Shown here: piece after piece, positions 1-64,000 of the stretch
How positions within the stretch are numbered: position 1 is the stretch's first letter
How the letters are laid out: the number at the start of each line of letters is the position of its first letter
Source of the DNA: Pseudomonas sp. IAC-BECa141
Lineage (GTDB): Bacteria; Pseudomonadota; Gammaproteobacteria; Pseudomonadales; Pseudomonadaceae
NCBI RefSeq assembly: GCF_020544405.1
Contig: NZ_CP065410.1
Location: forward strand, 186,001 to 250,000
Direction of reading: 5' to 3'
Length of the DNA: 64,000 nt
The notes under the pieces: generated by a model
What the model was told of the DNA's origin: nothing
The model's input: only the letters and a program-made list of their open reading frames with translations
Database searches by the model: none
Position numbers and translations under genes: made by a program

Positions 1-2
1 CG

Positions 3-41
3 GCGCTGCAACAGGTCGGCATCAGCGAAATGCCGGCCTGA
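3..41 (+). CDS. 3' end of an upstream gene (partial)
   Basis: Thirteen codons are open in this frame and end in ALQQVGISEMPA followed by TGA at 39-41, 48 bases before the TolC-like gene. The strand and spacing suggest the last codons of the preceding gene in the same export operon, perhaps the inner-membrane or adaptor partner of the outer membrane factor. Too little sequence is present to name it. Confidence 0.45.
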   Translation, partial: ALQQVGISEMPA

Positions 42-89
42 CAACACACAACAATTCACATATGTGCGGGACCTAGGGGCGATCCAGGG

Positions 90-2192
90 ATGAAGAAAAG
101 TCAGAAGTTGTTCGGCGCCAGCCTGCTGGCGCTGGCGATCAGCGGATGTGCAGTAACCAGTGAACCGATCGAACGCAGTGTCAGTGAACAACGGGCCCGG
201 GCCGACCTGCAAAGCATGTACAAGGGCCAGGAACCGCTGAGCGGTCCGCTGACCCTGCACCAGGCCATGGCTCGTGCGGTGAAGTACAACCTCGAAGGCC
301 GCTTGAAAATCATGGAGGAAGCGCTGGCCAAGCGGCAGCTCGACCTCGCCAGTTTCGACATGCTGCCGCGCATGGCGCTGGACGCCGGTTACGTCGGGCG
401 CAACAACGTCAGCGCCTCCAGCAGCCAGAGCGTGCGTACCGGCACCCAATCCCTGGAACCGTCGACCTCTCAGGATCGCGACCGCGAAGTCGCCGACCTG
501 ACCATGGTCTGGAACGTCCTCGATTTCGGCGTCAGTTATATCAGCGCCAAGCAGCAAGGCGACCAGCGGCTGATTGTTCAGGAGCGCCGACGCAAGGTGA
601 TCAACACCATCGTCCAGGACGTGCGCTCGGCCTATTGGCGGGCGATGGCCGCCGAACGTCTGCTCAAACAGATCGACAGCCTGATGGCGCGGGTCGACAC
701 CGCCCGCCGCAACAGCGAAAGCATGAGCGAGCAACGCATCGGCGATCCGGTGCAGTCGCTCGGCTACCAGCGTTCGCTGATCGAGGCGACCCGACAACTG
801 GAAGAACAACGCCGCGCGCTGTCGCTGGCGAAAACCGAACTGGCGACCCTGATCAACCTGCCGCTGGGCACCAACCTGACCCTGGCCACCGATGACGGTT
901 ATCAGATCCCGGAACTCAAGGTCGACCTGACCAAACTCGAGCAGGAAGCCCTGACCAGTCGTCCGGAACTGCGCGAGCAGGATTACCAGACCCGGATCAG
1001 CGCCGCCGAAACCCGCAAGGCCATGCTGCGACTGCTGCCGGGCCTGGAGTTTTCCGCCGGCGGGCATTACGACAGCAACTCGTTCCTGGTCGAACAGGGC
1101 TGGGCCGACTACGGCGTGAAGGTCACCTGGAACCTGTTCAACGTGATCTCCGCCCCGGCGGCCATCGACGTGGCCAAGGCCGGTGAAGAAGTCGCCACCG
1201 CACGGCGTCAGGCGATGTCGATTGCAGTGCTGGCGCAGCTCTACGTGGCCAACGCCAACTATCAGGAGGCGCTGCGCCAGTTCAAGACCAACCAGCAACT
1301 GTCGGACATCGACGGGCAAATCGTCGGTCAGTTGCGTAACCGTCGTCAGGCCGACGGTATTGGTGAGCTGGACCTGATTCAGGGCGAGCTCAATACCTTG
1401 CAGGCCGATCTGCGTCGTGACCTGTCCTACGCCGATCTGCGCAATGCCTACGGCCAGATCTTCGCCAGCGCCGGCCTCGATCCGCTGCCGGATCAGGTGC
1501 AATCGACCGAAGTCCAGTCGATCGCCACGGCGCTGGCCAACCGCGAAGCGGCGTGGGCCTCGGGGATATTTCGCTGCCGGTGGCCCATGCCTCCGCGCAG
1601 TGACGTGCTGGCGCCGACCGCCAGCATCAGCCGTACCCAACGCGAGGCCCGCAACGGCCATCGCGGCACGGCGATGCTGCTGACCGGCTTGCCGGCGGCG
1701 GGCAAATCGACCCTTGCCCAGGCGTTACACGCCGAGTTGTTCAGTCGTGGTCTGCAAAGCGTGGTGCTCGATGGCGACGGCTTGCGCGTCGGGCTCAACC
1801 GCGACCTGGGTTTTACCGATGCCGATCGCCTGGAAAACATTCGCCGCGCCAGTGAACTGGCGGCGTTGCTGGTGGAGAACGGGCAGATCGTGATTCTGGC
1901 GATGATCGCCCCGCTGGCGGAACTGCGCGAAGTGTTTGCCCGCCGTTTGGGTGAGGACTATCGCGAGGTCTGGTGCAGCGCTGCGCTGGCGGTGTGCGAG
2001 CAGCGCGATCCGAAAGGGCATTACGCCCGGGCCCGACGCGGCGAGCTGGCCGGGTTCACGGGGGTGTCGGCGCCTTACGAGGCGCCGGCCCAGGCTTCGC
2101 TGGTGCTCGACACCGGCACGCTGACGGTCGACGCCTGTCTGGACCGGTTGCTGACCTGGCTCGGCGAAACAGCGGTGTTGCCCAAGGTATGA
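90..2192 (+). CDS. TolC-family outer membrane factor, read through into an APS kinase (apparent fusion)
   Basis: As written this is one 700-codon frame. Residues 1-490 are a TolC-type outer membrane channel subunit: a lipoprotein-like signal (LALAISGC, Cys about 20), then two OEP repeats of long helices and short strands. Such proteins form the exit duct of type I secretion or efflux systems. From about residue 515 the frame is an APS kinase. The join is suspicious. Adding one G to the run at 1562-1565 gives a TolC C-terminus ASGDISLPVAHASAQ and a TGA at 1601-1603, with the kinase starting at GTG 1605. I infer two adjacent genes (90-1603 and 1605-2192) and a one-base error or mutation. The ATG at 90 has a modest upstream purine stretch (ccaggg). 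Confidence 0.75.
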   Translation: MKKSQKLFGASLLALAISGCAVTSEPIERSVSEQRARADLQSMYKGQEPLSGPLTLHQAMARAVKYNLEGRLKIMEEALAKRQLDLASFDMLPRMALDAGYVGRNNVSASSSQSVRTGTQSLEPSTSQDRDREVADLTMVWNVLDFGVSYISAKQQGDQRLIVQERRRKVINTIVQDVRSAYWRAMAAERLLKQIDSLMARVDTARRNSESMSEQRIGDPVQSLGYQRSLIEATRQLEEQRRALSLAKTELATLINLPLGTNLTLATDDGYQIPELKVDLTKLEQEALTSRPELREQDYQTRISAAETRKAMLRLLPGLEFSAGGHYDSNSFLVEQGWADYGVKVTWNLFNVISAPAAIDVAKAGEEVATARRQAMSIAVLAQLYVANANYQEALRQFKTNQQLSDIDGQIVGQLRNRRQADGIGELDLIQGELNTLQADLRRDLSYADLRNAYGQIFASAGLDPLPDQVQSTEVQSIATALANREAAWASGIFRCRWPMPPRSDVLAPTASISRTQREARNGHRGTAMLLTGLPAAGKSTLAQALHAELFSRGLQSVVLDGDGLRVGLNRDLGFTDADRLENIRRASELAALLVENGQIVILAMIAPLAELREVFARRLGEDYREVWCSAALAVCEQRDPKGHYARARRGELAGFTGVSAPYEAPAQASLVLDTGTLTVDACLDRLLTWLGETAVLPKV
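1605..2192 (+). CDS. Adenylyl-sulfate (APS) kinase-like protein, CysC type
   Basis: APS kinases phosphorylate APS to PAPS, the sulfate donor of sulfotransferases. The CysC signatures are visible: a lead-in ISRTQREARNGHR, a P-loop GLPAAGKST, then DGDGLRVGLNRDLGFTDADR and the ENIRR segment, and later a KGHYARARRGE-like lid followed by GFTGVSAPYEAP. The classical FISP-type segment after the second strand reads VLAMIAPL, so the site is slightly divergent. The proposed start is GTG 1605, giving 195 residues, the normal family length. The hydroxylase gene follows with an ATGA overlap at 2189-2192. With the sulfotransferase two genes on, this suggests a dedicated PAPS supply rather than assimilatory sulfate reduction. 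Confidence 0.75.
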   Translation: MLAPTASISRTQREARNGHRGTAMLLTGLPAAGKSTLAQALHAELFSRGLQSVVLDGDGLRVGLNRDLGFTDADRLENIRRASELAALLVENGQIVILAMIAPLAELREVFARRLGEDYREVWCSAALAVCEQRDPKGHYARARRGELAGFTGVSAPYEAPAQASLVLDTGTLTVDACLDRLLTWLGETAVLPKV

Positions 2193-2974
2193 GCCGACCG
2201 GCGTTCTCGCGGTTGCCGGTGACGGTGGACCTGCCGTTGCTGTTGCAGGCGCTGTCGGCGATTGACGACGCTGCCTGGCGCGGCCATTTCAACACCGCTT
2301 ATTTCGCCGGCGACTGGAGCGGCGTGGCGCTGATTTCCGCCGCCGATGCGCTGACCGAACTGTCCCCCGGCAGTGCCGAGCCCGTACAACGCGCCCCTTG
2401 GCTGAATGATGGTCGCTGGCAGCAGGCCCTGCGGGATCTGCCGCTGGAGATCGTCAGCGCGCGGCTTTTACGACTGGGGCCGGGCGGGCAGATCCATGAG
2501 CATCGCGACTACGATCTTGAGGGTGCGGACGCCGATTTGCGCCTGCACATTCCGCTGCTCAGCCCGCCCTCCGTGGATTTCTGGCTCGACGGTCAGCGGA
2601 TGCCGATGACGGCGGGGGAATGCTGGTTTCTCGATCTCGCCCGACCGCATCGGGTCGACAATCGCGACTGCACGGCACGGGTTCATCTGGTGCTCGATTG
2701 CCGCCCCGCGCCATGGCTTGCGCAGATGATCGTTGACGGGTTGCCGAGTACTCCGCTGCCTGATGGCGTGGAGACGGCGTTGCAGCGTTTTCAACGGTTG
2801 CTGGTCACGGATCCGATGTTGTCCGCGACGTTGCAGGCATTGCACGACCCCGAAGCCTTTACTGTCCATACGCTGGCGTTGGCCGCTGAACGCGGCCTGC
2901 ACTTTTCCCGTGAAGAACTGCTGGCGGCGATGCGTAACGGTCGTCGGTCATGGAACGAGCAATGGCGCCTGTGA
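2189..2974 (+). CDS. Aspartyl/asparaginyl beta-hydroxylase-domain protein
   Basis: This 261-residue protein belongs to the Asp_Arg_Hydrox (cupin-like, Fe(II)/2-oxoglutarate) family. The metal and cosubstrate region is visible as IHEHRDYD (His103, His105, Asp107), followed by strands of the jelly-roll and a second histidine in ARPHRVDN (His154) and RVHLVLD. Members hydroxylate Asp or Asn side chains in proteins or peptides. The start is ATG 2189, which overlaps the kinase stop by four bases (ATGA), so translation is probably coupled. Longer in-frame ATG choices lie inside the kinase gene and are not credible. The C-terminal 90 residues are helical and of unknown role. Placement between an APS kinase and a sulfotransferase suggests it modifies the same exported substrate. 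Confidence 0.75.
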   Translation: MSRPAFSRLPVTVDLPLLLQALSAIDDAAWRGHFNTAYFAGDWSGVALISAADALTELSPGSAEPVQRAPWLNDGRWQQALRDLPLEIVSARLLRLGPGGQIHEHRDYDLEGADADLRLHIPLLSPPSVDFWLDGQRMPMTAGECWFLDLARPHRVDNRDCTARVHLVLDCRPAPWLAQMIVDGLPSTPLPDGVETALQRFQRLLVTDPMLSATLQALHDPEAFTVHTLALAAERGLHFSREELLAAMRNGRRSWNEQWRL

Positions 2975-3936
2975 ATTTCGACGGCTGGTTGCCGATTCGC
3001 GTCTGGAAAACCGCCGGGCAATGGCAGGTCGACTGGTGCTGGTTCGGCGACACCCCGCTGCATCAGCCGTTCTTTCGTGAAGCTGTCGAAGACGCGTTGC
3101 GTCTGCCGTTCAATCAGGCGTTCCGCCGGCAAACACCCTTGTCGGCGCTTATGGACTGGCAAGCGCTCAGTCCGGGTCTGCCGCCGAGCGCCTTGATCCT
3201 GCACGCCTCGCGGTGCGGTTCGACGCTGATCAGTCAGATGCTTGCCCGGCTCGACGATCACATCGTGGTCTCGGAGCCGCCGCCCCTTGATGCCTTGCTG
3301 CGCAGTGATCTGCCGGACGAAGAACGCCGCGCGGCCATCGCCGGATTGCTCTCGGCGTACGGTCAGCGGCGGCGCGGCCAGGAGCAGCGGCTGGTGATCA
3401 AACTCGACGCCTGGAACATCGGCGAATGGCCTCTTCTGCGCGAGTGTTTTCCCGATACGCCGTGGCTGTTTGTCTATCGCGATCCGCTGGAAATCGCCGT
3501 GTCGCACCTGCGCCGTCCCGGCCTGCACATGGTGCCGGGAGCGCTCGGCGATTGTGTGCTGGACGATGATTTGCCGTTCGAGGGGCGCGAGGATTTCATC
3601 GCCCGGCGGCTGGGGCGCTTGCTGGAGGCCGGTTGGGTGCATTGCCGTGAGTCTGCCGGGCTGGTGCTGAATTACAGCGAATTGCCCGAGGCGATGAGCG
3701 GACGGCTGGCGAGGTTTTTCGGGCTGAGTGCCGCGCAGTGTGAACAGGCGCTGGCGGCGACGGCGCAGCACGCGAAGCAGCCGTCACAACCCTTTGTCGT
3801 CGATGGCGAACACAAGCGCCGTGAAGCATCGGCGTTGTTGCAGGCGCGGGTCGAACATTGCGCCCGTGCGCCCTATGCCGCGCTGGAACGCTTGCGCGCG
3901 CTCACGATTTCGCCGACAGATCCGCCATCCCCTTGA
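2950..3936 (+). CDS. PAPS-dependent sulfotransferase family protein
   Basis: Sulfotransferases move sulfate from PAPS to a hydroxyl or amine. The 5'-phosphosulfate loop is [14 protein letters not shown] (about residues 85-98) and the 3'-phosphate motif is VYRDPLE (about 175-181), which is typical of the bacterial Sulfotransfer family. The N-terminal 70 residues (WLPIRVWK... DWCWFGD) appear specific to this subgroup. Three starts are possible: ATG 2950, ATG 2962 and GTG 2971, the last making a GTGA overlap with the hydroxylase stop. No strong Shine-Dalgarno decides between them. The gene ends 35 bases inside the 3' end of the convergent slipin gene. With APS kinase, hydroxylase and TolC upstream it probably completes a sulfation operon; the substrate is unknown. 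Confidence 0.8.
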
Positions 3937-4660
3937 GCAGTTCGATCGGCAACGGAAAGACGATGGTCGAGCTCTTGTCGCCGGCAATCGAACTCAAGGT
4001 CTGCATGTAGCGCAACTGCATGGCGCCGGGCTGGCGGCCGAGCATTTCGGCGGCCTGCATGAGTTTTTCCGAGGCCTGCAATTCGCCTTCGGCGTGGATC
4101 ACCTTGGCGCGCCGTTCCCGCTCGGCTTCGGCCTGCCTGGCGATGGCGCGCACCATCGACTCGTTGAGGTCGACGTGCTTGATCTCGACGTTGGCGACCT
4201 TGATCCCCCAGGTGTCGGTCTGGGCGTCGAGCACTTGCTGGATGTCGATGTTCAGGCGTTCGCGCTCGGCCAGCAGTTCATCCAGTTCATGTTTGCCGAG
4301 CACCGCGCGCAGAGTGGTCTGGGCCAGTTGGCTGGTGGCCATGAGGAAATCCTCGACCTGGATGATCGCTTTCTGCGGATCGAGCACGCGGAAGTACAGC
4401 ACCGCGTTGACCTTCACCGACACGTTGTCGCGGGTGATCACATCTTGCGGCGGCACATCGAGGACGATGGTGCGCAGATCGACCCGGACCATTTGCTGCA
4501 CCACCGGAATCAGCAGGATCAGCCCCGGCCCCTTGACCTGCCAGAAGCGTCCGAGCTGGAACACCACGCCGCGTTCGTATTCGCGCAGGATGCGGAACGT
4601 CGAGCCGGCCAGGGCGATCAGCAACAGCAGCAGCGCGACAAAACCGATTTGCAGACCCAT
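3902..4660 (-). CDS. Slipin (stomatin-like SPFH/band 7 protein)
   Basis: Slipins are membrane-anchored SPFH proteins that oligomerise in lipid microdomains. The sequence shows one N-terminal membrane helix ([18 protein letters not shown]), then the SPFH core with [13 protein letters not shown], the GPGLILLIP segment and VDLRT, and a C-terminal coiled coil rich in [10 protein letters not shown]. Length (252 residues) fits the slipin-1 class. ATG 4660 has GGAG about seven bases upstream. A GTG at 4666 overlapping the nfeD stop is the alternative. It forms a two-gene operon with nfeD, the partner usually found beside slipins. Its 3' end overlaps the convergent sulfotransferase gene. Confidence 0.9.
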
Positions 4661-4662
4661 GA

Positions 4663-5190
4663 TCACTCTCCGAGCGGTGCCGCGTCAGTCGCGGCCACTT
4701 GCAGCAACAGGCCCTTGCGCCCGACCACCCGTACCGGTTGCCCGGTGTGCAGCGGCGTGGCGCTCAGCACCTGCCAGCGTTCTCCCTGTAATTGCACCCA
4801 GCCATTGCGGCTGTCTTGCGGTTGCACCACCGTCACCGCCGTGACACTGCCAAGCAGGCCGGCATCGCCGCTGACCGGATGACGCGGTCGGGTTTTCAGG
4901 GCGCGGATCAGCAGCGCGATCAGCAACAGGGCGCTGACCAGACCGAGGCCGATCATCATCGGCACCGGCAGTTCGGCGTTGCTCAGGAACAATGCACCGA
5001 TCACAAACATCACGATGCCACCCAGACCGATCACCCCGTAGTTGGGCAGAACGGCTTCGGCGATCAGAAACGCGATGCCCAGGGTGATCAGCCACAGACC
5101 GACCGGGCTGGCGGCGGTTAACGGGTTATCTGCCGCAACCACCGATCCACTCAGCAGCAACAGGGCAAGCGCACAGCAACGGATGTTCAC
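4663..5190 (-). CDS. NfeD family membrane protein (short form)
   Basis: This 175-residue protein has a signal peptide ([21 protein letters not shown]), three to four hydrophobic helices ([56 protein letters not shown]) and a C-terminal OB-fold-like domain ([15 protein letters not shown]... [16 protein letters not shown]). That is the short NfeD architecture without the N-terminal ClpP-like protease. NfeD proteins act with SPFH proteins in membrane quality control. It is the first gene of the nfeD-slipin pair, and its stop is two bases before the chosen slipin ATG. Confidence 0.88.
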
Positions 5191-5509
5191 GTGACCCTCC
5201 GCGAGAGTCAGGGCTTGTACTTACAGTCTAGTTGACGCTGCGGGTGGATGATTTTTAACCAGTTTGCCTGCCTCGCCAGTGGGCGGATTTCCCGGTGTTT
5301 GCAGTTCACCGGACTAGACTTTCAAGGACAGCCACAGCGTTTCATTTGCGTCCGCCGCGCAGCGTCGGCGGGCACCGAGGTGCGTCATCGACCCGCTGCT
5401 GGCCCGGCAGAAAGACATCTGCCTGGAAGCCGGCAATCACAACAACCTGCTGCACATGAGCTTGCTCGCGAAATTCTTGAATCCCCCGAGTCTTCGAAGG
5501 AGCAGAACA
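5191..5509. other. Intergenic region, 319 bases, with a short gene-like stretch
   Basis: It must hold the leftward nfeD promoter. From about 5387 to 5458 one forward frame reads IDPLLARQKDICLEAGNHNN and LLHM, which looks like protein-coding sequence but has no convincing start and no family I recognise. A second frame continues it as ELAREILESPESSKEQN. It could be a remnant of a gene upstream of the DUF2789 gene that is also disturbed by a frameshift. Nothing else is evident. Confidence 0.35.
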
Positions 5510-5754
5510 ATGGAAAACCCGACGCACAGCCTGCCATCCCTGTTCAAGCAACTCGGTCTGGACAACGACCCGGTCAGCATCGACCAATTCATCGCCACCC
5601 ATTCCCCCTCAAACCCGAACTGCACCTGTGCGACGCGTTCTTCTGGACAAAGAGCCAGGCGGATTTCCTGCGGGATGAGATTCTCGATGATGCGGATTGG
5701 GCGGAGGTGGTGGATCAGTTGGATGTGATGTTGAGGAAGGGGCGGGGAATGTAA
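5510..5754 (+). pseudogene. DUF2789 family protein, interrupted by a -1 frameshift
   Basis: DUF2789 proteins are short (about 80 residues) and of unknown function. ATG 5510 follows cgaaggagcagaaca (AAGGAG Shine-Dalgarno). The frame reads MENPTHSLPSLFKQLGLDND and reaches IATHSP, then turns to nonsense after the C run at 5604-5608. The next frame supplies LKPELHLCDAFFWTKSQADF and ends ADWAEVVDQLDVMLRKGRGM with TAA at 5752-5754. Adding one C to the run gives an intact protein of about 81 residues. Either the gene is broken or a base is missing from the assembly; two similar cases nearby favour the second. Confidence 0.7.
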
Positions 5755-5810
5755 AAAAAAATGATCGAAAAGACCGAAATGTAAAAAAAACTTGTGGGTT
5801 GTAAAAAAAA
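5751..5810. promoter_or_regulatory. Three helically phased A-tracts (probable intrinsic DNA bend)
   Basis: The string gtaaaaaaaa occurs at 5751, 5781 and 5801, that is at spacings of 30 and 20 bases, close to whole helical turns. Shorter A4 runs lie near 5768 and 5817. Phased A-tracts curve DNA. The element sits just after the DUF2789 stop and about 70-130 bases upstream of the -35 of the marR-efflux operon, where it could assist promoter function. Confidence 0.5.
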
Positions 5811-5876
5811 CAGCGCAAAAGTCAGGGTGAGATAAATTTTCTGAATTCACCTTCGGACATGAATTTGTTTCAAAAC

Positions 5877-5906
5877 TTGACTGAATTTCCCCGCCAATGC
5901 GATATT
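5877..5906 (+). promoter_or_regulatory. Predicted sigma70 promoter of the marR-efflux operon
   Basis: TTGACT (5877-5882, five of six consensus bases) and GATATT (5901-5906, four of six) are separated by 18 bases. Transcription would start at about 5913, inside the palindrome at 5911-5924. Confidence 0.5.
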
Positions 5907-5910
5907 GATA

Positions 5911-5924
5911 GTTAGCAAACTAAC
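5911..5924. promoter_or_regulatory. Palindromic operator candidate (GTTAG-CAAA-CTAAC) for the MarR regulator
   Basis: A perfect 5-bp inverted repeat with a 4-base centre lies immediately after the predicted -10 and six bases before the first ATG of marR. MarR proteins bind such sites as dimers. Bound protein here would block initiation, so autorepression of the whole operon is likely. Confidence 0.5.
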
Positions 5925-5929
5925 AGTGT

Positions 5930-6397
5930 ATGCATTCCCTCGTGCCGAATAACCTCGACGCTCTTCAGATGAACATCAGCAGTGCCATGGTGGTGGCCGC
6001 CAGGCATTGGCGGAAGATCTGCCAGACCACGCTGGTCAATTATGGAATTTCCGAAGCCTGCGCCGTCCCGTTGTTGATGATCGGGCGCTTGGGCGAGGGT
6101 GTGCGCCAGGTGCAGGTGGCGCAGGCGGCGGGGATGGAGTCGCCGTCGCTGGTGCGCCTGCTCGATCAGTTGTGTCACGCCGGTTTTGTCTGCCGCACCG
6201 AAGATGCCCATGACCGACGCGCCAAATGCCTGAGCCTGACCGACGCCGGCCGTGAGCTGGTGCAAGCGGTGGAGGCGCAACTGGTGCGGCTGCGTCATGA
6301 AGTGCTCGAAGGCATCGACCAGCGCGATCTGGAAGCTACGCTTCGGGTACTGAGAGCTTTTGAGGCGGCCACTCCGCCAACGGTGATCAATCCGTGA
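5930..6397 (+). CDS. MarR family transcriptional regulator
   Basis: This 155-residue winged-helix regulator has the recognition region VRQVQVAQAAGMESPSLVRLL and the wing with the conserved DAHDRRAKCLSLTDAGRE (MarR D-x-R-x3-L-T-x-x-G). It is the first gene of the efflux operon and overlaps the next gene by a GTGA. MarR proteins of this context release DNA when they bind small aromatic acids; the ligand here is unknown. ATG 5930 lies only six bases after the palindromic operator and has no Shine-Dalgarno. ATG 5969 (MNISSAMVV) is a possible later start. It probably represses its own operon. Confidence 0.88.
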   Translation: MHSLVPNNLDALQMNISSAMVVAARHWRKICQTTLVNYGISEACAVPLLMIGRLGEGVRQVQVAQAAGMESPSLVRLLDQLCHAGFVCRTEDAHDRRAKCLSLTDAGRELVQAVEAQLVRLRHEVLEGIDQRDLEATLRVLRAFEAATPPTVINP

Positions 6398-8456
6398 ACG
6401 GGTTCTTTTCCGGCATGCCCCCGCGCGGGACTGGTTCTACGGGATCCGCACGTTCGCGGCCTCGATGACCGCGCTGTACATCGCCTTGCTCATGCAGATG
6501 CCGCGTCCCTATTGGGCGATGGCCACGGTGTACATCGTTTCCAGCCCGTTCCTCGGCCCGACCAGTTCCAAGGCGCTGTATCGCGCAATCGGTACGTTTC
6601 TCGGTGCGGCGGCAGCAGTGCTGTTCGTGCCGATGTTCGTCCAGAGCCCGTATGTGCTGGTGGTGGTCATTGCCTTGTGGACGGGGATTTTGTTGTTCCT
6701 GTCCCTGCACCTGCGCACCGCCAACAACTACGCGCTGATGCTCGCCGGCTACACCTTGCCGCTGATCGCCCTGCCGGTGGTCGACAACCCGCTGGCGGTG
6801 TGGGACGTGGCCGAGTCGCGGACTGAAGAAATCTTTCTCGGCATCGCCGTGGCGGCGGTGGTCGGCGCGATGTTCTGGCCACGGCGCCTGGCACCGGTGT
6901 TCAACGATGCCGTGGGCAAATGGTTCGCCGACGCCACAACCTACAGCCTCAAATTCCTCAGCCGCGACGTGCAGCCCGAAGAAGTTGCCGCCCTGCGCAT
7001 GGCCATGGTCGGCAGTTTCAACAGCCTGGAATTGATGATCGGCCAGTTGCCGCACGAAGGTGCGCGGCCGCAAACCGTACGCAACACCAAGGAGTTGCGC
7101 GGGCGGATGATCCACCTGCTGCCGGTGATCGATGCCCTCGAAGATTCGCTGTACGCCCTCGAACGGCGCACGCCGGAACTGGTGCAGAAATTCGCGCCGC
7201 TGCTCACCGCGACCCGCGAATGGCTAGGCCACAAAGACGCCAATCTGGAGCGCTGGCAAGCCCTGCGAAATCAGCTCGAAGCGCTGCAGCCGAGTGCCGA
7301 AGCCTTGGAGGATCGCAAGCAATTGCTGTTTTCCAATGCGTTGTATCGCCTCAGCGAATTCATCGATCTGTGGCAGGACTGCCGCAGCCTGCAGGACGCG
7401 ATCCTGTGTGAGCGCCAGGACAGTTGGCGCGCAGTTTATCGTCACTGGCGCCTTGGTCGCCTGACGCCATTTCTCGACCGTGGGCTGATGCTGTATTCGG
7501 TGGCTTCGACCATTCTGGCGATCATCGTTGCCTCGGTGTTGTGGATCCTGCTGGGCTGGACCGACGGCGGCAGCGCGGTGATTCTGGCGGCGGTGTCGTG
7601 CAGCTTCTTCGCCTCAATGGACGACCCGGCGCCACAGATTTACCGGTTCTTTTTCTGGACCGGAATGTCGGTGCTGTTTGCCAGCCTTTACCTGTTTCTG
7701 GTGTTGCCGAACCTGCATGACTTTCCGATGCTGGTGCTGGCGTTCGCGGTGCCGTTCATCTGTGTCGGTACCCTGACGGTGCAGCCGCGTTTCTACCTCG
7801 GCATGCTGCTGACGCTGGTCAATACCTCGTCGTTCATCAGCATTTCCGGTGCGTACGATGCGGACTTCTTTGCCTTCGTCAATTCCAACCTCGCGGGCCC
7901 GATGGGGCTGCTGTTCGCGTTCATCTGGACGCTGATCGCCCGGCCGTTCGGCGCCGAACTGGCGGCCAAGCGCCTGACCCGTTTCAGCTGGAAAGACATC
8001 GTCAGCATGACCGAGCCGGCCAACCTCGCCGAACACCGGCAACTGGGCGTGCAGTTGCTCGACCGCCTGATGCAGCACCTGCCGCGTCTGGCGCTGACCG
8101 GCCAGGACACCGGCATCGCCATGCGCGAAGTGCGCGTCGGGCTGAACCTGCTCGACCTGCTTGCCTATACGCCGCGAGTGACGGGCGCGCCGAACGCGTT
8201 GCTCAAGCAAGTGGTGGCCGAGGTTGGCGAGTATTTCCGGGCCTGTCTCAAGGCCGGCGAACGCCTGCCGGCGCCGAGTGCCTTATTGATGACCATGGAT
8301 CGCACCCGCCGCGCGCTCAACGGTCAAGGTGATGAAGAAACCCGACTGAACCTGTTGCATGCCTTGAGCGGTTTGCGCCTGGCGCTGTTGCCCGGCGTGG
8401 AATTCGTTTCCAACGCAGAGCCCGAAGAACCGCTGCCCGAAGGAGCGCCCCTATGA
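6394..8456 (+). CDS. FUSC family inner-membrane efflux protein (frameshift near its start)
   Basis: FUSC proteins (relatives of E. coli AaeB) export aromatic carboxylic acids. Two blocks of hydrophobic helices are seen (about 20-150 and 350-500 of the readable frame), each followed by a cytoplasmic region. The readable frame begins at ATG 6465 (MTALYIALLMQMPRPYWAMA), but the family N-terminus is encoded upstream. GTG 6394, overlapping the marR stop, gives VNGFFSGMPP, and another frame continues ARDWFYGIRTFAASM into the main frame. One C missing from the run 6418-6422 explains this. The stop overlaps the DUF1656 gene (ATGA). I treat the gene as functional with a probable sequence error. Confidence 0.8.
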
Positions 8457-8662
8457 TCGGTGATCTGGACATCAGCGGCATTTTCCTGCCGACCCTGCTG
8501 GTGTTGATGGGTATCACTTATGTGCTGTTTGTTTTGGTACACGGCGTGCTCACACGCCTGCATTTCTACCGTCTGGTCTGGCACCGGGCATTGTTCAACG
8601 TGGCTCTCTACGCCGTGATGCTGTACGGCGTGGATTCACTCAGTCGATACCTGATGACATGA
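8453..8662 (+). CDS. DUF1656 small membrane protein (AaeX-like)
   Basis: This 69-residue protein has two membrane helices (IFLPTLLVLMGITYVLFVLVHG and ALFNVALYAVMLYGV), the size and pattern of DUF1656/AaeX proteins. These accompany FUSC and HlyD genes, and their exact role is not established. It overlaps both neighbours by four bases (ATGA at each end), so the three are translationally coupled. Confidence 0.85.
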   Translation: MIGDLDISGIFLPTLLVLMGITYVLFVLVHGVLTRLHFYRLVWHRALFNVALYAVMLYGVDSLSRYLMT

Positions 8663-9546
8663 AAAAACCGTTTCTGACCCTCGGTCGCGTCGTCCTGACG
8701 CTGCTGATCGTGACTTTCGCCGTCGTCGTGGTCTGGCGCATGGTGATGTATTACATGTTTGCGCCCTGGACCCGCGACGGCCACATTCGCGCCGACATCG
8801 TGCAGATCGCCCCGGACGTGTCCGGGCTGATCCAGCAGGTCGAAGTGAAGGACAACCAGTTGGTGAAACGCGGCCAGGTGCTGTTCAGCATCGACCAGGA
8901 CCGTTTCAAACTGGCGTTGCGCCAGGCCAAGGCAGCGGTCGCTGATCGCGAAGAAACCCTGGCTCAGGCACAACGGGAAGCCAAACGTAATCGCGGTCTG
9001 GGCAATCTGGTGCCGGCCGAACAGCTGGAAGAAAGCCAGTCGAAAGTGGCCCGCGCGCAATCGGCCCTGGCCGAAGCGCTGGTGGCGGTGGACAGCGCTC
9101 AGCTCAACCTTGATCGCTCGGTGATCCGCAGCCCGGTGGACGGCTACGTCAACGACCGTGCGCCGCGCTCGCAGGAGTTCGTCACCGCCGGGCGTCCGGT
9201 GTTGTCGGTGGTCGACAGCAATTCGTTCCACATCGACGGCTATTTCGAAGAAACCAAACTCGACGGCATCCACATCGGCCAGTCGGTGGATATCCGCGTG
9301 ATCGGTGACCGCGCCCGCTTGCGCGGGCATGTCGAAAGCATCGTTGCCGGTATCGAAGACCGCGACCGTTCGAGCGGCAGCAACTTGCTGCCCAATGTCA
9401 ATCCGGCATTCAGCTGGGTGCGACTGGCGCAACGGATACCGGTGCGCATTGCTTTCGACGACGTGCCGGATGACTTCCGCATGATCGCCGGACGTACTGC
9501 CACCGTGTCGATCATCGACGATCAACCGCAGGAGCCCGCGAAATGA
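8659..9546 (+). CDS. HlyD/EmrA-type periplasmic adaptor (AaeA-like)
   Basis: The 295-residue membrane fusion protein joins the inner-membrane FUSC pump to an outer membrane channel. It has one N-terminal membrane helix (VVLTLLIVTFAVVVVWRMV), a biotinyl-lipoyl half motif (IAPDVSGLIQQVEVKDNQLVKRG), an alpha-hairpin (about 85-155), the return motif LDRSVIRSPVDGYV, and a beta-barrel. The sequence WTRDGHIRADIV is typical of AaeA-like adaptors. ATG 8659 overlaps the DUF1656 stop. Its own stop overlaps the next ATG, which supports a tripartite pump made from one transcript. Confidence 0.9.
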   Translation: MKKPFLTLGRVVLTLLIVTFAVVVVWRMVMYYMFAPWTRDGHIRADIVQIAPDVSGLIQQVEVKDNQLVKRGQVLFSIDQDRFKLALRQAKAAVADREETLAQAQREAKRNRGLGNLVPAEQLEESQSKVARAQSALAEALVAVDSAQLNLDRSVIRSPVDGYVNDRAPRSQEFVTAGRPVLSVVDSNSFHIDGYFEETKLDGIHIGQSVDIRVIGDRARLRGHVESIVAGIEDRDRSSGSNLLPNVNPAFSWVRLAQRIPVRIAFDDVPDDFRMIAGRTATVSIIDDQPQEPAK

Positions 9547-10985
9547 GCAGGGCTCTGATGATCGCCGGTTTGGGCATGATGCTGTCGGCCTGCTCGATGG
9601 TCGGACCGGACTATCACGTGCCCGAAGACGCGGCGATCCAGCGCAAGGATTTCCAGGGCGAACTGGCGGTGGCCGGCAAACCGGTGGTGTCGGCCCCGGT
9701 GCCGGCGGACTGGTGGCGCCTGTATCAGGATCCGCGCCTGGATCAACTGGTGCAGCAGGCCATGGCGTCCAACACCGATCTGCGGGTGGCGGCGGCGAAT
9801 CTGTCGCGGGCCCGTGCGCAGGTCGATGAAGCCGAGGCGGCCGGTGGCTGGAGCGGCGGCGTGAAGATGGGCGCGCAACGCTTGCAGGAATCCGGCGAGG
9901 CATTCCTGCTGCCGGAGAAAGTGCCGGTGGCCAACATTGGCGATATCGGTATCAGCGCGTCCTACCAGTTCGACCTGTGGGGCACGTTGCAACGCGGGAT
10001 CGAAGCGGCAAAGGCCAACGCCGACGCGACCCAGGCCGCTGCCGACACCGCACGCATCACCCTGGTCGCCGACGTGGTGCGGGCCTACACCCAGGTCTGC
10101 GCGGCGAACGAAGAACGGGAAATCGCCCAGCATTCCCTCGACCTGCAATCCCAGAGCACCACCCTGATTCAGCGTCTGCGCGACGCCGGGCGCGGTGACG
10201 AGACCCAGGTCACCCGCTCGCAGACCCAATTCAAATCCTTGCGCGCCGACATGCCGCGTTATGAGGCGGCGCGTCAGGCCGGATTGTTCCGTCTGTCGAT
10301 GCTGCTGGCCAAACCTGTCGATCAACTACCGGCCGGCACCGCAAGCTGCGCCGAACTGCCGAAAATCGCTCAACTGGTGCCGGTCGGCGATGGTGCGGCG
10401 CTGCTCAAGCGCCGGCCGGACATCCGTCAGGCCGAGCGACGTCTGGCAGCCGCAACGGCCGGGATCGGTATCGCCACCGGCGAGTTGTACCCGGACATCA
10501 GTTTCGGCGCGACGATCGGCACCGTCGGCATTCTGGACAACCTTGGCAAACCCTCCACCAACCGCTGGGGCTTCGGCCCGTCGTTGAGCTGGAAGGTGCC
10601 GACCAACGGCGCCCGGGCCCGGATCCGCGAAGCCGAAGCCACCACCCAGGGCGCGCTGGCACATTTCGACGGCGTGGTGCTCAACGCCATCCGCGAAACC
10701 CAGACCGGTCTGGCCCAGTACACCGCGCTGCTGCAACGCCGTGATGCGCTGGCCGATGCCGAGCAGTCGGCGAAACTGGCGGCTGACCAGACGCACCGCT
10801 TCTTCCAGGCCGGCCGCGAGTCGTTCCTCGCCGACCTGCAAGCCACCCGCACCTACACCGATGTCACTGCGCAACTGGCCGCCGCCAACACTCAGGTTGC
10901 CATGAGCCAGATCGATTTGTTCCTCGCCCTGGGCGGCGGTTGGGAAAGCGGACGAACGCAAGCCTCGAGCGCCAGCAAACCCTGA
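9543..10985 (+). CDS. Outer membrane efflux lipoprotein (NodT/OprM family)
   Basis: This 480-residue outer membrane factor is the exit duct of the MarR-controlled pump. It starts with a lipobox (GMMLSACSM, Cys about 17), then MVGPDYHVPE, a family hallmark, and two OEP repeats with the usual RRPDIRQAERRLAAATAGIG and LYPDIS segments. It is the last gene of marR-FUSC-DUF1656-hlyD-OMF and is followed by a rho-independent terminator at 11012-11039. Confidence 0.9.
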   Translation: MSRALMIAGLGMMLSACSMVGPDYHVPEDAAIQRKDFQGELAVAGKPVVSAPVPADWWRLYQDPRLDQLVQQAMASNTDLRVAAANLSRARAQVDEAEAAGGWSGGVKMGAQRLQESGEAFLLPEKVPVANIGDIGISASYQFDLWGTLQRGIEAAKANADATQAAADTARITLVADVVRAYTQVCAANEEREIAQHSLDLQSQSTTLIQRLRDAGRGDETQVTRSQTQFKSLRADMPRYEAARQAGLFRLSMLLAKPVDQLPAGTASCAELPKIAQLVPVGDGAALLKRRPDIRQAERRLAAATAGIGIATGELYPDISFGATIGTVGILDNLGKPSTNRWGFGPSLSWKVPTNGARARIREAEATTQGALAHFDGVVLNAIRETQTGLAQYTALLQRRDALADAEQSAKLAADQTHRFFQAGRESFLADLQATRTYTDVTAQLAAANTQVAMSQIDLFLALGGGWESGRTQASSASKP

Positions 10986-11011
10986 GGCCGTTGCTATGCT
11001 TTGAAGTATTG

Positions 11012-11039
11012 AAAGGGCGCCCCGAACCAGGCGCCTTTT
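11012..11039 (+). terminator. Rho-independent terminator of the efflux operon
   Basis: A stem of GGCGCC with flanking A/T pairs (aaagggcgcc and ggcgcctttt) encloses an eight-base loop and ends in T4. It lies 26 bases after the outer membrane factor stop. Confidence 0.7.
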
Positions 11040-11078
11040 CAGTGCACATCGCTAGCGCAGGTCTAGGGGAAACCAATA

Positions 11079-11714
11079 ATGAAAAACCCTTACGCTCTCG
11101 GCTTCTGGTGCGCCCTGGTAGCCCTGGTGCTGCTCTCGGCCACCTATTTCTACGGCATCATGCTGGCCCACCAGATCGACAAGGCAATGGTCTTCCTCGA
11201 CAGCACCGTGGCGCTGATCGCGGTCATGGCGATCGTGGTCGTGGCGTCGGCCCTGGTGCAGAGCCAGCGCCTCAAGAAACGCCAGCTTGAGCAAAGCAAG
11301 ACGCTGCTGCTGATCTGGGACACCAAAGTCGCGCTGCGCAAAGTCGAAACCGTGTTCGACCGCTACTTCTGGGGCAGTTACTGGCAACCGGGGCGCACCT
11401 TCGCCGAAGTCATGGGCGAACTTACCGGCACGCCGCTGGAAAAAAGCCTCGAAGCCCTGAAAAAACAATGTCTGGCCCTCGACCGGCAAGTCGCTGACGA
11501 CGGCTGGCACTGGCTCAACAATGCCCGCGAACTGTCGGACGTCGCCACCGCCATGGCCCGCGAGCGTTATCAACTGGACTTCTGCGACCCGCGCAGCGAC
11601 GGGCCGGGCGGGGCGGTGATCGACCGGGATTTCGAAGTGCTGGTGTACACCTGGACCGCACGGCTGAAAAGCTTCGACCATCAGCTTGATGAGATCGAGG
11701 TGCAATATTCCTGA
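11079..11714 (+). CDS. Conserved hypothetical protein with two N-terminal membrane helices
   Basis: I do not recognise a named family. The 211-residue protein has two adjacent hydrophobic helices (LGFWCALVALVLLSATYFYG and STVALIAVMAIVVVASALV) followed by a charged cytoplasmic domain (QSQRLKKRQLEQSK onward) with FDRYFWGSYWQPGRTFAEV and a DPRSDGPGG loop. It stands alone between two terminators (11012-11039 and 11721-11748), so it is probably monocistronic. A purine-rich ctaggggaaacc precedes the ATG. A membrane-associated role is all that can be inferred. Confidence 0.75.
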   Translation: MKNPYALGFWCALVALVLLSATYFYGIMLAHQIDKAMVFLDSTVALIAVMAIVVVASALVQSQRLKKRQLEQSKTLLLIWDTKVALRKVETVFDRYFWGSYWQPGRTFAEVMGELTGTPLEKSLEALKKQCLALDRQVADDGWHWLNNARELSDVATAMARERYQLDFCDPRSDGPGGAVIDRDFEVLVYTWTARLKSFDHQLDEIEVQYS

Positions 11715-11720
11715 CCCCTG

Positions 11721-11748
11721 AAAGATCGCCGAACCCGGCGATCTTTTT
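11721..11748 (+). terminator. Rho-independent terminator
   Basis: AAAGATCGCCG and CGGCGATCTTTTT form an eleven-base stem with a short loop and a T5 tail, seven bases after the preceding stop. Confidence 0.8.
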
Positions 11749-11913
11749 GTTTGTCCATGACTTGTCGACACTCTTTAACCTTTAATCGTTGGGCCGCGTC
11801 GCACTGCCAGTGCTAATCTCCACCGCTAAATTCAGCGGAGTCGCGCCACGGCCCGGTCACGGGTTCAGGGAAGACGACCACACTTTCAGCCACGGAAATC
11901 GATCAGGTCATTC

Positions 11914-13419
11914 ATGAATAAATCAGCAGGCGTGCTTCTCGGAATTGTTGTGGCCATCGGCGCCATCAGCGTAGGCGGGGCCTGGTACACCGGCACCAAA
12001 ATCGAAGGCGTCCTGAACAACGCCGTCGCCAACGCCAACAGCGAATTGCAGACCGCCATGGCCGGTTCCAACGGCAGTGCGTCGCTGGAACTGGTATCGC
12101 TTGAGCGCAACACCTTCAGCAGCACCGCGCACTACCGCCTCAGGGGCGAGGGTGAAATGTTCGGCGAGGCGCCGGTCGAGCTGCTGTTCGTCGACCACAT
12201 CGAACACGGCCCGCTGCCGTTCTCGCGGCTGGTGTCGCTGAAATGGCTGCCGGTCATGGCCACCAGTCACTACGAACTGGAAAAGACCCCGACCACCGAA
12301 AAATGGTTTGCCGCCACCAAGGGCGCCGCGCCGCTCAAGGGTGTGGTCAACATCGGTTACGACCAGTCCACCACCGGCAACCTCGAACTGCTGCCGCTGG
12401 AAGCCGCGCTGGATGACAAGTCGAGCCTGAAATTTTCCGGCCTGAACATGGACATCTCCGCCAGCGCCCAGGCGCAGAAGGTCAAGGCCAACGGCTACAT
12501 GGACAGCCTGCACCTGACCACGGTCGCCGAAGATCAGGCGCCGGTGCAGATCGAACTCAATGGCCTGACCCTGGCCAGCAACCTCGCCAAGAGCACTTAC
12601 GGCTACTACACCGGCGAGAACACCCTGGATCTGACCAGCAGCAAGACCACCTTCGGTGCCAAACAGTCGGTGCTGGGCGTGAAGAACTTCGAGATGAAGA
12701 ACCGCACCGAAGAGAACGGCAGCAACGCCTCCGGCCGTGCCGACTACAAGGTCGCTGAAGTGACCCTCAACGACAAGAAGATCGGTTCGGCCAACCTGGC
12801 GATGAGCCTGAAGAACCTCGACATTCCGTCGGCCATGTCGCTGATGCAGATCTACCAGACCAAACTGCAGCCCTACGAGAAAGCCGCTGCCGAAGCCACC
12901 GCCGCCGGCCTGCCGGCGCCGGAGCTGGACCTCACCGAGGCCGAGTCCGCCCAGGTCAAGGCTGACCTGCAGAAACTGCTGGCAGCCGGGCCGCAACTGG
13001 CGCTGGAAGACCTGTCGCTGAAAACCGCCAACGGCGAAAGCCGCGCGAGTCTGGTGCTCGACCTGGCCAAGCCACAGTCGATGGATTTGCCGCCGGATCA
13101 GTTGGGCAAACAGCTGATCGCGCTGCTTGACGTCAATGTGCTGGTGTCCAAGCCGATGCTGGTCGATCTGCTCAGCGTGCAGGCGCAAATCGACGGTCAG
13201 ACCGATGCCAAAGCCATTGTTGACCAGGCCAGCGCTGGCGCCGACATGTTCGCCGGCATGGCCGTGGGTTCGCAGTTGGCAACCCTGGACGGCACCAACG
13301 TTGTCACCAAACTGCATTACGCCGCCAATCAGGTGGAATTCAACGGCCAGAAGATGACTGTCGAGCAGTTTGTCGGCTTCTTGATGAGCAAGTTCGGCAG
13401 TATCGAGCAGCCTCAGTAA
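11914..13419 (+). CDS. YdgA family (DUF945) protein
   Basis: The 501-residue protein matches the DUF945/YdgA pattern. It has a single N-terminal helix (AGVLLGIVVAIGAISVGGAWYTG) acting as signal or anchor, the conserved lead GxxxxxxLN...N, an early strand with FSSTAHYRLRG, a VDHIEHGPLPF motif, and a long beta-rich region exported to the periplasm. Family function is unknown. E. coli YdgA is an inner-membrane or periplasmic protein. It is flanked by terminators on both sides and is likely a single-gene unit. Confidence 0.82.
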   Translation: MNKSAGVLLGIVVAIGAISVGGAWYTGTKIEGVLNNAVANANSELQTAMAGSNGSASLELVSLERNTFSSTAHYRLRGEGEMFGEAPVELLFVDHIEHGPLPFSRLVSLKWLPVMATSHYELEKTPTTEKWFAATKGAAPLKGVVNIGYDQSTTGNLELLPLEAALDDKSSLKFSGLNMDISASAQAQKVKANGYMDSLHLTTVAEDQAPVQIELNGLTLASNLAKSTYGYYTGENTLDLTSSKTTFGAKQSVLGVKNFEMKNRTEENGSNASGRADYKVAEVTLNDKKIGSANLAMSLKNLDIPSAMSLMQIYQTKLQPYEKAAAEATAAGLPAPELDLTEAESAQVKADLQKLLAAGPQLALEDLSLKTANGESRASLVLDLAKPQSMDLPPDQLGKQLIALLDVNVLVSKPMLVDLLSVQAQIDGQTDAKAIVDQASAGADMFAGMAVGSQLATLDGTNVVTKLHYAANQVEFNGQKMTVEQFVGFLMSKFGSIEQPQ

Positions 13420-13440
13420 ACGACGCCCCGCGCTAAAACG

Positions 13441-13479
13441 AAACGCCCGGCCTCTGCACCCGCAGACGCCGGGCGTTTT
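13441..13479 (+). terminator. Rho-independent terminator
   Basis: AAACGCCCGGC pairs with GCCGGGCGTTTT around a 16-base loop and ends in T4, twenty bases after the DUF945 stop. Confidence 0.8.
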
Positions 13480-13680
13480 GCTGTCTGGCGTCCGGGTTTG
13501 CGGCCTTTCGGGAAATTCATCGTCACGAATCTGAATAATTATTGTGTTCTGAATCTTGGTCTACGCTTGCGTGCAAGACTGCCTGGATAAGCTTGGCTGA
13601 GCGTTTTTTGCTTGGCCTCCGTCACGAAATGGGCAAGGGGGAGCACTGCTACCCGGCTGGCCATGTAAGGATGCTGACGA

Positions 13681-16161
13681 ATGCCGCGTATTGATGTTCC
13701 CGTATTACATCGTGGTTTACGCCCTTTGTTTCGAGTCGCGCTGTGCAGCCAGTTGCTCTGGCCGGCGCTCGCGTTCGCCGATACGGCCTACGATCAAATG
13801 GTGCTCGACGCCCGGGCCGGGCATTACACGCCCGCGCTGACCGTTTTGCGGCAGGTGCCGCCGGCCCAGGCCACCACCGGCCAGGTCAGCGATCACCTGC
13901 AAATCGCCGGCTGGGCCGGGCTCGACGCTGAAGTGGTGCAGGTCTACGAGACCCAGGGCCTTGGCCGGGCATTGCCGGTTCAGGCGCTGACCGCCACCGC
14001 CCGGGCCTATCGCAACCTCAAGCGTTGGGATCAGGCGATCCAGGTCTACAACAAGGCCCTGATGCTGGAGCCGGACAACGCCGACCTGCAACTCGGTCTG
14101 GCGCTGACCCAGGCCGACTCCAGCAAACCTGATGAAGGGGTGATCCGCGCCCGCTCGCTGGTCGCCGCCAAACTCGATGATCCTTCCCGCCGACTGGCGC
14201 TGGGCTACGCCCTGAATCGCGCCGGCAAGCCCTACGACGCGCTGTTCGAATACGACCAGGCCTTTGTTCGCGCCGGCAACAAACCGGAGGTCGCCCGCGA
14301 ATACGTGGTCGCCCTGCAAAAGGCCCGTCTACCGGAGCCGGCGCTGCGTCTGGCGAAGCAACGTCCGGGGTTGATCGATCCCGTCACCTTGCGCCGTCTG
14401 GAAGGCGATCTGGCCGCCGAGCGCGTGCGCCTTGCCGAGCTGGCCACCCGCAGCGAAAAAGAACGCTACGTGATCGCCGACCGCGCCCTGGCCGACTACG
14501 ACCAGTTGCTCGCCACCTGGACCCCGGACGCCAGCGCCCACGACGACGTGACCCGCTGGCGCATCGACCGCATGGGCGCGCTCAAGGCCCGGGCGCGCAC
14601 CGCCGAAGTCATCAGCGAATACCAGAAGCTGCAAGCCGAAGGCGTGAAGATTCCGACCTACGCCCTGCGCTGGGTGGCGGCGTCCTATCTGGATCAGCGC
14701 CAGCCGGAAATCGCCACCGATCTTTACCGGCAGGTGCTGGCGGCGCCGGACGCCGATGTCGGCGACCGACTCGAAGACACCACGGCGCTGTATTACTCGC
14801 TGCTGGAAAGCGACCGCGCCGAAGAGGCACGCAAGGTCGCCGAAGATCAGGCCAGGACACAGAAACCGCGCATCGAACTCAAGGGCCTGCCGATCGGCAA
14901 CCCCAACGACGAATGGATGGACGCCCAGCAACTGGCGGCGCAGGCCGGCACCTACGGCTCCGACCTGCCTCACGGCGAAGAGCGCTTGCAGACCCTGGTG
15001 GATCAGGCGCCGGGCAACATCGGCCTGCGCCTGGCCCAGGCCGATCTGTACCTGGCCCGCAACTGGCCGCGCCGTGCGGAAAACCAGCTCAAGGAAACCG
15101 AGAGCATCGCGCCGCGCGACATGGGTCTTGAAGTCGCGCAGGCCCGCACCGCCATGGACCTGCAGGAATGGCGGCAAATGGACGCGCTGACCGACGACGT
15201 GGTGGCGCGCTTCCCCGACAACCGTCAGGTCCAGCGTCTGGCCCGCGAGCGTGAAGTGCATGACATGTCCGAACTGCGCGTCGAAGCTTACGGCGGCAAG
15301 GCCAATGGTGGCAGCGGTGGCAATGCCGGCGCGGTCAGCGGCAGCCGCGACTTCGGTATTCAGACCACCCTTTACAGCCCGCCGATCGATGAAGACTGGC
15401 GGGTGTTCGCCGGGGCCGGATACGCCACAGGCGATTTCACCGAAGGGACCGGCCACCACCGCTTCCAGCGTGTCGGCCTGGAGCGTCGCACCCGCGACAT
15501 GACCCTCGAAGCCGAAGTGTCGAATCATTCCTATGGGTTTGGTGACAAGCAGGGCGCGCGCCTGGCGATTGCCCGCGACATCGACGATCACTGGCAATAC
15601 GGCGGCAGCCTCGAATATCTGTCGTCCGAGACGCCGCTGCGGGCATTGAACAGCGACATCAAGGCCAACGGCGGCAGCGGTTTCATTCGCTGGCGCGCCA
15701 ACGAGAGTCGCGAATGGCGGCTGGCGGTCAGCCCGTCGCACTTCAGCGACGGCAACAACCGTGTCGAAGCCTTGCTGACCGGAAAAGAGGGCGTCTACAG
15801 CGCGCCGAACCTGCAAGTCGACGCGGGCCTGGAAGTGAGCACCAGCCACAACTCCAAGTCCGATGACGTGCCGTACTTCAACCCGAAGTCGGACTTCAGC
15901 GTCATGCCGCTGCTGAACGTCAATCACGTGCTGTACCACCGTTACGAAACCGTCTGGAGCCAGCAGTTCCAGGCCGGTGCGGGTACTTACAGCCAGCGTG
16001 ATCACGGCACCGGCGGCATGGCATTGCTCGGTTACGGCCAGCGGTACGCCTGGAACGACGTGTTCGAGGTGGGCGGTTTGTTCAGCGTGATCAACCGGCC
16101 CTACGACGGTGACCGGGAAACCGATCTGCGTCTGCTCGTCGACCTCACTTTCCGCTTCTAG
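13681..16161 (+). CDS. pgaA: PNAG export porin PgaA
   Basis: PgaA is the outer membrane secretin-like porin for poly-beta-1,6-N-acetylglucosamine. The 826-residue protein has a signal peptide (LCSQLLWPALAFA), then a TPR superhelix (for example RAYRNLKRWDQAIQVYNKAL and GYALNRAGKPYDALFEYDQA) that binds the polymer. From about residue 540 it is a 16-strand beta-barrel ending in an aromatic residue (LRLLVDLTFRF). Length is close to E. coli PgaA (807). AAGGA lies nine bases before the ATG. It leads pgaABCD. A 260-base upstream region carries the promoter and a CTTGC-GT-GCAAG palindrome at 13566-13577. Confidence 0.93.
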   Translation: MPRIDVPVLHRGLRPLFRVALCSQLLWPALAFADTAYDQMVLDARAGHYTPALTVLRQVPPAQATTGQVSDHLQIAGWAGLDAEVVQVYETQGLGRALPVQALTATARAYRNLKRWDQAIQVYNKALMLEPDNADLQLGLALTQADSSKPDEGVIRARSLVAAKLDDPSRRLALGYALNRAGKPYDALFEYDQAFVRAGNKPEVAREYVVALQKARLPEPALRLAKQRPGLIDPVTLRRLEGDLAAERVRLAELATRSEKERYVIADRALADYDQLLATWTPDASAHDDVTRWRIDRMGALKARARTAEVISEYQKLQAEGVKIPTYALRWVAASYLDQRQPEIATDLYRQVLAAPDADVGDRLEDTTALYYSLLESDRAEEARKVAEDQARTQKPRIELKGLPIGNPNDEWMDAQQLAAQAGTYGSDLPHGEERLQTLVDQAPGNIGLRLAQADLYLARNWPRRAENQLKETESIAPRDMGLEVAQARTAMDLQEWRQMDALTDDVVARFPDNRQVQRLAREREVHDMSELRVEAYGGKANGGSGGNAGAVSGSRDFGIQTTLYSPPIDEDWRVFAGAGYATGDFTEGTGHHRFQRVGLERRTRDMTLEAEVSNHSYGFGDKQGARLAIARDIDDHWQYGGSLEYLSSETPLRALNSDIKANGGSGFIRWRANESREWRLAVSPSHFSDGNNRVEALLTGKEGVYSAPNLQVDAGLEVSTSHNSKSDDVPYFNPKSDFSVMPLLNVNHVLYHRYETVWSQQFQAGAGTYSQRDHGTGGMALLGYGQRYAWNDVFEVGGLFSVINRPYDGDRETDLRLLVDLTFRF

Positions 16162-16173
16162 AAGAGTTTGAAG

Positions 16174-18171
16174 ATGCCTTTGATTTCGCGTTTCATCCTT
16201 CTGCTGGGAGTGCTGCTGGTCAGCGCCTGCGCCCAGCAAGCCCCGGCCTTCGTGCCGCCGTCCGAGCGACCGGTGGCAGCCAGTGAAAAGCCCTGGCCGA
16301 AAAACCACGTGCTGGGCATCGCCTACCACGACGTCGAAGATCGTGACCCCGATCAGGCGGTGGTGGCGGTGCGCACCGAGCGCCTGCTCGAACAGCTCGC
16401 CTGGCTGCGGGAGAACAACTACAAACCGGTGACGGTCGATCAGATCATGGCCGCACGCAAGGGCGGGCCGGAACTGCCGCCCAAGGCGATCCTGCTCAGC
16501 TTCGACGACGGTTACTCAAGCTTCTACACCCGCGTGTTGCCGGTGTTGCGCGCCTATAACTGGCATGCGCTGCTGGCGCCGGTCGGCACCTGGATCGATA
16601 CGCCGCTGAACCAACCGGTGGACTTCGCCGGCACGCCGCGTGCGCGCTCGGACTTCCTGACCTGGGCTCAGGTGCGGGAAATCTCCCAATCGGGGCTGGT
16701 GGAAATCGCTGCTCACACCGACGCCAGCCACAAAGGCATCCTCGCCAACCCGCAGGGCAACATGCAGCCGGCGGCCGCGACCCGACGCTACGATCCGGTG
16801 AGCAAACGCTATGAATCCGAAGCGGACTTCCAGTCGCGCATGCGTACCGATGTGGCGGCCATCTCGGAAAAAATCCGCAAGGTCACCGGTAAGAAACCAA
16901 GGGTCTGGGTCTGGCCCTACGGTACAGCGGACGGCACTTCGCTGACGGTGGTCAGTGAGCAGGGCTACGAAATGGCCCTGACCCTCGATGACGGTCTCGA
17001 TGCTCTCGACAACCTGATGAGCGGTCCGCGCTTCCTGGTCGCCTCCGATCCTGACGGCGAGCATTTCGCCAACAGCATCGTCGCGGTGCAATCGGACTTC
17101 ACCATGCGTGTGGTGCACGTGGATCTGGACAACGTCTACGACCCGGATCCGGCGCAGCAGGAAATCAACCTTGGCAAACTTATCCAGCGCATGGCGGACA
17201 TGGGCGCCAACACCGTGTTCCTGCAAGCCTTCGCCGATCCGAAGGGCGACGGCCTGGTGCATTCGCTGTACTTCCCCAACCGTCATCTGCCGATGCGTGC
17301 CGACCTGTTCGATCGTGTCGCCTGGCAATTCCGCACCCGGGCTCATGTGAAGGTCTTTGCGTGGATGCCGGTGCTGAGTTTCGAACTGGATTCGAGGCTG
17401 CCACGGGTGACGCGCTGGGATCCGAAGACCGGCACGACGGCTGTCGACCCGGATCAATATAAACGCCTGTCGCCGTTCGATCCCGAGGTGCGGCGGATCA
17501 TCGGCGAGATCTACGAAGACGTGGCACGCCTGACTTCGGTCGACGGCATTCTCTACCACGACGACGCGGTGCTCTCGGACTTCGAAGACGCCGGCCCTCA
17601 GGCGCTCAAGGCCTATGCCGCCAACGGCTTGCCGGGCTCGATCGCCGCCCTGCGTGACGATCCGGCGGCGATGCAGCGCTGGACGCGGTTCAAGAGCCGC
17701 TACCTGATCGACTTCACCAATGAGCTGACCAACAGGGTGCGCGCGATTCGTGGCCCGCAAGTGCTCACCGCACGCAACATCTTCGCCGAGCCGATTCTCA
17801 ACCCCGAGAGCGAAGCGTGGTTCGCGCAGAACCTCGACGACTTCCTTGTGAGTTACGACTGGACGGCGCCGATGGCCATGCCGCTCATGGAAAAACAGAC
17901 CCATGCGCAATCCGGCCCGTGGCTCGAACAGCTGGTGGCGAAGATCAAACAGCGCCCCGGTGCGCTGGATCGCACGGTATTCGAACTGCAGGCCCGGGAC
18001 TGGACGAAAAAGGAACAGGCCGACATCGACGGTGCACGACTGGCCGACTGGATGGGCCGCCTCAAGCGTCAGGGCGCCACAAGTTTCGGCTACTACCCGG
18101 ACAACTTCCTCGAGAACCTGCCGGACCTGAAAACCGTGCGGCCTGCGCTCTCCAACAAATGGAACCCATGA
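16174..18171 (+). CDS. pgaB: PNAG N-deacetylase lipoprotein PgaB
   Basis: PgaB partially deacetylates PNAG in the periplasm, which is needed for export. A lipobox (LLVSACAQ) ends the signal. The N-terminal CE4 deacetylase domain has [10 protein letters not shown] (metal-binding Asp pair) and [13 protein letters not shown]. The C-terminal glycosidase-like domain begins near [16 protein letters not shown] and contains [16 protein letters not shown]. At 665 residues it matches E. coli PgaB (672). I chose ATG 16174 because GAAGAG lies seven bases upstream; a TTG at 16168 is less likely. It begins 12 bases after the pgaA stop and ends one base before the pgaC ATG. Confidence 0.93.
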
Positions 18172-18172
18172 C

Positions 18173-19528
18173 ATGCTGGATAGACTGCTGGCCCTGCTTG
18201 TTCTGGCGATCGTTCTCGGCGTTCCGCTGGGGCTGATCTTCCTGGTCACCGGGCAATTCCTGATGGACTTCGTGTTCTTCTACCCGCTGTTCATGTCCGG
18301 GTTGTGGATTTCCGGTGGCTTGTATTTCTGGCTGCACTGGGAGCGGCACTGGCCGTGGAAGGACGACACGCTGCCACCACCGCTGGCAGGCGAACCGCTG
18401 ATTTCGATCCTGATCCCTTGCTATAACGAGGGCGACAACGCCGCCGATACCATCCACGCGGCGCTGGCGCAGCATTACCCGAACATCGAAGTCATCGCGA
18501 TCAACGACGGCTCCAAGGACAACACCGCACAAGTGCTGGATGCGTTGGCCAAGGAAGACCCTCGGCTGCGGGTGCTGCACCTGGCGGAAAACCAGGGCAA
18601 GGCCGTGGCTCTGCGCATGGGCGCCATTGCTGCGCGCAGTGAATATCTGGTGTGCATCGACGGTGACGCGCTGCTGGCGCCGAACACCGCGGCTTATCTC
18701 GTCGCGCCGATGCTCGACAACGCGCGGCTGGGCGCGGTGACCGGCAACCCACGAATCCGCACGCGTTCGACGCTGGTCGGGCGGGTTCAGGTCGGCGAGT
18801 TCTCGTCGATCATCGGGCTGATCAAGCGCACCCAGCGGGTGTTCGGGCGGATTTTCACCGTCTCGGGTGTGATCGTCGCGTTCCGCCGTACCGCGCTGAA
18901 CCGGGTCGGCTACTGGAGCCCGGACATGATCACCGAAGACATCGACATCAGCTGGAAGCTGCAACTGGACCACTGGAGCATCTTCTACGAGCCCCGTGCC
19001 CTGTGCTGGATCCTGATGCCGGAAACCCTGCGCGGTCTGTGGAAACAGCGTCTGCGCTGGGCCCAGGGCGGCGCCGAAGTGCTGTTCAAGAACATTCGCG
19101 GGATCTGGCAGTACCGTCACCGTTACCTTTGGCCGCTGCTGTTCGAATACTGCCTGTCCACCGGTTGGGCGTTCACCTTCCTGTTGTCGGTGATCTTCTG
19201 GGCCGTCGGCAAGTTCGTGGTCATGCCCGAGGCGATTGCGGTGCATCACCTGATGCCTCCGGCGTTTACCGGTTTGCTGCTGGCGTTTGTCTGCCTGGTG
19301 CAGTTCGCGGTCAGCATCATCATTGACCGTCGCTACGAGCCGGGCCTGGGCAAGACGATGTTCTGGGTGGTGTGGTACCCGATCGCGTTCTGGTTCGTCA
19401 GCCTGCTGACCACGCTGGTCAGTTTCCCCAAGGTATTGTTCGGTCAACACCAGAAGCGTGCGCGCTGGGTCAGTCCCGACCGGGGTATCAAACCGATCGG
19501 GGACGATGAAGAGGAGGTTATCAAATGA
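18173..19528 (+). CDS. pgaC: Poly-N-acetylglucosamine synthase PgaC
   Basis: PgaC is the processive family 2 glycosyltransferase that polymerises UDP-GlcNAc. The 451-residue protein has two N-terminal helices, the GT2 domain with [10 protein letters not shown], the DxD-type CIDGDA, the TEDIDISWK acceptor motif and QRLRWAQGG (QxxRW), then three C-terminal helices. All catalytic residues are present. The start is one base after the pgaB stop and its stop overlaps the pgaD ATG, so synthase and PgaD are made together. In other bacteria PgaCD is activated allosterically by cyclic di-GMP; this window encodes several c-di-GMP enzymes. Confidence 0.95.
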
Positions 19529-20058
19529 AAATCATCCGGACCCGCCAACGGCCGTTTCTGGTGGTGGTCGATGCGTTCTTCACGGTGCTGGCCTGGGTCG
19601 GCCTGCTGTATCTGCTGGTGCGCGGCCTGTGGCCGTTGATCGAGACCCACGAAGGCGGGCCGCGCATCGACCATTCGGCGTTCGAAGCCCTCGGCACTTT
19701 GCAGATTTACCTGTGGGTGGCGTTGGTCAACGCGGTGATCCTGATCGGCTGGGCGCGTTATCAACAACGCAAGAGCCGAAGCTTCGCCCAGCGTCGCCTG
19801 CCGCCCCCGGTGGTCGACGATGAGGCGCTGAGCCGCAGCTTCAAACTGTGCGACGACCGCTTTCAGAAACTGCGCGGGCCGGGCGTCATGACCATCCACA
19901 ACGATCAGGACGGCGACGTCAGCCATGTCGTGCCGCATTTGTGGCCGGTCCAACCTGAAGAATTGCCGCCGCCGCTGGCGCCACTGGAGCACCCTCGGGT
20001 GATCTTTCTGCACGCCGAGGACGATGACAACCGCGAGCCGTTGAACCGGATCACCTGA
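19525..20058 (+). CDS. pgaD: PNAG synthase accessory subunit PgaD
   Basis: PgaD is the small inner-membrane partner of PgaC, and the pair forms the c-di-GMP binding site. The 177-residue protein has two membrane helices ([21 protein letters not shown] and [21 protein letters not shown]) followed by a basic stretch and a cytoplasmic tail that is longer than in E. coli (137 residues). It begins with an ATGA overlap on pgaC and ends with an eight-base overlap on the convergent Rieske-FAD gene. Confidence 0.88.
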
Positions 20059-21580
20059 CGGCGCGAATCAGCCGCCAGGCCTCCTCCATCGACAGCGGTT
20101 GCTTCATGCGTTCGGCCAGCAGCGCCATCGACCTTTCCTCTTCGCAGGCCACCGCTGCCACCACGACACCCTTGCACCCGAACAGTCCGATAAACGGCGG
20201 CTGTTCGGGTTCGCCGATAAATTCGACCGCATCCCACGCCTCGGCGTGACCGAGATAGTCGTAGTTGCGGCCGAAATGCCAGGTCCAGAAATACGGCACG
20301 TCGAGGTAATGTTCATCGCCACCGAGCAGATTGGCAGCGGCGATCCGCGCGTGCTGCTGGGCCAGGCGCCAGTGCTCGATGCGTTGTGGCTGGCCGTTCA
20401 GCGGGAAGGTGGCGATATCGCCAATGGCCCACAGACCTTCGGTGACGCGCAGGCTGCCATCGACCAACAGCGATTGATCGTCCTCGCGCGGCAGGTCGCC
20501 GAATGCTTCGGTGGCCGGATGTACGCCGATTCCCGCTAACACCAGATCCGCCGACAGGCGCAGGCCATTGTCGAGCAACACTGCCTCGACCTTACCGTCG
20601 CCGGTGATTTCCATGGCTTCGTGATCGGTGATGAATTTCACGCCGTTTTCTTCATGCAGCGCACGGATCGCCTTGCCGACGGCTTCACCGAACTGCGCCG
20701 CGAAGGGAATCGCGTGCCGCGCGAGTACCGTCACCTCGAGCCCGTGCTGGCGCAGGGCCGAGGCGCATTCGAGTGCAATGAAGCTGTCACCGATGATGAC
20801 GGCACGCTGGCCGGGTTGGGCGGCGTCCATGATGGATTGCGCCTGGGCTTTGGAGCGCAGGACAAACACCTGGGGCAGGTCGGCGCCGGGCAGTTTCAGC
20901 GCGTTGGGCGTTGCGCCGGTGGCCAGCACCGCCGCGCTGTAATTCATTGTGCGGCCATCGCTCAGGTGAAGGGTCCGGGTATCGGCATCGAGCCCGCTGA
21001 CCTCGCCCGAAACCCGATTGATGTGTTGCTCGCGGTAAAAGTCGTCATCGCGCAGGGGCGGGGTTTCCGGCGCCGGCATTTCCCCGGACAGCACGAATTT
21101 GCTCAACACCGTTCGGTCGTAGCCGGCGTCCGGCTCGCAGTCGATCAGCACGATCCGCCCGCCGAAGCCTTTCTCGCGCAGCGCGGCGGCGCAGGCCGTT
21201 CCGCCGGCACCGGCGCCGACAATGACAAAGGTGCGTGGATCGTCCTGCGGCGGAGTGTGCGGATCCGGCAACGGCTGGTCATCGACCCACACCTCGTCGC
21301 CGCGCAGTTCCAGCGGATAGCGCTTGAGGCTGTCCAGCGCCGGAGGTTCGCACAAGGCGCCGTCTTCGGCGCGAAAGGCTGCCTTGTGCCACGGGCAGAT
21401 CAGCCGGCCGTGACACAACGCACCTTCCGCCAGCGGCGCGCCGGCATGCGGGCATTCCCCCTGAAAGGCGCGCAACTGGCCGGCGGCGCGCAGCAGGACG
21501 ATCTTGCAGTCGCCGATCTGCACCTCCAGCCCACGGTCTTCAGGCACATCGGCGAATCGGGCGACACGGTGCAGGGTCAT
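20051..21580 (-). CDS. Rieske-domain FAD/NAD(P)-dependent oxidoreductase (AIF-like)
   Basis: The N-terminal 100 residues form a Rieske [2Fe-2S] domain (CPHAGAPL and CPWHKAAF). The rest is a pyridine-nucleotide disulfide oxidoreductase fold with the FAD motif VIVGAGAGGTACAAAL, a second Rossmann motif (VIIGDSFIALECASAL) and the GD motif LWAIGDIATFP. This resembles AIFL/AIFM3-type proteins and ferredoxin reductases. I chose ATG 21580 (MTLHRVARF) because GAGGAG lies just upstream; longer starts lack a site. The 509-residue length fits. It is divergent from the YbhB gene and convergent with pgaD. The substrate is unknown. Confidence 0.85.
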   Translation of the reverse strand: MTLHRVARFADVPEDRGLEVQIGDCKIVLLRAAGQLRAFQGECPHAGAPLAEGALCHGRLICPWHKAAFRAEDGALCEPPALDSLKRYPLELRGDEVWVDDQPLPDPHTPPQDDPRTFVIVGAGAGGTACAAALREKGFGGRIVLIDCEPDAGYDRTVLSKFVLSGEMPAPETPPLRDDDFYREQHINRVSGEVSGLDADTRTLHLSDGRTMNYSAAVLATGATPNALKLPGADLPQVFVLRSKAQAQSIMDAAQPGQRAVIIGDSFIALECASALRQHGLEVTVLARHAIPFAAQFGEAVGKAIRALHEENGVKFITDHEAMEITGDGKVEAVLLDNGLRLSADLVLAGIGVHPATEAFGDLPREDDQSLLVDGSLRVTEGLWAIGDIATFPLNGQPQRIEHWRLAQQHARIAAANLLGGDEHYLDVPYFWTWHFGRNYDYLGHAEAWDAVEFIGEPEQPPFIGLFGCKGVVVAAVACEEERSMALLAERMKQPLSMEEAWRLIRAVR

Positions 21581-21719
21581 GTTCGTGCTCCTCACAGGCA
21601 TTTCTCTTACGAGTTTGGGCCGCATTGCGAGGTTCAGCCATTTCCTACTGCCACGGCACGAACGGTACGGCTATAGTTTGCAGGCCGACGAAGGCCCAAC
21701 TGCACAAGGTGCTCCCGGA

Positions 21720-22280
21720 ATGACCCGATTGACCTCTCTCAACCCTTGGCTGGCGGCCGTTGCCGTCGCCCTTTGCGTGCAGTTTCCGGCGCAGGCCCAG
21801 GAGCGTTTCACCCTCAGCATTCCCGGTGTGTCGGATAACCGTCTGTTCACCTCGGCGGCGGCCAGCGATGCGGCCGGCTGCGGCGGCAAGAACCAGTCAC
21901 CGGCCCTGAGCTGGAACGCAGGCCCCAGCGGAACCCTGAGCTACGCGATCGTCATGCACGATCCGGACGGCCAGAAAGGCGCGGGCGTCGATCACTGGAT
22001 TCACTACGGGATCAAGGCCACGACCCGGCAGATTCCGGCCGGTGTCGGCGCAAAATCGGCCCTTGAAGGCTTCGGTGGCACCAACAGCAAAGGCACCACC
22101 AGCTACATCGGCCCATGCCCACCGGTTGGCGACAGCGCGCACCACTACATCATTCAGATCTACGCCCTCGATCTGGCCCCGGACGCCTTGCCCGCCGGTC
22201 TGACCCGTGCCCAGCTGATGGAAAAAATCAAAGGCCACGTGCTGCGCAACAGCAGTGTGGTGCGGCGTTATCACCGCTGA
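21720..22280 (+). CDS. YbhB/YbcL family Raf kinase inhibitor-like protein, secreted
   Basis: The 186-residue protein has a signal peptide (WLAAVAVALCVQFPAQAQE) and a PEBP-like domain: SPALSWNAGPSGTLSYAIVM, HDPDGQ, DHWIHYGIKA and a YIGPCPPVGDSAHHY segment that corresponds to the family's GPxPP-x-G-x-HHY. Bacterial members bind small anionic ligands; no firm function is known. ATG 21720 follows ggtgctcccgga, a weak ribosome site, but it places the signal peptide correctly. Confidence 0.88.
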   Translation: MTRLTSLNPWLAAVAVALCVQFPAQAQERFTLSIPGVSDNRLFTSAAASDAAGCGGKNQSPALSWNAGPSGTLSYAIVMHDPDGQKGAGVDHWIHYGIKATTRQIPAGVGAKSALEGFGGTNSKGTTSYIGPCPPVGDSAHHYIIQIYALDLAPDALPAGLTRAQLMEKIKGHVLRNSSVVRRYHR

Positions 22281-22367
22281 AAATTTTTCGGTGAGGTTTA
22301 ACCCGTACTGAAAGGGCTGCCCGTCTCAGGGGATGAATGGATCAATTCTTCCCCGAGGTCAGCCCCC

Positions 22368-24059
22368 ATGTCCCTTCCTTCCACGCTTCTGCGCCCTCTT
22401 GCTGCCAGTGTGTTGCTGGTGGTTGCCGGTTGCGGCGTTTCCTCCAGCCCGGAAACCACCGTTGTGCCACCTCCGGCGCAGACCGAACTGAAATCTTCCG
22501 CGCAGCCCGAAGCGATCATGGCCGACAGCTCGATGGCCAAGCGCAGTGTCCTGGCGGCGCCGATCGCCCGTTTTGCACCAATGCCGGCCGGTGAAAGTTA
22601 TCCACAGGGTTATCGCGACGAACAGCGCGAGCAGTACGCCAATCTGGCCGACAACCCGATCCACAGCGTCGCCGAAACCCCGGTCTCGACCTTCAGTGCC
22701 GACGTCGACACCGGCGCCTACGCCAACGTGCGGCGGTTGCTCAATCAGGGTCGACTGCCGCCGGAGGGCGCGGTGCGGCTGGAAGAGATGGTCAATTACT
22801 TTCCCTACGACTATGCGCTGCCGAGCGATGGCTCGCCCTTTGGCGTGACCACCGAACTGGCTGCTTCACCGTGGAATCCGCACACCCGCTTGCTGCGCAT
22901 CGGCATCAAGGCGTCCGACCGCGCCGTGGCGGAACTGGCGCCAGCGAACCTGGTGTTTCTGGTGGATGTGTCCGGCTCGATGGACCGCCGCGAAGGCTTG
23001 CCGCTGGTCAAAAGCACCCTGAAATTGCTGGTCGATCAATTGCGCGAGCAGGATCGGGTGTCGCTGGTGGTGTATGCCGGCGAATCCAGAGTGGTGCTGG
23101 AGCCGACTTCCGGACGGGAAAAGGCGAAAATTCGCGCAGCCATCGAGCAATTGACTGCCGGCGGCTCGACCGCCGGCGCTTCAGGCATTGAGCGGGCTTA
23201 TCAGATGGCGCAGCAGGCGTTCATCCCCAAAGGCATCAACCGCATCCTGTTGGCCACCGACGGTGACTTCAATGTCGGCATCAGCGACTTCGACAGCCTG
23301 AAACAAATGGCTGTGGATAAACGCAAGACCGGAATTTCCCTGACCACCCTGGGTTTCGGTGTGGATAACTACAATGAGCACCTGATGGAACAACTGGCCG
23401 ATGCCGGTGACGGCAACTACGCCTACATCGACAACCTGCGTGAAGCGCGCAAGGTGCTGGTGGATCAACTCGGTTCGACCCTCGCCGTGGTGGCGAAAAA
23501 CGTCAAGTTGCAGGTCGAGTTCAACCCGGCGCAGGTCAGCGAATACCGGCTGCTCGGCTACGAAAACCGCGCGCTGAAGCGTGAGGATTTCAGCAACGAC
23601 AAGGTCGATGCCGGCGAAGTCGGTGCAGGCCATACGGTGACGGCGTTGTATGAAATTGTCCCGACAGGCGAGAAGGGCTGGCTGGAGCCGCTGCGCTACG
23701 GAAAAACCGATGCAGTGGTTTCCGAGAAGAAAGGAGAATTGGCAATGCTGCGTGTGCGATATCAAAAGCCTGAGGGTGGGAAAAGTCTGCTGATCGAGCG
23801 GCCGATTGCCAGTCAGGTTGCGCCGGCCAGTGAGGACCTGCGTTTCGCCGCCGCCGTCGCCGCGTTTTCCCAGCAACTCAAGGACGGCCGCTACACCGGT
23901 GATTTCAGCCTCAAGGACACCGAAGCCCTGGCCCGAGGTGCCCGTGGCGATGACCGCTTCGGTCTGCGCAACGAGTTCGTGCAACTGGTGGAACTGGCGC
24001 AGAGCCTGCGTACGTCCACCGCCTCCATCGGAATGTCCACTGAGCGACGGATTGAATAG
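22368..24059 (+). CDS. VWA-domain lipoprotein (YfbK-like, DUF3520)
   Basis: The 563-residue protein has a lipobox (LLVVAGC, Cys22), a low-complexity linker, then a conserved N-terminal region (TFSADVDTGAYANVRRLLNQG). A von Willebrand factor A domain follows, with an intact MIDAS start DVSGSM (about 204-209) and TDGDFNVGIS. The C-terminal half (YRLLGYENRALKREDF) matches the YfbK-type domain. VWA proteins bind partners through a metal ion. It is the first gene of a unit with an ECF sigma factor and a membrane protein, whose stop and start overlap. It may be the envelope effector or sensor of that unit. Confidence 0.88.
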   Translation: MSLPSTLLRPLAASVLLVVAGCGVSSSPETTVVPPPAQTELKSSAQPEAIMADSSMAKRSVLAAPIARFAPMPAGESYPQGYRDEQREQYANLADNPIHSVAETPVSTFSADVDTGAYANVRRLLNQGRLPPEGAVRLEEMVNYFPYDYALPSDGSPFGVTTELAASPWNPHTRLLRIGIKASDRAVAELAPANLVFLVDVSGSMDRREGLPLVKSTLKLLVDQLREQDRVSLVVYAGESRVVLEPTSGREKAKIRAAIEQLTAGGSTAGASGIERAYQMAQQAFIPKGINRILLATDGDFNVGISDFDSLKQMAVDKRKTGISLTTLGFGVDNYNEHLMEQLADAGDGNYAYIDNLREARKVLVDQLGSTLAVVAKNVKLQVEFNPAQVSEYRLLGYENRALKREDFSNDKVDAGEVGAGHTVTALYEIVPTGEKGWLEPLRYGKTDAVVSEKKGELAMLRVRYQKPEGGKSLLIERPIASQVAPASEDLRFAAAVAAFSQQLKDGRYTGDFSLKDTEALARGARGDDRFGLRNEFVQLVELAQSLRTSTASIGMSTERRIE

Positions 24060-24670
24060 TGAGCCGCCTCAAAGGCTTCATCACACAGCTGTTTGCTTCT
24101 GCAGACAGCCTTGAGACCAGCAGCGACGAATCGCTGCTGGCCCGTTATCGCGAGGGTGACAATAAGGCGTTCGAGATCCTGTACGCCCGTCATCGCCAGA
24201 GCCTTTACCGGTTTCTGCTCGGGTTGAGCGGCAAACCGGAACTGGCTGACGAGGTGTTCCAGGAGACCTGGCTGAGCCTGATCCGCAGCACCAGTCAGCT
24301 ACAAGGCCGGGCGACCTTTCGTACGTGGTTGTTCCAGATTGCCCGCAATCGCCTGATCGATCACTGGCGCAAACACGGGGCCCGGCAACCGCTGCATGAC
24401 AGTTACGACGAGCAAACCCACGCCATCAGCGACGACGACTCCGATCCCGAACAGCTGCTCAATCTCAGCCGCGACAGCAAGCGCCTGGAAAGCGCCCTGC
24501 AAACCTTGCCCGCCGACCAGCGCGAAGTGTTCCTGCTGCGCGCCCACGGCGACCTCGACCTGGCGCAAATCGCCAGCCTCACCGAAACACCGCTGGAAAC
24601 CGTCAAGAGCCGTTTGCGCTACGCCCAGCAAAAACTGCGTCGGCTGCTGGCCGAGGAGGTACTGACATGA
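24059..24670 (+). CDS. ECF-type RNA polymerase sigma factor
   Basis: The 203-residue protein has sigma region 2 (LYARHRQSLYRFLLGLSGKP, ADEVFQETWLSLI, FRTWLFQIARNRLIDHWRKH) and region 4 (LQTLPADQREVFLLRAHGD, LAQIASLTETPLETVKSRL). The start is GTG 24059, sharing one base with the VWA stop, and the stop overlaps the next gene (ATGA). The tight coupling suggests this sigma factor controls, or is controlled with, the VWA protein. The following membrane protein is the likely anti-sigma. Confidence 0.9.
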   Translation: MSRLKGFITQLFASADSLETSSDESLLARYREGDNKAFEILYARHRQSLYRFLLGLSGKPELADEVFQETWLSLIRSTSQLQGRATFRTWLFQIARNRLIDHWRKHGARQPLHDSYDEQTHAISDDDSDPEQLLNLSRDSKRLESALQTLPADQREVFLLRAHGDLDLAQIASLTETPLETVKSRLRYAQQKLRRLLAEEVLT

Positions 24671-25269
24671 CGGACGCCCGCCCGACCCCCGAAGAGCAAG
24701 TGCTCAAGCACGTGCGTGAACAGCACAACGCCGAGCCGCCGGCGCATCTCGATGCGCTGATCCTCAACGCCGCCCGCCGTGAAACCCCGATGCCACGGCA
24801 GAGCCTGTGGCAACGCTGGCTCAAGGCCTGCCAGACACCGCGCTATCAGGTGGCTTTTGCCAGTCTGGTCGGCATCGCGCTGATGCTGTCGCTGGTGCAA
24901 CGCACGCCGGAGCCCGTGGCTCAATACGATTTCGCCCCCGCCGCGAAACCGGCTGCGCCTGTGGCCCGCCAGGAGGCCCGATCATTGTCGGCGCCCGCCG
25001 GCGCGCTTTCTGCGCCAGCTCCCGCGCCAATGGCGGAAATGGCTGCACCGATGCAGAGCGAATCGATCAGCGCCGACACGGCGGACGAAGCCAAGGTCGG
25101 CAAGCGCGCCGCTGCCCCGGTCAACGGTCTCGACGAGCAGCTGCGTGAAGTCTTGCGCCTGCGCGAGTCCGGCCAGTCGCAAGCGGCCGACACCCTGTTC
25201 AACCACCTGCACAAGCGCTACCCGAACGTGAATCTCGACCTGCGACTGGAAAAAATCCGCAAGAACTGA
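24667..25269 (+). CDS. Membrane-anchored protein, probable anti-sigma factor partner
   Basis: This 200-residue protein starts with an ATGA overlap on the sigma gene. It has a cytoplasmic N-terminus (EEQVLKHVREQHNAEPPAHL and DALILNAARRE), one membrane helix (YQVAFASLVGIALMLSLV), an Ala/Pro-rich periplasmic linker, and a C-terminal helical segment (LDEQLREVLRLRESGQSQAA, HLHKRYPNVNLDLRL). Position and single-helix topology fit an anti-sigma factor, but I see no zinc-finger motif (HxxxCxxC), so the role is inferred from context only. Confidence 0.65.
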   Translation: MTDARPTPEEQVLKHVREQHNAEPPAHLDALILNAARRETPMPRQSLWQRWLKACQTPRYQVAFASLVGIALMLSLVQRTPEPVAQYDFAPAAKPAAPVARQEARSLSAPAGALSAPAPAPMAEMAAPMQSESISADTADEAKVGKRAAAPVNGLDEQLREVLRLRESGQSQAADTLFNHLHKRYPNVNLDLRLEKIRKN

Positions 25270-25349
25270 CCGTATCAGTCATCCGCCATTTGGCATTGAC
25301 CCGCAAAAACGCGCACTATCGGGTCATTGCCGATGCGCTGGAGGATGCC

Positions 25350-25559
25350 GTGGCCCAAAAAATCGACCGCATCGCCCAAATGCTCAACTGCCCGGTGAAG
25401 GGTGAGGAACTGCGGCGGGCAGTGACGGAGAGTCGCAAGGAGTTTCTTCTGGCCAAACAGGCCGAAGAGAATCTGGAGGAAGACGTTCTCGATGATGACT
25501 TGATCGAGGACGAAGAAGACGATGATGAATATGACGAGTTTGACTGGACGACGGAGTGA
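25350..25559 (+). CDS. Small acidic hypothetical protein
   Basis: The 69-residue protein starts at GTG 25350, supported by GGAGG five bases upstream. Its N-terminal half is helical (KIDRIAQMLN... ESRKEFLLAKQAEENLEE) and its C-terminal third is almost all Asp and Glu (DDDLIEDEEDDDEYDEFDW). I know no function. The acidic tail could mimic nucleic acid or bind a basic partner. It shares its 3' terminator with the convergent tRNA gene. Confidence 0.6.
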   Translation: MAQKIDRIAQMLNCPVKGEELRRAVTESRKEFLLAKQAEENLEEDVLDDDLIEDEEDDDEYDEFDWTTE

Positions 25560-25581
25560 GTCGCCGGTCGGCAGGCACAAA

Positions 25582-25613
25582 AAAGCCCCGGACCATCACA
25601 GTCCGGGGCTTTC
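25582..25613. terminator. Bidirectional rho-independent terminator
   Basis: AAAGCCCCGGAC and GTCCGGGGCTTT form a twelve-base stem. A T-rich run follows on the plus strand, and the A6 on its left gives a T6 tail on the minus strand. It therefore ends both the acidic-protein gene and the tRNA-Arg transcript. Confidence 0.85.
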
Positions 25614-25626
25614 TCGTTTAAATCAA

Positions 25627-25703
25627 TGGCGCACCAGGCGGGATTCGAACCCACGACCCCTGCCTTCGGAGGGCAGTACTCTATCCAGCTGAGCTACTGG
25701 TGC
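25627..25703 (-). tRNA. tRNA-Arg (anticodon CCG)
   Basis: Read on the minus strand from 25703 to 25627 this 77-base gene folds as a cloverleaf. The acceptor GCACCAG pairs with CTGGTGC, the D-loop contains AGCTCAGCTGGAT, the anticodon stem CTGCC/GGCAG surrounds CTCCGAA with anticodon CCG, and the T-loop is GGTTCGAATCC. The CCA end is encoded. CCG reads CGG arginine codons. Confidence 0.95.
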
Positions 25704-25901
25704 AGCGGGCGACATCATACCTAGGTCGGCTCGGGGCGTCCATGCCGGTTTTTGCCGGGTCATTGTCAGTGTTTGTGTCGGTGCAGGGCGCATTCCAAAA
25801 GGCTGTAACGTCCTGCAAAACGCTCTCGTGGCAGTTTGGCGCAGCTGTTCTATTGTTTTCCTGCGGCGGGTTCCTCGATCGCCTTATTCAGGGAGAAAAG
25901 C

Positions 25902-26129
25902 ATGAGCGTCGTCAATCCTCAAATCACCGACTCTGTCACCCAATCGACCGTGCAGGTCGTCGGTTCTGCACCGGCCACGGCCATTGCTACGCTGACTCAG
26001 GTCAGCAGTCATGCGGTCAGTCTGGCGTTGCAGAACGCGGTCAGTCATCAGCAGGCGCTGAACATCATCGGCAACGCCACCGTGGCGGCGGCCGTGCAGC
26101 AGATTCTGGCGGTGGGAGGGCGATCCTGA
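25902..26129 (+). CDS. RebB family R-body protein (short)
   Basis: R-body proteins assemble into coiled ribbons that unroll and pierce membranes; in Caedibacter they carry the killer trait. This 75-residue protein matches the RebB pattern: NPQITDSVTQSTVQVVGSAP, then ATAIATLTQVSSHAVSLALQ and NAVSHQQALNIIGNAT. ATG 25902 follows AGGGAG. It shares one base with the next gene (TGATG), and a second, longer RebB-like gene lies 580 bases further on. It lacks the C-terminal extension of the longer copy, so the two may be different subunits of one ribbon. Confidence 0.75.
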   Translation: MSVVNPQITDSVTQSTVQVVGSAPATAIATLTQVSSHAVSLALQNAVSHQQALNIIGNATVAAAVQQILAVGGRS

Positions 26130-26668
26130 TGGCCAGGGAAAAGGCGCAGACCGACGGCGCTGAGCAGCCGGCCGTCGATCCGGCCGCCGCTGCGGCTTCA
26201 TTGCTCGAATCACTCAACGAGCATCTGCTCCAGCAATCGTCTGAGGGAGTGGGTGCCGACGCCTTGAACCGACAGATCGTCGAAGCGGTGAACCTGCTCA
26301 ACACTCAGTTGGCGGCCAATGCGCCCGCACTGGCGTCGCTGGGTTCGGAGCTGCTGATTCGTCAGGCCAGCGGATTGGTGGCGCAGTCGGCGGCGAGCTA
26401 CTTCGATGGTGTCACCAAGCTCGCTCTGGCTTCTCAAGGTGTGCTGTTGCGCAAGATGACCGAGAGCATCATCAAGGATGACCTCGACGCCGCCACCGAA
26501 AGTGCGCTCGGCGCGTTGAATACCCATCTGCTGGTGGGCGGGGCCGCAGCGGTGGCCGCGGCGAGCGGGGTGCTGGACGCCGACGGAGTGGACCAGGCAC
26601 TTGAGCGAATCAATCAGAGCATTGCCCAGTTCAGCGCCAGCCAGCCTGAGCGGTCGTCCGGCGCCTGA
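26129..26668 (+). CDS. Hypothetical protein of the R-body cluster
   Basis: The 179-residue protein starts at ATG 26129, overlapping the first rebB stop by one base, and ends 43 bases before the second rebB. It is Ala/Leu-rich and predicted helical, with LLESLNEHLLQQ, a QIVEAVNLLNTQLAANAPAL helix, and an alanine-rich hydrophobic stretch (LLVGGAAAVAAASGVL). I know no family name. Its place between two RebB genes implies a role in R-body assembly, control or nucleation. Confidence 0.65.
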   Translation: MAREKAQTDGAEQPAVDPAAAAASLLESLNEHLLQQSSEGVGADALNRQIVEAVNLLNTQLAANAPALASLGSELLIRQASGLVAQSAASYFDGVTKLALASQGVLLRKMTESIIKDDLDAATESALGALNTHLLVGGAAAVAAASGVLDADGVDQALERINQSIAQFSASQPERSSGA

Positions 26669-26711
26669 GCAATATTTGCAACACCCACTGTCCCTTGAAA
26701 GGAGTCGGAAC

Positions 26712-27029
26712 ATGGCAACTGTGAATGATCAGATTACCGATGCAGTCACCCAGACCAGCGTCAAGGTTGTGGCCGAAGCGCCGGCCATGGCGATGGGCAG
26801 TATTTACCAGAGCCTGGCGCACTCGACCGGCATCCTGTTCGAGAACGCCGTCAGTGCCCAGCAGCAACAGAACACCCTGGCGCAAGCGGCGACCAATCAG
26901 GGCGTGATGCAGATTTACAGCGTCGATACCACAGCCGGCGCCGCGGCCACGGAGAAAGTCGCGCAGACGGGGGTGGCTGACAACCTGACCAGTCTGTTGA
27001 CGGTGCTCAAATCGTTTCAGGATAAGTAG
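26712..27029 (+). CDS. RebB family R-body protein (long)
   Basis: The 105-residue protein has the full RebB core: VNDQITDAVTQTSVKVVAEA, PAMAMGSIYQSLAHSTGILF, ENAVSAQQQQNTLAQAAT and GVMQIYSVDT, then a variable C-terminal tail ending LLTVLKSFQDK. GAAAGGAGT precedes the ATG. It is a paralogue of the short RebB 580 bases upstream. The cluster has no sigma factor or kinase nearby, unlike larger reb loci, and is closed by a strong hairpin at 27043-27070. Confidence 0.85.
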   Translation: MATVNDQITDAVTQTSVKVVAEAPAMAMGSIYQSLAHSTGILFENAVSAQQQQNTLAQAATNQGVMQIYSVDTTAGAAATEKVAQTGVADNLTSLLTVLKSFQDK

Positions 27030-27346
27030 TCACCATCCTCTGTTCCCTGCCGTTCGACGGCGGCAGGGAACACGGGCGCTTGTACGTTGATCTGAAATGT
27101 TCAGCAATTGCGGCGTTTTTGTTCTTTTTTTCGAACGCCCTATTGTCCTCCAACCCCTTTGAACCTAGGATTCGTTTGAGATTTCAAACGCTCCTTATCC
27201 AGGTGCTGAGTCGCACGTCTTTTGAGTCGTGCGCTGTTCATGTGCCAGCCCGGTAAATGATTTCCCTGACGGCAGCCTTGCGAGGCGCCTTTCTACAATC
27301 ATAATTTTGCTCCGCGCTTTGCGCGGTGCTGTTAAGGAAAGCCGAC
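27030..27346. promoter_or_regulatory. Intergenic region upstream of gabD, 317 bases
   Basis: It holds a strong hairpin (27043-27070, TTCCCTGCCG paired with CGGCAGGGAA) that could end the rebB transcript although it has no U tail. A perfect palindrome CGTTTGA-GATT-TCAAACG lies at 27173-27190, an inverted repeat CGCACG/CGTGCG at 27212-27233, and a small hairpin CCGCGC-TTT-GCGCGG at 27312-27326 lies just before the gabD ribosome site. The palindrome at 27173 is the best operator candidate for a GABA or carbon-source regulator. No clear sigma54 box is seen. Confidence 0.5.
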
Positions 27347-28789
27347 ATGCAGCTTAAAGACACCCAGTTGTTCCGCCAGCAAGCCTTCATCGATGGCGCA
27401 TGGGTCGACGCGGACAACGGTCAGACGATCAAGGTCAACAACCCGGCCACCGGCGAAATTCTGGGCACCGTGCCGAAAATGGGCGCTGCCGAAACCCGCC
27501 GTGCCATCGAAGCCGCCGACAAGGCGCTGCCGGCCTGGCGTGCACTGACCGCCAAGGAGCGCGCAGGCAAACTGCGTCGCTGGTTCGAACTGATGATCGA
27601 GAACCAGGACGACCTCGCTCGCCTGATGACCCTCGAACAAGGCAAACCACTGGCCGAAGCCAAGGGCGAAATCGTTTACGCCGCTTCGTTCATCGAGTGG
27701 TTCGCCGAAGAAGCCAAACGCATCTACGGTGACGTGATTCCGGGCCACCAGCCGGACAAGCGCCTGATCGTGATCAAGCAGCCGATCGGCGTGACCGCCG
27801 CCATCACCCCGTGGAACTTCCCGGCGGCGATGATCACCCGTAAAGCCGGTCCTGCGCTGGCCGCCGGTTGCACCATGGTGCTCAAGCCTGCTTCGCAAAC
27901 GCCGTTCTCCGCCTTCGCCCTGGCTGAACTGGCCCAGCGCGCCGGCATCCCTAAAGGTGTGTTCAGCGTGGTGTCCGGCAGTGCCGGCGACATCGGCAGC
28001 GAGCTGACCAGCAACCCGATCGTGCGCAAACTGTCCTTCACCGGCTCGACCGAAATCGGCCGTCAGCTGATGTCGGAATGCGCCAAGGACATCAAGAAAG
28101 TCTCCCTGGAACTGGGCGGCAACGCGCCATTCATCGTGTTCGACGACGCGGACCTGGATAAGGCCGTCGAAGGCGCGATCATTTCCAAGTACCGCAACAA
28201 CGGCCAGACCTGTGTTTGCGCCAACCGTCTGTACATTCAGGATTCGGTCTACGACGCATTCGCCGAGAAGCTGAAAGTGGCAGTCGCCAAGCTGAAGATC
28301 GGCAACGGTCTGGAAGAAGGCACTACCACTGGCCCGCTGATTGACGAGAAAGCCGTGGCCAAGGTGCAAGAGCACATCGCTGACGCCGTGGGCAAAGGCG
28401 CAACTGTGCTGGCCGGTGGCAAACCGATGGAAGGCAACTTCTTCGAGCCGACCATCCTGACCAACGTGCCGAAAGACGCAGCTGTCGCCAAGGAAGAAAC
28501 CTTCGGTCCGCTGGCGCCGCTGTTCCGCTTCAAAGACGAAGCCGACGTGATTGCGATGTCGAACGATACCGAGTTCGGTCTGGCCTCGTACTTCTACGCT
28601 CGCGACCTGGGCCGTGTGTTCCGTGTGGCTGAAGCCCTGGAGTACGGCATGGTCGGCGTCAACACCGGGCTGATCTCCAACGAAGTCGCGCCGTTCGGCG
28701 GCATCAAGGCCTCGGGCCTGGGCCGTGAAGGCTCCAAGTACGGCATCGAAGATTACCTGGAAATCAAATACCTCTGCCTGGGCATCTAA
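27347..28789 (+). CDS. gabD: NADP-dependent succinate-semialdehyde dehydrogenase GabD
   Basis: GabD oxidises succinate semialdehyde to succinate, the second step of GABA catabolism. The 480-residue protein has the aldehyde dehydrogenase hallmarks: PWNFPAAMITRKAGPALAAG, the NAD(P) segment FTGSTEIGRQL, the catalytic Glu in LELGGNAPFIVF and the catalytic Cys in NNGQTCVCANR (about residue 288). ATG 27347 has AAGGA upstream, and length equals E. coli GabD within a few residues. gabT follows after 186 bases that contain a hairpin. Confidence 0.95.
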   Translation: MQLKDTQLFRQQAFIDGAWVDADNGQTIKVNNPATGEILGTVPKMGAAETRRAIEAADKALPAWRALTAKERAGKLRRWFELMIENQDDLARLMTLEQGKPLAEAKGEIVYAASFIEWFAEEAKRIYGDVIPGHQPDKRLIVIKQPIGVTAAITPWNFPAAMITRKAGPALAAGCTMVLKPASQTPFSAFALAELAQRAGIPKGVFSVVSGSAGDIGSELTSNPIVRKLSFTGSTEIGRQLMSECAKDIKKVSLELGGNAPFIVFDDADLDKAVEGAIISKYRNNGQTCVCANRLYIQDSVYDAFAEKLKVAVAKLKIGNGLEEGTTTGPLIDEKAVAKVQEHIADAVGKGATVLAGGKPMEGNFFEPTILTNVPKDAAVAKEETFGPLAPLFRFKDEADVIAMSNDTEFGLASYFYARDLGRVFRVAEALEYGMVGVNTGLISNEVAPFGGIKASGLGREGSKYGIEDYLEIKYLCLGI

Positions 28790-28812
28790 GCCTCGGTAGA
28801 AGATCGCTGTAA

Positions 28813-28846
28813 ACGCAAAGGGCACGAGAGCGCTGTCCCTTTGCGT
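28813..28846. terminator. Hairpin between gabD and gabT
   Basis: ACGCAAAGGG and CCCTTTGCGT form a perfect ten-base stem with a 14-base loop. There is only a short T run after it, so it may be a partial terminator or an RNA-stabilising hairpin that sets different levels of GabD and GabT. Confidence 0.5.
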
Positions 28847-28975
28847 CGTTTCAAACCGGAATTTTCTCTGCGGCCGGGAACGCCGTGGCAGTCGATCATC
28901 GCATGCTGCCACCGCCGATTCCTCCCGCTTAATCCTTGAACCACGCCGCCCGATGAGCGGCGAATGAGGACTGTA

Positions 28976-30253
28976 ATGAGCAAGACTAACGCTGATTTGA
29001 TGGCCCGCCGTACCGCTGCTGTTCCACGTGGTGTTGGCCAGATTCACCCGATCTTCGCCGAGTCCGCGAAGAACGCGACCGTGACCGACGTTGAGGGTCG
29101 TGAATTCATCGACTTCGCCGGTGGTATCGCCGTACTGAACACCGGCCACGTGCACCCGAAAATCATCGCCGCCGTGACCGAGCAGCTGAACAAGCTGACC
29201 CACACCTGCTTCCAGGTGTTGGCCTACGAGCCGTACGTCGAGCTGTGCGAGAAAATCAACGCTCGCGTACCAGGCGACTTCGCCAAGAAAACCCTGCTGG
29301 TGACCACCGGTTCCGAAGCCGTTGAAAACGCCGTGAAGATCGCCCGTGCCGCCACTGGCCGCGCTGGCGTGATCGCCTTCACCGGCGCTTACCACGGTCG
29401 CACCATGATGACCCTGGGCCTGACCGGTAAAGTCGTGCCTTACTCGGCCGGCATGGGCCTGATGCCAGGCGGCATCTTCCGCGCGCTGTACCCGAACGAA
29501 CTGCACGGCGTGAGCATCGACGACTCGATCGCTTCCATCGAGCGCATCTTCAAGAACGACGCCGAGCCGAAAGACATCGCCGCGATCATCATCGAGCCTG
29601 TGCAGGGTGAAGGTGGTTTCTACGTCGCACCGAAAGAATTCATGAAGCGTCTGCGTGCCCTGTGCGACCAGCACGGCATCCTGCTGATCGCTGACGAAGT
29701 GCAGACCGGCGCTGGCCGTACCGGCACTTTCTTCGCCATGGAACAGATGGGCGTTGCTGCCGACCTGACCACTTTCGCCAAATCCATCGCTGGCGGCTTC
29801 CCGCTGGCCGGTGTGTGCGGCAAGGCCGAATACATGGACGCCATCGCTCCAGGCGGCCTGGGCGGCACCTACGCCGGTAGCCCGATCGCTTGCGCCGCGG
29901 CCCTGGCCGTGATGGAAGTGTTCGAAGAAGAAAAACTGCTGGACCGCTGCAAGGCTGTCGGCGAGCGTCTGGTCACCGGCCTGAAGGCCATCCAGGCCAA
30001 GTACCCGGTGATCGGCGAAGTCCGTGCCCTGGGTGCCATGATCGCAGTCGAGCTGTTCGAAAACGGCGACAGCCACAAGCCAAACCCGACCGCTGTCGCG
30101 GCTGTCGTGGCCAAGGCGCGTGAAAAGGGCCTGATCCTGCTGTCCTGCGGCACCTACGGCAACGTTCTGCGCGTCCTGGTACCGCTGACTTCGCCGGACG
30201 AGCAACTGGACAAAGGCCTGGCGATCATCGAAGAGTGCTTCTCGGAGCTGTAA
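28976..30253 (+). CDS. gabT: 4-aminobutyrate--2-oxoglutarate transaminase GabT
   Basis: GabT moves the amino group of GABA (and usually 5-aminovalerate) to 2-oxoglutarate. The 425-residue class III aminotransferase shows NTGHVHPKI, TTGSEAVENAVKIARAATGR, AYHGRTMMTLG, the DEVQTGAGRTG segment with the PLP-ring Asp, and the PLP lysine in TFAKSIAGGFPLAG (about residue 268). ATG 28976 follows GAGGA. Codon choice is strongly biased to GC-ending codons, as in a well-expressed gene. A terminator with a T6 tail follows. Confidence 0.95.
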   Translation: MSKTNADLMARRTAAVPRGVGQIHPIFAESAKNATVTDVEGREFIDFAGGIAVLNTGHVHPKIIAAVTEQLNKLTHTCFQVLAYEPYVELCEKINARVPGDFAKKTLLVTTGSEAVENAVKIARAATGRAGVIAFTGAYHGRTMMTLGLTGKVVPYSAGMGLMPGGIFRALYPNELHGVSIDDSIASIERIFKNDAEPKDIAAIIIEPVQGEGGFYVAPKEFMKRLRALCDQHGILLIADEVQTGAGRTGTFFAMEQMGVAADLTTFAKSIAGGFPLAGVCGKAEYMDAIAPGGLGGTYAGSPIACAAALAVMEVFEEEKLLDRCKAVGERLVTGLKAIQAKYPVIGEVRALGAMIAVELFENGDSHKPNPTAVAAVVAKAREKGLILLSCGTYGNVLRVLVPLTSPDEQLDKGLAIIEECFSEL

Positions 30254-30280
30254 TCCGTAGCACCGTGTGATCGGATCGAC

Positions 30281-30306
30281 AAAAAACCCGCTTCGGCGGG
30301 TTTTTT
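30281..30306 (+). terminator. Rho-independent terminator after gabT
   Basis: AAAAAACCCGC-ttcg-GCGGGTTTTTT is a textbook stem with a UUCG loop and a T6 tail, 27 bases after the gabT stop. Confidence 0.92.
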
Positions 30307-30394
30307 CATGCCCGGAGAAACACTTGCGCGGTTTTCAGGTTGTACCGAAACGCCAGCATTGGCTAAGGTTCAAGCATTGCAAGGGAGGGCGAGC

Positions 30395-31606
30395 ATGACT
30401 GCCGTCGATTTACCCGCTGTACCCCGGGTGCTGATTGCCGAGGCCGATCCCTGGTCGCGTGATCTGCTCAAACAAGTGCTGCTGAATGTGCGCTGCGATG
30501 CGCGGCTGGACCTGTGCGCCGATGGCCAGGAGGCGATGTCGCTGCTCAGCGAAGTCCCGTATGACCTGGCGATCGTCGACTGGGAATTGCCCGGCGTCGA
30601 TGGCTTGAGCGTGTTGCGCAGTGTCCGCCAGCGCAAACGCAACCCGCCGCTGCCGTTCATTTTGATGAGCAGCCGCAACGACAGCGCCAGCGTGCGCGAA
30701 GCCCTGCCGATGGCGCCGACCGCCTACCTGGCCAAACCTCTGAACATGGAAAGCCTGACCGAGCGTTTGCAGGGACTGCTGCTGAACGCCGGCGAGGAAG
30801 TGTTCTGTGAAGTACCTGCACTGGCGCCGGGCATGACCCTCTCGGTATTCCTCGAACGTCGCCGCGAACAGGCCGATGGCGCACCGCTGATGACCGATGT
30901 GCAGGTGGCAGTCAAACGCAGCCTCAATCCCAATGGGCTGGACCTGAAGCTGCTGGAGGAGGAAATCCGCACCGATCCGCAGATCACCGCCGTGTTGATT
31001 GCCGCCGCCAACAGCGCCGCCCAGCACCATGGCGCGCCGGTGCAGACCTTGGCGCAGGCGCTGCATCGCCTGGGCACCGGGCAGAGCATGAACCTGATCC
31101 TTGGCCTTGCACTCAAGCGCAGCGCCCGACTCAGCGATCCGTGCCTAGCCGATTACGCCGAGCGCTATTGGGGCCTGTCGCTGCACACCGCCGAGTACGC
31201 GCGCACGCTGGCGCGGCTGCTCGATCTGGATCAGGAACGCTGCTATTGCGCCGGGATGCTCCATCGCCTCGGCGACCTGGCACTGCTGCGTTGTCTGCAG
31301 GAATGGAAGCAGGCCGGCGGCGAGCTGGATGAACTGGAGGAAGTCGGCGATGCGCTGGCGGAATTCGGCGCAGCGTATGGCTCGGCGTTACGCACCCGCT
31401 GGCGCTTGCCGCTGGAGTTGCGCGAGCTGATTGCCGCGGTTTACCAGCTCGGTGGCGGGGTGTACTCCCGCGAGGCGCTGGTGATGAACATGGCGGCGCA
31501 GATGGCGCGGCTGACCGAGCATGAAGGCGTTGAGGAGTTGGCGAAGAGCCGCACGGCGCGCTTGCTCAAGATCGGCTTGCCGGAGCTGATGCGGATGCGT
31601 AAATAA
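30395..31606 (+). CDS. Response regulator with HDOD output domain
   Basis: The 403-residue protein has an N-terminal receiver domain (RVLIAEADPW, phospho-acceptor Asp62 in AIVDWELPG, and Lys in YLAKPLN) joined to an HDOD domain (about 190-390: IRTDPQITAVLIAAANSAA, QALHRLGTGQSMNLILGLAL, YCAGMLHRLGDLALL). HDOD domains are degenerate HD domains used in signalling and stress control. The start ATG 30395 has AGGGAGG upstream. It is monocistronic between the gabT terminator and a REP pair. No cognate kinase is adjacent. Confidence 0.88.
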   Translation: MTAVDLPAVPRVLIAEADPWSRDLLKQVLLNVRCDARLDLCADGQEAMSLLSEVPYDLAIVDWELPGVDGLSVLRSVRQRKRNPPLPFILMSSRNDSASVREALPMAPTAYLAKPLNMESLTERLQGLLLNAGEEVFCEVPALAPGMTLSVFLERRREQADGAPLMTDVQVAVKRSLNPNGLDLKLLEEEIRTDPQITAVLIAAANSAAQHHGAPVQTLAQALHRLGTGQSMNLILGLALKRSARLSDPCLADYAERYWGLSLHTAEYARTLARLLDLDQERCYCAGMLHRLGDLALLRCLQEWKQAGGELDELEEVGDALAEFGAAYGSALRTRWRLPLELRELIAAVYQLGGGVYSREALVMNMAAQMARLTEHEGVEELAKSRTARLLKIGLPELMRMRK

Positions 31607-31625
31607 CCGCGCGCACTACGAATCC

Positions 31626-31716
31626 CTGTGGGAGCGAGCTTGCTCGCGAAAGCGGTATGCCAGTCAGCGCTATGTTGACTGACAAGACGCCTTCGCGAGC
31701 AAGCTCGCTCCCACAG
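31626..31716. repeat. REP doublet (inverted pair, REPIN-like)
   Basis: Two copies of the fluorescens-type REP core (gtgggagcgagcttgctcg and its complement) face each other about 40 bases apart, each able to form a hairpin. The element lies between convergent genes. Confidence 0.9.
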
Positions 31717-31744
31717 TAGTCTTGTGTTGGGCTGAGGTCTTGAA

Positions 31745-32734
31745 TCAGGCGGAAATGATCCGGTTCTTGCCCTGCCGTTTGGCTTCGTACATCGCTGCGT
31801 CCGCGCGGGCGAACAGGGTGTCGAGGCTTTCGTCATCCGGGGTGAGGCTGGTCAGGCCCTGGCTGACGGTGATGCCGAACGTCTGATCACCGTGGTTGAA
31901 ACTCAGCCGCTGAATTTCCCGTTGCAGCCGTTCGGCCACCTGCATCGCCATGTCTGGCGCACAGCCCGGGAACACCGCAGCAAATTCCTCACCGCCAATC
32001 CGCCCGAACAGGTCGCCCCGGCGTAACGATGCTCGCCCGCATTCGGCGATCCGTTGCAATACGTTGTCGCCTTCAGGGTGGCCGTAGGTGTCGTTGATCA
32101 CCTTGAAGTCATCAATGTCCAGCAGCAGAAACGCCAGTGGTGCGCCTTGCAGGCGGGCGTCTTCGAACTCGCGGTGGGCGCATTCGAAGAAGTGCCGGCG
32201 ATTGCTGCTCTGGGTCAGCACGTCGGTGGTGGCCAGGCGTTGCAGCTCGGTTTCCATCTGCTTCTTGTCGGTGATGTCTTCGGCGATGCCGACGATGATT
32301 ACCGGTTGCCCCGGTTCGTCCTGACGGTTGATAAAGCACTTGTCGCTGATCCAGCGCACCTGGCCGTCGGCGGCGATGATCCGGTATTCGCGGTCTTCCA
32401 CGGCGCCTTTGTGCAGCACTTCGGCGAGGCTGCGTTCGGCGTATTCCAGATCGTCCGGGTAGATGCTGTCGCGCCACTGGTTGTAGTCGGCCAACAGCAG
32501 GGCGGCGGAGCGGCCGAATATCCGTTCATAGGCGGGGCTGACATACAGCACCTGACGGGTTTCCCAGTTGAAGGCCCAAAGCACGGCGTTGACGCTGACC
32601 AGCAGCGAGCTGAACAGTTGCTCGCGTTCGCTCAGCCGGGCGACTTCGCCCTGAGCGTGCATCAATGCCATCAGGGTTTGCGCGGCCTCGGGCCACTGGG
32701 GAGGGGATGAGTCTTTCTGATTGTTGTTGACCAT
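31745..32734 (-). CDS. PAS-GGDEF diguanylate cyclase
   Basis: This enzyme should make cyclic di-GMP. It has an N-terminal PAS domain (VLYVSPAYERIFG... EYRIIAADGQVRWISDKCF, then VGIAEDITDKKQME) and a C-terminal GGDEF domain with the active-site GGEEF intact and the inhibitory I-site RRGD five residues before it. No membrane helix is present, so it is cytoplasmic. I chose ATG 32734 (MVNNNQKDS); a GTG at 32779 would add 15 residues, and neither has a strong ribosome site. P. aeruginosa also has a GGDEF gene (PA0290) near desA. Confidence 0.88.
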   Translation of the reverse strand: MVNNNQKDSSPPQWPEAAQTLMALMHAQGEVARLSEREQLFSSLLVSVNAVLWAFNWETRQVLYVSPAYERIFGRSAALLLADYNQWRDSIYPDDLEYAERSLAEVLHKGAVEDREYRIIAADGQVRWISDKCFINRQDEPGQPVIIVGIAEDITDKKQMETELQRLATTDVLTQSSNRRHFFECAHREFEDARLQGAPLAFLLLDIDDFKVINDTYGHPEGDNVLQRIAECGRASLRRGDLFGRIGGEEFAAVFPGCAPDMAMQVAERLQREIQRLSFNHGDQTFGITVSQGLTSLTPDDESLDTLFARADAAMYEAKRQGKNRIISA

Positions 32735-32879
32735 CGACACGAATCTCAAAGGGCGTGCCGGGAAGTCGACAACGGCCACGGGAAAGCCCGCCGGGGGTGG
32801 CGAAGTGTCTTTGAGATAGGGGATCGGGGGTGAAGTTCCGAAGGGTGCGCCCGGGAATCGGGCGCACCGATCAACGGCA

Positions 32880-34064
32880 TCAGGCGGTGGCAGGGCGCAG
32901 CGAGTAGGTTTTCAGCTGGTCGGCGAATTCACGCAGGGACTGGATGCCACTGGCCTCCGCCTCGTGTACCCATTCCTTGATGGCAGCGAGCATGTCGTGG
33001 CCATTTGCGCTGGTCTTGACCCAGATCTGCTGCAGGGCCAGGCGTTTCTCGTAGATTACCTTCAGCGCCTGGCTGTGCTCGAACATGTTCTGGATGCGCA
33101 CGTGGTGGCGATCTTCCAGCAGGCTGGTTTCCCGCGACAACAGGCGTTTGGCCCGGTGGAACTGGTGGCGTACCGAATGATCGACCTTGGCCAGCTCCTG
33201 CTTCACCAGCGGCCCGATCACCAGCTTGCGGTACTGGGCCATGATCTGGAAGCGGTTGTTGAGGATCGCCATGGCGGTGTCCATGTCCAGGCTGCCCTTG
33301 CCTTCGACGCGGTGGGCGATCGGGGCAACGCGCTGGACCTTGGCCAGACGCAGGAAGCTGAAGACCTGGATCCAGGCCCAGCCGAGGTCGAACTCCCACT
33401 TCCTGACCGACAGCTTGGCCGAGTTGGGATAGGTGTGATGGTTGTTGTGCAGTTCTTCGCCGCCGATCAGGATGCCCCATGGCACCAGATTGGTCGCCGC
33501 GTCGCGGCATTCGAAGTTGCGGTAGCCGACGGCATGGCCCAGACCGTTGACCACACCGGCCGCCCAGACCGGGATCCACATCATCTGGATCGCCCAGATG
33601 GTGATGCCGATGGTACCGAACAGCAGCAGGTCGACGACGGCCATGATCGCCACGCCCAGCAGCCGGTAGCGGCTGTAGAGGTTGCGCTCGATCCAGTCTT
33701 CGGGGCAGTTCTTGCCGTATATGCGCAGGGTTTCCGGGTTCTGCGCTTCTTCGCGGTACAGCTCGGCACCTTTGCGCAGGACGGTGGACAGACCCTTGAC
33801 GACCGGACTGTGCGGGTCGTCTTCGGTTTCGCATTTGGCGTGGTGTTTGCGGTGGATGGCGGTCCACTCGCGGGTGTTCTGCGCGGTGGTCAGCCACAGC
33901 CAGAAACGGAAGAAATGCTTCAGGCCGGCATTCAGCTCCAGGGAGCGATGGGCCGAGTAGCGGTGCAAGTAGACCGTGACGGCAACGATCGTCACGTGGG
34001 TCATCACCAGGGTGACGGCGACCAGTGACCAGGCCGACAAGCCAAGAAAACCTTCGTACCACAT
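32880..34064 (-). CDS. desA: Delta-9 fatty acid desaturase DesA
   Basis: Membrane desaturases insert a cis double bond in acyl chains using di-iron and O2. The three histidine boxes are present: HRYSAHR, HRKHH and HNNHH. Hydrophobic helices occur at about 5-30 and 140-190. At 394 residues it matches P. aeruginosa DesA (PA0286). The neighbouring GGDEF-EAL gene, oscA, and sbp-cysTWA are in the same order as PA0285 to PA0280, which supports desA rather than desB. It is divergent from the GGDEF-EAL gene with a 134-base A/T-rich gap. Confidence 0.9.
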   Translation of the reverse strand: MWYEGFLGLSAWSLVAVTLVMTHVTIVAVTVYLHRYSAHRSLELNAGLKHFFRFWLWLTTAQNTREWTAIHRKHHAKCETEDDPHSPVVKGLSTVLRKGAELYREEAQNPETLRIYGKNCPEDWIERNLYSRYRLLGVAIMAVVDLLLFGTIGITIWAIQMMWIPVWAAGVVNGLGHAVGYRNFECRDAATNLVPWGILIGGEELHNNHHTYPNSAKLSVRKWEFDLGWAWIQVFSFLRLAKVQRVAPIAHRVEGKGSLDMDTAMAILNNRFQIMAQYRKLVIGPLVKQELAKVDHSVRHQFHRAKRLLSRETSLLEDRHHVRIQNMFEHSQALKVIYEKRLALQQIWVKTSANGHDMLAAIKEWVHEAEASGIQSLREFADQLKTYSLRPATA

Positions 34065-34198
34065 AGGCTATAGGGCCCTCGATAAAGAAAAAACAGCCGT
34101 TGCATTATCACCAAGCACACAGATAAAACCAGTCGCCCTTTCAGATAAGAGATGGCTGGATGTTTCTTGACTTATAATCCCGACAATTTTGTAGGGAC

Positions 34199-36130
34199 AT
34201 GGACGGCCGAATGTCTGCCACTTACCGCGATGCCTTGCGTGCAGCGCTGCTTTATCTGGTCCTTGCGGTTGTGTGGCTGCAAGGCACTGGCTATTTATTG
34301 AACAGTTTCTTCGATAACTCAGACGAACTGCTGCGCTGGCAACTGATCAACGGCTACGTGTTCGTAGCGCTCAGCGCCGGGTTGATCTTCCTGGCCCGGG
34401 CGCGGCTGTTCGAATGCCTGGGCATCGGTGCCCGACTGCGTGAACGCCAGGCGGATCGCGAACGCCTGCGTCAGGCTGCTGCGGTATTCGACTGCACCCG
34501 CGAAGGCGTGCTGGTCACGGACCGACAGGGGCTGATCGTCCACGTCAATCGCGCCTTCATGGAAATCACCGGCTATCAACGCGAGGAAGTCATTGGCCAG
34601 CAGCCCAGCCTGTTCAAGTCCGGGCACCATCCTCCGGGGTTCTATCAGGCGATGTTCGCCACCTTGCAGACGAAGGACGAGTGGAGCGGCGAAATCTGGA
34701 ACCGGCGCAAGAGCGGCGAGATTTATCCACAGTGGCAAACCATTCGGGTGATCCGCGACGAGGACGATCGGCTCAGCCATTACGTCGCGGTGTTTTCCGA
34801 CATCAGCGCCATCAAGGATTCCGAGCACGAGCTCAAGCACCTGGCCCATCACGATCCGCTGACCGACCTGCCCAACCGCCTGCTGTTCAGCGACCGCGCC
34901 GAACAGGCGCTGGCATCGGCGCAGACCCACAAGCGCGGTTGCGCGTTGCTGATGATCGACCTGGACCATTTCAAACTGATCAACGACAGCCTCGGCCACA
35001 CCATCGGTGACCGTTTGCTCAAGGCGGTCGCCGTGCGTTTGCAGGCGTTGTTCGGGACGGGCATCACCCTGGCGCGGCTGGGTGGTGACGAGTTCGCAGT
35101 CCTGCTGGAAAGTTGTCCACAGCCGGCGCAGGCGGCGGCGCTGGCCCAACGCATTCTCGATGCGCTCAAGGAGCCGTTCTGCCTCGATGGCCATGAGCTG
35201 TTCATCAATGCCAGCCTCGGCATCAGTCTGTTTCCCAGCGATGCATTGAGCGCCGAGCAGCTGTTGCGCAACGCCGATGCGGCGCTGTTCAAGGCCAAGA
35301 GCAGTGGCCGCAATGGCTACGCACTGTACACCGAAGAGCTCACGGCTCACGCCCAGCAACGGGTCGAAATCGCCTTTGAACTGCGCCGCGCGCTGGAGCA
35401 GCAGGAGCTGCGGGTCTATTACCAACCGGTACACGACCTGAAAACCAGTCGCCTGATCGGCGTCGAAGCCTTGGTGCGCTGGGAACATCCGCAACGGGGC
35501 CTGGTGTCGCCGGCGGAGTTCATCCCGATTGCCGAGCGCACCGGGCTGATCTCGGAAATCGACGCCTGGGTCATGCAGCAGGCCTGCCGGCAGATGTGCC
35601 AATGGCAGCAGGCGGGAGTCGTGCTGTCGTTTGTCGCGGTAAACGTGTCATCACGCTTGTTTGCCCGCCGCGAGTTGTACGAGCAGGTTGCACAGGTGCT
35701 GCACGACACGGGCCTGGATCCGGCCTACCTGGAACTGGAAGTTACCGAAAGCGCGGTGATGGACGATCCGGAAGTCGCGCTGGAACAGATGCATCGTCTG
35801 CGCGAGCTGGGCATTCGTCTGGCCATCGATGACTTCGGCACCGGTTATTCGTCGTTGCTGCGGCTCAAGCGCCTGCCGGTGCAGAAGCTCAAGATCGATC
35901 AGGGTTTTGTCGCCGGCCTGCCGTGGGACGAGGACGACGCAGCGATCGTCCGCGTGATCATTGCCCTGGCCCGCAGCATGGGCATGCAGGTGCATGCCGA
36001 GGGCATCGAGCAGGCGGAACAGGCGGCGTTCCTGTTGGGCCAGGCTTGTGATCTGGGGCAAGGCTATTGGTTCGGGCGGCCGGTCCCGGAAGCGCAAATC
36101 GACTGGAACCGGGCGCCTTTGATCGGTTGA
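34199..36130 (+). CDS. PAS-GGDEF-EAL membrane protein (PA0285-like)
   Basis: This 643-residue c-di-GMP enzyme has two N-terminal membrane helices (ALLYLVLAVVWLQGTGYLL and LINGYVFVALSAGLIFLA), a PAS domain (FDCTREGVLVTDRQGLIVHV), a GGDEF domain with intact LGGDEFAV, and an EAL domain with IGVEALVRW, ELEVTESAVMDD and DDFGTGYSSL. The EAL residues for metal binding are present, so phosphodiesterase activity is likely. It is the counterpart of P. aeruginosa PA0285 (called PipA). ATG 34199 follows AGGG closely; ATG 34211 is an alternative. Confidence 0.9.
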   Translation: MDGRMSATYRDALRAALLYLVLAVVWLQGTGYLLNSFFDNSDELLRWQLINGYVFVALSAGLIFLARARLFECLGIGARLRERQADRERLRQAAAVFDCTREGVLVTDRQGLIVHVNRAFMEITGYQREEVIGQQPSLFKSGHHPPGFYQAMFATLQTKDEWSGEIWNRRKSGEIYPQWQTIRVIRDEDDRLSHYVAVFSDISAIKDSEHELKHLAHHDPLTDLPNRLLFSDRAEQALASAQTHKRGCALLMIDLDHFKLINDSLGHTIGDRLLKAVAVRLQALFGTGITLARLGGDEFAVLLESCPQPAQAAALAQRILDALKEPFCLDGHELFINASLGISLFPSDALSAEQLLRNADAALFKAKSSGRNGYALYTEELTAHAQQRVEIAFELRRALEQQELRVYYQPVHDLKTSRLIGVEALVRWEHPQRGLVSPAEFIPIAERTGLISEIDAWVMQQACRQMCQWQQAGVVLSFVAVNVSSRLFARRELYEQVAQVLHDTGLDPAYLELEVTESAVMDDPEVALEQMHRLRELGIRLAIDDFGTGYSSLLRLKRLPVQKLKIDQGFVAGLPWDEDDAAIVRVIIALARSMGMQVHAEGIEQAEQAAFLLGQACDLGQGYWFGRPVPEAQIDWNRAPLIG

Positions 36131-36213
36131 TGACGGCGTACGGCAGGTTTGCCGGCGGGCGAATCCGCCGCAAACCCTTGCTGCATCACATAATGTTTTC
36201 CAGTTATATAAAC

Positions 36214-36258
36214 ATTCTTAAATAGTCTTTTTAAGAATATCTGCGCCTCTCTTATATT
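36214..36258 (+). promoter_or_regulatory. Sulfur-regulated promoter region of oscA-sbp (CysB-type candidate)
   Basis: An A/T-rich inverted repeat ATTCTTAA (36214-36221) and TTAAGAAT (36231-36238) sits just upstream of a TATATT -10 (36253-36258) that lacks a good -35. Weak -35 elements covered by an activator site are typical of CysB-controlled promoters. The genes downstream (oscA, sbp, cysTWA) are sulfate-starvation genes in other pseudomonads. CysB binding is inferred. Confidence 0.45.
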
Positions 36259-36320
36259 GCTCCCACGCCGAACGCAGTACCGCCCACTGCCAGGCATATC
36301 CCATCCAAAGGAGCAGCACC

Positions 36321-36503
36321 ATGAGCGCATCCCTGCGTAGCGTTGACGGTCAGGACGAAGCCACCATCCTTCGCGAAATCCAGAGCGCCCTGCGCGACCT
36401 GCGATTCGGCGCGGTGGAAATCACTGTGCACAACGCCCAGGTGGTCCAGATCGAACGCAAAGAAAAATTCCGCTTGCAGCAACCGGGCAACAAGCCGAGC
36501 TGA
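36321..36503 (+). CDS. oscA: OscA, small DUF2292 protein of sulfur starvation
   Basis: This 60-residue protein ([37 protein letters not shown]) matches the DUF2292/YezD family. In Pseudomonas the homologue beside sbp is called OscA and is needed for growth on organosulfur compounds; its counterpart in P. aeruginosa is PA0284. AAAGGAG lies eight bases before the ATG. It is followed by sbp 140 bases on, in the same direction, and is probably co-transcribed with it. Confidence 0.85.
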
Positions 36504-36643
36504 ATCGAAAAAAGATTCCAGCCTGCGCCCGCTCTTGCCGGGGATCAACGCAAGAGTGGGCGCAGGCGGTGATCTTTACAGGCAACCCGATTTTCGAAAT
36601 TCATAAGAAAAAGCCACCACCAGGAATTCCAGGAGCTTTCACC

Positions 36644-37657
36644 ATGTCGTCGATTCGCCGTTACGCTTTGGCCGCCCTGGCCAGTGCTGTGTTTGCCGGT
36701 TCCGCGGTTGCCAAGGATTACGAACTGCTCAACGTGTCGTATGACCCGACGCGCGAGCTTTATCAGGATTACAACGCCGAATTCGTGAAGTACTGGCAGT
36801 CGGAACACGCTGGCGACACCGTGAAAATCCAGCAATCCCATGGCGGTTCGGGCAAGCAGGGCCGTGCGGTGATCGACGGTCTGCGCGCCGACGTCGTGAC
36901 TCTGGCCCTGGCCGGCGACATCGACGAAATCGCCAAGCTCGGCAAGACCCTGCCGGCCGACTGGCAGAAGCGTCTGCCGGAAGCCAGCACTCCGTACACC
37001 TCGACCATCGTGTTCCTGGTGCGCAAGGGCAACCCGAAAGGCATCAAGGACTGGGGTGATCTGATCAAGAACGACGTCTCGGTGATAACCCCGAACCCGA
37101 AAACCTCCGGCGGTGCACGCTGGAACTTCCTCGCGGCATGGGCCTACGGCCTGAAAGCCAACGGCGGCGACGAAGCGAAAGCCAAGGAATACGTACAGAC
37201 CCTGTTCAAGCATGTGCCGGTTCTGGACACCGGCGCCCGTGGCTCGACCATTACCTTCGTCAACAACGGTCAGGGTGATGTGTTGCTGGCCTGGGAAAAC
37301 GAAGCCTTCCTGGCGCTCAAAGAAGATGGCGGCAAGGACAAGTTCGACATCGTCGTGCCTTCGCTGTCGATCCTCGCCGAACCTCCGGTGGCCGTGGTCG
37401 ACAAGAACGCCGAGAAGAAGGGTAACGAGCAGATCGCCGAAGCCTATCTCAAGCATCTGTACAGCCCGGCCGGTCAGGAAATCGCGGCGAAGAACTTCTA
37501 CCGTCCGCGTGACAAGGACGTGGCTGCCAAGTACGCCCAGCAGTTCCCGAAACTGGAACTGGTGACCATCGACAAGGACTTCGGCGGCTGGAAAACCGCA
37601 CAGCCGAAATTCTTCAACGACGGTGGCGTGTTCGACCAGATCTATCAGGCGCAGTAA
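36644..37657 (+). CDS. sbp: Periplasmic sulfate-binding protein Sbp
   Basis: Sbp captures sulfate for the CysTWA importer. The 337-residue protein has a signal peptide ([19 protein letters not shown]) and the family pattern [46 protein letters not shown], and [23 protein letters not shown] 36644 is preceded by AGGAG; the earlier in-frame ATG 36569 would bury the signal peptide. A REP doublet separates it from cysT, which often lowers downstream expression relative to the binding protein. Confidence 0.95.
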
Positions 37658-37699
37658 TCTGAAATAAGCTGCAACCGAGCTTTAGTGCCGGACACCCCA

Positions 37700-37790
37700 T
37701 GTGGGAGCGAGCTTGCTCGCGAAGGCGGTGTGTCAGACAACGTAAGTGTTGAATGATGCTCCCTCTTCGCAAGCAAGCTCGCTCCCACAT
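37700..37790. repeat. REP doublet between sbp and cysT
   Basis: Inverted copies of gtgggagcgagcttgctcg about 40 bases apart. Placement inside an operon, between the abundant binding protein and its permease, fits a role in mRNA stability or attenuation. Confidence 0.9.
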
Positions 37791-37829
37791 TAGTGCGTTC
37801 AGCGGAACGTTTTTTAACCAAGGACTTTT

Positions 37830-38648
37830 ATGTCGCGTCGTATCTCCCCCGTCATACCCGGCTTCGGGCTGACGCTGGGCTACACCTTGGTGTACCTCAG
37901 CCTGATTGTGCTAATCCCGCTGGCGGCGATGTTCGTCCACGCCGCCCAACTCACCTGGGATCAGTTCTGGACGATCATCTCCGCGCCCCGGGTTCTGGCC
38001 GCACTGAAGCTGAGCTTCGGCACTGCGCTGTGCGCCGCGATCATCAACGGCATCATCGGCACGTTGCTGGCCTGGGTTCTGGTGCGCTACACGTTCCCGG
38101 GACGCAAGGTGATCGACGCGATGATCGATCTGCCGTTCGCCCTGCCGACCGCGGTGGCCGGTATCGCGCTGACGGCGCTGTACACGCCGACCGGGCTGGT
38201 CGGGCAGTTCGCTGCAGACCTCGGTTTCAAGATCGCCTACACCCCGCTCGGGATTACCTTGGCGCTGACCTTCGTGACCCTGCCGTTCGTGGTGCGCACG
38301 GTGCAGCCGGTGCTGGCGGACATCCCGCGGGAAGTCGAAGAAGCCGCGGCGTGCCTCGGTGCCAAACCGCTGCAGGTGTTCCGTCACATCCTGCTGCCGG
38401 CGCTGTTGCCAGCCTGGCTGACCGGTTTTGCCCTGGCGTTCGCCCGGGGCGTTGGCGAATACGGTTCGGTGATTTTCATCGCCGGCAACATGCCGATGAA
38501 AACCGAGATCCTGCCGCTGCTGATCATGGTCAAGCTCGACCAATACGATTACACCGGCGCTACCTCCATCGGCGTGTTGATGCTGGTGGTTTCCTTCGTC
38601 CTGTTGCTGCTGATCAACTTGCTGCAGCGGCGCATCGAAACCCCATAA
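37830..38648 (+). CDS. cysT: Sulfate ABC transporter permease CysT
   Basis: CysT is one of two inner-membrane subunits of the sulfate/thiosulfate importer. The 272-residue protein has six hydrophobic helices (first [19 protein letters not shown]) and the permease EAA loop ([20 protein letters not shown]) that docks CysA. AAGGAC lies just before the ATG. cysW follows after 13 bases. Confidence 0.93.
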
Positions 38649-38661
38649 GGAGGCGCGAACC

Positions 38662-39534
38662 ATGTCCCAATCGTCTATTGCGGCCGCTTCCTCGGCCAAT
38701 GCCGCCCGCCGTGGCAGTGCCACTTCGCGGCGGATTCTGATCGGCCTCGGCTGGCTGATTTTCTTCCTGTTCCTGGTGCTGCCGCTGTTCATCGTGGTGT
38801 CGCAGGGATTGAAGAACGGCCTCGGTGCCTTCTTCACTGCGATCTTTGAACCGGATGCCTTGTCGGCGCTGAAACTCACCGTGATCGCGGTGCTGATTTC
38901 GGTCCCGTTGAACCTGGTGTTCGGTGTCAGCGCCGCGTGGTGCGTGAGCAAATACTCGTTCCGTGGCAAGAGCATGCTGGTGACGCTGATCGACCTGCCG
39001 TTCTCGGTGTCGCCGGTGATCGCCGGTCTGGTCTACGTGTTGATGTTCGGCGCCCAGGGCCTGTTCGGGCCGTGGCTGCAGGATCACGACATCCAGATCG
39101 TCTTCGCCCTGCCGGGCATCGTGCTGGCGACGATCTTCGTCACCGTGCCGTTCGTGGCCCGCGAGCTGATCCCGCTGATGCAGGAACAAGGCACTCAGGA
39201 AGAGGAAGCCGCGCGTCTGCTCGGCGCCAACGGCTGGCAGATGTTCTGGCACGTGACCGTCCCCAACATCAAGTGGGGCCTGATCTACGGCGTGGTGTTG
39301 TGTACTGCGCGGGCCATGGGTGAGTTCGGCGCGGTGTCGGTGGTTTCCGGGCACATTCGCGGGGTGACCAACACCTTGCCGCTGCATGTCGAGATCCTCT
39401 ACAACGAATACAACCACGTGGCCGCGTTCGCCGTGGCGAGTCTGTTGCTGATCCTGGCGCTCTTCATCCTGCTGCTCAAGCAGTGGAGCGAAAACCGTAT
39501 CAACCGCCTGCGCGCCAGCGCCGCGGAGGAATAA
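38662..39534 (+). CDS. cysW: Sulfate ABC transporter permease CysW
   Basis: The second permease (290 residues) has a cytoplasmic N-terminal tail, six helices (first [19 protein letters not shown]), and the EAA loop [20 protein letters not shown]. It pairs with CysT. AAGGAGG lies before the ATG, and cysA begins three bases after its stop. Confidence 0.93.
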
Positions 39535-39537
39535 TTC

Positions 39538-40527
39538 ATGTCGATCGAAGTGCGTAACGTCAGCAAGAATTTCAATGCGTTCAAGGCGCTGGACAACATC
39601 AGCCTGGACATCCAAAGCGGTGAGCTGGTGGCGCTGCTCGGCCCGTCCGGCTGCGGCAAGACCACCTTGCTGCGCATCATTGCCGGTCTGGAAACCCCGG
39701 ATAACGGCAACATCGTGTTCCACGGTGAAGACGTTTCCGGCCACGACGTGCGGGATCGCAACGTCGGGTTCGTGTTCCAGCACTACGCCCTGTTCCGCCA
39801 CATGACCGTGTTCGACAACGTCGCGTTCGGCCTGCGCATGAAGCCGAAAAACCAGCGCCCGAGCGAAAGCCAGATTGCGACCAAGGTTCACGAGCTGCTG
39901 AACATGGTGCAACTGGACTGGCTGTCGGATCGTTATCCGGAGCAACTGTCCGGCGGTCAGCGTCAACGTATCGCCCTGGCCCGTGCCCTGGCGGTAGAGC
40001 CGAAAGTGCTGCTGCTCGACGAGCCGTTCGGCGCCCTCGACGCCAAGGTGCGTAAAGAGCTGCGCCGCTGGCTGGCGCGCCTGCACGAAGACATCAACCT
40101 GACCTCGGTATTCGTGACCCACGACCAGGAAGAGGCAATGGAAGTGGCCGACCGAATCGTGGTGATGAACAAGGGTGTGATCGAGCAGATCGGCTCACCG
40201 GGCGACGTCTACGAAAACCCGGCCAGTGATTTCGTCTACCACTTCCTTGGCGACTCGAACCGTCTGCATCTGGGCGATGACAATCACGTGCTGTTCCGCC
40301 CCCACGAAGTGTCGCTGTCGCGGCATGAGCTGGAGGATCACCACGCCGCTGAAGTCCGCGATATCCGGCCGCTGGGCGCGACCACGCGGGTGACGTTGAA
40401 GGTTGAGGGGCAAACCGATCTGATCGAGGCGGAAGTGGTGAAGGATCACGACAGCCTGACCGGGTTGGCGAAGGGTGAGACGTTGTTCTTCAAGCCGAAG
40501 GTCTGGCAGAAAGTCGCCAACGTTTGA
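39538..40527 (+). CDS. cysA: Sulfate ABC transporter ATP-binding protein CysA
   Basis: CysA energises sulfate import. The 329-residue protein has Walker [10 protein letters not shown], the Q-loop FVFQHYALF, the signature LSGGQRQR, Walker [14 protein letters not shown], and the switch His in [10 protein letters not shown]-terminal TOBE-like domain follows from about 240, typical of sulfate-type ATPases. It is the last gene of the oscA-sbp-cysTWA group and is followed by a composite REP element. Confidence 0.94.
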
Positions 40528-40535
40528 CCTCGCGC

Positions 40536-40632
40536 GTTCCCACGCTCCGCGTGGGAACGCCGCTATGGACGCTCCGCGTCCACTGCGACGCGGAGCGTCA
40601 CGGGATTCATTCCCACGCAGAGCGTGGGAACG
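40536..40632. repeat. Composite palindromic repeat with four hairpins
   Basis: The outer units are gttcccacgctccgcgtggg and its inverted relative (cccacgcagagcgtgggaac). Between them lie ggacgctccgcgtcc and gacgcggagcgtc. A similarly organised element lies at 55079-55199. This is a repeat class distinct from the gtgggagcgagc type. Confidence 0.8.
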
Positions 40633-40677
40633 AGCGACAGTTTTTCAGCGAACACGACATTTGTGAACGACTGGATC

Positions 40678-40708
40678 CCTGTGGGAGCGAGCTTGCTCTC
40701 GAAAGCGG
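40678..40708. repeat. Single REP element
   Basis: One copy of the core gtgggagcgagcttgctc ends directly at the 3' end of the DUF962 gene and may act as its transcription stop. Confidence 0.8.
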
Positions 40709-40709
40709 C

Positions 40710-41234
40710 CTACACAGCGGCCCTGTTCGGATTGACCCGCACCACACCCGCCCGCGCTTCGATCTGTTCTTTCAGCTCATGCCGCATCCCGAGCATGAAC
40801 GCCAGTTCAGCCACCACAAACAGCGGCCCGACAATCAACCCGCTCAAGTCATCGACAAACGCCGGTTTGCGCCCCTCGTAGTGGTGACCGACAAACTGGA
40901 TCACCCAGCCGATCACAAACATCGCCAGACCGCTGCTGAGCCAGACCATGGTGCTCTGCTGCGCCAGGACGTGCCCGGCCCAGACCGATAGCCCCATGAG
41001 TGCGGTCATCAACACCCCGAGCATTAGTTCCAGGCGCAGGTAAAACCACGCCGACGCAAGGGCGGCAGCCACCGCCGGGGAAATCCACAATCCGCCCACC
41101 GACCATTCCGGCCGCGACAACAGCACAGCCACCGCCACTACGATCAGCGGGATCCCGATAAAGTGGCTGGCGATGTTGCGCGGGTCACGGTGGTAAGCGG
41201 CGTATTGACTCAAATGATCGACGAGGCTTTTCAT
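40710..41234 (-). CDS. DUF962 (Mpo1-like) membrane protein
   Basis: The 174-residue protein has the family start LSQYAAYHRDPRNIASHFIG and HFIGIPL, a later VGHHYEGRKPA, and four hydrophobic helices. Yeast Mpo1 is an Fe-dependent dioxygenase of 2-hydroxy fatty acids. The histidines of these motifs (HRDPRN, HFIG, GHHYEG) are present, so a similar activity is possible. It is divergent from the Crp/Fnr gene across 85 bases. Confidence 0.85.
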   Translation of the reverse strand: MKSLVDHLSQYAAYHRDPRNIASHFIGIPLIVVAVAVLLSRPEWSVGGLWISPAVAAALASAWFYLRLELMLGVLMTALMGLSVWAGHVLAQQSTMVWLSSGLAMFVIGWVIQFVGHHYEGRKPAFVDDLSGLIVGPLFVVAELAFMLGMRHELKEQIEARAGVVRVNPNRAAV

Positions 41235-41319
41235 TGTTGTTCCTCCTGTAGGGTGATCGAATCATGCCCCGGGTTCACGGCTCGCTCTGTCAGGCAGGCG
41301 ACAATCTTTAGGAGAACGC

Positions 41320-42003
41320 ATGGAAAAGGTCTGGCGCGAGCGCCTGTTGACCGGGCAATGGTTCAGTCATCTGCCTTCGTCCTTTCAGAATAGTCTGCTG
41401 GCGGCGGCAAAGGAGCGGCGGCTGGCGGCGGGGCAGCGGCTGTTCCAGCGCGGTGATGCGCCGTGCGGGCTGTACGCGGTGCTCGATGGCGCGGTACGCA
41501 TCGGCGCGGTCAGCGAGCAGGGCAAAGAGGCGTTGCTGAGCCTGGTGGAAGCGCCGCACTGGTTCGGCGAAATATGCCTGTTCGACGGCCAGCCCCGCAC
41601 CCATGATGCTTATGCGGTCGGCCCGTGTCTGTTGCTGAATATCCCGCAAGCCACACTGCTGAAATTGCTCGACGAGCAACCCGTCTACTGGCGGCATCTC
41701 GCATTGTTGATGAGCCACAAACTGCGCCTGACCTTCATCAACCTCGAACAGCTGAGCCTGCTGCCGGCCCCGGCGCGTCTGGCTCATCGCTTGCTGATGA
41801 TCGCTGAAGGCTACGGCGAACTCGACCCGCCGCGCCGCGTGCTGCAACTGCCTCAGGAACAGCTGGCGTCGATGCTGTCGCTGTCGCGGCAGACCACCAA
41901 CCAGATTCTCAAGGAGTTGCAGGGGCAGGGGATTATCGGCTTGAGTTATGGCGAAATCGAAATCCTCGACACTGATCGCCTGCGGGCACTTGCCACACTT
42001 TAG
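41320..42003 (+). CDS. Crp/Fnr family transcriptional regulator
   Basis: The 227-residue protein has a cyclic nucleotide-binding fold (LFQRGDAPCGLYAVLDGAVR, EICLFDGQPRTHDAYA) and a C-terminal helix-turn-helix (LPQEQLASMLSLSRQTTNQI). No Fnr-type N-terminal cysteine cluster is seen, so it is not an oxygen-sensing iron-sulfur protein. AGGAG precedes the ATG. Its target may be the divergent DUF962 gene, but the ligand is unknown. Confidence 0.88.
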   Translation: MEKVWRERLLTGQWFSHLPSSFQNSLLAAAKERRLAAGQRLFQRGDAPCGLYAVLDGAVRIGAVSEQGKEALLSLVEAPHWFGEICLFDGQPRTHDAYAVGPCLLLNIPQATLLKLLDEQPVYWRHLALLMSHKLRLTFINLEQLSLLPAPARLAHRLLMIAEGYGELDPPRRVLQLPQEQLASMLSLSRQTTNQILKELQGQGIIGLSYGEIEILDTDRLRALATL

Positions 42004-42016
42004 TGTTCACTACTAT

Positions 42017-42112
42017 CCCTGTGGGAGCGGGCTTGCCCGCGATTGGGGGCTGTCAGTTGTCCTCTATGTCGATTGACACGACGCCATCGCGGGCAAGCCC
42101 GCTCCCACAGGG
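42017..42112. repeat. REP doublet (gcgggcttgcccgc variant)
   Basis: Two inverted REP units with the centre gcgggcttgcccgc, bounded by CCCTGTGGGAG and CTCCCACAGGG, lie between convergent genes. Confidence 0.9.
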
Positions 42113-42126
42113 GAATTGTATGTGGC

Positions 42127-42537
42127 TTACGAGCCGCGATAGGTCGAGAAGCCATAAGGGCTCAGCAGCAGTGGGATGTGATAGTGCTGATCCGTCTGCT
42201 TCACTTGAAAAATCACCGGAATCTCCGGGAAAAACGTTTCGTGCTTCGCCTTCTCGAAGTACTCGCCGGTCTTGAACACCACCCGATATTCACCCGCCTC
42301 GAACGGTTTGTTCGCCGGGAACAATTCGGCGATCCGTCCCTGTTCATTGGTGGTGCCCTGCGCCAGCGGCTGCCAGTTCTGGCCGACGTGACGCTCCAGC
42401 GTCACGTTGATGCCCGGCGACGGCAGGCCGTTTTCCAGATTGAGCACGTGCACGCTCAGCGGGTTGCCGGCGGCCAGTGTCAGGCTCGAAAAAGCACTCA
42501 GGCCGAGCGCGGCGAAAGTGATGCGCAGTGGGGTCAT
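42127..42537 (-). CDS. uraH: Periplasmic 5-hydroxyisourate hydrolase (transthyretin-like)
   Basis: This transthyretin-family enzyme hydrolyses 5-hydroxyisourate. The 136-residue protein has a signal peptide (ITFAALGLSAFSSLTLAAG), the entry motif LSVHVLNLENGLPS, an arginine strand segment, HYHIPLLLSPYGFSTYRGS with the diagnostic C-terminal YRGS, and active-site histidines. AGGAG precedes ATG 42537. The periplasmic form next to an HprRS-type two-component system repeats the E. coli arrangement (hiuH beside hprRS). It follows the heme-binding protein gene by 16 bases and is presumably co-transcribed with it. Confidence 0.88.
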   Translation of the reverse strand: MTPLRITFAALGLSAFSSLTLAAGNPLSVHVLNLENGLPSPGINVTLERHVGQNWQPLAQGTTNEQGRIAELFPANKPFEAGEYRVVFKTGEYFEKAKHETFFPEIPVIFQVKQTDQHYHIPLLLSPYGFSTYRGS

Positions 42538-42553
42538 GGTGATGCTCCTGGGT

Positions 42554-43036
42554 TCAAGTACGGTTGATGGACAGGCCGACGATGTCGGCAGCCTTGATTG
42601 CGCAGGTTTCGTCCTGCTCGCCGCCGCCGGAACCGGCCACGCCCATGGCGCCGACCAGTTCTTTTTCGGCGAATAGCGGAATGCCGCCGCCGAGCAGCAG
42701 CAACTCATCAAGGGTGTTGAGGTTGGCGGTTTCCGGATTGCTGCGGGCGCGCTCGGCGAACAGCCGGGTCGGGGTTTTCGTCGACAGCGCGGTGTAGGCC
42801 TTGCGTTGGCTGGCGGCGGTGTTATGCGGGCCGATACCGTCGCCGCGCAAGGTCACCAACAGGTTGCCGCCACGGTCGAGCACCGACACCGTGGCGGTGC
42901 AGTTTTCCAGCGCCGCGTCGGCCAGCAGCCGCGCGGTTTTCAGATCGAGATCAGCGTGACGGGGCAGCTCAGGCGTGGCGTGCGCCGCGCCGCTGAGGCC
43001 GATCGCGAGGCTGGCAAGCAGGTATTTGACGGACAT
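42554..43036 (-). CDS. Periplasmic GlcG/HbpS family heme-binding protein
   Basis: The 160-residue protein has a signal peptide ([16 protein letters not shown]) and the HbpS/GlcG pattern: [50 protein letters not shown] and [11 protein letters not shown]. HbpS proteins bind heme and respond to oxidative stress. It is the first gene after the palindromic site at 43103-43118, divergent from the two-component system, so it is probably controlled by that regulator. Confidence 0.85.
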
Positions 43037-43102
43037 GGGCAGGCTCCAAAAGCGAAGGCCGTCACCTTATCCGCCGGTCCCCGTCGAAACCTCGTCAGTC
43101 GG

Positions 43103-43118
43103 ATTACAAGTTTGTAAT
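43103..43118. promoter_or_regulatory. Perfect palindrome ATTACAA-GT-TTGTAAT (HprR/CusR-type box)
   Basis: Seven-base half sites with a two-base centre lie in the 136-base gap between the heme-binding protein gene and the response regulator gene. The sequence resembles, from memory, the E. coli HprR box (CATTACAA...TTGTAATG). One site could control both directions. Confidence 0.7.
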
Positions 43119-43172
43119 GGGCAACACGGTCGAAGGAGCCTAGCCTGTGTCTCTGATCAATCGAGGTGTGCC

Positions 43173-43853
43173 ATGCGTTTGCTGGTCGTAGAAGATGAAG
43201 CCAAAACCGCGAATTTCCTCGCCAAAGGGCTGGGCGAGTCGGGTTTCGCCGTGGACGTGGCACTCAATGGCCTCGACGGGCGCTACTTCATCGAGCAGCA
43301 GGAATACGACCTGATCATCCTCGACGTGATGCTGCCGGGCCTCAACGGCTGGCAATTGCTCCAGCTGATCCGTCAGCGCGGCGCCACGCCGGTGCTGTTC
43401 CTGACGGCGAAGGATGCCATCGAAGACCGCGTGCGCGGCCTCGAACTGGGGGCCGATGACTATTTGCTCAAACCGTTCGCCTTTGCCGAATTGCTGGCGC
43501 GGGTGCGCACGTTGTTACGACGCGGGCCAATGCGTGAGGCCGAGTCGTACAGCATCGCCGATCTGGAAATCGACGTGCTGCGCCGCCGCGTCAGTCGGGG
43601 CGGCCAGCGCATCGCCCTGACCAACAAGGAATTCGCCCTGCTGCATCTGCTCGCCAGCCGCCAGGGCGAAGTGCTGTCGCGCACGCTGATCGCTTCGCAA
43701 GTGTGGAACCTGAATTTCGACAGCGACACCAACATGGTCGAAGTCGCGGTGCGTCGCTTGCGTTCGAAAGTCGATGATCCGTACATGCCCAAACTGATCC
43801 ACACCGTGCGCGGAGTCGGCTATCAACTCGAAGCCCCCGACGATGCGCGCTAG
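43173..43853 (+). CDS. OmpR-family response regulator (HprR/CopR type)
   Basis: The 226-residue regulator has a receiver domain ([16 protein letters not shown], Asp in [10 protein letters not shown], Lys in YLLKPFAF) and a winged helix ([39 protein letters not shown]). [15 protein letters not shown] is typical of the heavy-metal/HprR subgroup. It is followed by its kinase with an 11-base overlap. Neighbouring HIU hydrolase and heme-binding genes favour an HprRS role (peroxide or HOCl) over pure copper sensing. It probably binds the palindrome at 43103-43118. Confidence 0.9.
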
Positions 43854-45228
43854 ATCCATCGCCTGGCGCCTGGCCCTGGCGTTCGCTGCCGTCTGCGCGC
43901 TGGTACTCAGCGCGATCGGCGTGTTCCTGTATCGCTCGCTGGCCTCGGAAATCGCCTGGCGCGACGACATGGCGTTGCTCGGTCGCCTGGAACAGGTGCG
44001 CGCGCTGCTCGCCGACAGCGACAGCCTAGACGCCTTGCAGGCGCGGCCACGGCTTTACCAGAACATGCTGGGCAACCTCGACAGTCTGCTGCTGGTGCAA
44101 CGCGCGGACGGCTCGAATGTGATCACGATCAACCCTCGTCAGCGCGAACTGCCGTCCATACAGGCCATTGCGCGAGAGCAGCCGCCGCAACGCCGCGATG
44201 TGCTGACCTGGCAAGCGGCGGACGGTGTCGAGCTGGCGCTGTTGTCAGGTCAGGCTCAAGGTCCGAACGGTGAAGCGCTGACCGTGATTGCTGGCAAGGT
44301 CTTGAGCGAGCGCGAGCAGATGCTAGGCAGCTATCGGCTGCGCTTGTATCTGGCGGTCGGGCTGGGTGCCGTGCTCGCCTTCACGCTGGGCCTGGTGCTG
44401 CTGCGCCGAGGTTTGCGGCCTCTGCGCAAGCTGAGTGAAGCGCTGCGCGGCATCGACCTGCGCAGCCTCGATCAACGCGTTCCCACCGCCGGCACGCCAG
44501 CGGAATTGCTGGAACCGGTGCACGCGCTGAACGGCATGCTGGTACGGCTGGACGATGGCTTCCAGCGCCTCTCACAGTTTTCCGCCGACCTCGCCCATGA
44601 AATCCGCACGCCCCTGCACACCTTGCTCGCGAGCAACGGCCAGGCACTCAATTACCCGCGCAGCAGCGCCGAGTATCAGGAAGTGCTGGCGTCGAACATG
44701 GAGGAGTTCGAGCGGCTCAAGCGCATGGCCGAAAACCTGATGTTTCTCGCCCGCGCCGAGCAGGCCGAGCGAGCGCTCGATCTGCGCACGCTGGAACTGC
44801 ACGACATCGGCGATGAGTTGTGCGACTACTTCGAAGCCCTGGCCGACGACCGGGGAATCCGCCTCGAAAACACGTTCAGCGGAGAATTGCTGGCCGATCA
44901 GCAACTGCTGCAACGCGCCTTGGGCAATCTGTTGGCCAACGCCGTGCGCCATGCCGACGCCGGTTCGATCATCAGCCTGCGCCGGCGCGACGAACCAGGC
45001 ATGTGCTGGCTGCAAGTCCACAACCTCGGCCCGGTCATCGCGCAGGAGCATCTGGACAAACTGTTCGACCGCTTCTACCGCGTCGACCCGTCCCGCGCGC
45101 AGCCTGGAGATTCCGGCGGCTTGGGACTGGCGATCGTGCAGTCGATCATGCAGTTGCATGGAGGGCGGGTGCGGGTCAGCAGTGGTGCAACGGGTACGGT
45201 GTTTGAGCTTGGATTTGCAGCGATCTGA
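43843..45228 (+). CDS. Heavy-metal/HprS-type sensor histidine kinase
   Basis: The 461-residue kinase has a first membrane helix ([22 protein letters not shown]), a periplasmic sensor region (about 35-165), a second helix ([20 protein letters not shown]), a HAMP domain, the phospho-acceptor in [17 protein letters not shown], and an ATPase domain with [20 protein letters not shown] and [12 protein letters not shown]. The class is heavy-metal sensor kinase. A REP pair follows it. Confidence 0.9.
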
Positions 45229-45230
45229 AT

Positions 45231-45331
45231 GGCCTCTTCGCGGGCAAGCCTGCTCCCCCACTAGTCGAGGTGTGACACAGGGTTTTTGTACGCCCCAATC
45301 CTTGTGGGAGCGGGCTTGCCCGCGAAGAGGC
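45231..45331. repeat. REP doublet, one arm degenerate
   Basis: Inverted REP units (cttcgcgggcaagcctgctc and gtgggagcgggcttgcccgc) lie about 50 bases apart. The left arm carries substitutions (gcctgctccccc), so the pair has begun to decay. Confidence 0.85.
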
Positions 45332-45360
45332 TGGTCGATTCAGTACAAGTTCCGGCCCCT

Positions 45361-46365
45361 TCAACGCAACTGATCCCGAAACTGCCCCGGCGTCATTCCC
45401 GTCCAGCGCTTGAACGCGCGGCTGAAGCTGCTCGTATCGGCAAACCCCAGCAGATAACTGACCTCACTCAGCGAGCATTGCGGATCGCGCAGGTGCAGCA
45501 GCGCGAGGTTCTCGCGGCTTTCATTCAATAGCGTATCGAAGCGACAACCCTCGTCCGCCAGGTGCCTTTGCAGGCTGCGCAGGCTCAGGTGCAGGGCCTG
45601 GGCGATGCGTTCGGCGCTGGGTTCGCCTTCGGGCAGTTGTTCTTCGATGGCGTCGCGCACCTTGCGCTCCCAGGTCAGCGGCTTGAGCTGAGCGAGGGTG
45701 CGTTTGAGCACGGCTTCGTTGTGCTCGGCCAGTTCCGGGTTGGCATCGTCGAGATGGCTGTCGAAGTCGGCGAGGGCGAATTCGATGCGGTCTTCTTCGG
45801 CGGAAAAATGCACGGGTGCGCGGAACACCTTGTGCCATTGATGCGCGTCAGCGGGTTCCGGGCGGCGCAGGTACACCGCCAGCGGCGCGTAGTCGCGGCC
45901 GAGGCGATTGCGGCAGGTGCGCACGTAGATTGCGGCGAAGGCGTCGATGGCCTCGAAGGCGGGCGCCGGGTTGTCCGCCGGGATTTTCAGGCGAAACCGA
46001 TAGCGGTCTTCGGTGCGGGTCAGCTCCAGTTCCAGCGCGTCGCTGACCACCTGGTGATAACGCACGATCCGCTCGAACACTTCCCGCAGGCTGCCGCTGG
46101 CCACCAACGCGTAGCCCAGTGCGTGAAATGTCGTAGGGCTGACGAACCGCGAAACCCGCAAACCGATCGCCGGATCACCGCTGACCTGCACCGCGATTTC
46201 CCACAGGCGTGTCGTCGCGGATAGCGGGTAGCGGGCGTTCGGGTCGTCCATCAGTTGCGGATCGAGCCCGGCCTGCTGGCACAGGGCAGTGCTGTCCAGC
46301 CCCAGCGCGTCGAGTTGCTTGCGCAGGGCACGGGTCCAGCTGGCGAGAGAAGTCGGTTCCTTCAT
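45361..46365 (-). CDS. AraC family regulator with Arabinose_bd-type sensor domain
   Basis: The 334-residue regulator has an N-terminal effector domain of the kind in PF12625 (LWEIAVQVSGDPAIGLRVSR, HALGYALVASGSLREVFERI) and two AraC helix-turn-helix motifs (ERIAQALHLSLRSLQRHLAD, LSEVSYLLGFADTSSFSRAF) ending FKRWTGMTPGQFR. Regulators of this type often respond to lipids or alkanes. It is divergent from a desaturase gene 100 bases away, its most likely target. Confidence 0.9.
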   Translation of the reverse strand: MKEPTSLASWTRALRKQLDALGLDSTALCQQAGLDPQLMDDPNARYPLSATTRLWEIAVQVSGDPAIGLRVSRFVSPTTFHALGYALVASGSLREVFERIVRYHQVVSDALELELTRTEDRYRFRLKIPADNPAPAFEAIDAFAAIYVRTCRNRLGRDYAPLAVYLRRPEPADAHQWHKVFRAPVHFSAEEDRIEFALADFDSHLDDANPELAEHNEAVLKRTLAQLKPLTWERKVRDAIEEQLPEGEPSAERIAQALHLSLRSLQRHLADEGCRFDTLLNESRENLALLHLRDPQCSLSEVSYLLGFADTSSFSRAFKRWTGMTPGQFRDQLR

Positions 46366-46465
46366 GCTGGTTGGCGCTTCCGGTCAACAGGTTGGCGTTC
46401 TCGGCTACCGCGTTCGGAACCCGCGCGGGGCAGGATGCGAACATCAATAACCAGAGGATGGAAGC

Positions 46466-47542
46466 ATGGACCGTACTTCTGCAAGTCCCCGGCGACACAA
46501 TGCTGCCCAGCGATCAGCGCATATTCGCGAAGTGGTGCTGGCCAAGGGCGTCGAGCTGCGCGAGCGCTACCCGATTCTCAAGCATCAGGACGCCCTCGGT
46601 GCGGGGATTCTGGCGTTTGCCCTGGCCGGGATGATCGGTTCGGCGGCGCTCTACATCACCGGGCACATGGCAGGGTGGGCGTGCCTGTTGCTCAACGCGT
46701 TTTTCGCCTCGCTGACCCACGAACTCGAGCACGACCTGATCCACAGCATGTATTTCCGCAAACAGCGCGTGCCGCACAACCTGATGATGGGCCTGGTGTG
46801 GCTGGCGCGGCCGAGCACGATCAACCCGTGGATTCGTCGCCATTTGCACCTCAATCACCACAAGGTGTCCGGCACTGAAACCGACATGGAAGAACGCGCG
46901 ATCACCAACGGCGAACCCTGGGGTTTTGCGCGGTTGCTGATGGTGGGTGACAACGTGATGTCGGCGTTCATCCGCATGCTGCGGGCCAAGACCTGGGCGC
47001 ATAAATTCAGCATCATCAAGCGCTCACTGAAGGTCTACGCGCCGTTGGCGCTGGTGCATTGGGGCGCGTGGTATGTGTTTCTCGGGTTTCATGCGGCCAA
47101 CGGAATTGCTGACTTGATGGGTTCACCGATTGAATGGTCAGCGACCACGTTGTCGGTGATGCAGGTGATCGATATCGCCGCCGTGGTGATCATCGGCCCG
47201 AACGTGTTGCGCACGTTTTGCCTGCACTTCATCAGTTCGAACATGCATTACTACGGGGATGTGGAGCCGGGTAACGTTCTTCAGCAATGCCAGGTATTGA
47301 ACCCTTGGTGGCTGTGGCCGTTGCAGGCGTTCTGCTTCAACTTCGGCAGCAGCCACGGGATTCATCATTTTGTGGTGAAGGAGCCGTTTTACATTCGCCA
47401 GTTGACGGTGCCGGTGGCGCATAAGGTGATGCGGGAGATGGGGGTTCGTTTCAATGATTTCGGGACGTTCGGGCGGGCGAACCGGTTTGTTCGCAAGGAT
47501 GAAGCAGAGGTGCAAGAAAACGCACGTACAGCCCGGGCTTGA
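46466..47542 (+). CDS. Membrane fatty acid desaturase family protein
   Basis: The 358-residue di-iron protein has helices at about 45-70 and 205-225 and histidine boxes HELEHDLIH, HLHLNHH and HGIHHF. A further histidine (HFISSNMHYYGD) is conserved in the family. It differs from DesA in box spacing and sequence, so it is a second, unrelated desaturase or hydroxylase. Control by the divergent AraC regulator is likely; the substrate may be a fatty acid or alkane-like chain. Its 3' end runs up to a REP pair. Confidence 0.85.
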   Translation: MDRTSASPRRHNAAQRSAHIREVVLAKGVELRERYPILKHQDALGAGILAFALAGMIGSAALYITGHMAGWACLLLNAFFASLTHELEHDLIHSMYFRKQRVPHNLMMGLVWLARPSTINPWIRRHLHLNHHKVSGTETDMEERAITNGEPWGFARLLMVGDNVMSAFIRMLRAKTWAHKFSIIKRSLKVYAPLALVHWGAWYVFLGFHAANGIADLMGSPIEWSATTLSVMQVIDIAAVVIIGPNVLRTFCLHFISSNMHYYGDVEPGNVLQQCQVLNPWWLWPLQAFCFNFGSSHGIHHFVVKEPFYIRQLTVPVAHKVMREMGVRFNDFGTFGRANRFVRKDEAEVQENARTARA

Positions 47543-47559
47543 TGGTGAGTTTGCGGGCC

Positions 47560-47643
47560 TCTTCGCGGGCAAGCCCGCTCCCACAGGGGAATGCATTTCA
47601 ACTGTGGGAGCGGCGGTGCGACGATTCGACTTGCCCGCGAAGG
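47560..47643. repeat. REP doublet, one unit with an extra central insertion
   Basis: The left unit (cttcgcgggcaagcccgctc) is standard. The right unit starts gtgggagcgg, then carries an extra stretch of about 16 bases (cggtgcgacgattcga), then cttgcccgcgaagg. The stem is therefore interrupted. Confidence 0.8.
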
Positions 47644-47660
47644 CGTCAGGTCGGGCAACC

Positions 47661-50097
<2,437 letters not shown>

Positions 50098-50101
<4 letters not shown>

Positions 50102-51696
50102 GCGTGTCTCCAGCGGGTGGCGCGGATTTCCAGGCGTTGGCCAATGAGGTTGAGCAGGGCGCCAGTGAGGCCGACCAGCAGCATCCCGGCCATGATCAGG
50201 TCCATGCGCAGCAGTTGTTGGGCGCCGATCATCTGGCTGCCGATGCCGCCGTTGGACGGCATGAAGTATTCGGCGCCGATGGTGCCGAGCCACGCGTAGA
50301 TCAGACTCAGGCGCAGGCCGGCGAAAATCCCCGGCGCAGCGCCCGGCAACACCAATCGACGCAGGCGTTGAGCGAGGCTCAGGCGCAGTACTTGTGCGGC
50401 TTCGTTGAGCTGCGGTGAGAGGTTGGCGACGCTGCGTTGGGTCGCGACAAACAACGGAAAGAAAGCGGCGAGGGCGACGAACACCCACTTCGCCAGTTCG
50501 CCCAGACCGAACCAGGCGGTGAGCAGCGGCACCCAGGCGAAAATCGCGATCTGGCGCAGGGCGGCGAGGGTCGGACCGAGTACGCGCTCGCTGGTCCGTG
50601 ACAGACCCAGCAACAAGCCCAGCACGAGGCCGAGGCCGCCGCCAATCAGCAAGCCGCCGAGGGTGCGGCCCAGGCTCAGGGCCATACCTGAAATCAACGT
50701 GCCGTCTAGCAATCCGTTTTTCGTCGCCTCAAGCACTGCCCACGGGCTGACCAGAATGTTGGCATCGATCCATTGCTGATCGACCGCCAGTTGCCACAGC
50801 GCGAACAGCGCCAGTGGCAACAGCCACGGCTGCACGCGCTGCCAGCCTTCATAGCGTGGGCCGCGACGAATTTCTGCCGTGGCGGGATGCGGCCAGTGCA
50901 CCAGTTTCCTGTCCAGCAGGCCGATGCCGCGATCCATCGCCACGCCGATCAGGCCGATCACCACGATGCACACGAACACGATATCGAGCATGAACAATTG
51001 ACGCGCCCAGACCATCAGGTAACCGATGCCTTCGCTGGAGGCCAACAACTCAACGGCAAGCAACGACGTCCAGCCAGCGGCCAGTGCCAGGCGTATGCCG
51101 GCCATGAATGCGGGGAGGGCGGCGGGCAGCACCAGTCGGCGAATCAGCAACCGTGGCGGCAGGCGTAACACGGCGGCGGCTTCGCGCAGTTTCGGTTGCG
51201 CGTCACGCACGCCGACCAGGGTGTGCAAGGTAACTGGCACTACGATGGCCTTGACCAGCACCACCAGTTTCAGCGTTTCGCCGATGCCGAAAAAAACCAT
51301 GAACAGTGGAATCCACGCCAGCGTCGGCACCTGGGCCAGACCGGCGAAAGTCGGGAAGACCAAGCGTTCGAGGCGACGGCTCAAGCCCAGCGCCGCGCCG
51401 AGTACCGCGCCGGCGGTAATGCCCGTCAGCAGGCCCCAGAACAGCCGTTGCAGGCTGATCCACAAGTGACTCCACAACTCGCCTTGGGACAGCTCGATCG
51501 CGCTGTTCCACACCAGTGACGGCGCCGGCAGGATCTGTTCGCTCATCCATTGATTGCGCGCCGCCAGCCACCACAGGGCGAACAGTCCGAGCGGCAATAT
51601 CCAGGGTAGAACGCGGTGGCTCAGGCTTGGCCAGGTGCGCCGGCTTTTCAACGGTGGTGCGGCCAGGGGCAGGCTGAGCAGGGATTCACGGGCCAT
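50098..51696 (-). CDS. atsB: Sulfate ester ABC permease AtsB (tandem duplicated)
   Basis: The 532-residue protein contains two complete NitT/TauT-type permease halves in tandem, each with about six helices and its own EAA loop (LREAAAVLRLPPRLLIRRLV and LNEAAQVLRLSLAQRLRRLV). One chain can thus replace the usual permease dimer. GGAGGT precedes the ATG. It is the first gene of the leftward atsBCA unit and is divergent from atsR across a 303-base regulatory region. Confidence 0.9.
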
Positions 51697-51999
51697 GGTG
51701 ACCTCCGTTGTCGGGTTGGATCGAGTTAGCGGAATTAGCTGAATAACAATGGTTATAAGCGAGTTTGAAAATAATCATTTTGGAGATAAGCAGCGCCATT
51801 TAAGGCCTCCAGCCCTGCGCGCATCCAATGCATTCGAAGAATATTTTCGATGCTCTCCCTGCATACCGCTCTGCATGGCCGGACTTTCCTGGCTTAGCTT
51901 GAAAAGCTATAAAAATGTGCTTTTTAAGTATTTAAGTGCTGGCGGGGATTGCGCCTACTTTCGGCTCCTCAATGCCCGCCGTGATCAGGAGCCGTACCC
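51697..51999. promoter_or_regulatory. Divergent atsB-atsR promoter region, 303 bases
   Basis: This A/T-rich gap contains leftward and rightward start signals: TTATAA read leftward near 51752, and TATAAA at 51908-51913 read rightward, both with poor -35 boxes, as expected for activator-dependent sulfur promoters. It also holds ATGCAT at 51828-51833 followed by TCG, and an inverted TCGAA-N7-TTCGA at 51833-51849. ATGCAT-type motifs recur at the other promoters of this locus. Confidence 0.5.
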
Positions 52000-53013
52000 A
52001 TGAACTTTCGTCTCAAACGTGTCATCAGTCTGTTTGCCGCGCCGGCCCTGGCGGGTCTGCTGGCGTTCTCTGCCCAGGCCGACGAGCTCAAGGAAATCAG
52101 GATTGCCGTGCCTGATCTGAGCGCCGGCACCCAGCACAGTGGCGGGGGCATCGTGGACGTGCTGCGCGATCAGCAGATCTTTGAAAAGGCCTTCGCCGAT
52201 CAGGGCATCAAGATTCAGTGGAGCTTCTTCAAGGGCGCTGGACCGGTGATCAACGAGGCATTCGCCAACGGCCAGGTGGACCTGGCCTATCTCGGAGACC
52301 TGGCGGCGATCATCGGCAAGTCCAACGGACTGGATACGCGCCTGCTCAGCGCCAGCGCCCGGGGAGTGAAGCAATACCTCGGCGTGGTGCCGGGTTCCGG
52401 GATCAAGACGTTGCAGGATCTCAAGGGCAAGCGCGTGGCGATCTTCCGGGGTACGGCGACCCAGTTGTCGTTTGACGCGGCGCTGGCCAGCGTAGGCCTG
52501 AGCGAGAAGGACGTGAAAGTGATCAACCTCGATTTCAACGCAGCGGTGGCGGCGTTGGCGGCGAAGCAGATCGATGCGTCGTGGGGTAGCTCCGGGCTGA
52601 CTGCATTGCAGGCCAAGGGCCTGGCCGAGTTGCCCCTGAACACCAAGGATCTCGGCGGTGCAGGCAGTGTGCAGTCGGTGCTGGTAGGAACCGGCAAGTT
52701 TGTCGATGGGCATCCGGACGCCGTGGCGAAGCTGCTCAAGGCGCAGCAACAGGCAGTGGAGTGGCTGACTCAGGACGGCAACAAGGACGCCTACGTGCAA
52801 CTGGTCTCGGGGCTGGCGAGCTACCCGCCGGTCATTCTGACCCAGGATCTGAAGGATCAGAACCTGAGTGAAGTGTTCCCCTCGACACTGGATCCTCTGT
52901 TCCTCGAAAACCTGCAGGGAAAAGTGGATCTGGCGGCGCAGCAGAAGCTGATCCGCAAGCCGTTCAAGGTGAACGAGTGGGTGGCGCCGGAGCTGGCGGC
53001 TGCGAAGCTTTGA
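52000..53013 (+). CDS. atsR: Sulfate ester-binding protein AtsR
   Basis: AtsR is the periplasmic receptor of the sulfate ester importer. The 337-residue protein has a signal peptide (RVISLFAAPALAGLLAFSAQA) and an SsuA/NitT-type binding fold: EIRIAVPDLSAGTQHSGGGI, GPVINEAFANGQVDLAYLGD, GVVPGSGIKTLQDLKGKRVA. GGAG lies nine bases before the ATG. It is divergent from atsB, so receptor and membrane subunits come from opposite transcripts that share one control region. A long hairpin at 53021-53051 ends it. Confidence 0.9.
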   Translation: MNFRLKRVISLFAAPALAGLLAFSAQADELKEIRIAVPDLSAGTQHSGGGIVDVLRDQQIFEKAFADQGIKIQWSFFKGAGPVINEAFANGQVDLAYLGDLAAIIGKSNGLDTRLLSASARGVKQYLGVVPGSGIKTLQDLKGKRVAIFRGTATQLSFDAALASVGLSEKDVKVINLDFNAAVAALAAKQIDASWGSSGLTALQAKGLAELPLNTKDLGGAGSVQSVLVGTGKFVDGHPDAVAKLLKAQQQAVEWLTQDGNKDAYVQLVSGLASYPPVILTQDLKDQNLSEVFPSTLDPLFLENLQGKVDLAAQQKLIRKPFKVNEWVAPELAAAKL

Positions 53014-53020
53014 GTCATGC

Positions 53021-53051
53021 GGTCATTCCCGCGCAGAGCGTGGGAATGACC
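53021..53051. terminator. Long inverted repeat, probable bidirectional terminator between atsR and lysR
   Basis: GGTCATTCCC and GGGAATGACC pair around a REP-like centre (gcgcagagcgt). The element fills the 39-base gap between two convergent genes. It lacks a T run, so termination is inferred from position. Confidence 0.55.
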
Positions 53052-53052
53052 C

Positions 53053-53988
53053 TCAAACCGCGACGCTGACTTCCTGTTTGTCCACCGCCACCAGCGTCTC
53101 GATCATCGCCCGCGCCGCCGGTGACAGCCGGAATCCCGTACGGCTGACGATCCCGCACCGCGCATTCATGCTCTCCAGGTTCTGCGGCAGATTGCGCCAG
53201 TGCAGCAGCGCCAGCGAGCCTTGGGCGATGTCCTCGACAAAGGCCTCTTCGGTGCCGACGCCGATCGCGTTGGACTGCAGCACCACTTTCACCAGCGCCG
53301 GAAAATGCTCGGTCTCGATGGTCGGTGAGAAATCGATCCGGCCGCTGAGATTCGCCAGCAATTTGCGAATGCCCGGCGGAATCAGCGTGGTCGCCAGCGG
53401 GTAGTCGAACATGTCGTTGGTCGACAGGCTTTCCTTGGCCAGCAGCGGATGCCCCGGCCGGCAGAAAAACACTCCGCGCTTGGGAGTCAGCGGCTGGGTC
53501 TGGAAGTTCGGGTCGGACTCGAAATGGCGGATGTCGGCGATGAAGAATTCGATCTCCTCGCGGCTCAGGGCGCGGCTGAGTTTTTCCCAGTTATCTACTT
53601 GAAAACAGGTGCGCACTTTCGGGTGCGCGTTGATGAATTGCGCCACCGCGTCCGGCACCAGTTTCACCGCTGGCGCCGGGCCGCAACCGAAGTGCAGTTC
53701 GCCGGCGTCGAGCTTGGTCATCTGCGTCACTTCGGCGCTGAGCAATGCCGCGCCTTGCACCAGCGTCAGGGCGTGCTGCAGCACCACCTGGCCTTCGGGC
53801 GTGGGGCGCAGATCCTTGTTGCCACGATCCACCAGCACACAGCCGAACTCCTGCTCCAGCCCTTGAATACTGCGGCTGAACGCCGGTTGAGTGATGCCCA
53901 TGGCGTCGGCCGCGCGGACAAAACTGCGGTGTTCGTTGAGGGCGATGAAGTAGCGCAACTGGCGAAGATCCATATGCTTTTCCGGCAT
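53053..53988 (-). CDS. LysR family regulator (SftR-like candidate)
   Basis: The 311-residue regulator has the LysR N-terminal helix-turn-helix (LRQLRYFIALNEHRSFVRAA, GITQPAFSRSIQGLE) and an effector domain. ATG 53988 (MPEKHMDLRQL) or 53973 (MDLRQL) may be used. It is divergent from atsK across 166 bases containing GCATTT and AAATGC arms. In P. putida S-313 a LysR protein, SftR, governs sulfate ester genes including atsK. This gene and the LysR gene at 58723 are close paralogues (shared GELHFGCGPAPA/GELRFGCGPAPA and FFIADIRHFE/FFVADTRHFE), so which is the SftR equivalent is undecided. Confidence 0.85.
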   Translation of the reverse strand: MPEKHMDLRQLRYFIALNEHRSFVRAADAMGITQPAFSRSIQGLEQEFGCVLVDRGNKDLRPTPEGQVVLQHALTLVQGAALLSAEVTQMTKLDAGELHFGCGPAPAVKLVPDAVAQFINAHPKVRTCFQVDNWEKLSRALSREEIEFFIADIRHFESDPNFQTQPLTPKRGVFFCRPGHPLLAKESLSTNDMFDYPLATTLIPPGIRKLLANLSGRIDFSPTIETEHFPALVKVVLQSNAIGVGTEEAFVEDIAQGSLALLHWRNLPQNLESMNARCGIVSRTGFRLSPAARAMIETLVAVDKQEVSVAV

Positions 53989-54154
53989 CCTAAAAATAGC
54001 TCGAAGGCATTTGCGACGAGGGCTGCCTGAGGTTTTAAATGCAAGCTCTTATTCCGTCAACGAAGCATGTGAATATCTATTAGATGTAAATGGAATATAG
54101 ATAGAGCGTTGTTTCGCTGCCGTCCAACCGCAAGCAGTCGATGAGGGTCTACCC

Positions 54155-55075
54155 ATGAGCAATGCCGCACTCGCTGTAAAACCCGCTGTCCACGCGCTGG
54201 ACATTCATCCGGTGGCCGGCCGCATCGGCGCCGAAATCCGTGGCGTGCACCTGTCCGGTGAGCTGGATGCCGCGACGGTTGAAGCCATTCAACAGGCGCT
54301 GATCCAGTACAAGGTCGTGTTCTTCCGCGAGCAGACCCAGCTCGACGATCAACGTCAGGAAGCCTTTGCGCATTTGCTGGGCGAGCCAGTGGCGCACCCG
54401 ACCGTGCCGTCCCGCGAGGGCACCCGTTATCTGCTGGAACTGGACGGCGCCGAAGGGCAGCGCGCCAACTCCTGGCACACCGACGTAACTTTCGTCGATG
54501 CCTACCCGAAAGCCTCGATCCTGCGTTCGGTAGTGGCCCCGGCATTCGGCGGCGATACCCTTTGGGCGAACACCGCGACCGCGTACAACGAACTGCCGAC
54601 CGAATTGCGCGAGCTGGCGGACAAGCTGGTGGCCGTGCACAGCAACGAATACGACTACGCCGCTGTGAAGCCGGATGTGTCGGCGGAGAAGCTTGAGCGC
54701 TATCGCAAGATCTTCACCTCGACGGTTTACGAGACCGAACATCCGGTGGTGCGTGTACACCCGATCAGCGGCGAAAAGAGCTTGCTGCTGGGGCATTTCG
54801 TCAAGCGCATCAAGGGCTATTCCCAGGCTGATTCGGCGCATCTGTTCGGCTTGCTGCAAAGTCATGTGATCCGCCAGGAGAACGTCGTGCGCTGGCGTTG
54901 GAAGGCCGGTGATGTGGCGATCTGGGATAACCGCTCGACGCAGCATTATGCGATTGATGACTACGGCACTCAGGATCGGGTGGTGAGGCGGGTGACGCTC
55001 AAAGGGGAAGTGCCGGTCGGGGCGAATGGGCAGCGTAGTCAGACCATCAAAGGCGCAGAAATCGTCGGCGTCTGA
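54155..55075 (+). CDS. atsK: Alkylsulfatase AtsK, Fe(II)/2-oxoglutarate dioxygenase
   Basis: AtsK cleaves alkyl sulfate esters oxidatively to an aldehyde and sulfate. The 306-residue protein belongs to the TauD family with His108-x-Asp110 (SWHTDVTF) and His264 (STQHYAIDDYG), the same positions reported for P. putida AtsK, plus the 2-oxoglutarate arginine in DRVVRRVTL. The opening VHALDIHPVAGRIGAEIRGV also matches AtsK closely. It is divergent from the LysR gene. A composite repeat follows. It complements AtsA: aryl esters by hydrolysis, alkyl esters by oxidation. Confidence 0.93.
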   Translation: MSNAALAVKPAVHALDIHPVAGRIGAEIRGVHLSGELDAATVEAIQQALIQYKVVFFREQTQLDDQRQEAFAHLLGEPVAHPTVPSREGTRYLLELDGAEGQRANSWHTDVTFVDAYPKASILRSVVAPAFGGDTLWANTATAYNELPTELRELADKLVAVHSNEYDYAAVKPDVSAEKLERYRKIFTSTVYETEHPVVRVHPISGEKSLLLGHFVKRIKGYSQADSAHLFGLLQSHVIRQENVVRWRWKAGDVAIWDNRSTQHYAIDDYGTQDRVVRRVTLKGEVPVGANGQRSQTIKGAEIVGV

Positions 55076-55078
55076 CTG

Positions 55079-55199
55079 ATCGTTCCCACGCTCTGCGTGG
55101 GAATGCAGCCCGGGACGCTCTGCGTCCCAAAGCGGACGCAGAGCGTCCATTGAGGCATTCCCACGCGGACGGTTCGACGCCTCGACGTGGGAATGATCA
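55079..55199. repeat. Composite palindromic repeat with four hairpins
   Basis: Outer arms (gttcccacgctctgcgtggg at the left, and a right unit of cattcccacgcgg, an extra stretch gttcgacgcct, then cgacgtgggaatga) enclose gggacgctctgcgtccc and ggacgcagagcgtcc. The organisation matches 40536-40632. It lies between convergent atsK and the second sulfatase. Confidence 0.8.
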
Positions 55200-55202
55200 C
55201 TG

Positions 55203-56813
55203 TCACCACACGCCGATCTGAACCATCTTCTCCGTCTCCGGCTCCCCATAACGAAACCGCTGCCCACGCAAATCAATCTCCTGATGACTGATGGTGGTAC
55301 GCCGCTTCAGTCCGCGCACCCACTCGAACAAATACCCCGCATGTTCCTCGCGCACCGCCGCATATGCCGGATCCGCGCCCAGATCCTGCAGCTCCTGCGG
55401 GTCATTCAACAGATCGAAAAGCTGCGGCCGGAAGCCGTCGTATGCCAGGTACTTCCAGCGCTCGCTGCGCACCATGGTCATGCGGCAGCGGTCGATCGGC
55501 TGGCCCAGTCGCTCACGTGCCGGGGCCTGGAAGGCATAGTCGTATTCGCTGATCGCATAGCGGCGCCAGTCAGGACTTTCACCGTGCAGCAGTGGAATCA
55601 ACGAACGACCTTCAAGGCGATGTTCGGCTCCCGTCACACCCAGCGCTTCGAGAAAGGTCGGCACGCCATCGATGGTTTCCGCCAGGCGCTCGTCCACCGT
55701 GCCCCGTGTGACGTCCGCCGCTGCACGCGGGTCGCGCACGATCAAGGGAACGCCCACTGCCTGCTCCAGCAAAAACTCTTTCTCGCCCAGCCAGTGATCG
55801 CCCAGAAAGTCGCCGTGATCGCTGGTGAACACGATCAGCGTGTCTTCCCAGCGGCCGGTGCCTTGCAGGAAATCGAACAGCCGCCCCAACTGATCATCGA
55901 CCTGTTTGACCAGGCCCATGTACGTCGGGATCACGTTCAGTCGTACCGGATCTTTGGAGAAATTCAGGCTTTCCTCATGCTGGCGAAAGGCCTGATAGAC
56001 CGGGTGGTCGCTTGGAGAGGCATTACGTACCGGTTCGAGAATCGATTTCGTACTGTACAAGGTGTGGTACGGAGCCGGTACGATGTAAGGCCAGTGGGGT
56101 TTGATATAGGACAGGTGTAAAAACCACGGTTTTTCACCTTGCTCACCGATGAAGTCGATGGCTCGATTTGTAGTGTAGACAGTCTCTGAATGTTGCTCGG
56201 GAATTCGCGCTGGCAAATGGGCATTGCGCATTTGCCAGCCGCTGAGGATTTCGCCGTTGTCGCCTTCGGCAGCGTTGGCCCAGTCGTGCCAGGGGTTGCG
56301 TCCTTCGAAACCCTGCTCGCGCAGGTAATGGGTGTACGGCGCGGATTCGCGTTTGTCGTCGAACAGCGGGTCGTCGGGGAAGATGCCGTCGTGGCGAAAG
56401 TACGGCTCGAAGCCGACTTCGTTAAGCACTTCGGCCTGGGCGCTTTCGGGGTTGATCGCCAGCCGCTGCAAGGCATCGACGTTGGCCGTGGCGTGGGTCT
56501 TGCCGACCAGCGCAGTACGAATGCCGTGGGGGCGCAGGTAATCACCGATGGTCAGTTCTTCCAGCGGCAGCGGCACGGCGTTCCACGCCACTTGATGGCT
56601 GCTGACATAGCGCCCGGTATAGGCCGACATCCGTGACGGGCCGCAGATCGTGCCTTGAGTGTAGGCGCGGCTGAAACGCACGCCGGCGGCGGCCAGGCGA
56701 TCGATGTTCGGAGTGTGCAGGTGCGGGTGGCCGTAGCAGGACAGGTAATCGCGGCGCAGTTGATCGCACATGATGTACAGCACGTTGCGCACAGGGTTTT
56801 GCGGGTTGGACAT
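55203..56813 (-). CDS. Sulfatase family hydrolase (arylsulfatase / phosphonate monoester hydrolase-like)
   Basis: This alkaline phosphatase-superfamily enzyme has the metal site VLYIMCDQLRRD, the formylglycine motif CGPSR (Cys about 57), the GKTHAT lysine/histidine, the IKPHWPY histidine, and the TSDHGDFLGDH pair. It is only distantly like AtsA and resembles the phosphonate monoester hydrolase branch (long APYHTLY segment). Such enzymes often cleave sulfate and phosphate esters promiscuously; in this locus a sulfate ester is the likelier substrate. ATG 56813 has GGTGA just upstream; a GTG at 56822 is possible. No signal peptide is seen. Confidence 0.85.
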   Translation of the reverse strand: MSNPQNPVRNVLYIMCDQLRRDYLSCYGHPHLHTPNIDRLAAAGVRFSRAYTQGTICGPSRMSAYTGRYVSSHQVAWNAVPLPLEELTIGDYLRPHGIRTALVGKTHATANVDALQRLAINPESAQAEVLNEVGFEPYFRHDGIFPDDPLFDDKRESAPYTHYLREQGFEGRNPWHDWANAAEGDNGEILSGWQMRNAHLPARIPEQHSETVYTTNRAIDFIGEQGEKPWFLHLSYIKPHWPYIVPAPYHTLYSTKSILEPVRNASPSDHPVYQAFRQHEESLNFSKDPVRLNVIPTYMGLVKQVDDQLGRLFDFLQGTGRWEDTLIVFTSDHGDFLGDHWLGEKEFLLEQAVGVPLIVRDPRAAADVTRGTVDERLAETIDGVPTFLEALGVTGAEHRLEGRSLIPLLHGESPDWRRYAISEYDYAFQAPARERLGQPIDRCRMTMVRSERWKYLAYDGFRPQLFDLLNDPQELQDLGADPAYAAVREEHAGYLFEWVRGLKRRTTISHQEIDLRGQRFRYGEPETEKMVQIGVW

Positions 56814-57135
56814 GGGGTTCACCGGTCAGAAAGACAGGTGAGGTTTTTCGCTTTCGGCGAGGGTGTTCGGCAAGTGCATTCGGGGAATGCCTTCGATGCA
56901 GCAATTGCATAGTGCAGAGAGGGAAAAATCCTTAGAACACAGGTGATTTTTGAGTCTCTTTGATTAAGCAATGGCCAGCTAACCAAGCTATCATCCCTAG
57001 GCATTCTTGCGTGCGGCAGCCCTTGGCCGATTCAAATTTTGCTAATACAAATCTCCTGATGCCCCAGGTTTGGTAGTGTTAACGTCGCTAATGGCGACTT
57101 TATCTGTGCCGCTGCGCTCTTATCTCGAGGACACC
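56814..57135. promoter_or_regulatory. Intergenic region between the sulfatase and the ATPase cassette, 322 bases
   Basis: Near the sulfatase end lie two perfect inverted repeats: GCATTC-GGG-GAATGC (56876-56890) and ATGCA-GCAAT-TGCAT (56896-56910). They suit a LysR operator for the leftward sulfatase gene. From about 56930 the sequence becomes A/T-rich, marking the left edge of the foreign-looking cassette, whose rightward promoter should be here. I could not define -35 and -10 boxes with confidence. Confidence 0.5.
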
Positions 57136-58182
57136 ATGCTCAAGCAACTCCACATAAAAAACTTCACAGTCTTTGAAGAGGCCGATCTCCAGTTCGCAAA
57201 GCATTTGAACGTGATTGTGGGGGAAAATGGTGCAGGCAAGACGCATCTCTTGAAGCTGGCGTACGCCGGTTTGGCGACTAGCTCTGAAGAAAGTAACAGG
57301 CCGGTGGCTCTCTCTATAGAACCGACCAAGGCGACGTTGCAGCTGCGTATGGCAGAAAAATTGATCGGTGTTTTCCGCCCCGAATCCTTAGGTCGGCTGG
57401 CTCGACGTAGGAGGGGGCGAGAACGGTGTGATATCAGGCTCTGTTTTGATAAGAATGAATATGATCTGGCTTTCAGCTTTGCAACTAACAGCAAGACGGA
57501 AGTCAGTGTGGAGCATCTTCCTCATCGTTGGTTAAAAGCTACACCTACTTATTTACCTACTCGTGAGTTATTGAGTATTTACCCAAACTTTCTCGCGGTT
57601 TATGACGGTCACTATCTAGAGTTTGAAGAAACATGGAGAGATACCTGTCGCCTGCTTGGGGGACTGCTGCGTAAAGGACCTACCGAAGAAAGGGTTAGGG
57701 AGTTGCTTGCCCCGTTGGAAGCCGCTATGCAGGGCAGCATCGAGCTTGATAAAAGTGGGCGATTCTATCTGCGCAATAACAGTGGGCGAATGGAAATGCC
57801 GCTGGTGGCGGAAGGTCTGCGCAAATTGGGAATGTTAGCCCGGCTCATCAGTACCGGTGCTTTGCTCCATCAAGGTTATTTGTTTTGGGATGAACCCGAA
57901 GCTAATTTGAATCCTCGGCTGATCAAGCAAGTAGCGAGGACTATCGTTGACTTGAGCGCCAGTGGAATTCAAATTTTTGTAGCAACTCATAGTTTGTTTT
58001 TGTTGCGCGAGTTGGAAATTCTTCTGGCCAATAGATCTCTGGATACCGCGTTTTTTGGTTTGCATTCCAGCGAAATCGGCGTTGTCGTTCAGCAAGGCAA
58101 GGGGCTGGAAGATATAGGCGATATCACAGCGCTTGAAGAAAGTCTTCAACAGTCAGATCGCTATCTGGAACTGGAGTCCTGA
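57136..58182 (+). CDS. AAA/ABC-type ATPase of a putative defence cassette
   Basis: The 348-residue protein is a RecF/AAA_21-like ATPase: [11 protein letters not shown], Walker A GENGAGKT (29-36), the [10 protein letters not shown] segment (141-150) common in this class, a signature-like AEGLRK, Walker [14 protein letters not shown] (248-260, catalytic Glu253), and the switch histidine in ATHS (283-286). It lacks the long coiled-coil arms of SMC proteins. ATG 57136 follows GAGG. The next gene starts two bases after its stop. The G+C is visibly lower than the flanks, with many AT-ending codons, which suggests recent transfer. Paired ATPase-nuclease genes are common in phage defence (Gabija, Septu, PARIS), but I cannot assign this to a named system. 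Confidence 0.82.
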
Positions 58183-58183
58183 T

Positions 58184-58687
58184 ATGCCGAGATTGGATGT
58201 AGACGGGCTTTTTTTTAGTTTTCCCGAGGAGTGGCGGGCTAGCAAATTTGATGAGTGGGGATACTATCGAAATCATTTCTTGAAGCAGCGCGACAAGATT
58301 AAAGCGATAGATATTCTGGTTCTCTCTCCAGAAAACACTGCATTTTTGGTAGAGGTAAAAGATTATCGTCATCCGCAAGCGGTTAAACCTTCGGATCTCC
58401 CAGAGGCCATCGCCAATAAAGTCTTCTGTACTCTAGCTGCGCTTTTACCAGCTCGACTGCATGCCAGTACCGAGGACGATGAGAGAGAACTGAGTCGGGA
58501 TGTCTTGAATTGTCAAAGGCTTCAGATAGTCGTGCACATCGAACAGCCTCAAGCTCATTTACCGAAGGTAGATTTGGCTGATGTGAAGCAAAAGCTGAAA
58601 AAGCTCCTGCGTGCTATTGATGCTCACCCCAAGATTGTCAGCATGACCAAACCTCAAGGTATGGTTTGGAGTGTGTCTGCCCGTTAG
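58184..58687 (+). CDS. Putative PD-(D/E)XK nuclease partner protein
   Basis: I do not recognise a named family for this 167-residue protein. It contains a clear PD-(D/E)XK-type core: AIDILVLSPENTAFLVEVKD, with Asp43 on one strand and Glu57-Val-Lys59 on the next, the spacing seen in Holliday junction resolvase-like and restriction nucleases. Upstream FSFPEEW and a helix precede this core; after it come QAVKPSDLPEAIANKVFCTL and a C-terminal helical region. GGAG lies eight bases before ATG 58184, two bases after the ATPase stop, so the pair is coupled. The low G+C continues to its end. It is likely the effector of the ATPase; whether it cuts DNA or RNA cannot be told. Confidence 0.7.
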   Translation: MPRLDVDGLFFSFPEEWRASKFDEWGYYRNHFLKQRDKIKAIDILVLSPENTAFLVEVKDYRHPQAVKPSDLPEAIANKVFCTLAALLPARLHASTEDDERELSRDVLNCQRLQIVVHIEQPQAHLPKVDLADVKQKLKKLLRAIDAHPKIVSMTKPQGMVWSVSAR

Positions 58688-58722
58688 TCTGCCTCTGGGT
58701 TCATTGGTGTGAAAGTTGAAAT

Positions 58723-59667
58723 TCAAACGGCCAGATTTGCCAGCGAGCAGACCTCCTCTTCCACCGCATCGATTGCCTTGATCTGCTCGATCATCGCCTC
58801 GGCCAACGGCGACAGGCGATACCCGGCGCGGCTGACAATTCCGTAACGGGTGTAAAGCTCATCCAGATCATCCGCCAACCCCTTGACCTTCAAACACACC
58901 AACTCGCCACGAGCCTGATGCAGCGCATCCGAATAGGCACCGACGATGCCGATTGCATCGGAGCGCAGCACCACGCCGAGCAGGCTGGCGCTGTTTTCAC
59001 ACTCCACGTTCGGGACAAAATCCGGGCGGCCACTGAGGTCGACAATGACCTTGCGCAGGTTCGGCGGACGAATGCTCACGGCCAGTGGATAACTCATCAA
59101 TTGCTCTGCCGTGACTTGCTCGAAAGCGCCCAGCGGATGCCCGGCGCGGCAGCAGAAATGCCATTTGCGTGGCCGCAAGCGGTGGGTCAGATAATCCGGG
59201 TCCGCCTCGAAGTGCCGAGTGTCGGCGACGAAGAATTCGAACTCCTCGCTCAGCAGTCTTTTGCTCAGGCTCTGCCAGTCATCGACCTGGTAGTGCACCC
59301 GCGCTTTCGGGTAGCGGCCGATGAAGCTGCCGATCGCTCGCGGGATCAATCCTGCCGCCGGCGCCGGGCCGCAACCGAAGCGTAATTCCCCCGCCTCCAG
59401 CCCGTTGAACTGGCTGATCTCGTTGGCCATCTGCTGCGCACCGCTGACCAGTCGCCGCACGTGTTCAAGCAGCACCTGGCCCTGTTTGGTCGGCGGCAAT
59501 TCCTTGCGCCCGCGATCCACCAATTGGCAACCGACGCTGTGCTCCAGCGCCTGAATGCTGCGACTGAACGCCGACTGCGACAGGTTCACCGCCTGCGCGC
59601 CGGCGACAAAGCTGCGTTGTTCGGCAAGGGCGATGAAGTGTCTGAGTTGGCGCAAGTCGATATGCAT
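58723..59667 (-). CDS. LysR family regulator (paralogue of the 53053 regulator)
   Basis: The 314-residue LysR protein has IDLRQLRHFIALAEQRSFVA and NLSQSAFSRSIQALEHSVGC at the N-terminus and a standard effector domain. It is divergent from the TonB receptor gene across 165 bases that contain three ATGCAT sites, one overlapping its own start codon. It probably regulates the receptor and arylsulfotransferase genes and itself. It shares many blocks with the LysR at 53053, so one arose by duplication or they serve different sulfate esters. Confidence 0.88.
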   Translation of the reverse strand: MHIDLRQLRHFIALAEQRSFVAGAQAVNLSQSAFSRSIQALEHSVGCQLVDRGRKELPPTKQGQVLLEHVRRLVSGAQQMANEISQFNGLEAGELRFGCGPAPAAGLIPRAIGSFIGRYPKARVHYQVDDWQSLSKRLLSEEFEFFVADTRHFEADPDYLTHRLRPRKWHFCCRAGHPLGAFEQVTAEQLMSYPLAVSIRPPNLRKVIVDLSGRPDFVPNVECENSASLLGVVLRSDAIGIVGAYSDALHQARGELVCLKVKGLADDLDELYTRYGIVSRAGYRLSPLAEAMIEQIKAIDAVEEEVCSLANLAV

Positions 59668-59692
59668 TTTTCACATAAAAAATATCCGGGAA

Positions 59693-59709
59693 ATGCATTG
59701 GATATGCAT
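59693..59709. promoter_or_regulatory. LysR operator candidate ATGCAT-TGGAT-ATGCAT
   Basis: Two ATGCAT hexamers five bases apart form a 17-base imperfect palindrome in the lysR/TonB receptor gap. A third ATGCAT (59662-59667) overlaps the lysR start codon. Confidence 0.5.
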
Positions 59710-59832
59710 TAGGTCGACTCCTTATAAAGGCAATCTCTTATGCAGTAAATCTTTGTAAAAACATAAATAAATAACTTAAAAGAATATGCAGTGCGGTTGA
59801 TGTCTGCGTGTTTTTTGACCAGGAGCAGCCCC

Positions 59833-62193
59833 ATGAGTCCGTTGAATATCGCTTCACCGCCGCCGCCACGACGGCTCAAACATCTGCCTCTGGCCCTGTT
59901 GCTGGCGGGGAGTGCCATTTGGAGCCACGGCTACGCCGCTGAAGCGCAAACCCCTGCGCCGGCACCGGCAGACAAGGCCACGAGCGCCACTTCGCAACTG
60001 GAAACCGTGACCGTCACCACCCGCCGTCGCGAAGAAAGTTCTCAGGATGTGCCGACGCCAATGAGCGTGGTCAGCGGCCAGACGCTAGAGACGCAAAGGG
60101 TCTACCGGATTCAGGATCTGCAGCAGCTGGTACCCAGCGTCAACGTCGCCTACATGCATGCACGCCAGTCCAGCGTGTCGATCCGGGGCCTGGGCAACAA
60201 CCCGGCCAGCGATGGTCTGGAAGGCAGCGTCGGGCTGTACATCGACAACGTTTATCTGGGTCGCCCGGGGATGGCGGTGTTCGACCTGATGGACATCGAA
60301 CAACTCGAAGTCCTGCGCGGGCCGCAAGGGACGTTGTTCGGCAAGAACACCACCGCCGGGGTGATCAACATCAGCACCCGCGCGCCGAGTTTCACCCCGG
60401 AACGCAGCATCGAAACCTCGTTCGGCGAGGACGGTTACTTTCAGACCAAGGGCACGCTGTCCGGGCCGCTCAACGATCAGTTGGCCGGACGCATATCTGC
60501 CTATCGCACTCGCAGCGACGGCGACATCAAGAACGAATTCAACGGCCATGATCTGAACGGTGGTTCCCGCGACGGTTTCCGGGCGCAGTTGCTGTTCAAG
60601 CCCAACGAAGACTTCAATCTGCGCTGGATCGGTGACTACAACGAAGAGGATTCCAGCGCCGGCACCCGCGTGCTGTTCAACACCGGGCCGACCATCAATG
60701 GCGTCAATCTCTACTCGACCCGAGCCGCCGCTGCTGGCGCGACACTGGTCAACGGCTCGCACCGCAAAGTCAATCTGGACAGCGACCAGCACGTCACCGT
60801 GCATCAGGGCGGCACGTCGGTGGAGGCCAACTGGACCCTGCCGAGCGACTTCACCCTGACCTCGGTCAGCTCCTACCGCTTCTGGAATTTCACCCCGCGC
60901 AACGATGATGGCCTCAACGTGGCGGCGACCTACAACGCCGGGGTGTCGGTGGAGGACAAACAGTATTCCCAGGAATTTCGCCTGGCATCGCCCAAGGGCG
61001 AGTTCTTCGATTACGTCCTCGGTGCCTACTATTTCGGCTCGGACCTGGACAACAAATCCTTCGCCTATTACGGCCCACAGGCGGACATCTGGAACGGCAC
61101 GCCACGGGGCGCACTGGCCAACGTCAACAGCGTCGGCCGTGGCCATATCAAGACCGACAGCTTCGCGCTGTTCGCCCAAGGCACCTGGCACCTGACCCCG
61201 CGTCTGGATTTCACCGCCGGGGTGCGTGGCACTTATGAAGAGAAGAACGCCTGGGTCAATCGTGATGCGCCGGTGGGTGGCGCAGCGGTCACCGGCGCCG
61301 CAGCCAATGCGCGACGCGGCCGCACCGGCGCCTACGATTCCGGCGACCTGAACCAGTACAGCTCCAGCCCGTCCGGATTGCTCAACCTCAGCTATCGCTT
61401 CACCGATGATCTGCTCGGCTACGCCACGCTGTCCCACGGCGAGAAATCCGGTGGGGTCAACCTCGTGGTCGGCTCGGCTCCTACCGCTGGCGCCGACTCG
61501 CTGCTGATCGGCACCGAGCGCGCCAACAACGCCGAACTCGGCTTCAAGAGCACGCTGTGGGATCGGCGTTTGCAGCTCAACGCCAACGTGTTCTGGACTC
61601 AGGTCAACGCTTACCAGACCAACGCCTATGACGACGTCAACCGGGTGCAATACCTGACCAACGCCGGCTCAGTGCGCTCGCGCGGGGTGGAGTTCGACAG
61701 CACCGTGATCCCCGTGCGCGGCCTGACGCTGAACTTCAACGGCTCGTACAACGACGTCAGTTATCTCTCGTACAAGGACGCGCCGTGCCCGCCGGAAGTC
61801 AGCCAGGCCCCGGGTGCTCCGGCCTCTTGCGACCTCAGCGGTCATCAGGTGGTCGGCGCTTCGAAATGGATCGGCAACGCCAACGGCAAGTACGAATGGA
61901 ATCTGGATAACGGCCTGCAACCTTACGTCACCGGCAGCTACGCATTCCGCTCCAAAGCGGTGGGCACGGTCGAGGATTCCGACTACGGCCAGATCCCGAG
62001 CTACGCGGTGGTCAACCTCTCCACCGGCTTGCGCGGCGACTTCAATCAGGGCCAGTGGGATGTCTCGCTGTGGCTGAAAAACGCCTTCGACAAAACCTAC
62101 TACACGACCCTGTGGACTGGCGGCAACGGCGGCTATGAAGGCCTGCTCGGTACGCCGCGCACCCTCGGCGTCACCGGTCGCTACGACTTCTGA
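59833..62193 (+). CDS. TonB-dependent outer membrane receptor, sulfate-ester type (SftP-like)
   Basis: The 786-residue receptor has a signal peptide (LALLLAGSAIWSHGYAAEA), a TonB box-like LETVTVTTRRREE, a plug domain (PTPMSVVSGQTLET to GPQGTLFGKNTTAGVINIST) and a 22-strand barrel ending LGVTGRYDF. It looks like the broad class that imports non-siderophore ligands. The same-strand arylsulfotransferase 24 bases downstream and the divergent LysR suggest uptake of sulfate esters, like SftP described in P. putida. ATG 59833 follows AGGAG. Confidence 0.88.
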   Translation: MSPLNIASPPPPRRLKHLPLALLLAGSAIWSHGYAAEAQTPAPAPADKATSATSQLETVTVTTRRREESSQDVPTPMSVVSGQTLETQRVYRIQDLQQLVPSVNVAYMHARQSSVSIRGLGNNPASDGLEGSVGLYIDNVYLGRPGMAVFDLMDIEQLEVLRGPQGTLFGKNTTAGVINISTRAPSFTPERSIETSFGEDGYFQTKGTLSGPLNDQLAGRISAYRTRSDGDIKNEFNGHDLNGGSRDGFRAQLLFKPNEDFNLRWIGDYNEEDSSAGTRVLFNTGPTINGVNLYSTRAAAAGATLVNGSHRKVNLDSDQHVTVHQGGTSVEANWTLPSDFTLTSVSSYRFWNFTPRNDDGLNVAATYNAGVSVEDKQYSQEFRLASPKGEFFDYVLGAYYFGSDLDNKSFAYYGPQADIWNGTPRGALANVNSVGRGHIKTDSFALFAQGTWHLTPRLDFTAGVRGTYEEKNAWVNRDAPVGGAAVTGAAANARRGRTGAYDSGDLNQYSSSPSGLLNLSYRFTDDLLGYATLSHGEKSGGVNLVVGSAPTAGADSLLIGTERANNAELGFKSTLWDRRLQLNANVFWTQVNAYQTNAYDDVNRVQYLTNAGSVRSRGVEFDSTVIPVRGLTLNFNGSYNDVSYLSYKDAPCPPEVSQAPGAPASCDLSGHQVVGASKWIGNANGKYEWNLDNGLQPYVTGSYAFRSKAVGTVEDSDYGQIPSYAVVNLSTGLRGDFNQGQWDVSLWLKNAFDKTYYTTLWTGGNGGYEGLLGTPRTLGVTGRYDF

Positions 62194-62217
62194 TCGATCC
62201 TTCAAGGAGCCGCAATC

Positions 62218-63561
62218 ATGTTGCCCATCACAACCGCTTTACCGGTGTTGTTGTCCGGCGCAGTGCTCAGTGCCGGGGCGCTCGCCGCGCCCAGCGTCTA
62301 CCCCACCGGCGTTACCCGTTACGACCCGGCCAAGGCCTTCAATCAATATGTGATCTTCAGCGGTGCCGACAAGCAGACGCACCTGATCGACATGAACGGC
62401 AATGAGGTGAAGAGCTGGCCGCAATCAGGTTTTCCCTCGGCAATCATCGACCCGAAACTGGTCGGTGGAGAGCGCGGCCATGTGTTGCTGCAGCTGAGCG
62501 AAAAGGATCCCGGCAAGTTGGGCTCTGCCGGCAACGGCCTCGGCAATCAGAGCATCGGCGAGCTGGACTGGAACGGCAAAGTCGTCTGGCAGTGGGGCGA
62601 CCAGGCACCCGGTGGTGCTGCGCAACAGCATCACGATCAGCGTCGCCTGAGCAACGGCAACACCGTGGTGCTGGCGAACAAGGTGCACAAGGTCAAAGGC
62701 TTCAAGGTGCCCGAGGTGATCGACGATGCGATCTACGAGGTCAGCCCCGCGGGCGAGGTGAAATGGCAGTGGCTGGCGTCGGATCACTTGAACGAGTTCG
62801 GCTTCACCGCCGAACAATTGAAGCTGGTACGTGCCAGCGAAAATCCGGATTACCTGCACATCAACAACCTCAGCCTGGTCGGGCCGAACAAGTGGTTCGA
62901 TGCCGGCGACAAGCGCTTCAACCCGGACAACCTGCTGCTCGATTCGCGCAACGCCAATTTCATCGCGATCATCGACAAACACAGCGGCAAAGTGGTGTGG
63001 CGCCTGGGGCCGAACCTGCCGTTGGCCAATCCGAAAACCGCGCAGCAGATTCCGCGTCCGGTAGACCAGTTTGTAGGTCAGCATGACGCGCACATCATCC
63101 CGGCGGGGTTGCCCGGCGCGGGCAATCTGCTGGTGTTCGACAACCAGGGTTTGGCGGGTTACCCGAACGTCACGCTGGGGCTGATTTCCGGTTCGCGGGT
63201 GCTGGAAATCGACCCGGTGAAAAACGAAATCGTCTGGCAGTACAGCGCCGCCAATTCGAAGCAGCCGGGGTGGGCGTTCTACAGCTCGTTCATCAGCAGC
63301 GCGCGGCGCTTGCCCAACGGCAACACGTTGATTGATGAGGGCATGAACGGGCGATTTTTCCAGGTCACGGCCAATGGCGAAAACGTCTGGGAATACGTCA
63401 GCCCTTATTTGGGCAAGGCACCGGGCAGTGACGCGATCAGCAATTGGGTCTATCGGGCCCTTCCTGTGAGTTATGACTGGGTTCCTGCGGAAACGCCGCG
63501 TTCGGAGACGGCAGTGATTGCGCCGGCCATTGGTGTGCAACAAACCAATGCCAGTCGTTAG
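62218..63561 (+). CDS. Aryl-sulfate sulfotransferase (ASST family), secreted
   Basis: The 447-residue protein has a signal peptide (ALPVLLSGAVLSAGALAAPS) and a beta-propeller of the ASST type with repeated Trp-rich blades (GELDWNGKVVWQWGDQ, KVVWRLGPN, EIVWQYSA, ENVWEYVSPY). ASST enzymes move sulfate between phenols without PAPS through a catalytic His; candidates are the HHDQRR and GQHDAH histidines. AAGGAG precedes the ATG. It likely forms an operon with the TonB receptor, so imported aryl sulfates may be processed in the periplasm. Confidence 0.85.
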   Translation: MLPITTALPVLLSGAVLSAGALAAPSVYPTGVTRYDPAKAFNQYVIFSGADKQTHLIDMNGNEVKSWPQSGFPSAIIDPKLVGGERGHVLLQLSEKDPGKLGSAGNGLGNQSIGELDWNGKVVWQWGDQAPGGAAQQHHDQRRLSNGNTVVLANKVHKVKGFKVPEVIDDAIYEVSPAGEVKWQWLASDHLNEFGFTAEQLKLVRASENPDYLHINNLSLVGPNKWFDAGDKRFNPDNLLLDSRNANFIAIIDKHSGKVVWRLGPNLPLANPKTAQQIPRPVDQFVGQHDAHIIPAGLPGAGNLLVFDNQGLAGYPNVTLGLISGSRVLEIDPVKNEIVWQYSAANSKQPGWAFYSSFISSARRLPNGNTLIDEGMNGRFFQVTANGENVWEYVSPYLGKAPGSDAISNWVYRALPVSYDWVPAETPRSETAVIAPAIGVQQTNASR

Positions 63562-63742
63562 TTATCACGACGATTCACAATCGAAATAAGTTATGAATGA
63601 CTTGAATAGTGCATATAGCAATTTCGTTGAAAAGTCGCGTGGACAATAAATGAATGTCCAACCATCCTGAGTGTCGTGAGTTTCCAGGAGGAAACTTGCT
63701 CTCATCGGAAGACACTTATCCAACGATAAAGGAAATCTCGTT

Positions 63743-64000
63743 ATGTCGAGCATTAATGGCAACTATGTAAACGCTAACGCTGGCGCCAAACTGACGATCA
63801 CCGATGGCAACGACTCCAACGGCACCTTCAGCGGAAAGTTCAGCCAGAACGGCGTGAACTACGACATCGCGTACGGTCACTACCACTTCCAGAACAGCAC
63901 CGGGCAGCCTACGATCATTACTTTCGCGGCACTGAATGACGGCACTGGCTATCAGTCCTGGACCCTGTTCTCGCCGGATCATAACTACTCGAAAGTGCGT
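63743..64000 (+). CDS. Small secreted-like beta protein, possibly avidin-like (partial, 3' end cut)
   Basis: 86 codons are visible from ATG 63743. The sequence is rich in Gly, Asn, Thr and aromatic residues with alternating strands: INGNYVNANAGAKLTITDGN, GTFSGKFSQNGVNYDIAYGH, YHFQNSTGQPTIITFAAL and GYQSWTLFSPDHNY. The pattern of a short N-terminal strand, an xGxFxGxF hairpin, then a Thr-rich strand and a SWTLFS strand resembles the avidin/streptavidin barrel, but this is a weak visual match. No signal peptide is seen. AAAGGAAA lies about ten bases upstream. The 181 bases before it contain its presumed promoter. Confidence 0.5.
   Translation, partial: MSSINGNYVNANAGAKLTITDGNDSNGTFSGKFSQNGVNYDIAYGHYHFQNSTGQPTIITFAALNDGTGYQSWTLFSPDHNYSKVR

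Follow-up and report, generated by a model that had tools for sequence, protein, structure and literature searches.

A low-G+C ATPase-nuclease gene pair in Pseudomonas is probably a solitary copy of the candidate defence system HEC-02

The genome of Pseudomonas sp. IAC-BECa141, a single contig of 6.22 Mb, contains two adjacent genes that raise the question of whether an undescribed phage defence system resides there. The genes lie in the 64,000-nucleotide stretch analysed in this study, hereafter the window, and all coordinates are positions within it. The first gene (57136..58182, + strand, ATG start) encodes a 348-residue, ABC/SMC-head-like (AAA_21) ATPase and, after a stop-to-start gap of 1 base, the second (58184..58687, + strand, ATG start) encodes a 167-residue nuclease partner with a PD-(D/E)XK fold, as assigned from the open reading frames and from model matches. 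The original prediction had described a low-G+C, two-gene cassette of an ATPase and a PD-(D/E)XK protein, and the motifs, residues, and base composition on which that description rested were all confirmed. It had further proposed the cassette as a candidate undescribed system that may be of a distinct type. This proposal did not hold when both proteins were compared with the defence models of PADLOC-DB 2.0.0. The ATPase matched HEC-02 model PDLC04146 over residues 1-347 (E 7.5e-152) and the nuclease matched HEC-02 model PDLC04145 over residues 5-164 (E 4.4e-42), and their relatives also matched HEC-02 models. The remote-homology comparison thus gave a confident, nearly full-length match of both proteins to a two-gene system that already had a name, and these matches contradict an unnamed, undescribed system. 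Judged from sequence, the pair is a solitary copy of the catalogued candidate defence system HEC-02 ('Hma-embedded candidate'). The original observation is correct, its novelty was overstated, and the pair is best classed as one more member of a candidate family that is already known.

HEC-02 reportedly originates from a preprint by Payne et al. (2024; doi 10.1101/2024.01.29.577857). When the literature was searched with its name and the names of its siblings, no paper on HEC-02 itself was found among the matches listed. According to excerpts of that literature, HEC-04 is stated to be active, several HEC systems, including HEC-06, are active against phage, and HEC-05 is equated with BrxU. The HEC name, as explained in the excerpted sources, derives from the arrangement of these systems within Hma operons (PMC10855318, PMC12111858). 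As a minor observation, the PADLOC models disagree on which HEC-02 subunit is A and which is B, the ATPase being B in one model and A in others (PDLC04145/04146 vs PDLC04213/04214 and PDLC04218-04229).

To characterise the ATPase, the best 80 of 520 confirmed relatives from a scan of a genome collection were aligned; among these 80, the closest named relatives were from Pseudomonas. The Walker A motif GENGAGKT (residues 29-36; 57220..57243, + strand), the Walker B and D-loop motif DEPEANLNP (residues 252-260; 57889..57915, + strand), and the switch (H-loop) histidine H285 (57988..57990, + strand) were all intact, and K35, D252, E253, and H285 were invariant in 80/80 aligned ATPases (the window's own included), as were the signature-like residues E226, G227, and K230. 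The predicted fold was closest to the heads of SMC, Rad50, and PtuA, and no CPxC motif occurred in the 348 residues.

In the nuclease, the catalytic triad was read as D43 (58310-58312), E57 (58352-58354), and K59 (58358-58360), spanning 58310..58360 on the + strand, with V58 between the last two residues. Among 133 partner sequences, which are partly non-independent and in which the window's own copy is counted twice, D43 was present in 131, E57 in 132, and K59 in 132; K79 and D23 were each present in 132/133. One of the two exceptions to the triad counts, L042, keeps all three residues when read in the correct frame, and in the other, L032, G replaces D43. The L032 partner (a Methylobacter-type genome, downstream of 11044) is otherwise an intact nuclease and represents a natural loss of the first catalytic aspartate. 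Judging from these alignments, the conservation of the ATPase and nuclease motifs is far above chance. The contention that the effector belongs to the PD-(D/E)XK class rather than to TOPRIM or HNH was borne out, with motif and model match in agreement and neither TOPRIM nor HNH families among the Pfam matches at E up to 1. The Pfam matches that the nuclease did give were below the cut-off, and a sequence search for its solved relatives found none. Structure predictions of the single proteins supported a PD-(D/E)XK fold for the nuclease and an SMC/Rad50/PtuA-like head for the ATPase, with weak best Foldseek matches for the nuclease alone (E = 0.063 in the PDB and 0.004 in a viral library).

The nuclease gene accompanied the ATPase at most loci. 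When the partners at all 80 loci were classed by eye, an intact nuclease gene lay directly downstream of the ATPase in 66, including two (L078 and L083) that tblastn did not detect and that were recognised by eye. The partner was cut by a contig end in three others (L043, L049, and L063), and was absent downstream of the ATPase in three more (L016, L052, and L061); at L084, the ATPase was frame-shifted and a partner was not found. In the remaining seven loci (L029, L033, L046, L047, L054, L059, and L064), the nuclease gene was broken by a stop, a frameshift, or an internal deletion while the ATPase frame was open, although the breaks in L047 and L064 lie near a contig end and many of the loci are draft assemblies. 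In Pseudomonas sp. Au-Pse12 (L005), a copy of the cassette occupies the equivalent site, which permitted a comparison by codon position. The differences at positions 1, 2, and 3 were 0.17, 0.06, and 0.52 for the ATPase and 0.24, 0.18, and 0.58 for the nuclease, with dS saturated, a pattern indicative of purifying selection on both genes. Relative to L005, third-position differences ranged over 0.52-0.58 for the two cassette genes and 0.39-0.41 for three neighbour genes, a comparison confounded by the differing G+C; the L005 copy may go back to an old insertion that both genomes share, or it may be a second one.

How, then, did the pair come to stand at this site? The G+C content of the segment 56911-58722 was 47.7%, compared with 61.9% in the remaining window, and none of 5856 same-size windows outside the segment (10-base steps) was equally low, the minimum being 57.1%. 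Third-position G+C was 0.50 in the ATPase gene and 0.46 in the nuclease gene vs 0.73-0.80 in seven measured neighbour genes. The low G+C is real and limited to the cassette. A query comprising 55203-60400 was then searched against 57 genomes, one of them the window's own, and in nine of the other 56 (G007, G011, G016, G019, G023, G029, G032, G033, and G034) the two flanks lay together, with 14-124 bases between the aligned parts vs about 1.8 kb in the window. Of the relatives with an empty site, G016 and G029 are nearest to the window in DNA sequence, and their sulfatase proteins were 98.7% and 97.8% identical to the window's. By empty-site alignment and composition, the inserted segment (56911..58722, no strand assigned) is about 1.81 kb long and includes both genes and their upstream DNA. 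The ORF list contained no integrase or transposase within 56911-58722, no shared repeat of at least 8 bases was present at the insertion ends (none longer than 7 bases was seen), no sigma-70-like promoter was found in 56700-58900, and no near DNA match to 56600-59700 was found on plasmids. The cassette is an insertion that most likely reached its intergenic site by horizontal transfer.

In several of the aligned empty sites, an inverted pair of short G+C-rich elements was seen in place of the cassette (junctions 56911 and 58723; L093 and L095-L099). We take these for REP elements, which are familiar from Pseudomonas, and the insertion may have displaced them or used them as a target. The cassette is flanked by what we take to be a sulfatase-like gene on one side and a LysR-type regulator on the other. 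More broadly, the genes in 52000-63561 presumably encode a periplasmic binding protein, a dioxygenase, the sulfatase, two LysR regulators, a TonB receptor, and an arylsulfotransferase-like protein, and the surroundings look like an organic-sulfur utilisation cluster. Elsewhere in the window, a second sharp dip in G+C was observed at 5601-6000 (0.49, 0.41, and 0.43 in the 200-base windows at 5601, 5701, and 5801), where there are short overlapping ORFs and no clear gene.

The distribution of the system was examined in four groups of genomes, the carrier at the centre of each being included. Nuclease matches were found in 3/194 genomes around the window's own, in 3/60 genomes of the order around a cyanobacterial carrier, in 5/61 genomes of a Chlorobium-type family, and in 13/81 genomes of a Methylobacter-type family, of which 8 were strong (E 1.2e-27 or better) and 5 were weak or partial. 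HEC-02 is therefore patchy in every group sampled. In the 80-row ATPase tree, 21 label changes were counted for 14 phyla, the least possible being 13; this clustering by phylum, which is not clean, is consistent with a mixture of lineages that inherited the ATPase vertically and lineages that acquired it by transfer, more changes than one being no proof of transfer. Plasmid copies of the ATPase occurred in Pseudanabaena, Sulfuricystis, and Paracoccus, with two of the three records also matching the nuclease; one plasmid copy adjoins a toxin-antitoxin pair, and a type ISP restriction enzyme follows at a greater distance. A viral contig collection yielded one confirmed nuclease locus and nine ATPase loci (three at 50-55% identity), and phage records yielded two distant ATPase matches and no nuclease match at E 1e-5. 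A phage-borne system as the rule was rejected on the scarcity of these matches.

The original prediction had also called for a survey of neighbouring genes, the outcome of which was mixed. On the one hand, tblastn placed Hma-like genes next to the ATPase at 7/80 loci (L045, L052, L061, L076, L080, L081, and L082), where the ATPase sits between Hma methylase-like and HmaC ATPase-like genes or beside whatever the contig holds of them; in L061, the one Hma-like locus scanned with PADLOC, the HmaA, HmaB, and HmaC models all matched. Among the other 73 loci, only L039 had an Hma match, which was short, weak, and to an HmaC-like query just under 10 kb away. Because many of the remaining contigs are short, seven is a lower bound. 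Most HEC-02 copies found stand outside Hma operons, as does the window copy, which is solitary and chromosomal. On the other hand, no defence enrichment was detected at 20 solitary loci. They were drawn from the 22 non-Hma loci whose contigs exceed 100 kb, L007 and L077 being left out, and at each of them up to three proteins of 120-1200 residues per side were taken (119/120 used) and compared with 113 control proteins at least 50 kb away on the same contigs. At a PADLOC threshold of E 1e-40 or better, 2 families were matched among the 119 neighbours vs 16 among the 113 controls. The test reports families with one member each, such that 1 or 2 of the 119 neighbours and 1 to 16 of the 113 controls are matching members, and many of the control matches are to methyltransferase models, which may have matched one and the same protein. 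Defence-island context was consequently rejected as support. The neighbour test counts against the defence reading, and a housekeeping reading is weakened by the patchy presence and the empty sites. Separately, in two of the Hma-embedded loci (L052 and L061; ATPase at 10001 onwards), the HEC-02 ATPase was seen with no nuclease before the HmaC-like gene. Because no nuclease lies between the two, this ATPase may act on its own or together with Hma proteins.

Several known systems invite comparison with the window pair. The gene order, ATPase then nuclease, is that of its HEC-02 relatives, although the window copy is solitary and not in an Hma operon. The system whose described mechanism comes nearest in domain content is WonAB of the V. 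cholerae WASA-1 prophage, which in the excerpted account comprises two genes, for an OLD-type ABC ATPase and a PD-(D/E)XK nuclease, acts by abortive infection, and stops translation without degradation of the genome, its authors suggesting rRNA or tRNA as the target (PMC12137116). The window pair shares this domain pairing in motifs and folds, and the pairing is common to other systems too. Compared by description only, their spacing would pair the essential WonA residues K34, R182, E300, and H333 with K35, R143, E253, and H285 of the window ATPase. WonA as so described is longer between these residues, with 266 residues from K to E vs 218 in the window ATPase, and has C-terminal extensions to which WonB is predicted to bind (PMC12137116); nuclease binding at the ATPase C-terminus is thus predicted for WonAB and suggested here for the tail of the window ATPase. 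WonAB is also prophage-borne, whereas the window pair is chromosomal. In Lamassu, according to the portion of the source consulted, an SMC-like ATPase, LmuB, acts with an effector, LmuA, that can be a PD-(D/E)XK nuclease; LmuB is Rad50-like, many but not all LmuB proteins have a zinc hook, and a third protein, LmuC, is usual (PMC10586767). The window ATPase lacks CPxC, but so described some LmuB proteins also lack the hook; no Lamassu model was among the matches listed for the ATPase (25 of 152 PADLOC matches) or the nuclease (7). Septu PtuB is an HNH nuclease. The window partner differs from Septu (PtuAB) and from the PtuAB of retron Ec78/Eco7 in being of the PD-(D/E)XK class. At E up to 1, Pfam gave no HNH family for this partner, and the best PtuA model matched the ATPase at E 1.1e-12 (HEC-02: 7.5e-152). 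Likewise, neither protein matched a TOPRIM family, the nuclease domain of Gabija, PARIS, and OLD, when Pfam was searched at E up to 1. The best non-HEC PADLOC match of the ATPase was to PD-T4-4 (E 1.9e-19), which is described, in the excerpt seen, as similar to WonAB; PD-T4-4_B was not one of the seven PADLOC models that the nuclease matched with E up to 1.

With a probability of roughly three in four, we read the locus as a solitary, horizontally spread HEC-02 cassette in which the ATPase gates the nuclease and phage infection is aborted. The HEC-02 identity, the intact conserved pair, the motifs, purifying selection, the empty site, patchiness, Hma embedding, and the WonAB precedent together support this as the best explanation. 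Under this model, two ATPase heads would dimerise on ATP, like Rad50, SMC, and OLD-type heads, and the dimer would hold the nuclease restrained via the conserved C-terminal tail. A phage cue, perhaps a phage protein or a DNA structure produced by replication, would alter the ATPase state and unleash the nuclease, which would then cut nucleic acid (phage DNA, host DNA, and RNA being candidates) and bring about abortive infection.

Other readings were weighed against this one. A nuclease toxin held by the ATPase could instead stabilise a replicon or kill plasmid-bearing cells, with phage defence secondary. The tight operon and the existence of plasmid copies fit such a toxin-antitoxin-like or anti-plasmid module, and the seven loci in which a broken nuclease adjoins an open ATPase frame would be expected if the nuclease were costly; overproduced WonB is also toxic, although the authors, in the same excerpts, ruled out simple sequestration (PMC12137116). 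Yet the window copy is chromosomal and solitary, draft assemblies are common and two of the breaks lie near a contig end, and the opposite class of decay is under-sampled because the loci were picked by their ATPase. We regard this reading as unlikely. Slightly more doubtful still is a genome-maintenance module, in which a Rad50/RecF-like ATPase with its own nuclease would serve DNA repair in the host rather than oppose phage. The resemblance to SMC, Rad50, and PtuA heads and the lack of defence enrichment at the 20 solitary loci speak for it, as do lineages that share flanking genes and form tree clades (four Methylobacter-type loci beside what we take to be trpE/trpG and four cyanobacterial loci beside a presumed purD), which indicate that the pair can be kept for long. 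The patchiness (3/194, 3/60, 5/61, and 13/81 genomes), the nine relatives with an empty site, the foreign base composition, and the Hma-like operons at 7/80 loci speak against it. Finally, that the pair is truly a distinct, unnamed defence type is highly improbable: a mechanism for HEC-02 was not found in the literature searched and the nuclease falls below the Pfam cut-off, but both genes match PADLOC HEC-02 nearly full length and, as far as the partial sources go, WonAB and Lamassu have the same domain pairing.

Read as HEC-02, the cassette, which is probably functional, offers a clean example on a chromosome, with both genes intact and with relatives in which it is absent. The solitary copies tested sit outside defence islands, so they would be missed by searches that rely on gene neighbourhood; the DefensePredictor paper, in the part consulted, states that systems lying elsewhere than in such islands are beyond the reach of co-localisation searches. 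Should the parallel with WonAB hold, HEC-02 would contribute evidence that ABC-ATPase sensors and their small PD-(D/E)XK effectors make up a single broad family.

The ATPase tail (residues 332-343; 58129..58164, + strand) emerged from conservation and from the model as a candidate docking site for the nuclease. Within it, L333 was kept in 79/80 sequences, Q339 in 80/80, and R342 in 78/80, and the last 18 residues of the ATPase were poorly modelled alone (mean pLDDT 56 and 53). Five ATPases (L043, L062, L066, L071, and L078) have QYDRE instead of QSDRY/F, and these are exactly the five with the WWIEIK(D/N)C form of the nuclease. Four of them (L062, L066, L071, and L078) form one ATPase clade (support 100/99), and L043 lies elsewhere (98/91 fork). 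Tentatively, the HEC-02 tail might be an exchangeable docking key, such that tail and nuclease travel as one module and are swapped onto different ATPase bodies. This proposal is kept modest because the tail is also kept in partnerless loci and the L043 nuclease is cut by a contig end. Were it true, solitary HEC-02 cassettes would amount to defence islets, a class that stands apart from defence islands and escapes discovery based on islands. A different kind of embedding was observed on plasmid NZ_CP112875.1 (L149, 6001-7574), where the pair lies between DUF1257 and DUF2997 genes and is surrounded on the same strand by genes for Hsp70, GrpE, and an AAA ATPase; this pair looks like one embedded in an operon other than Hma.
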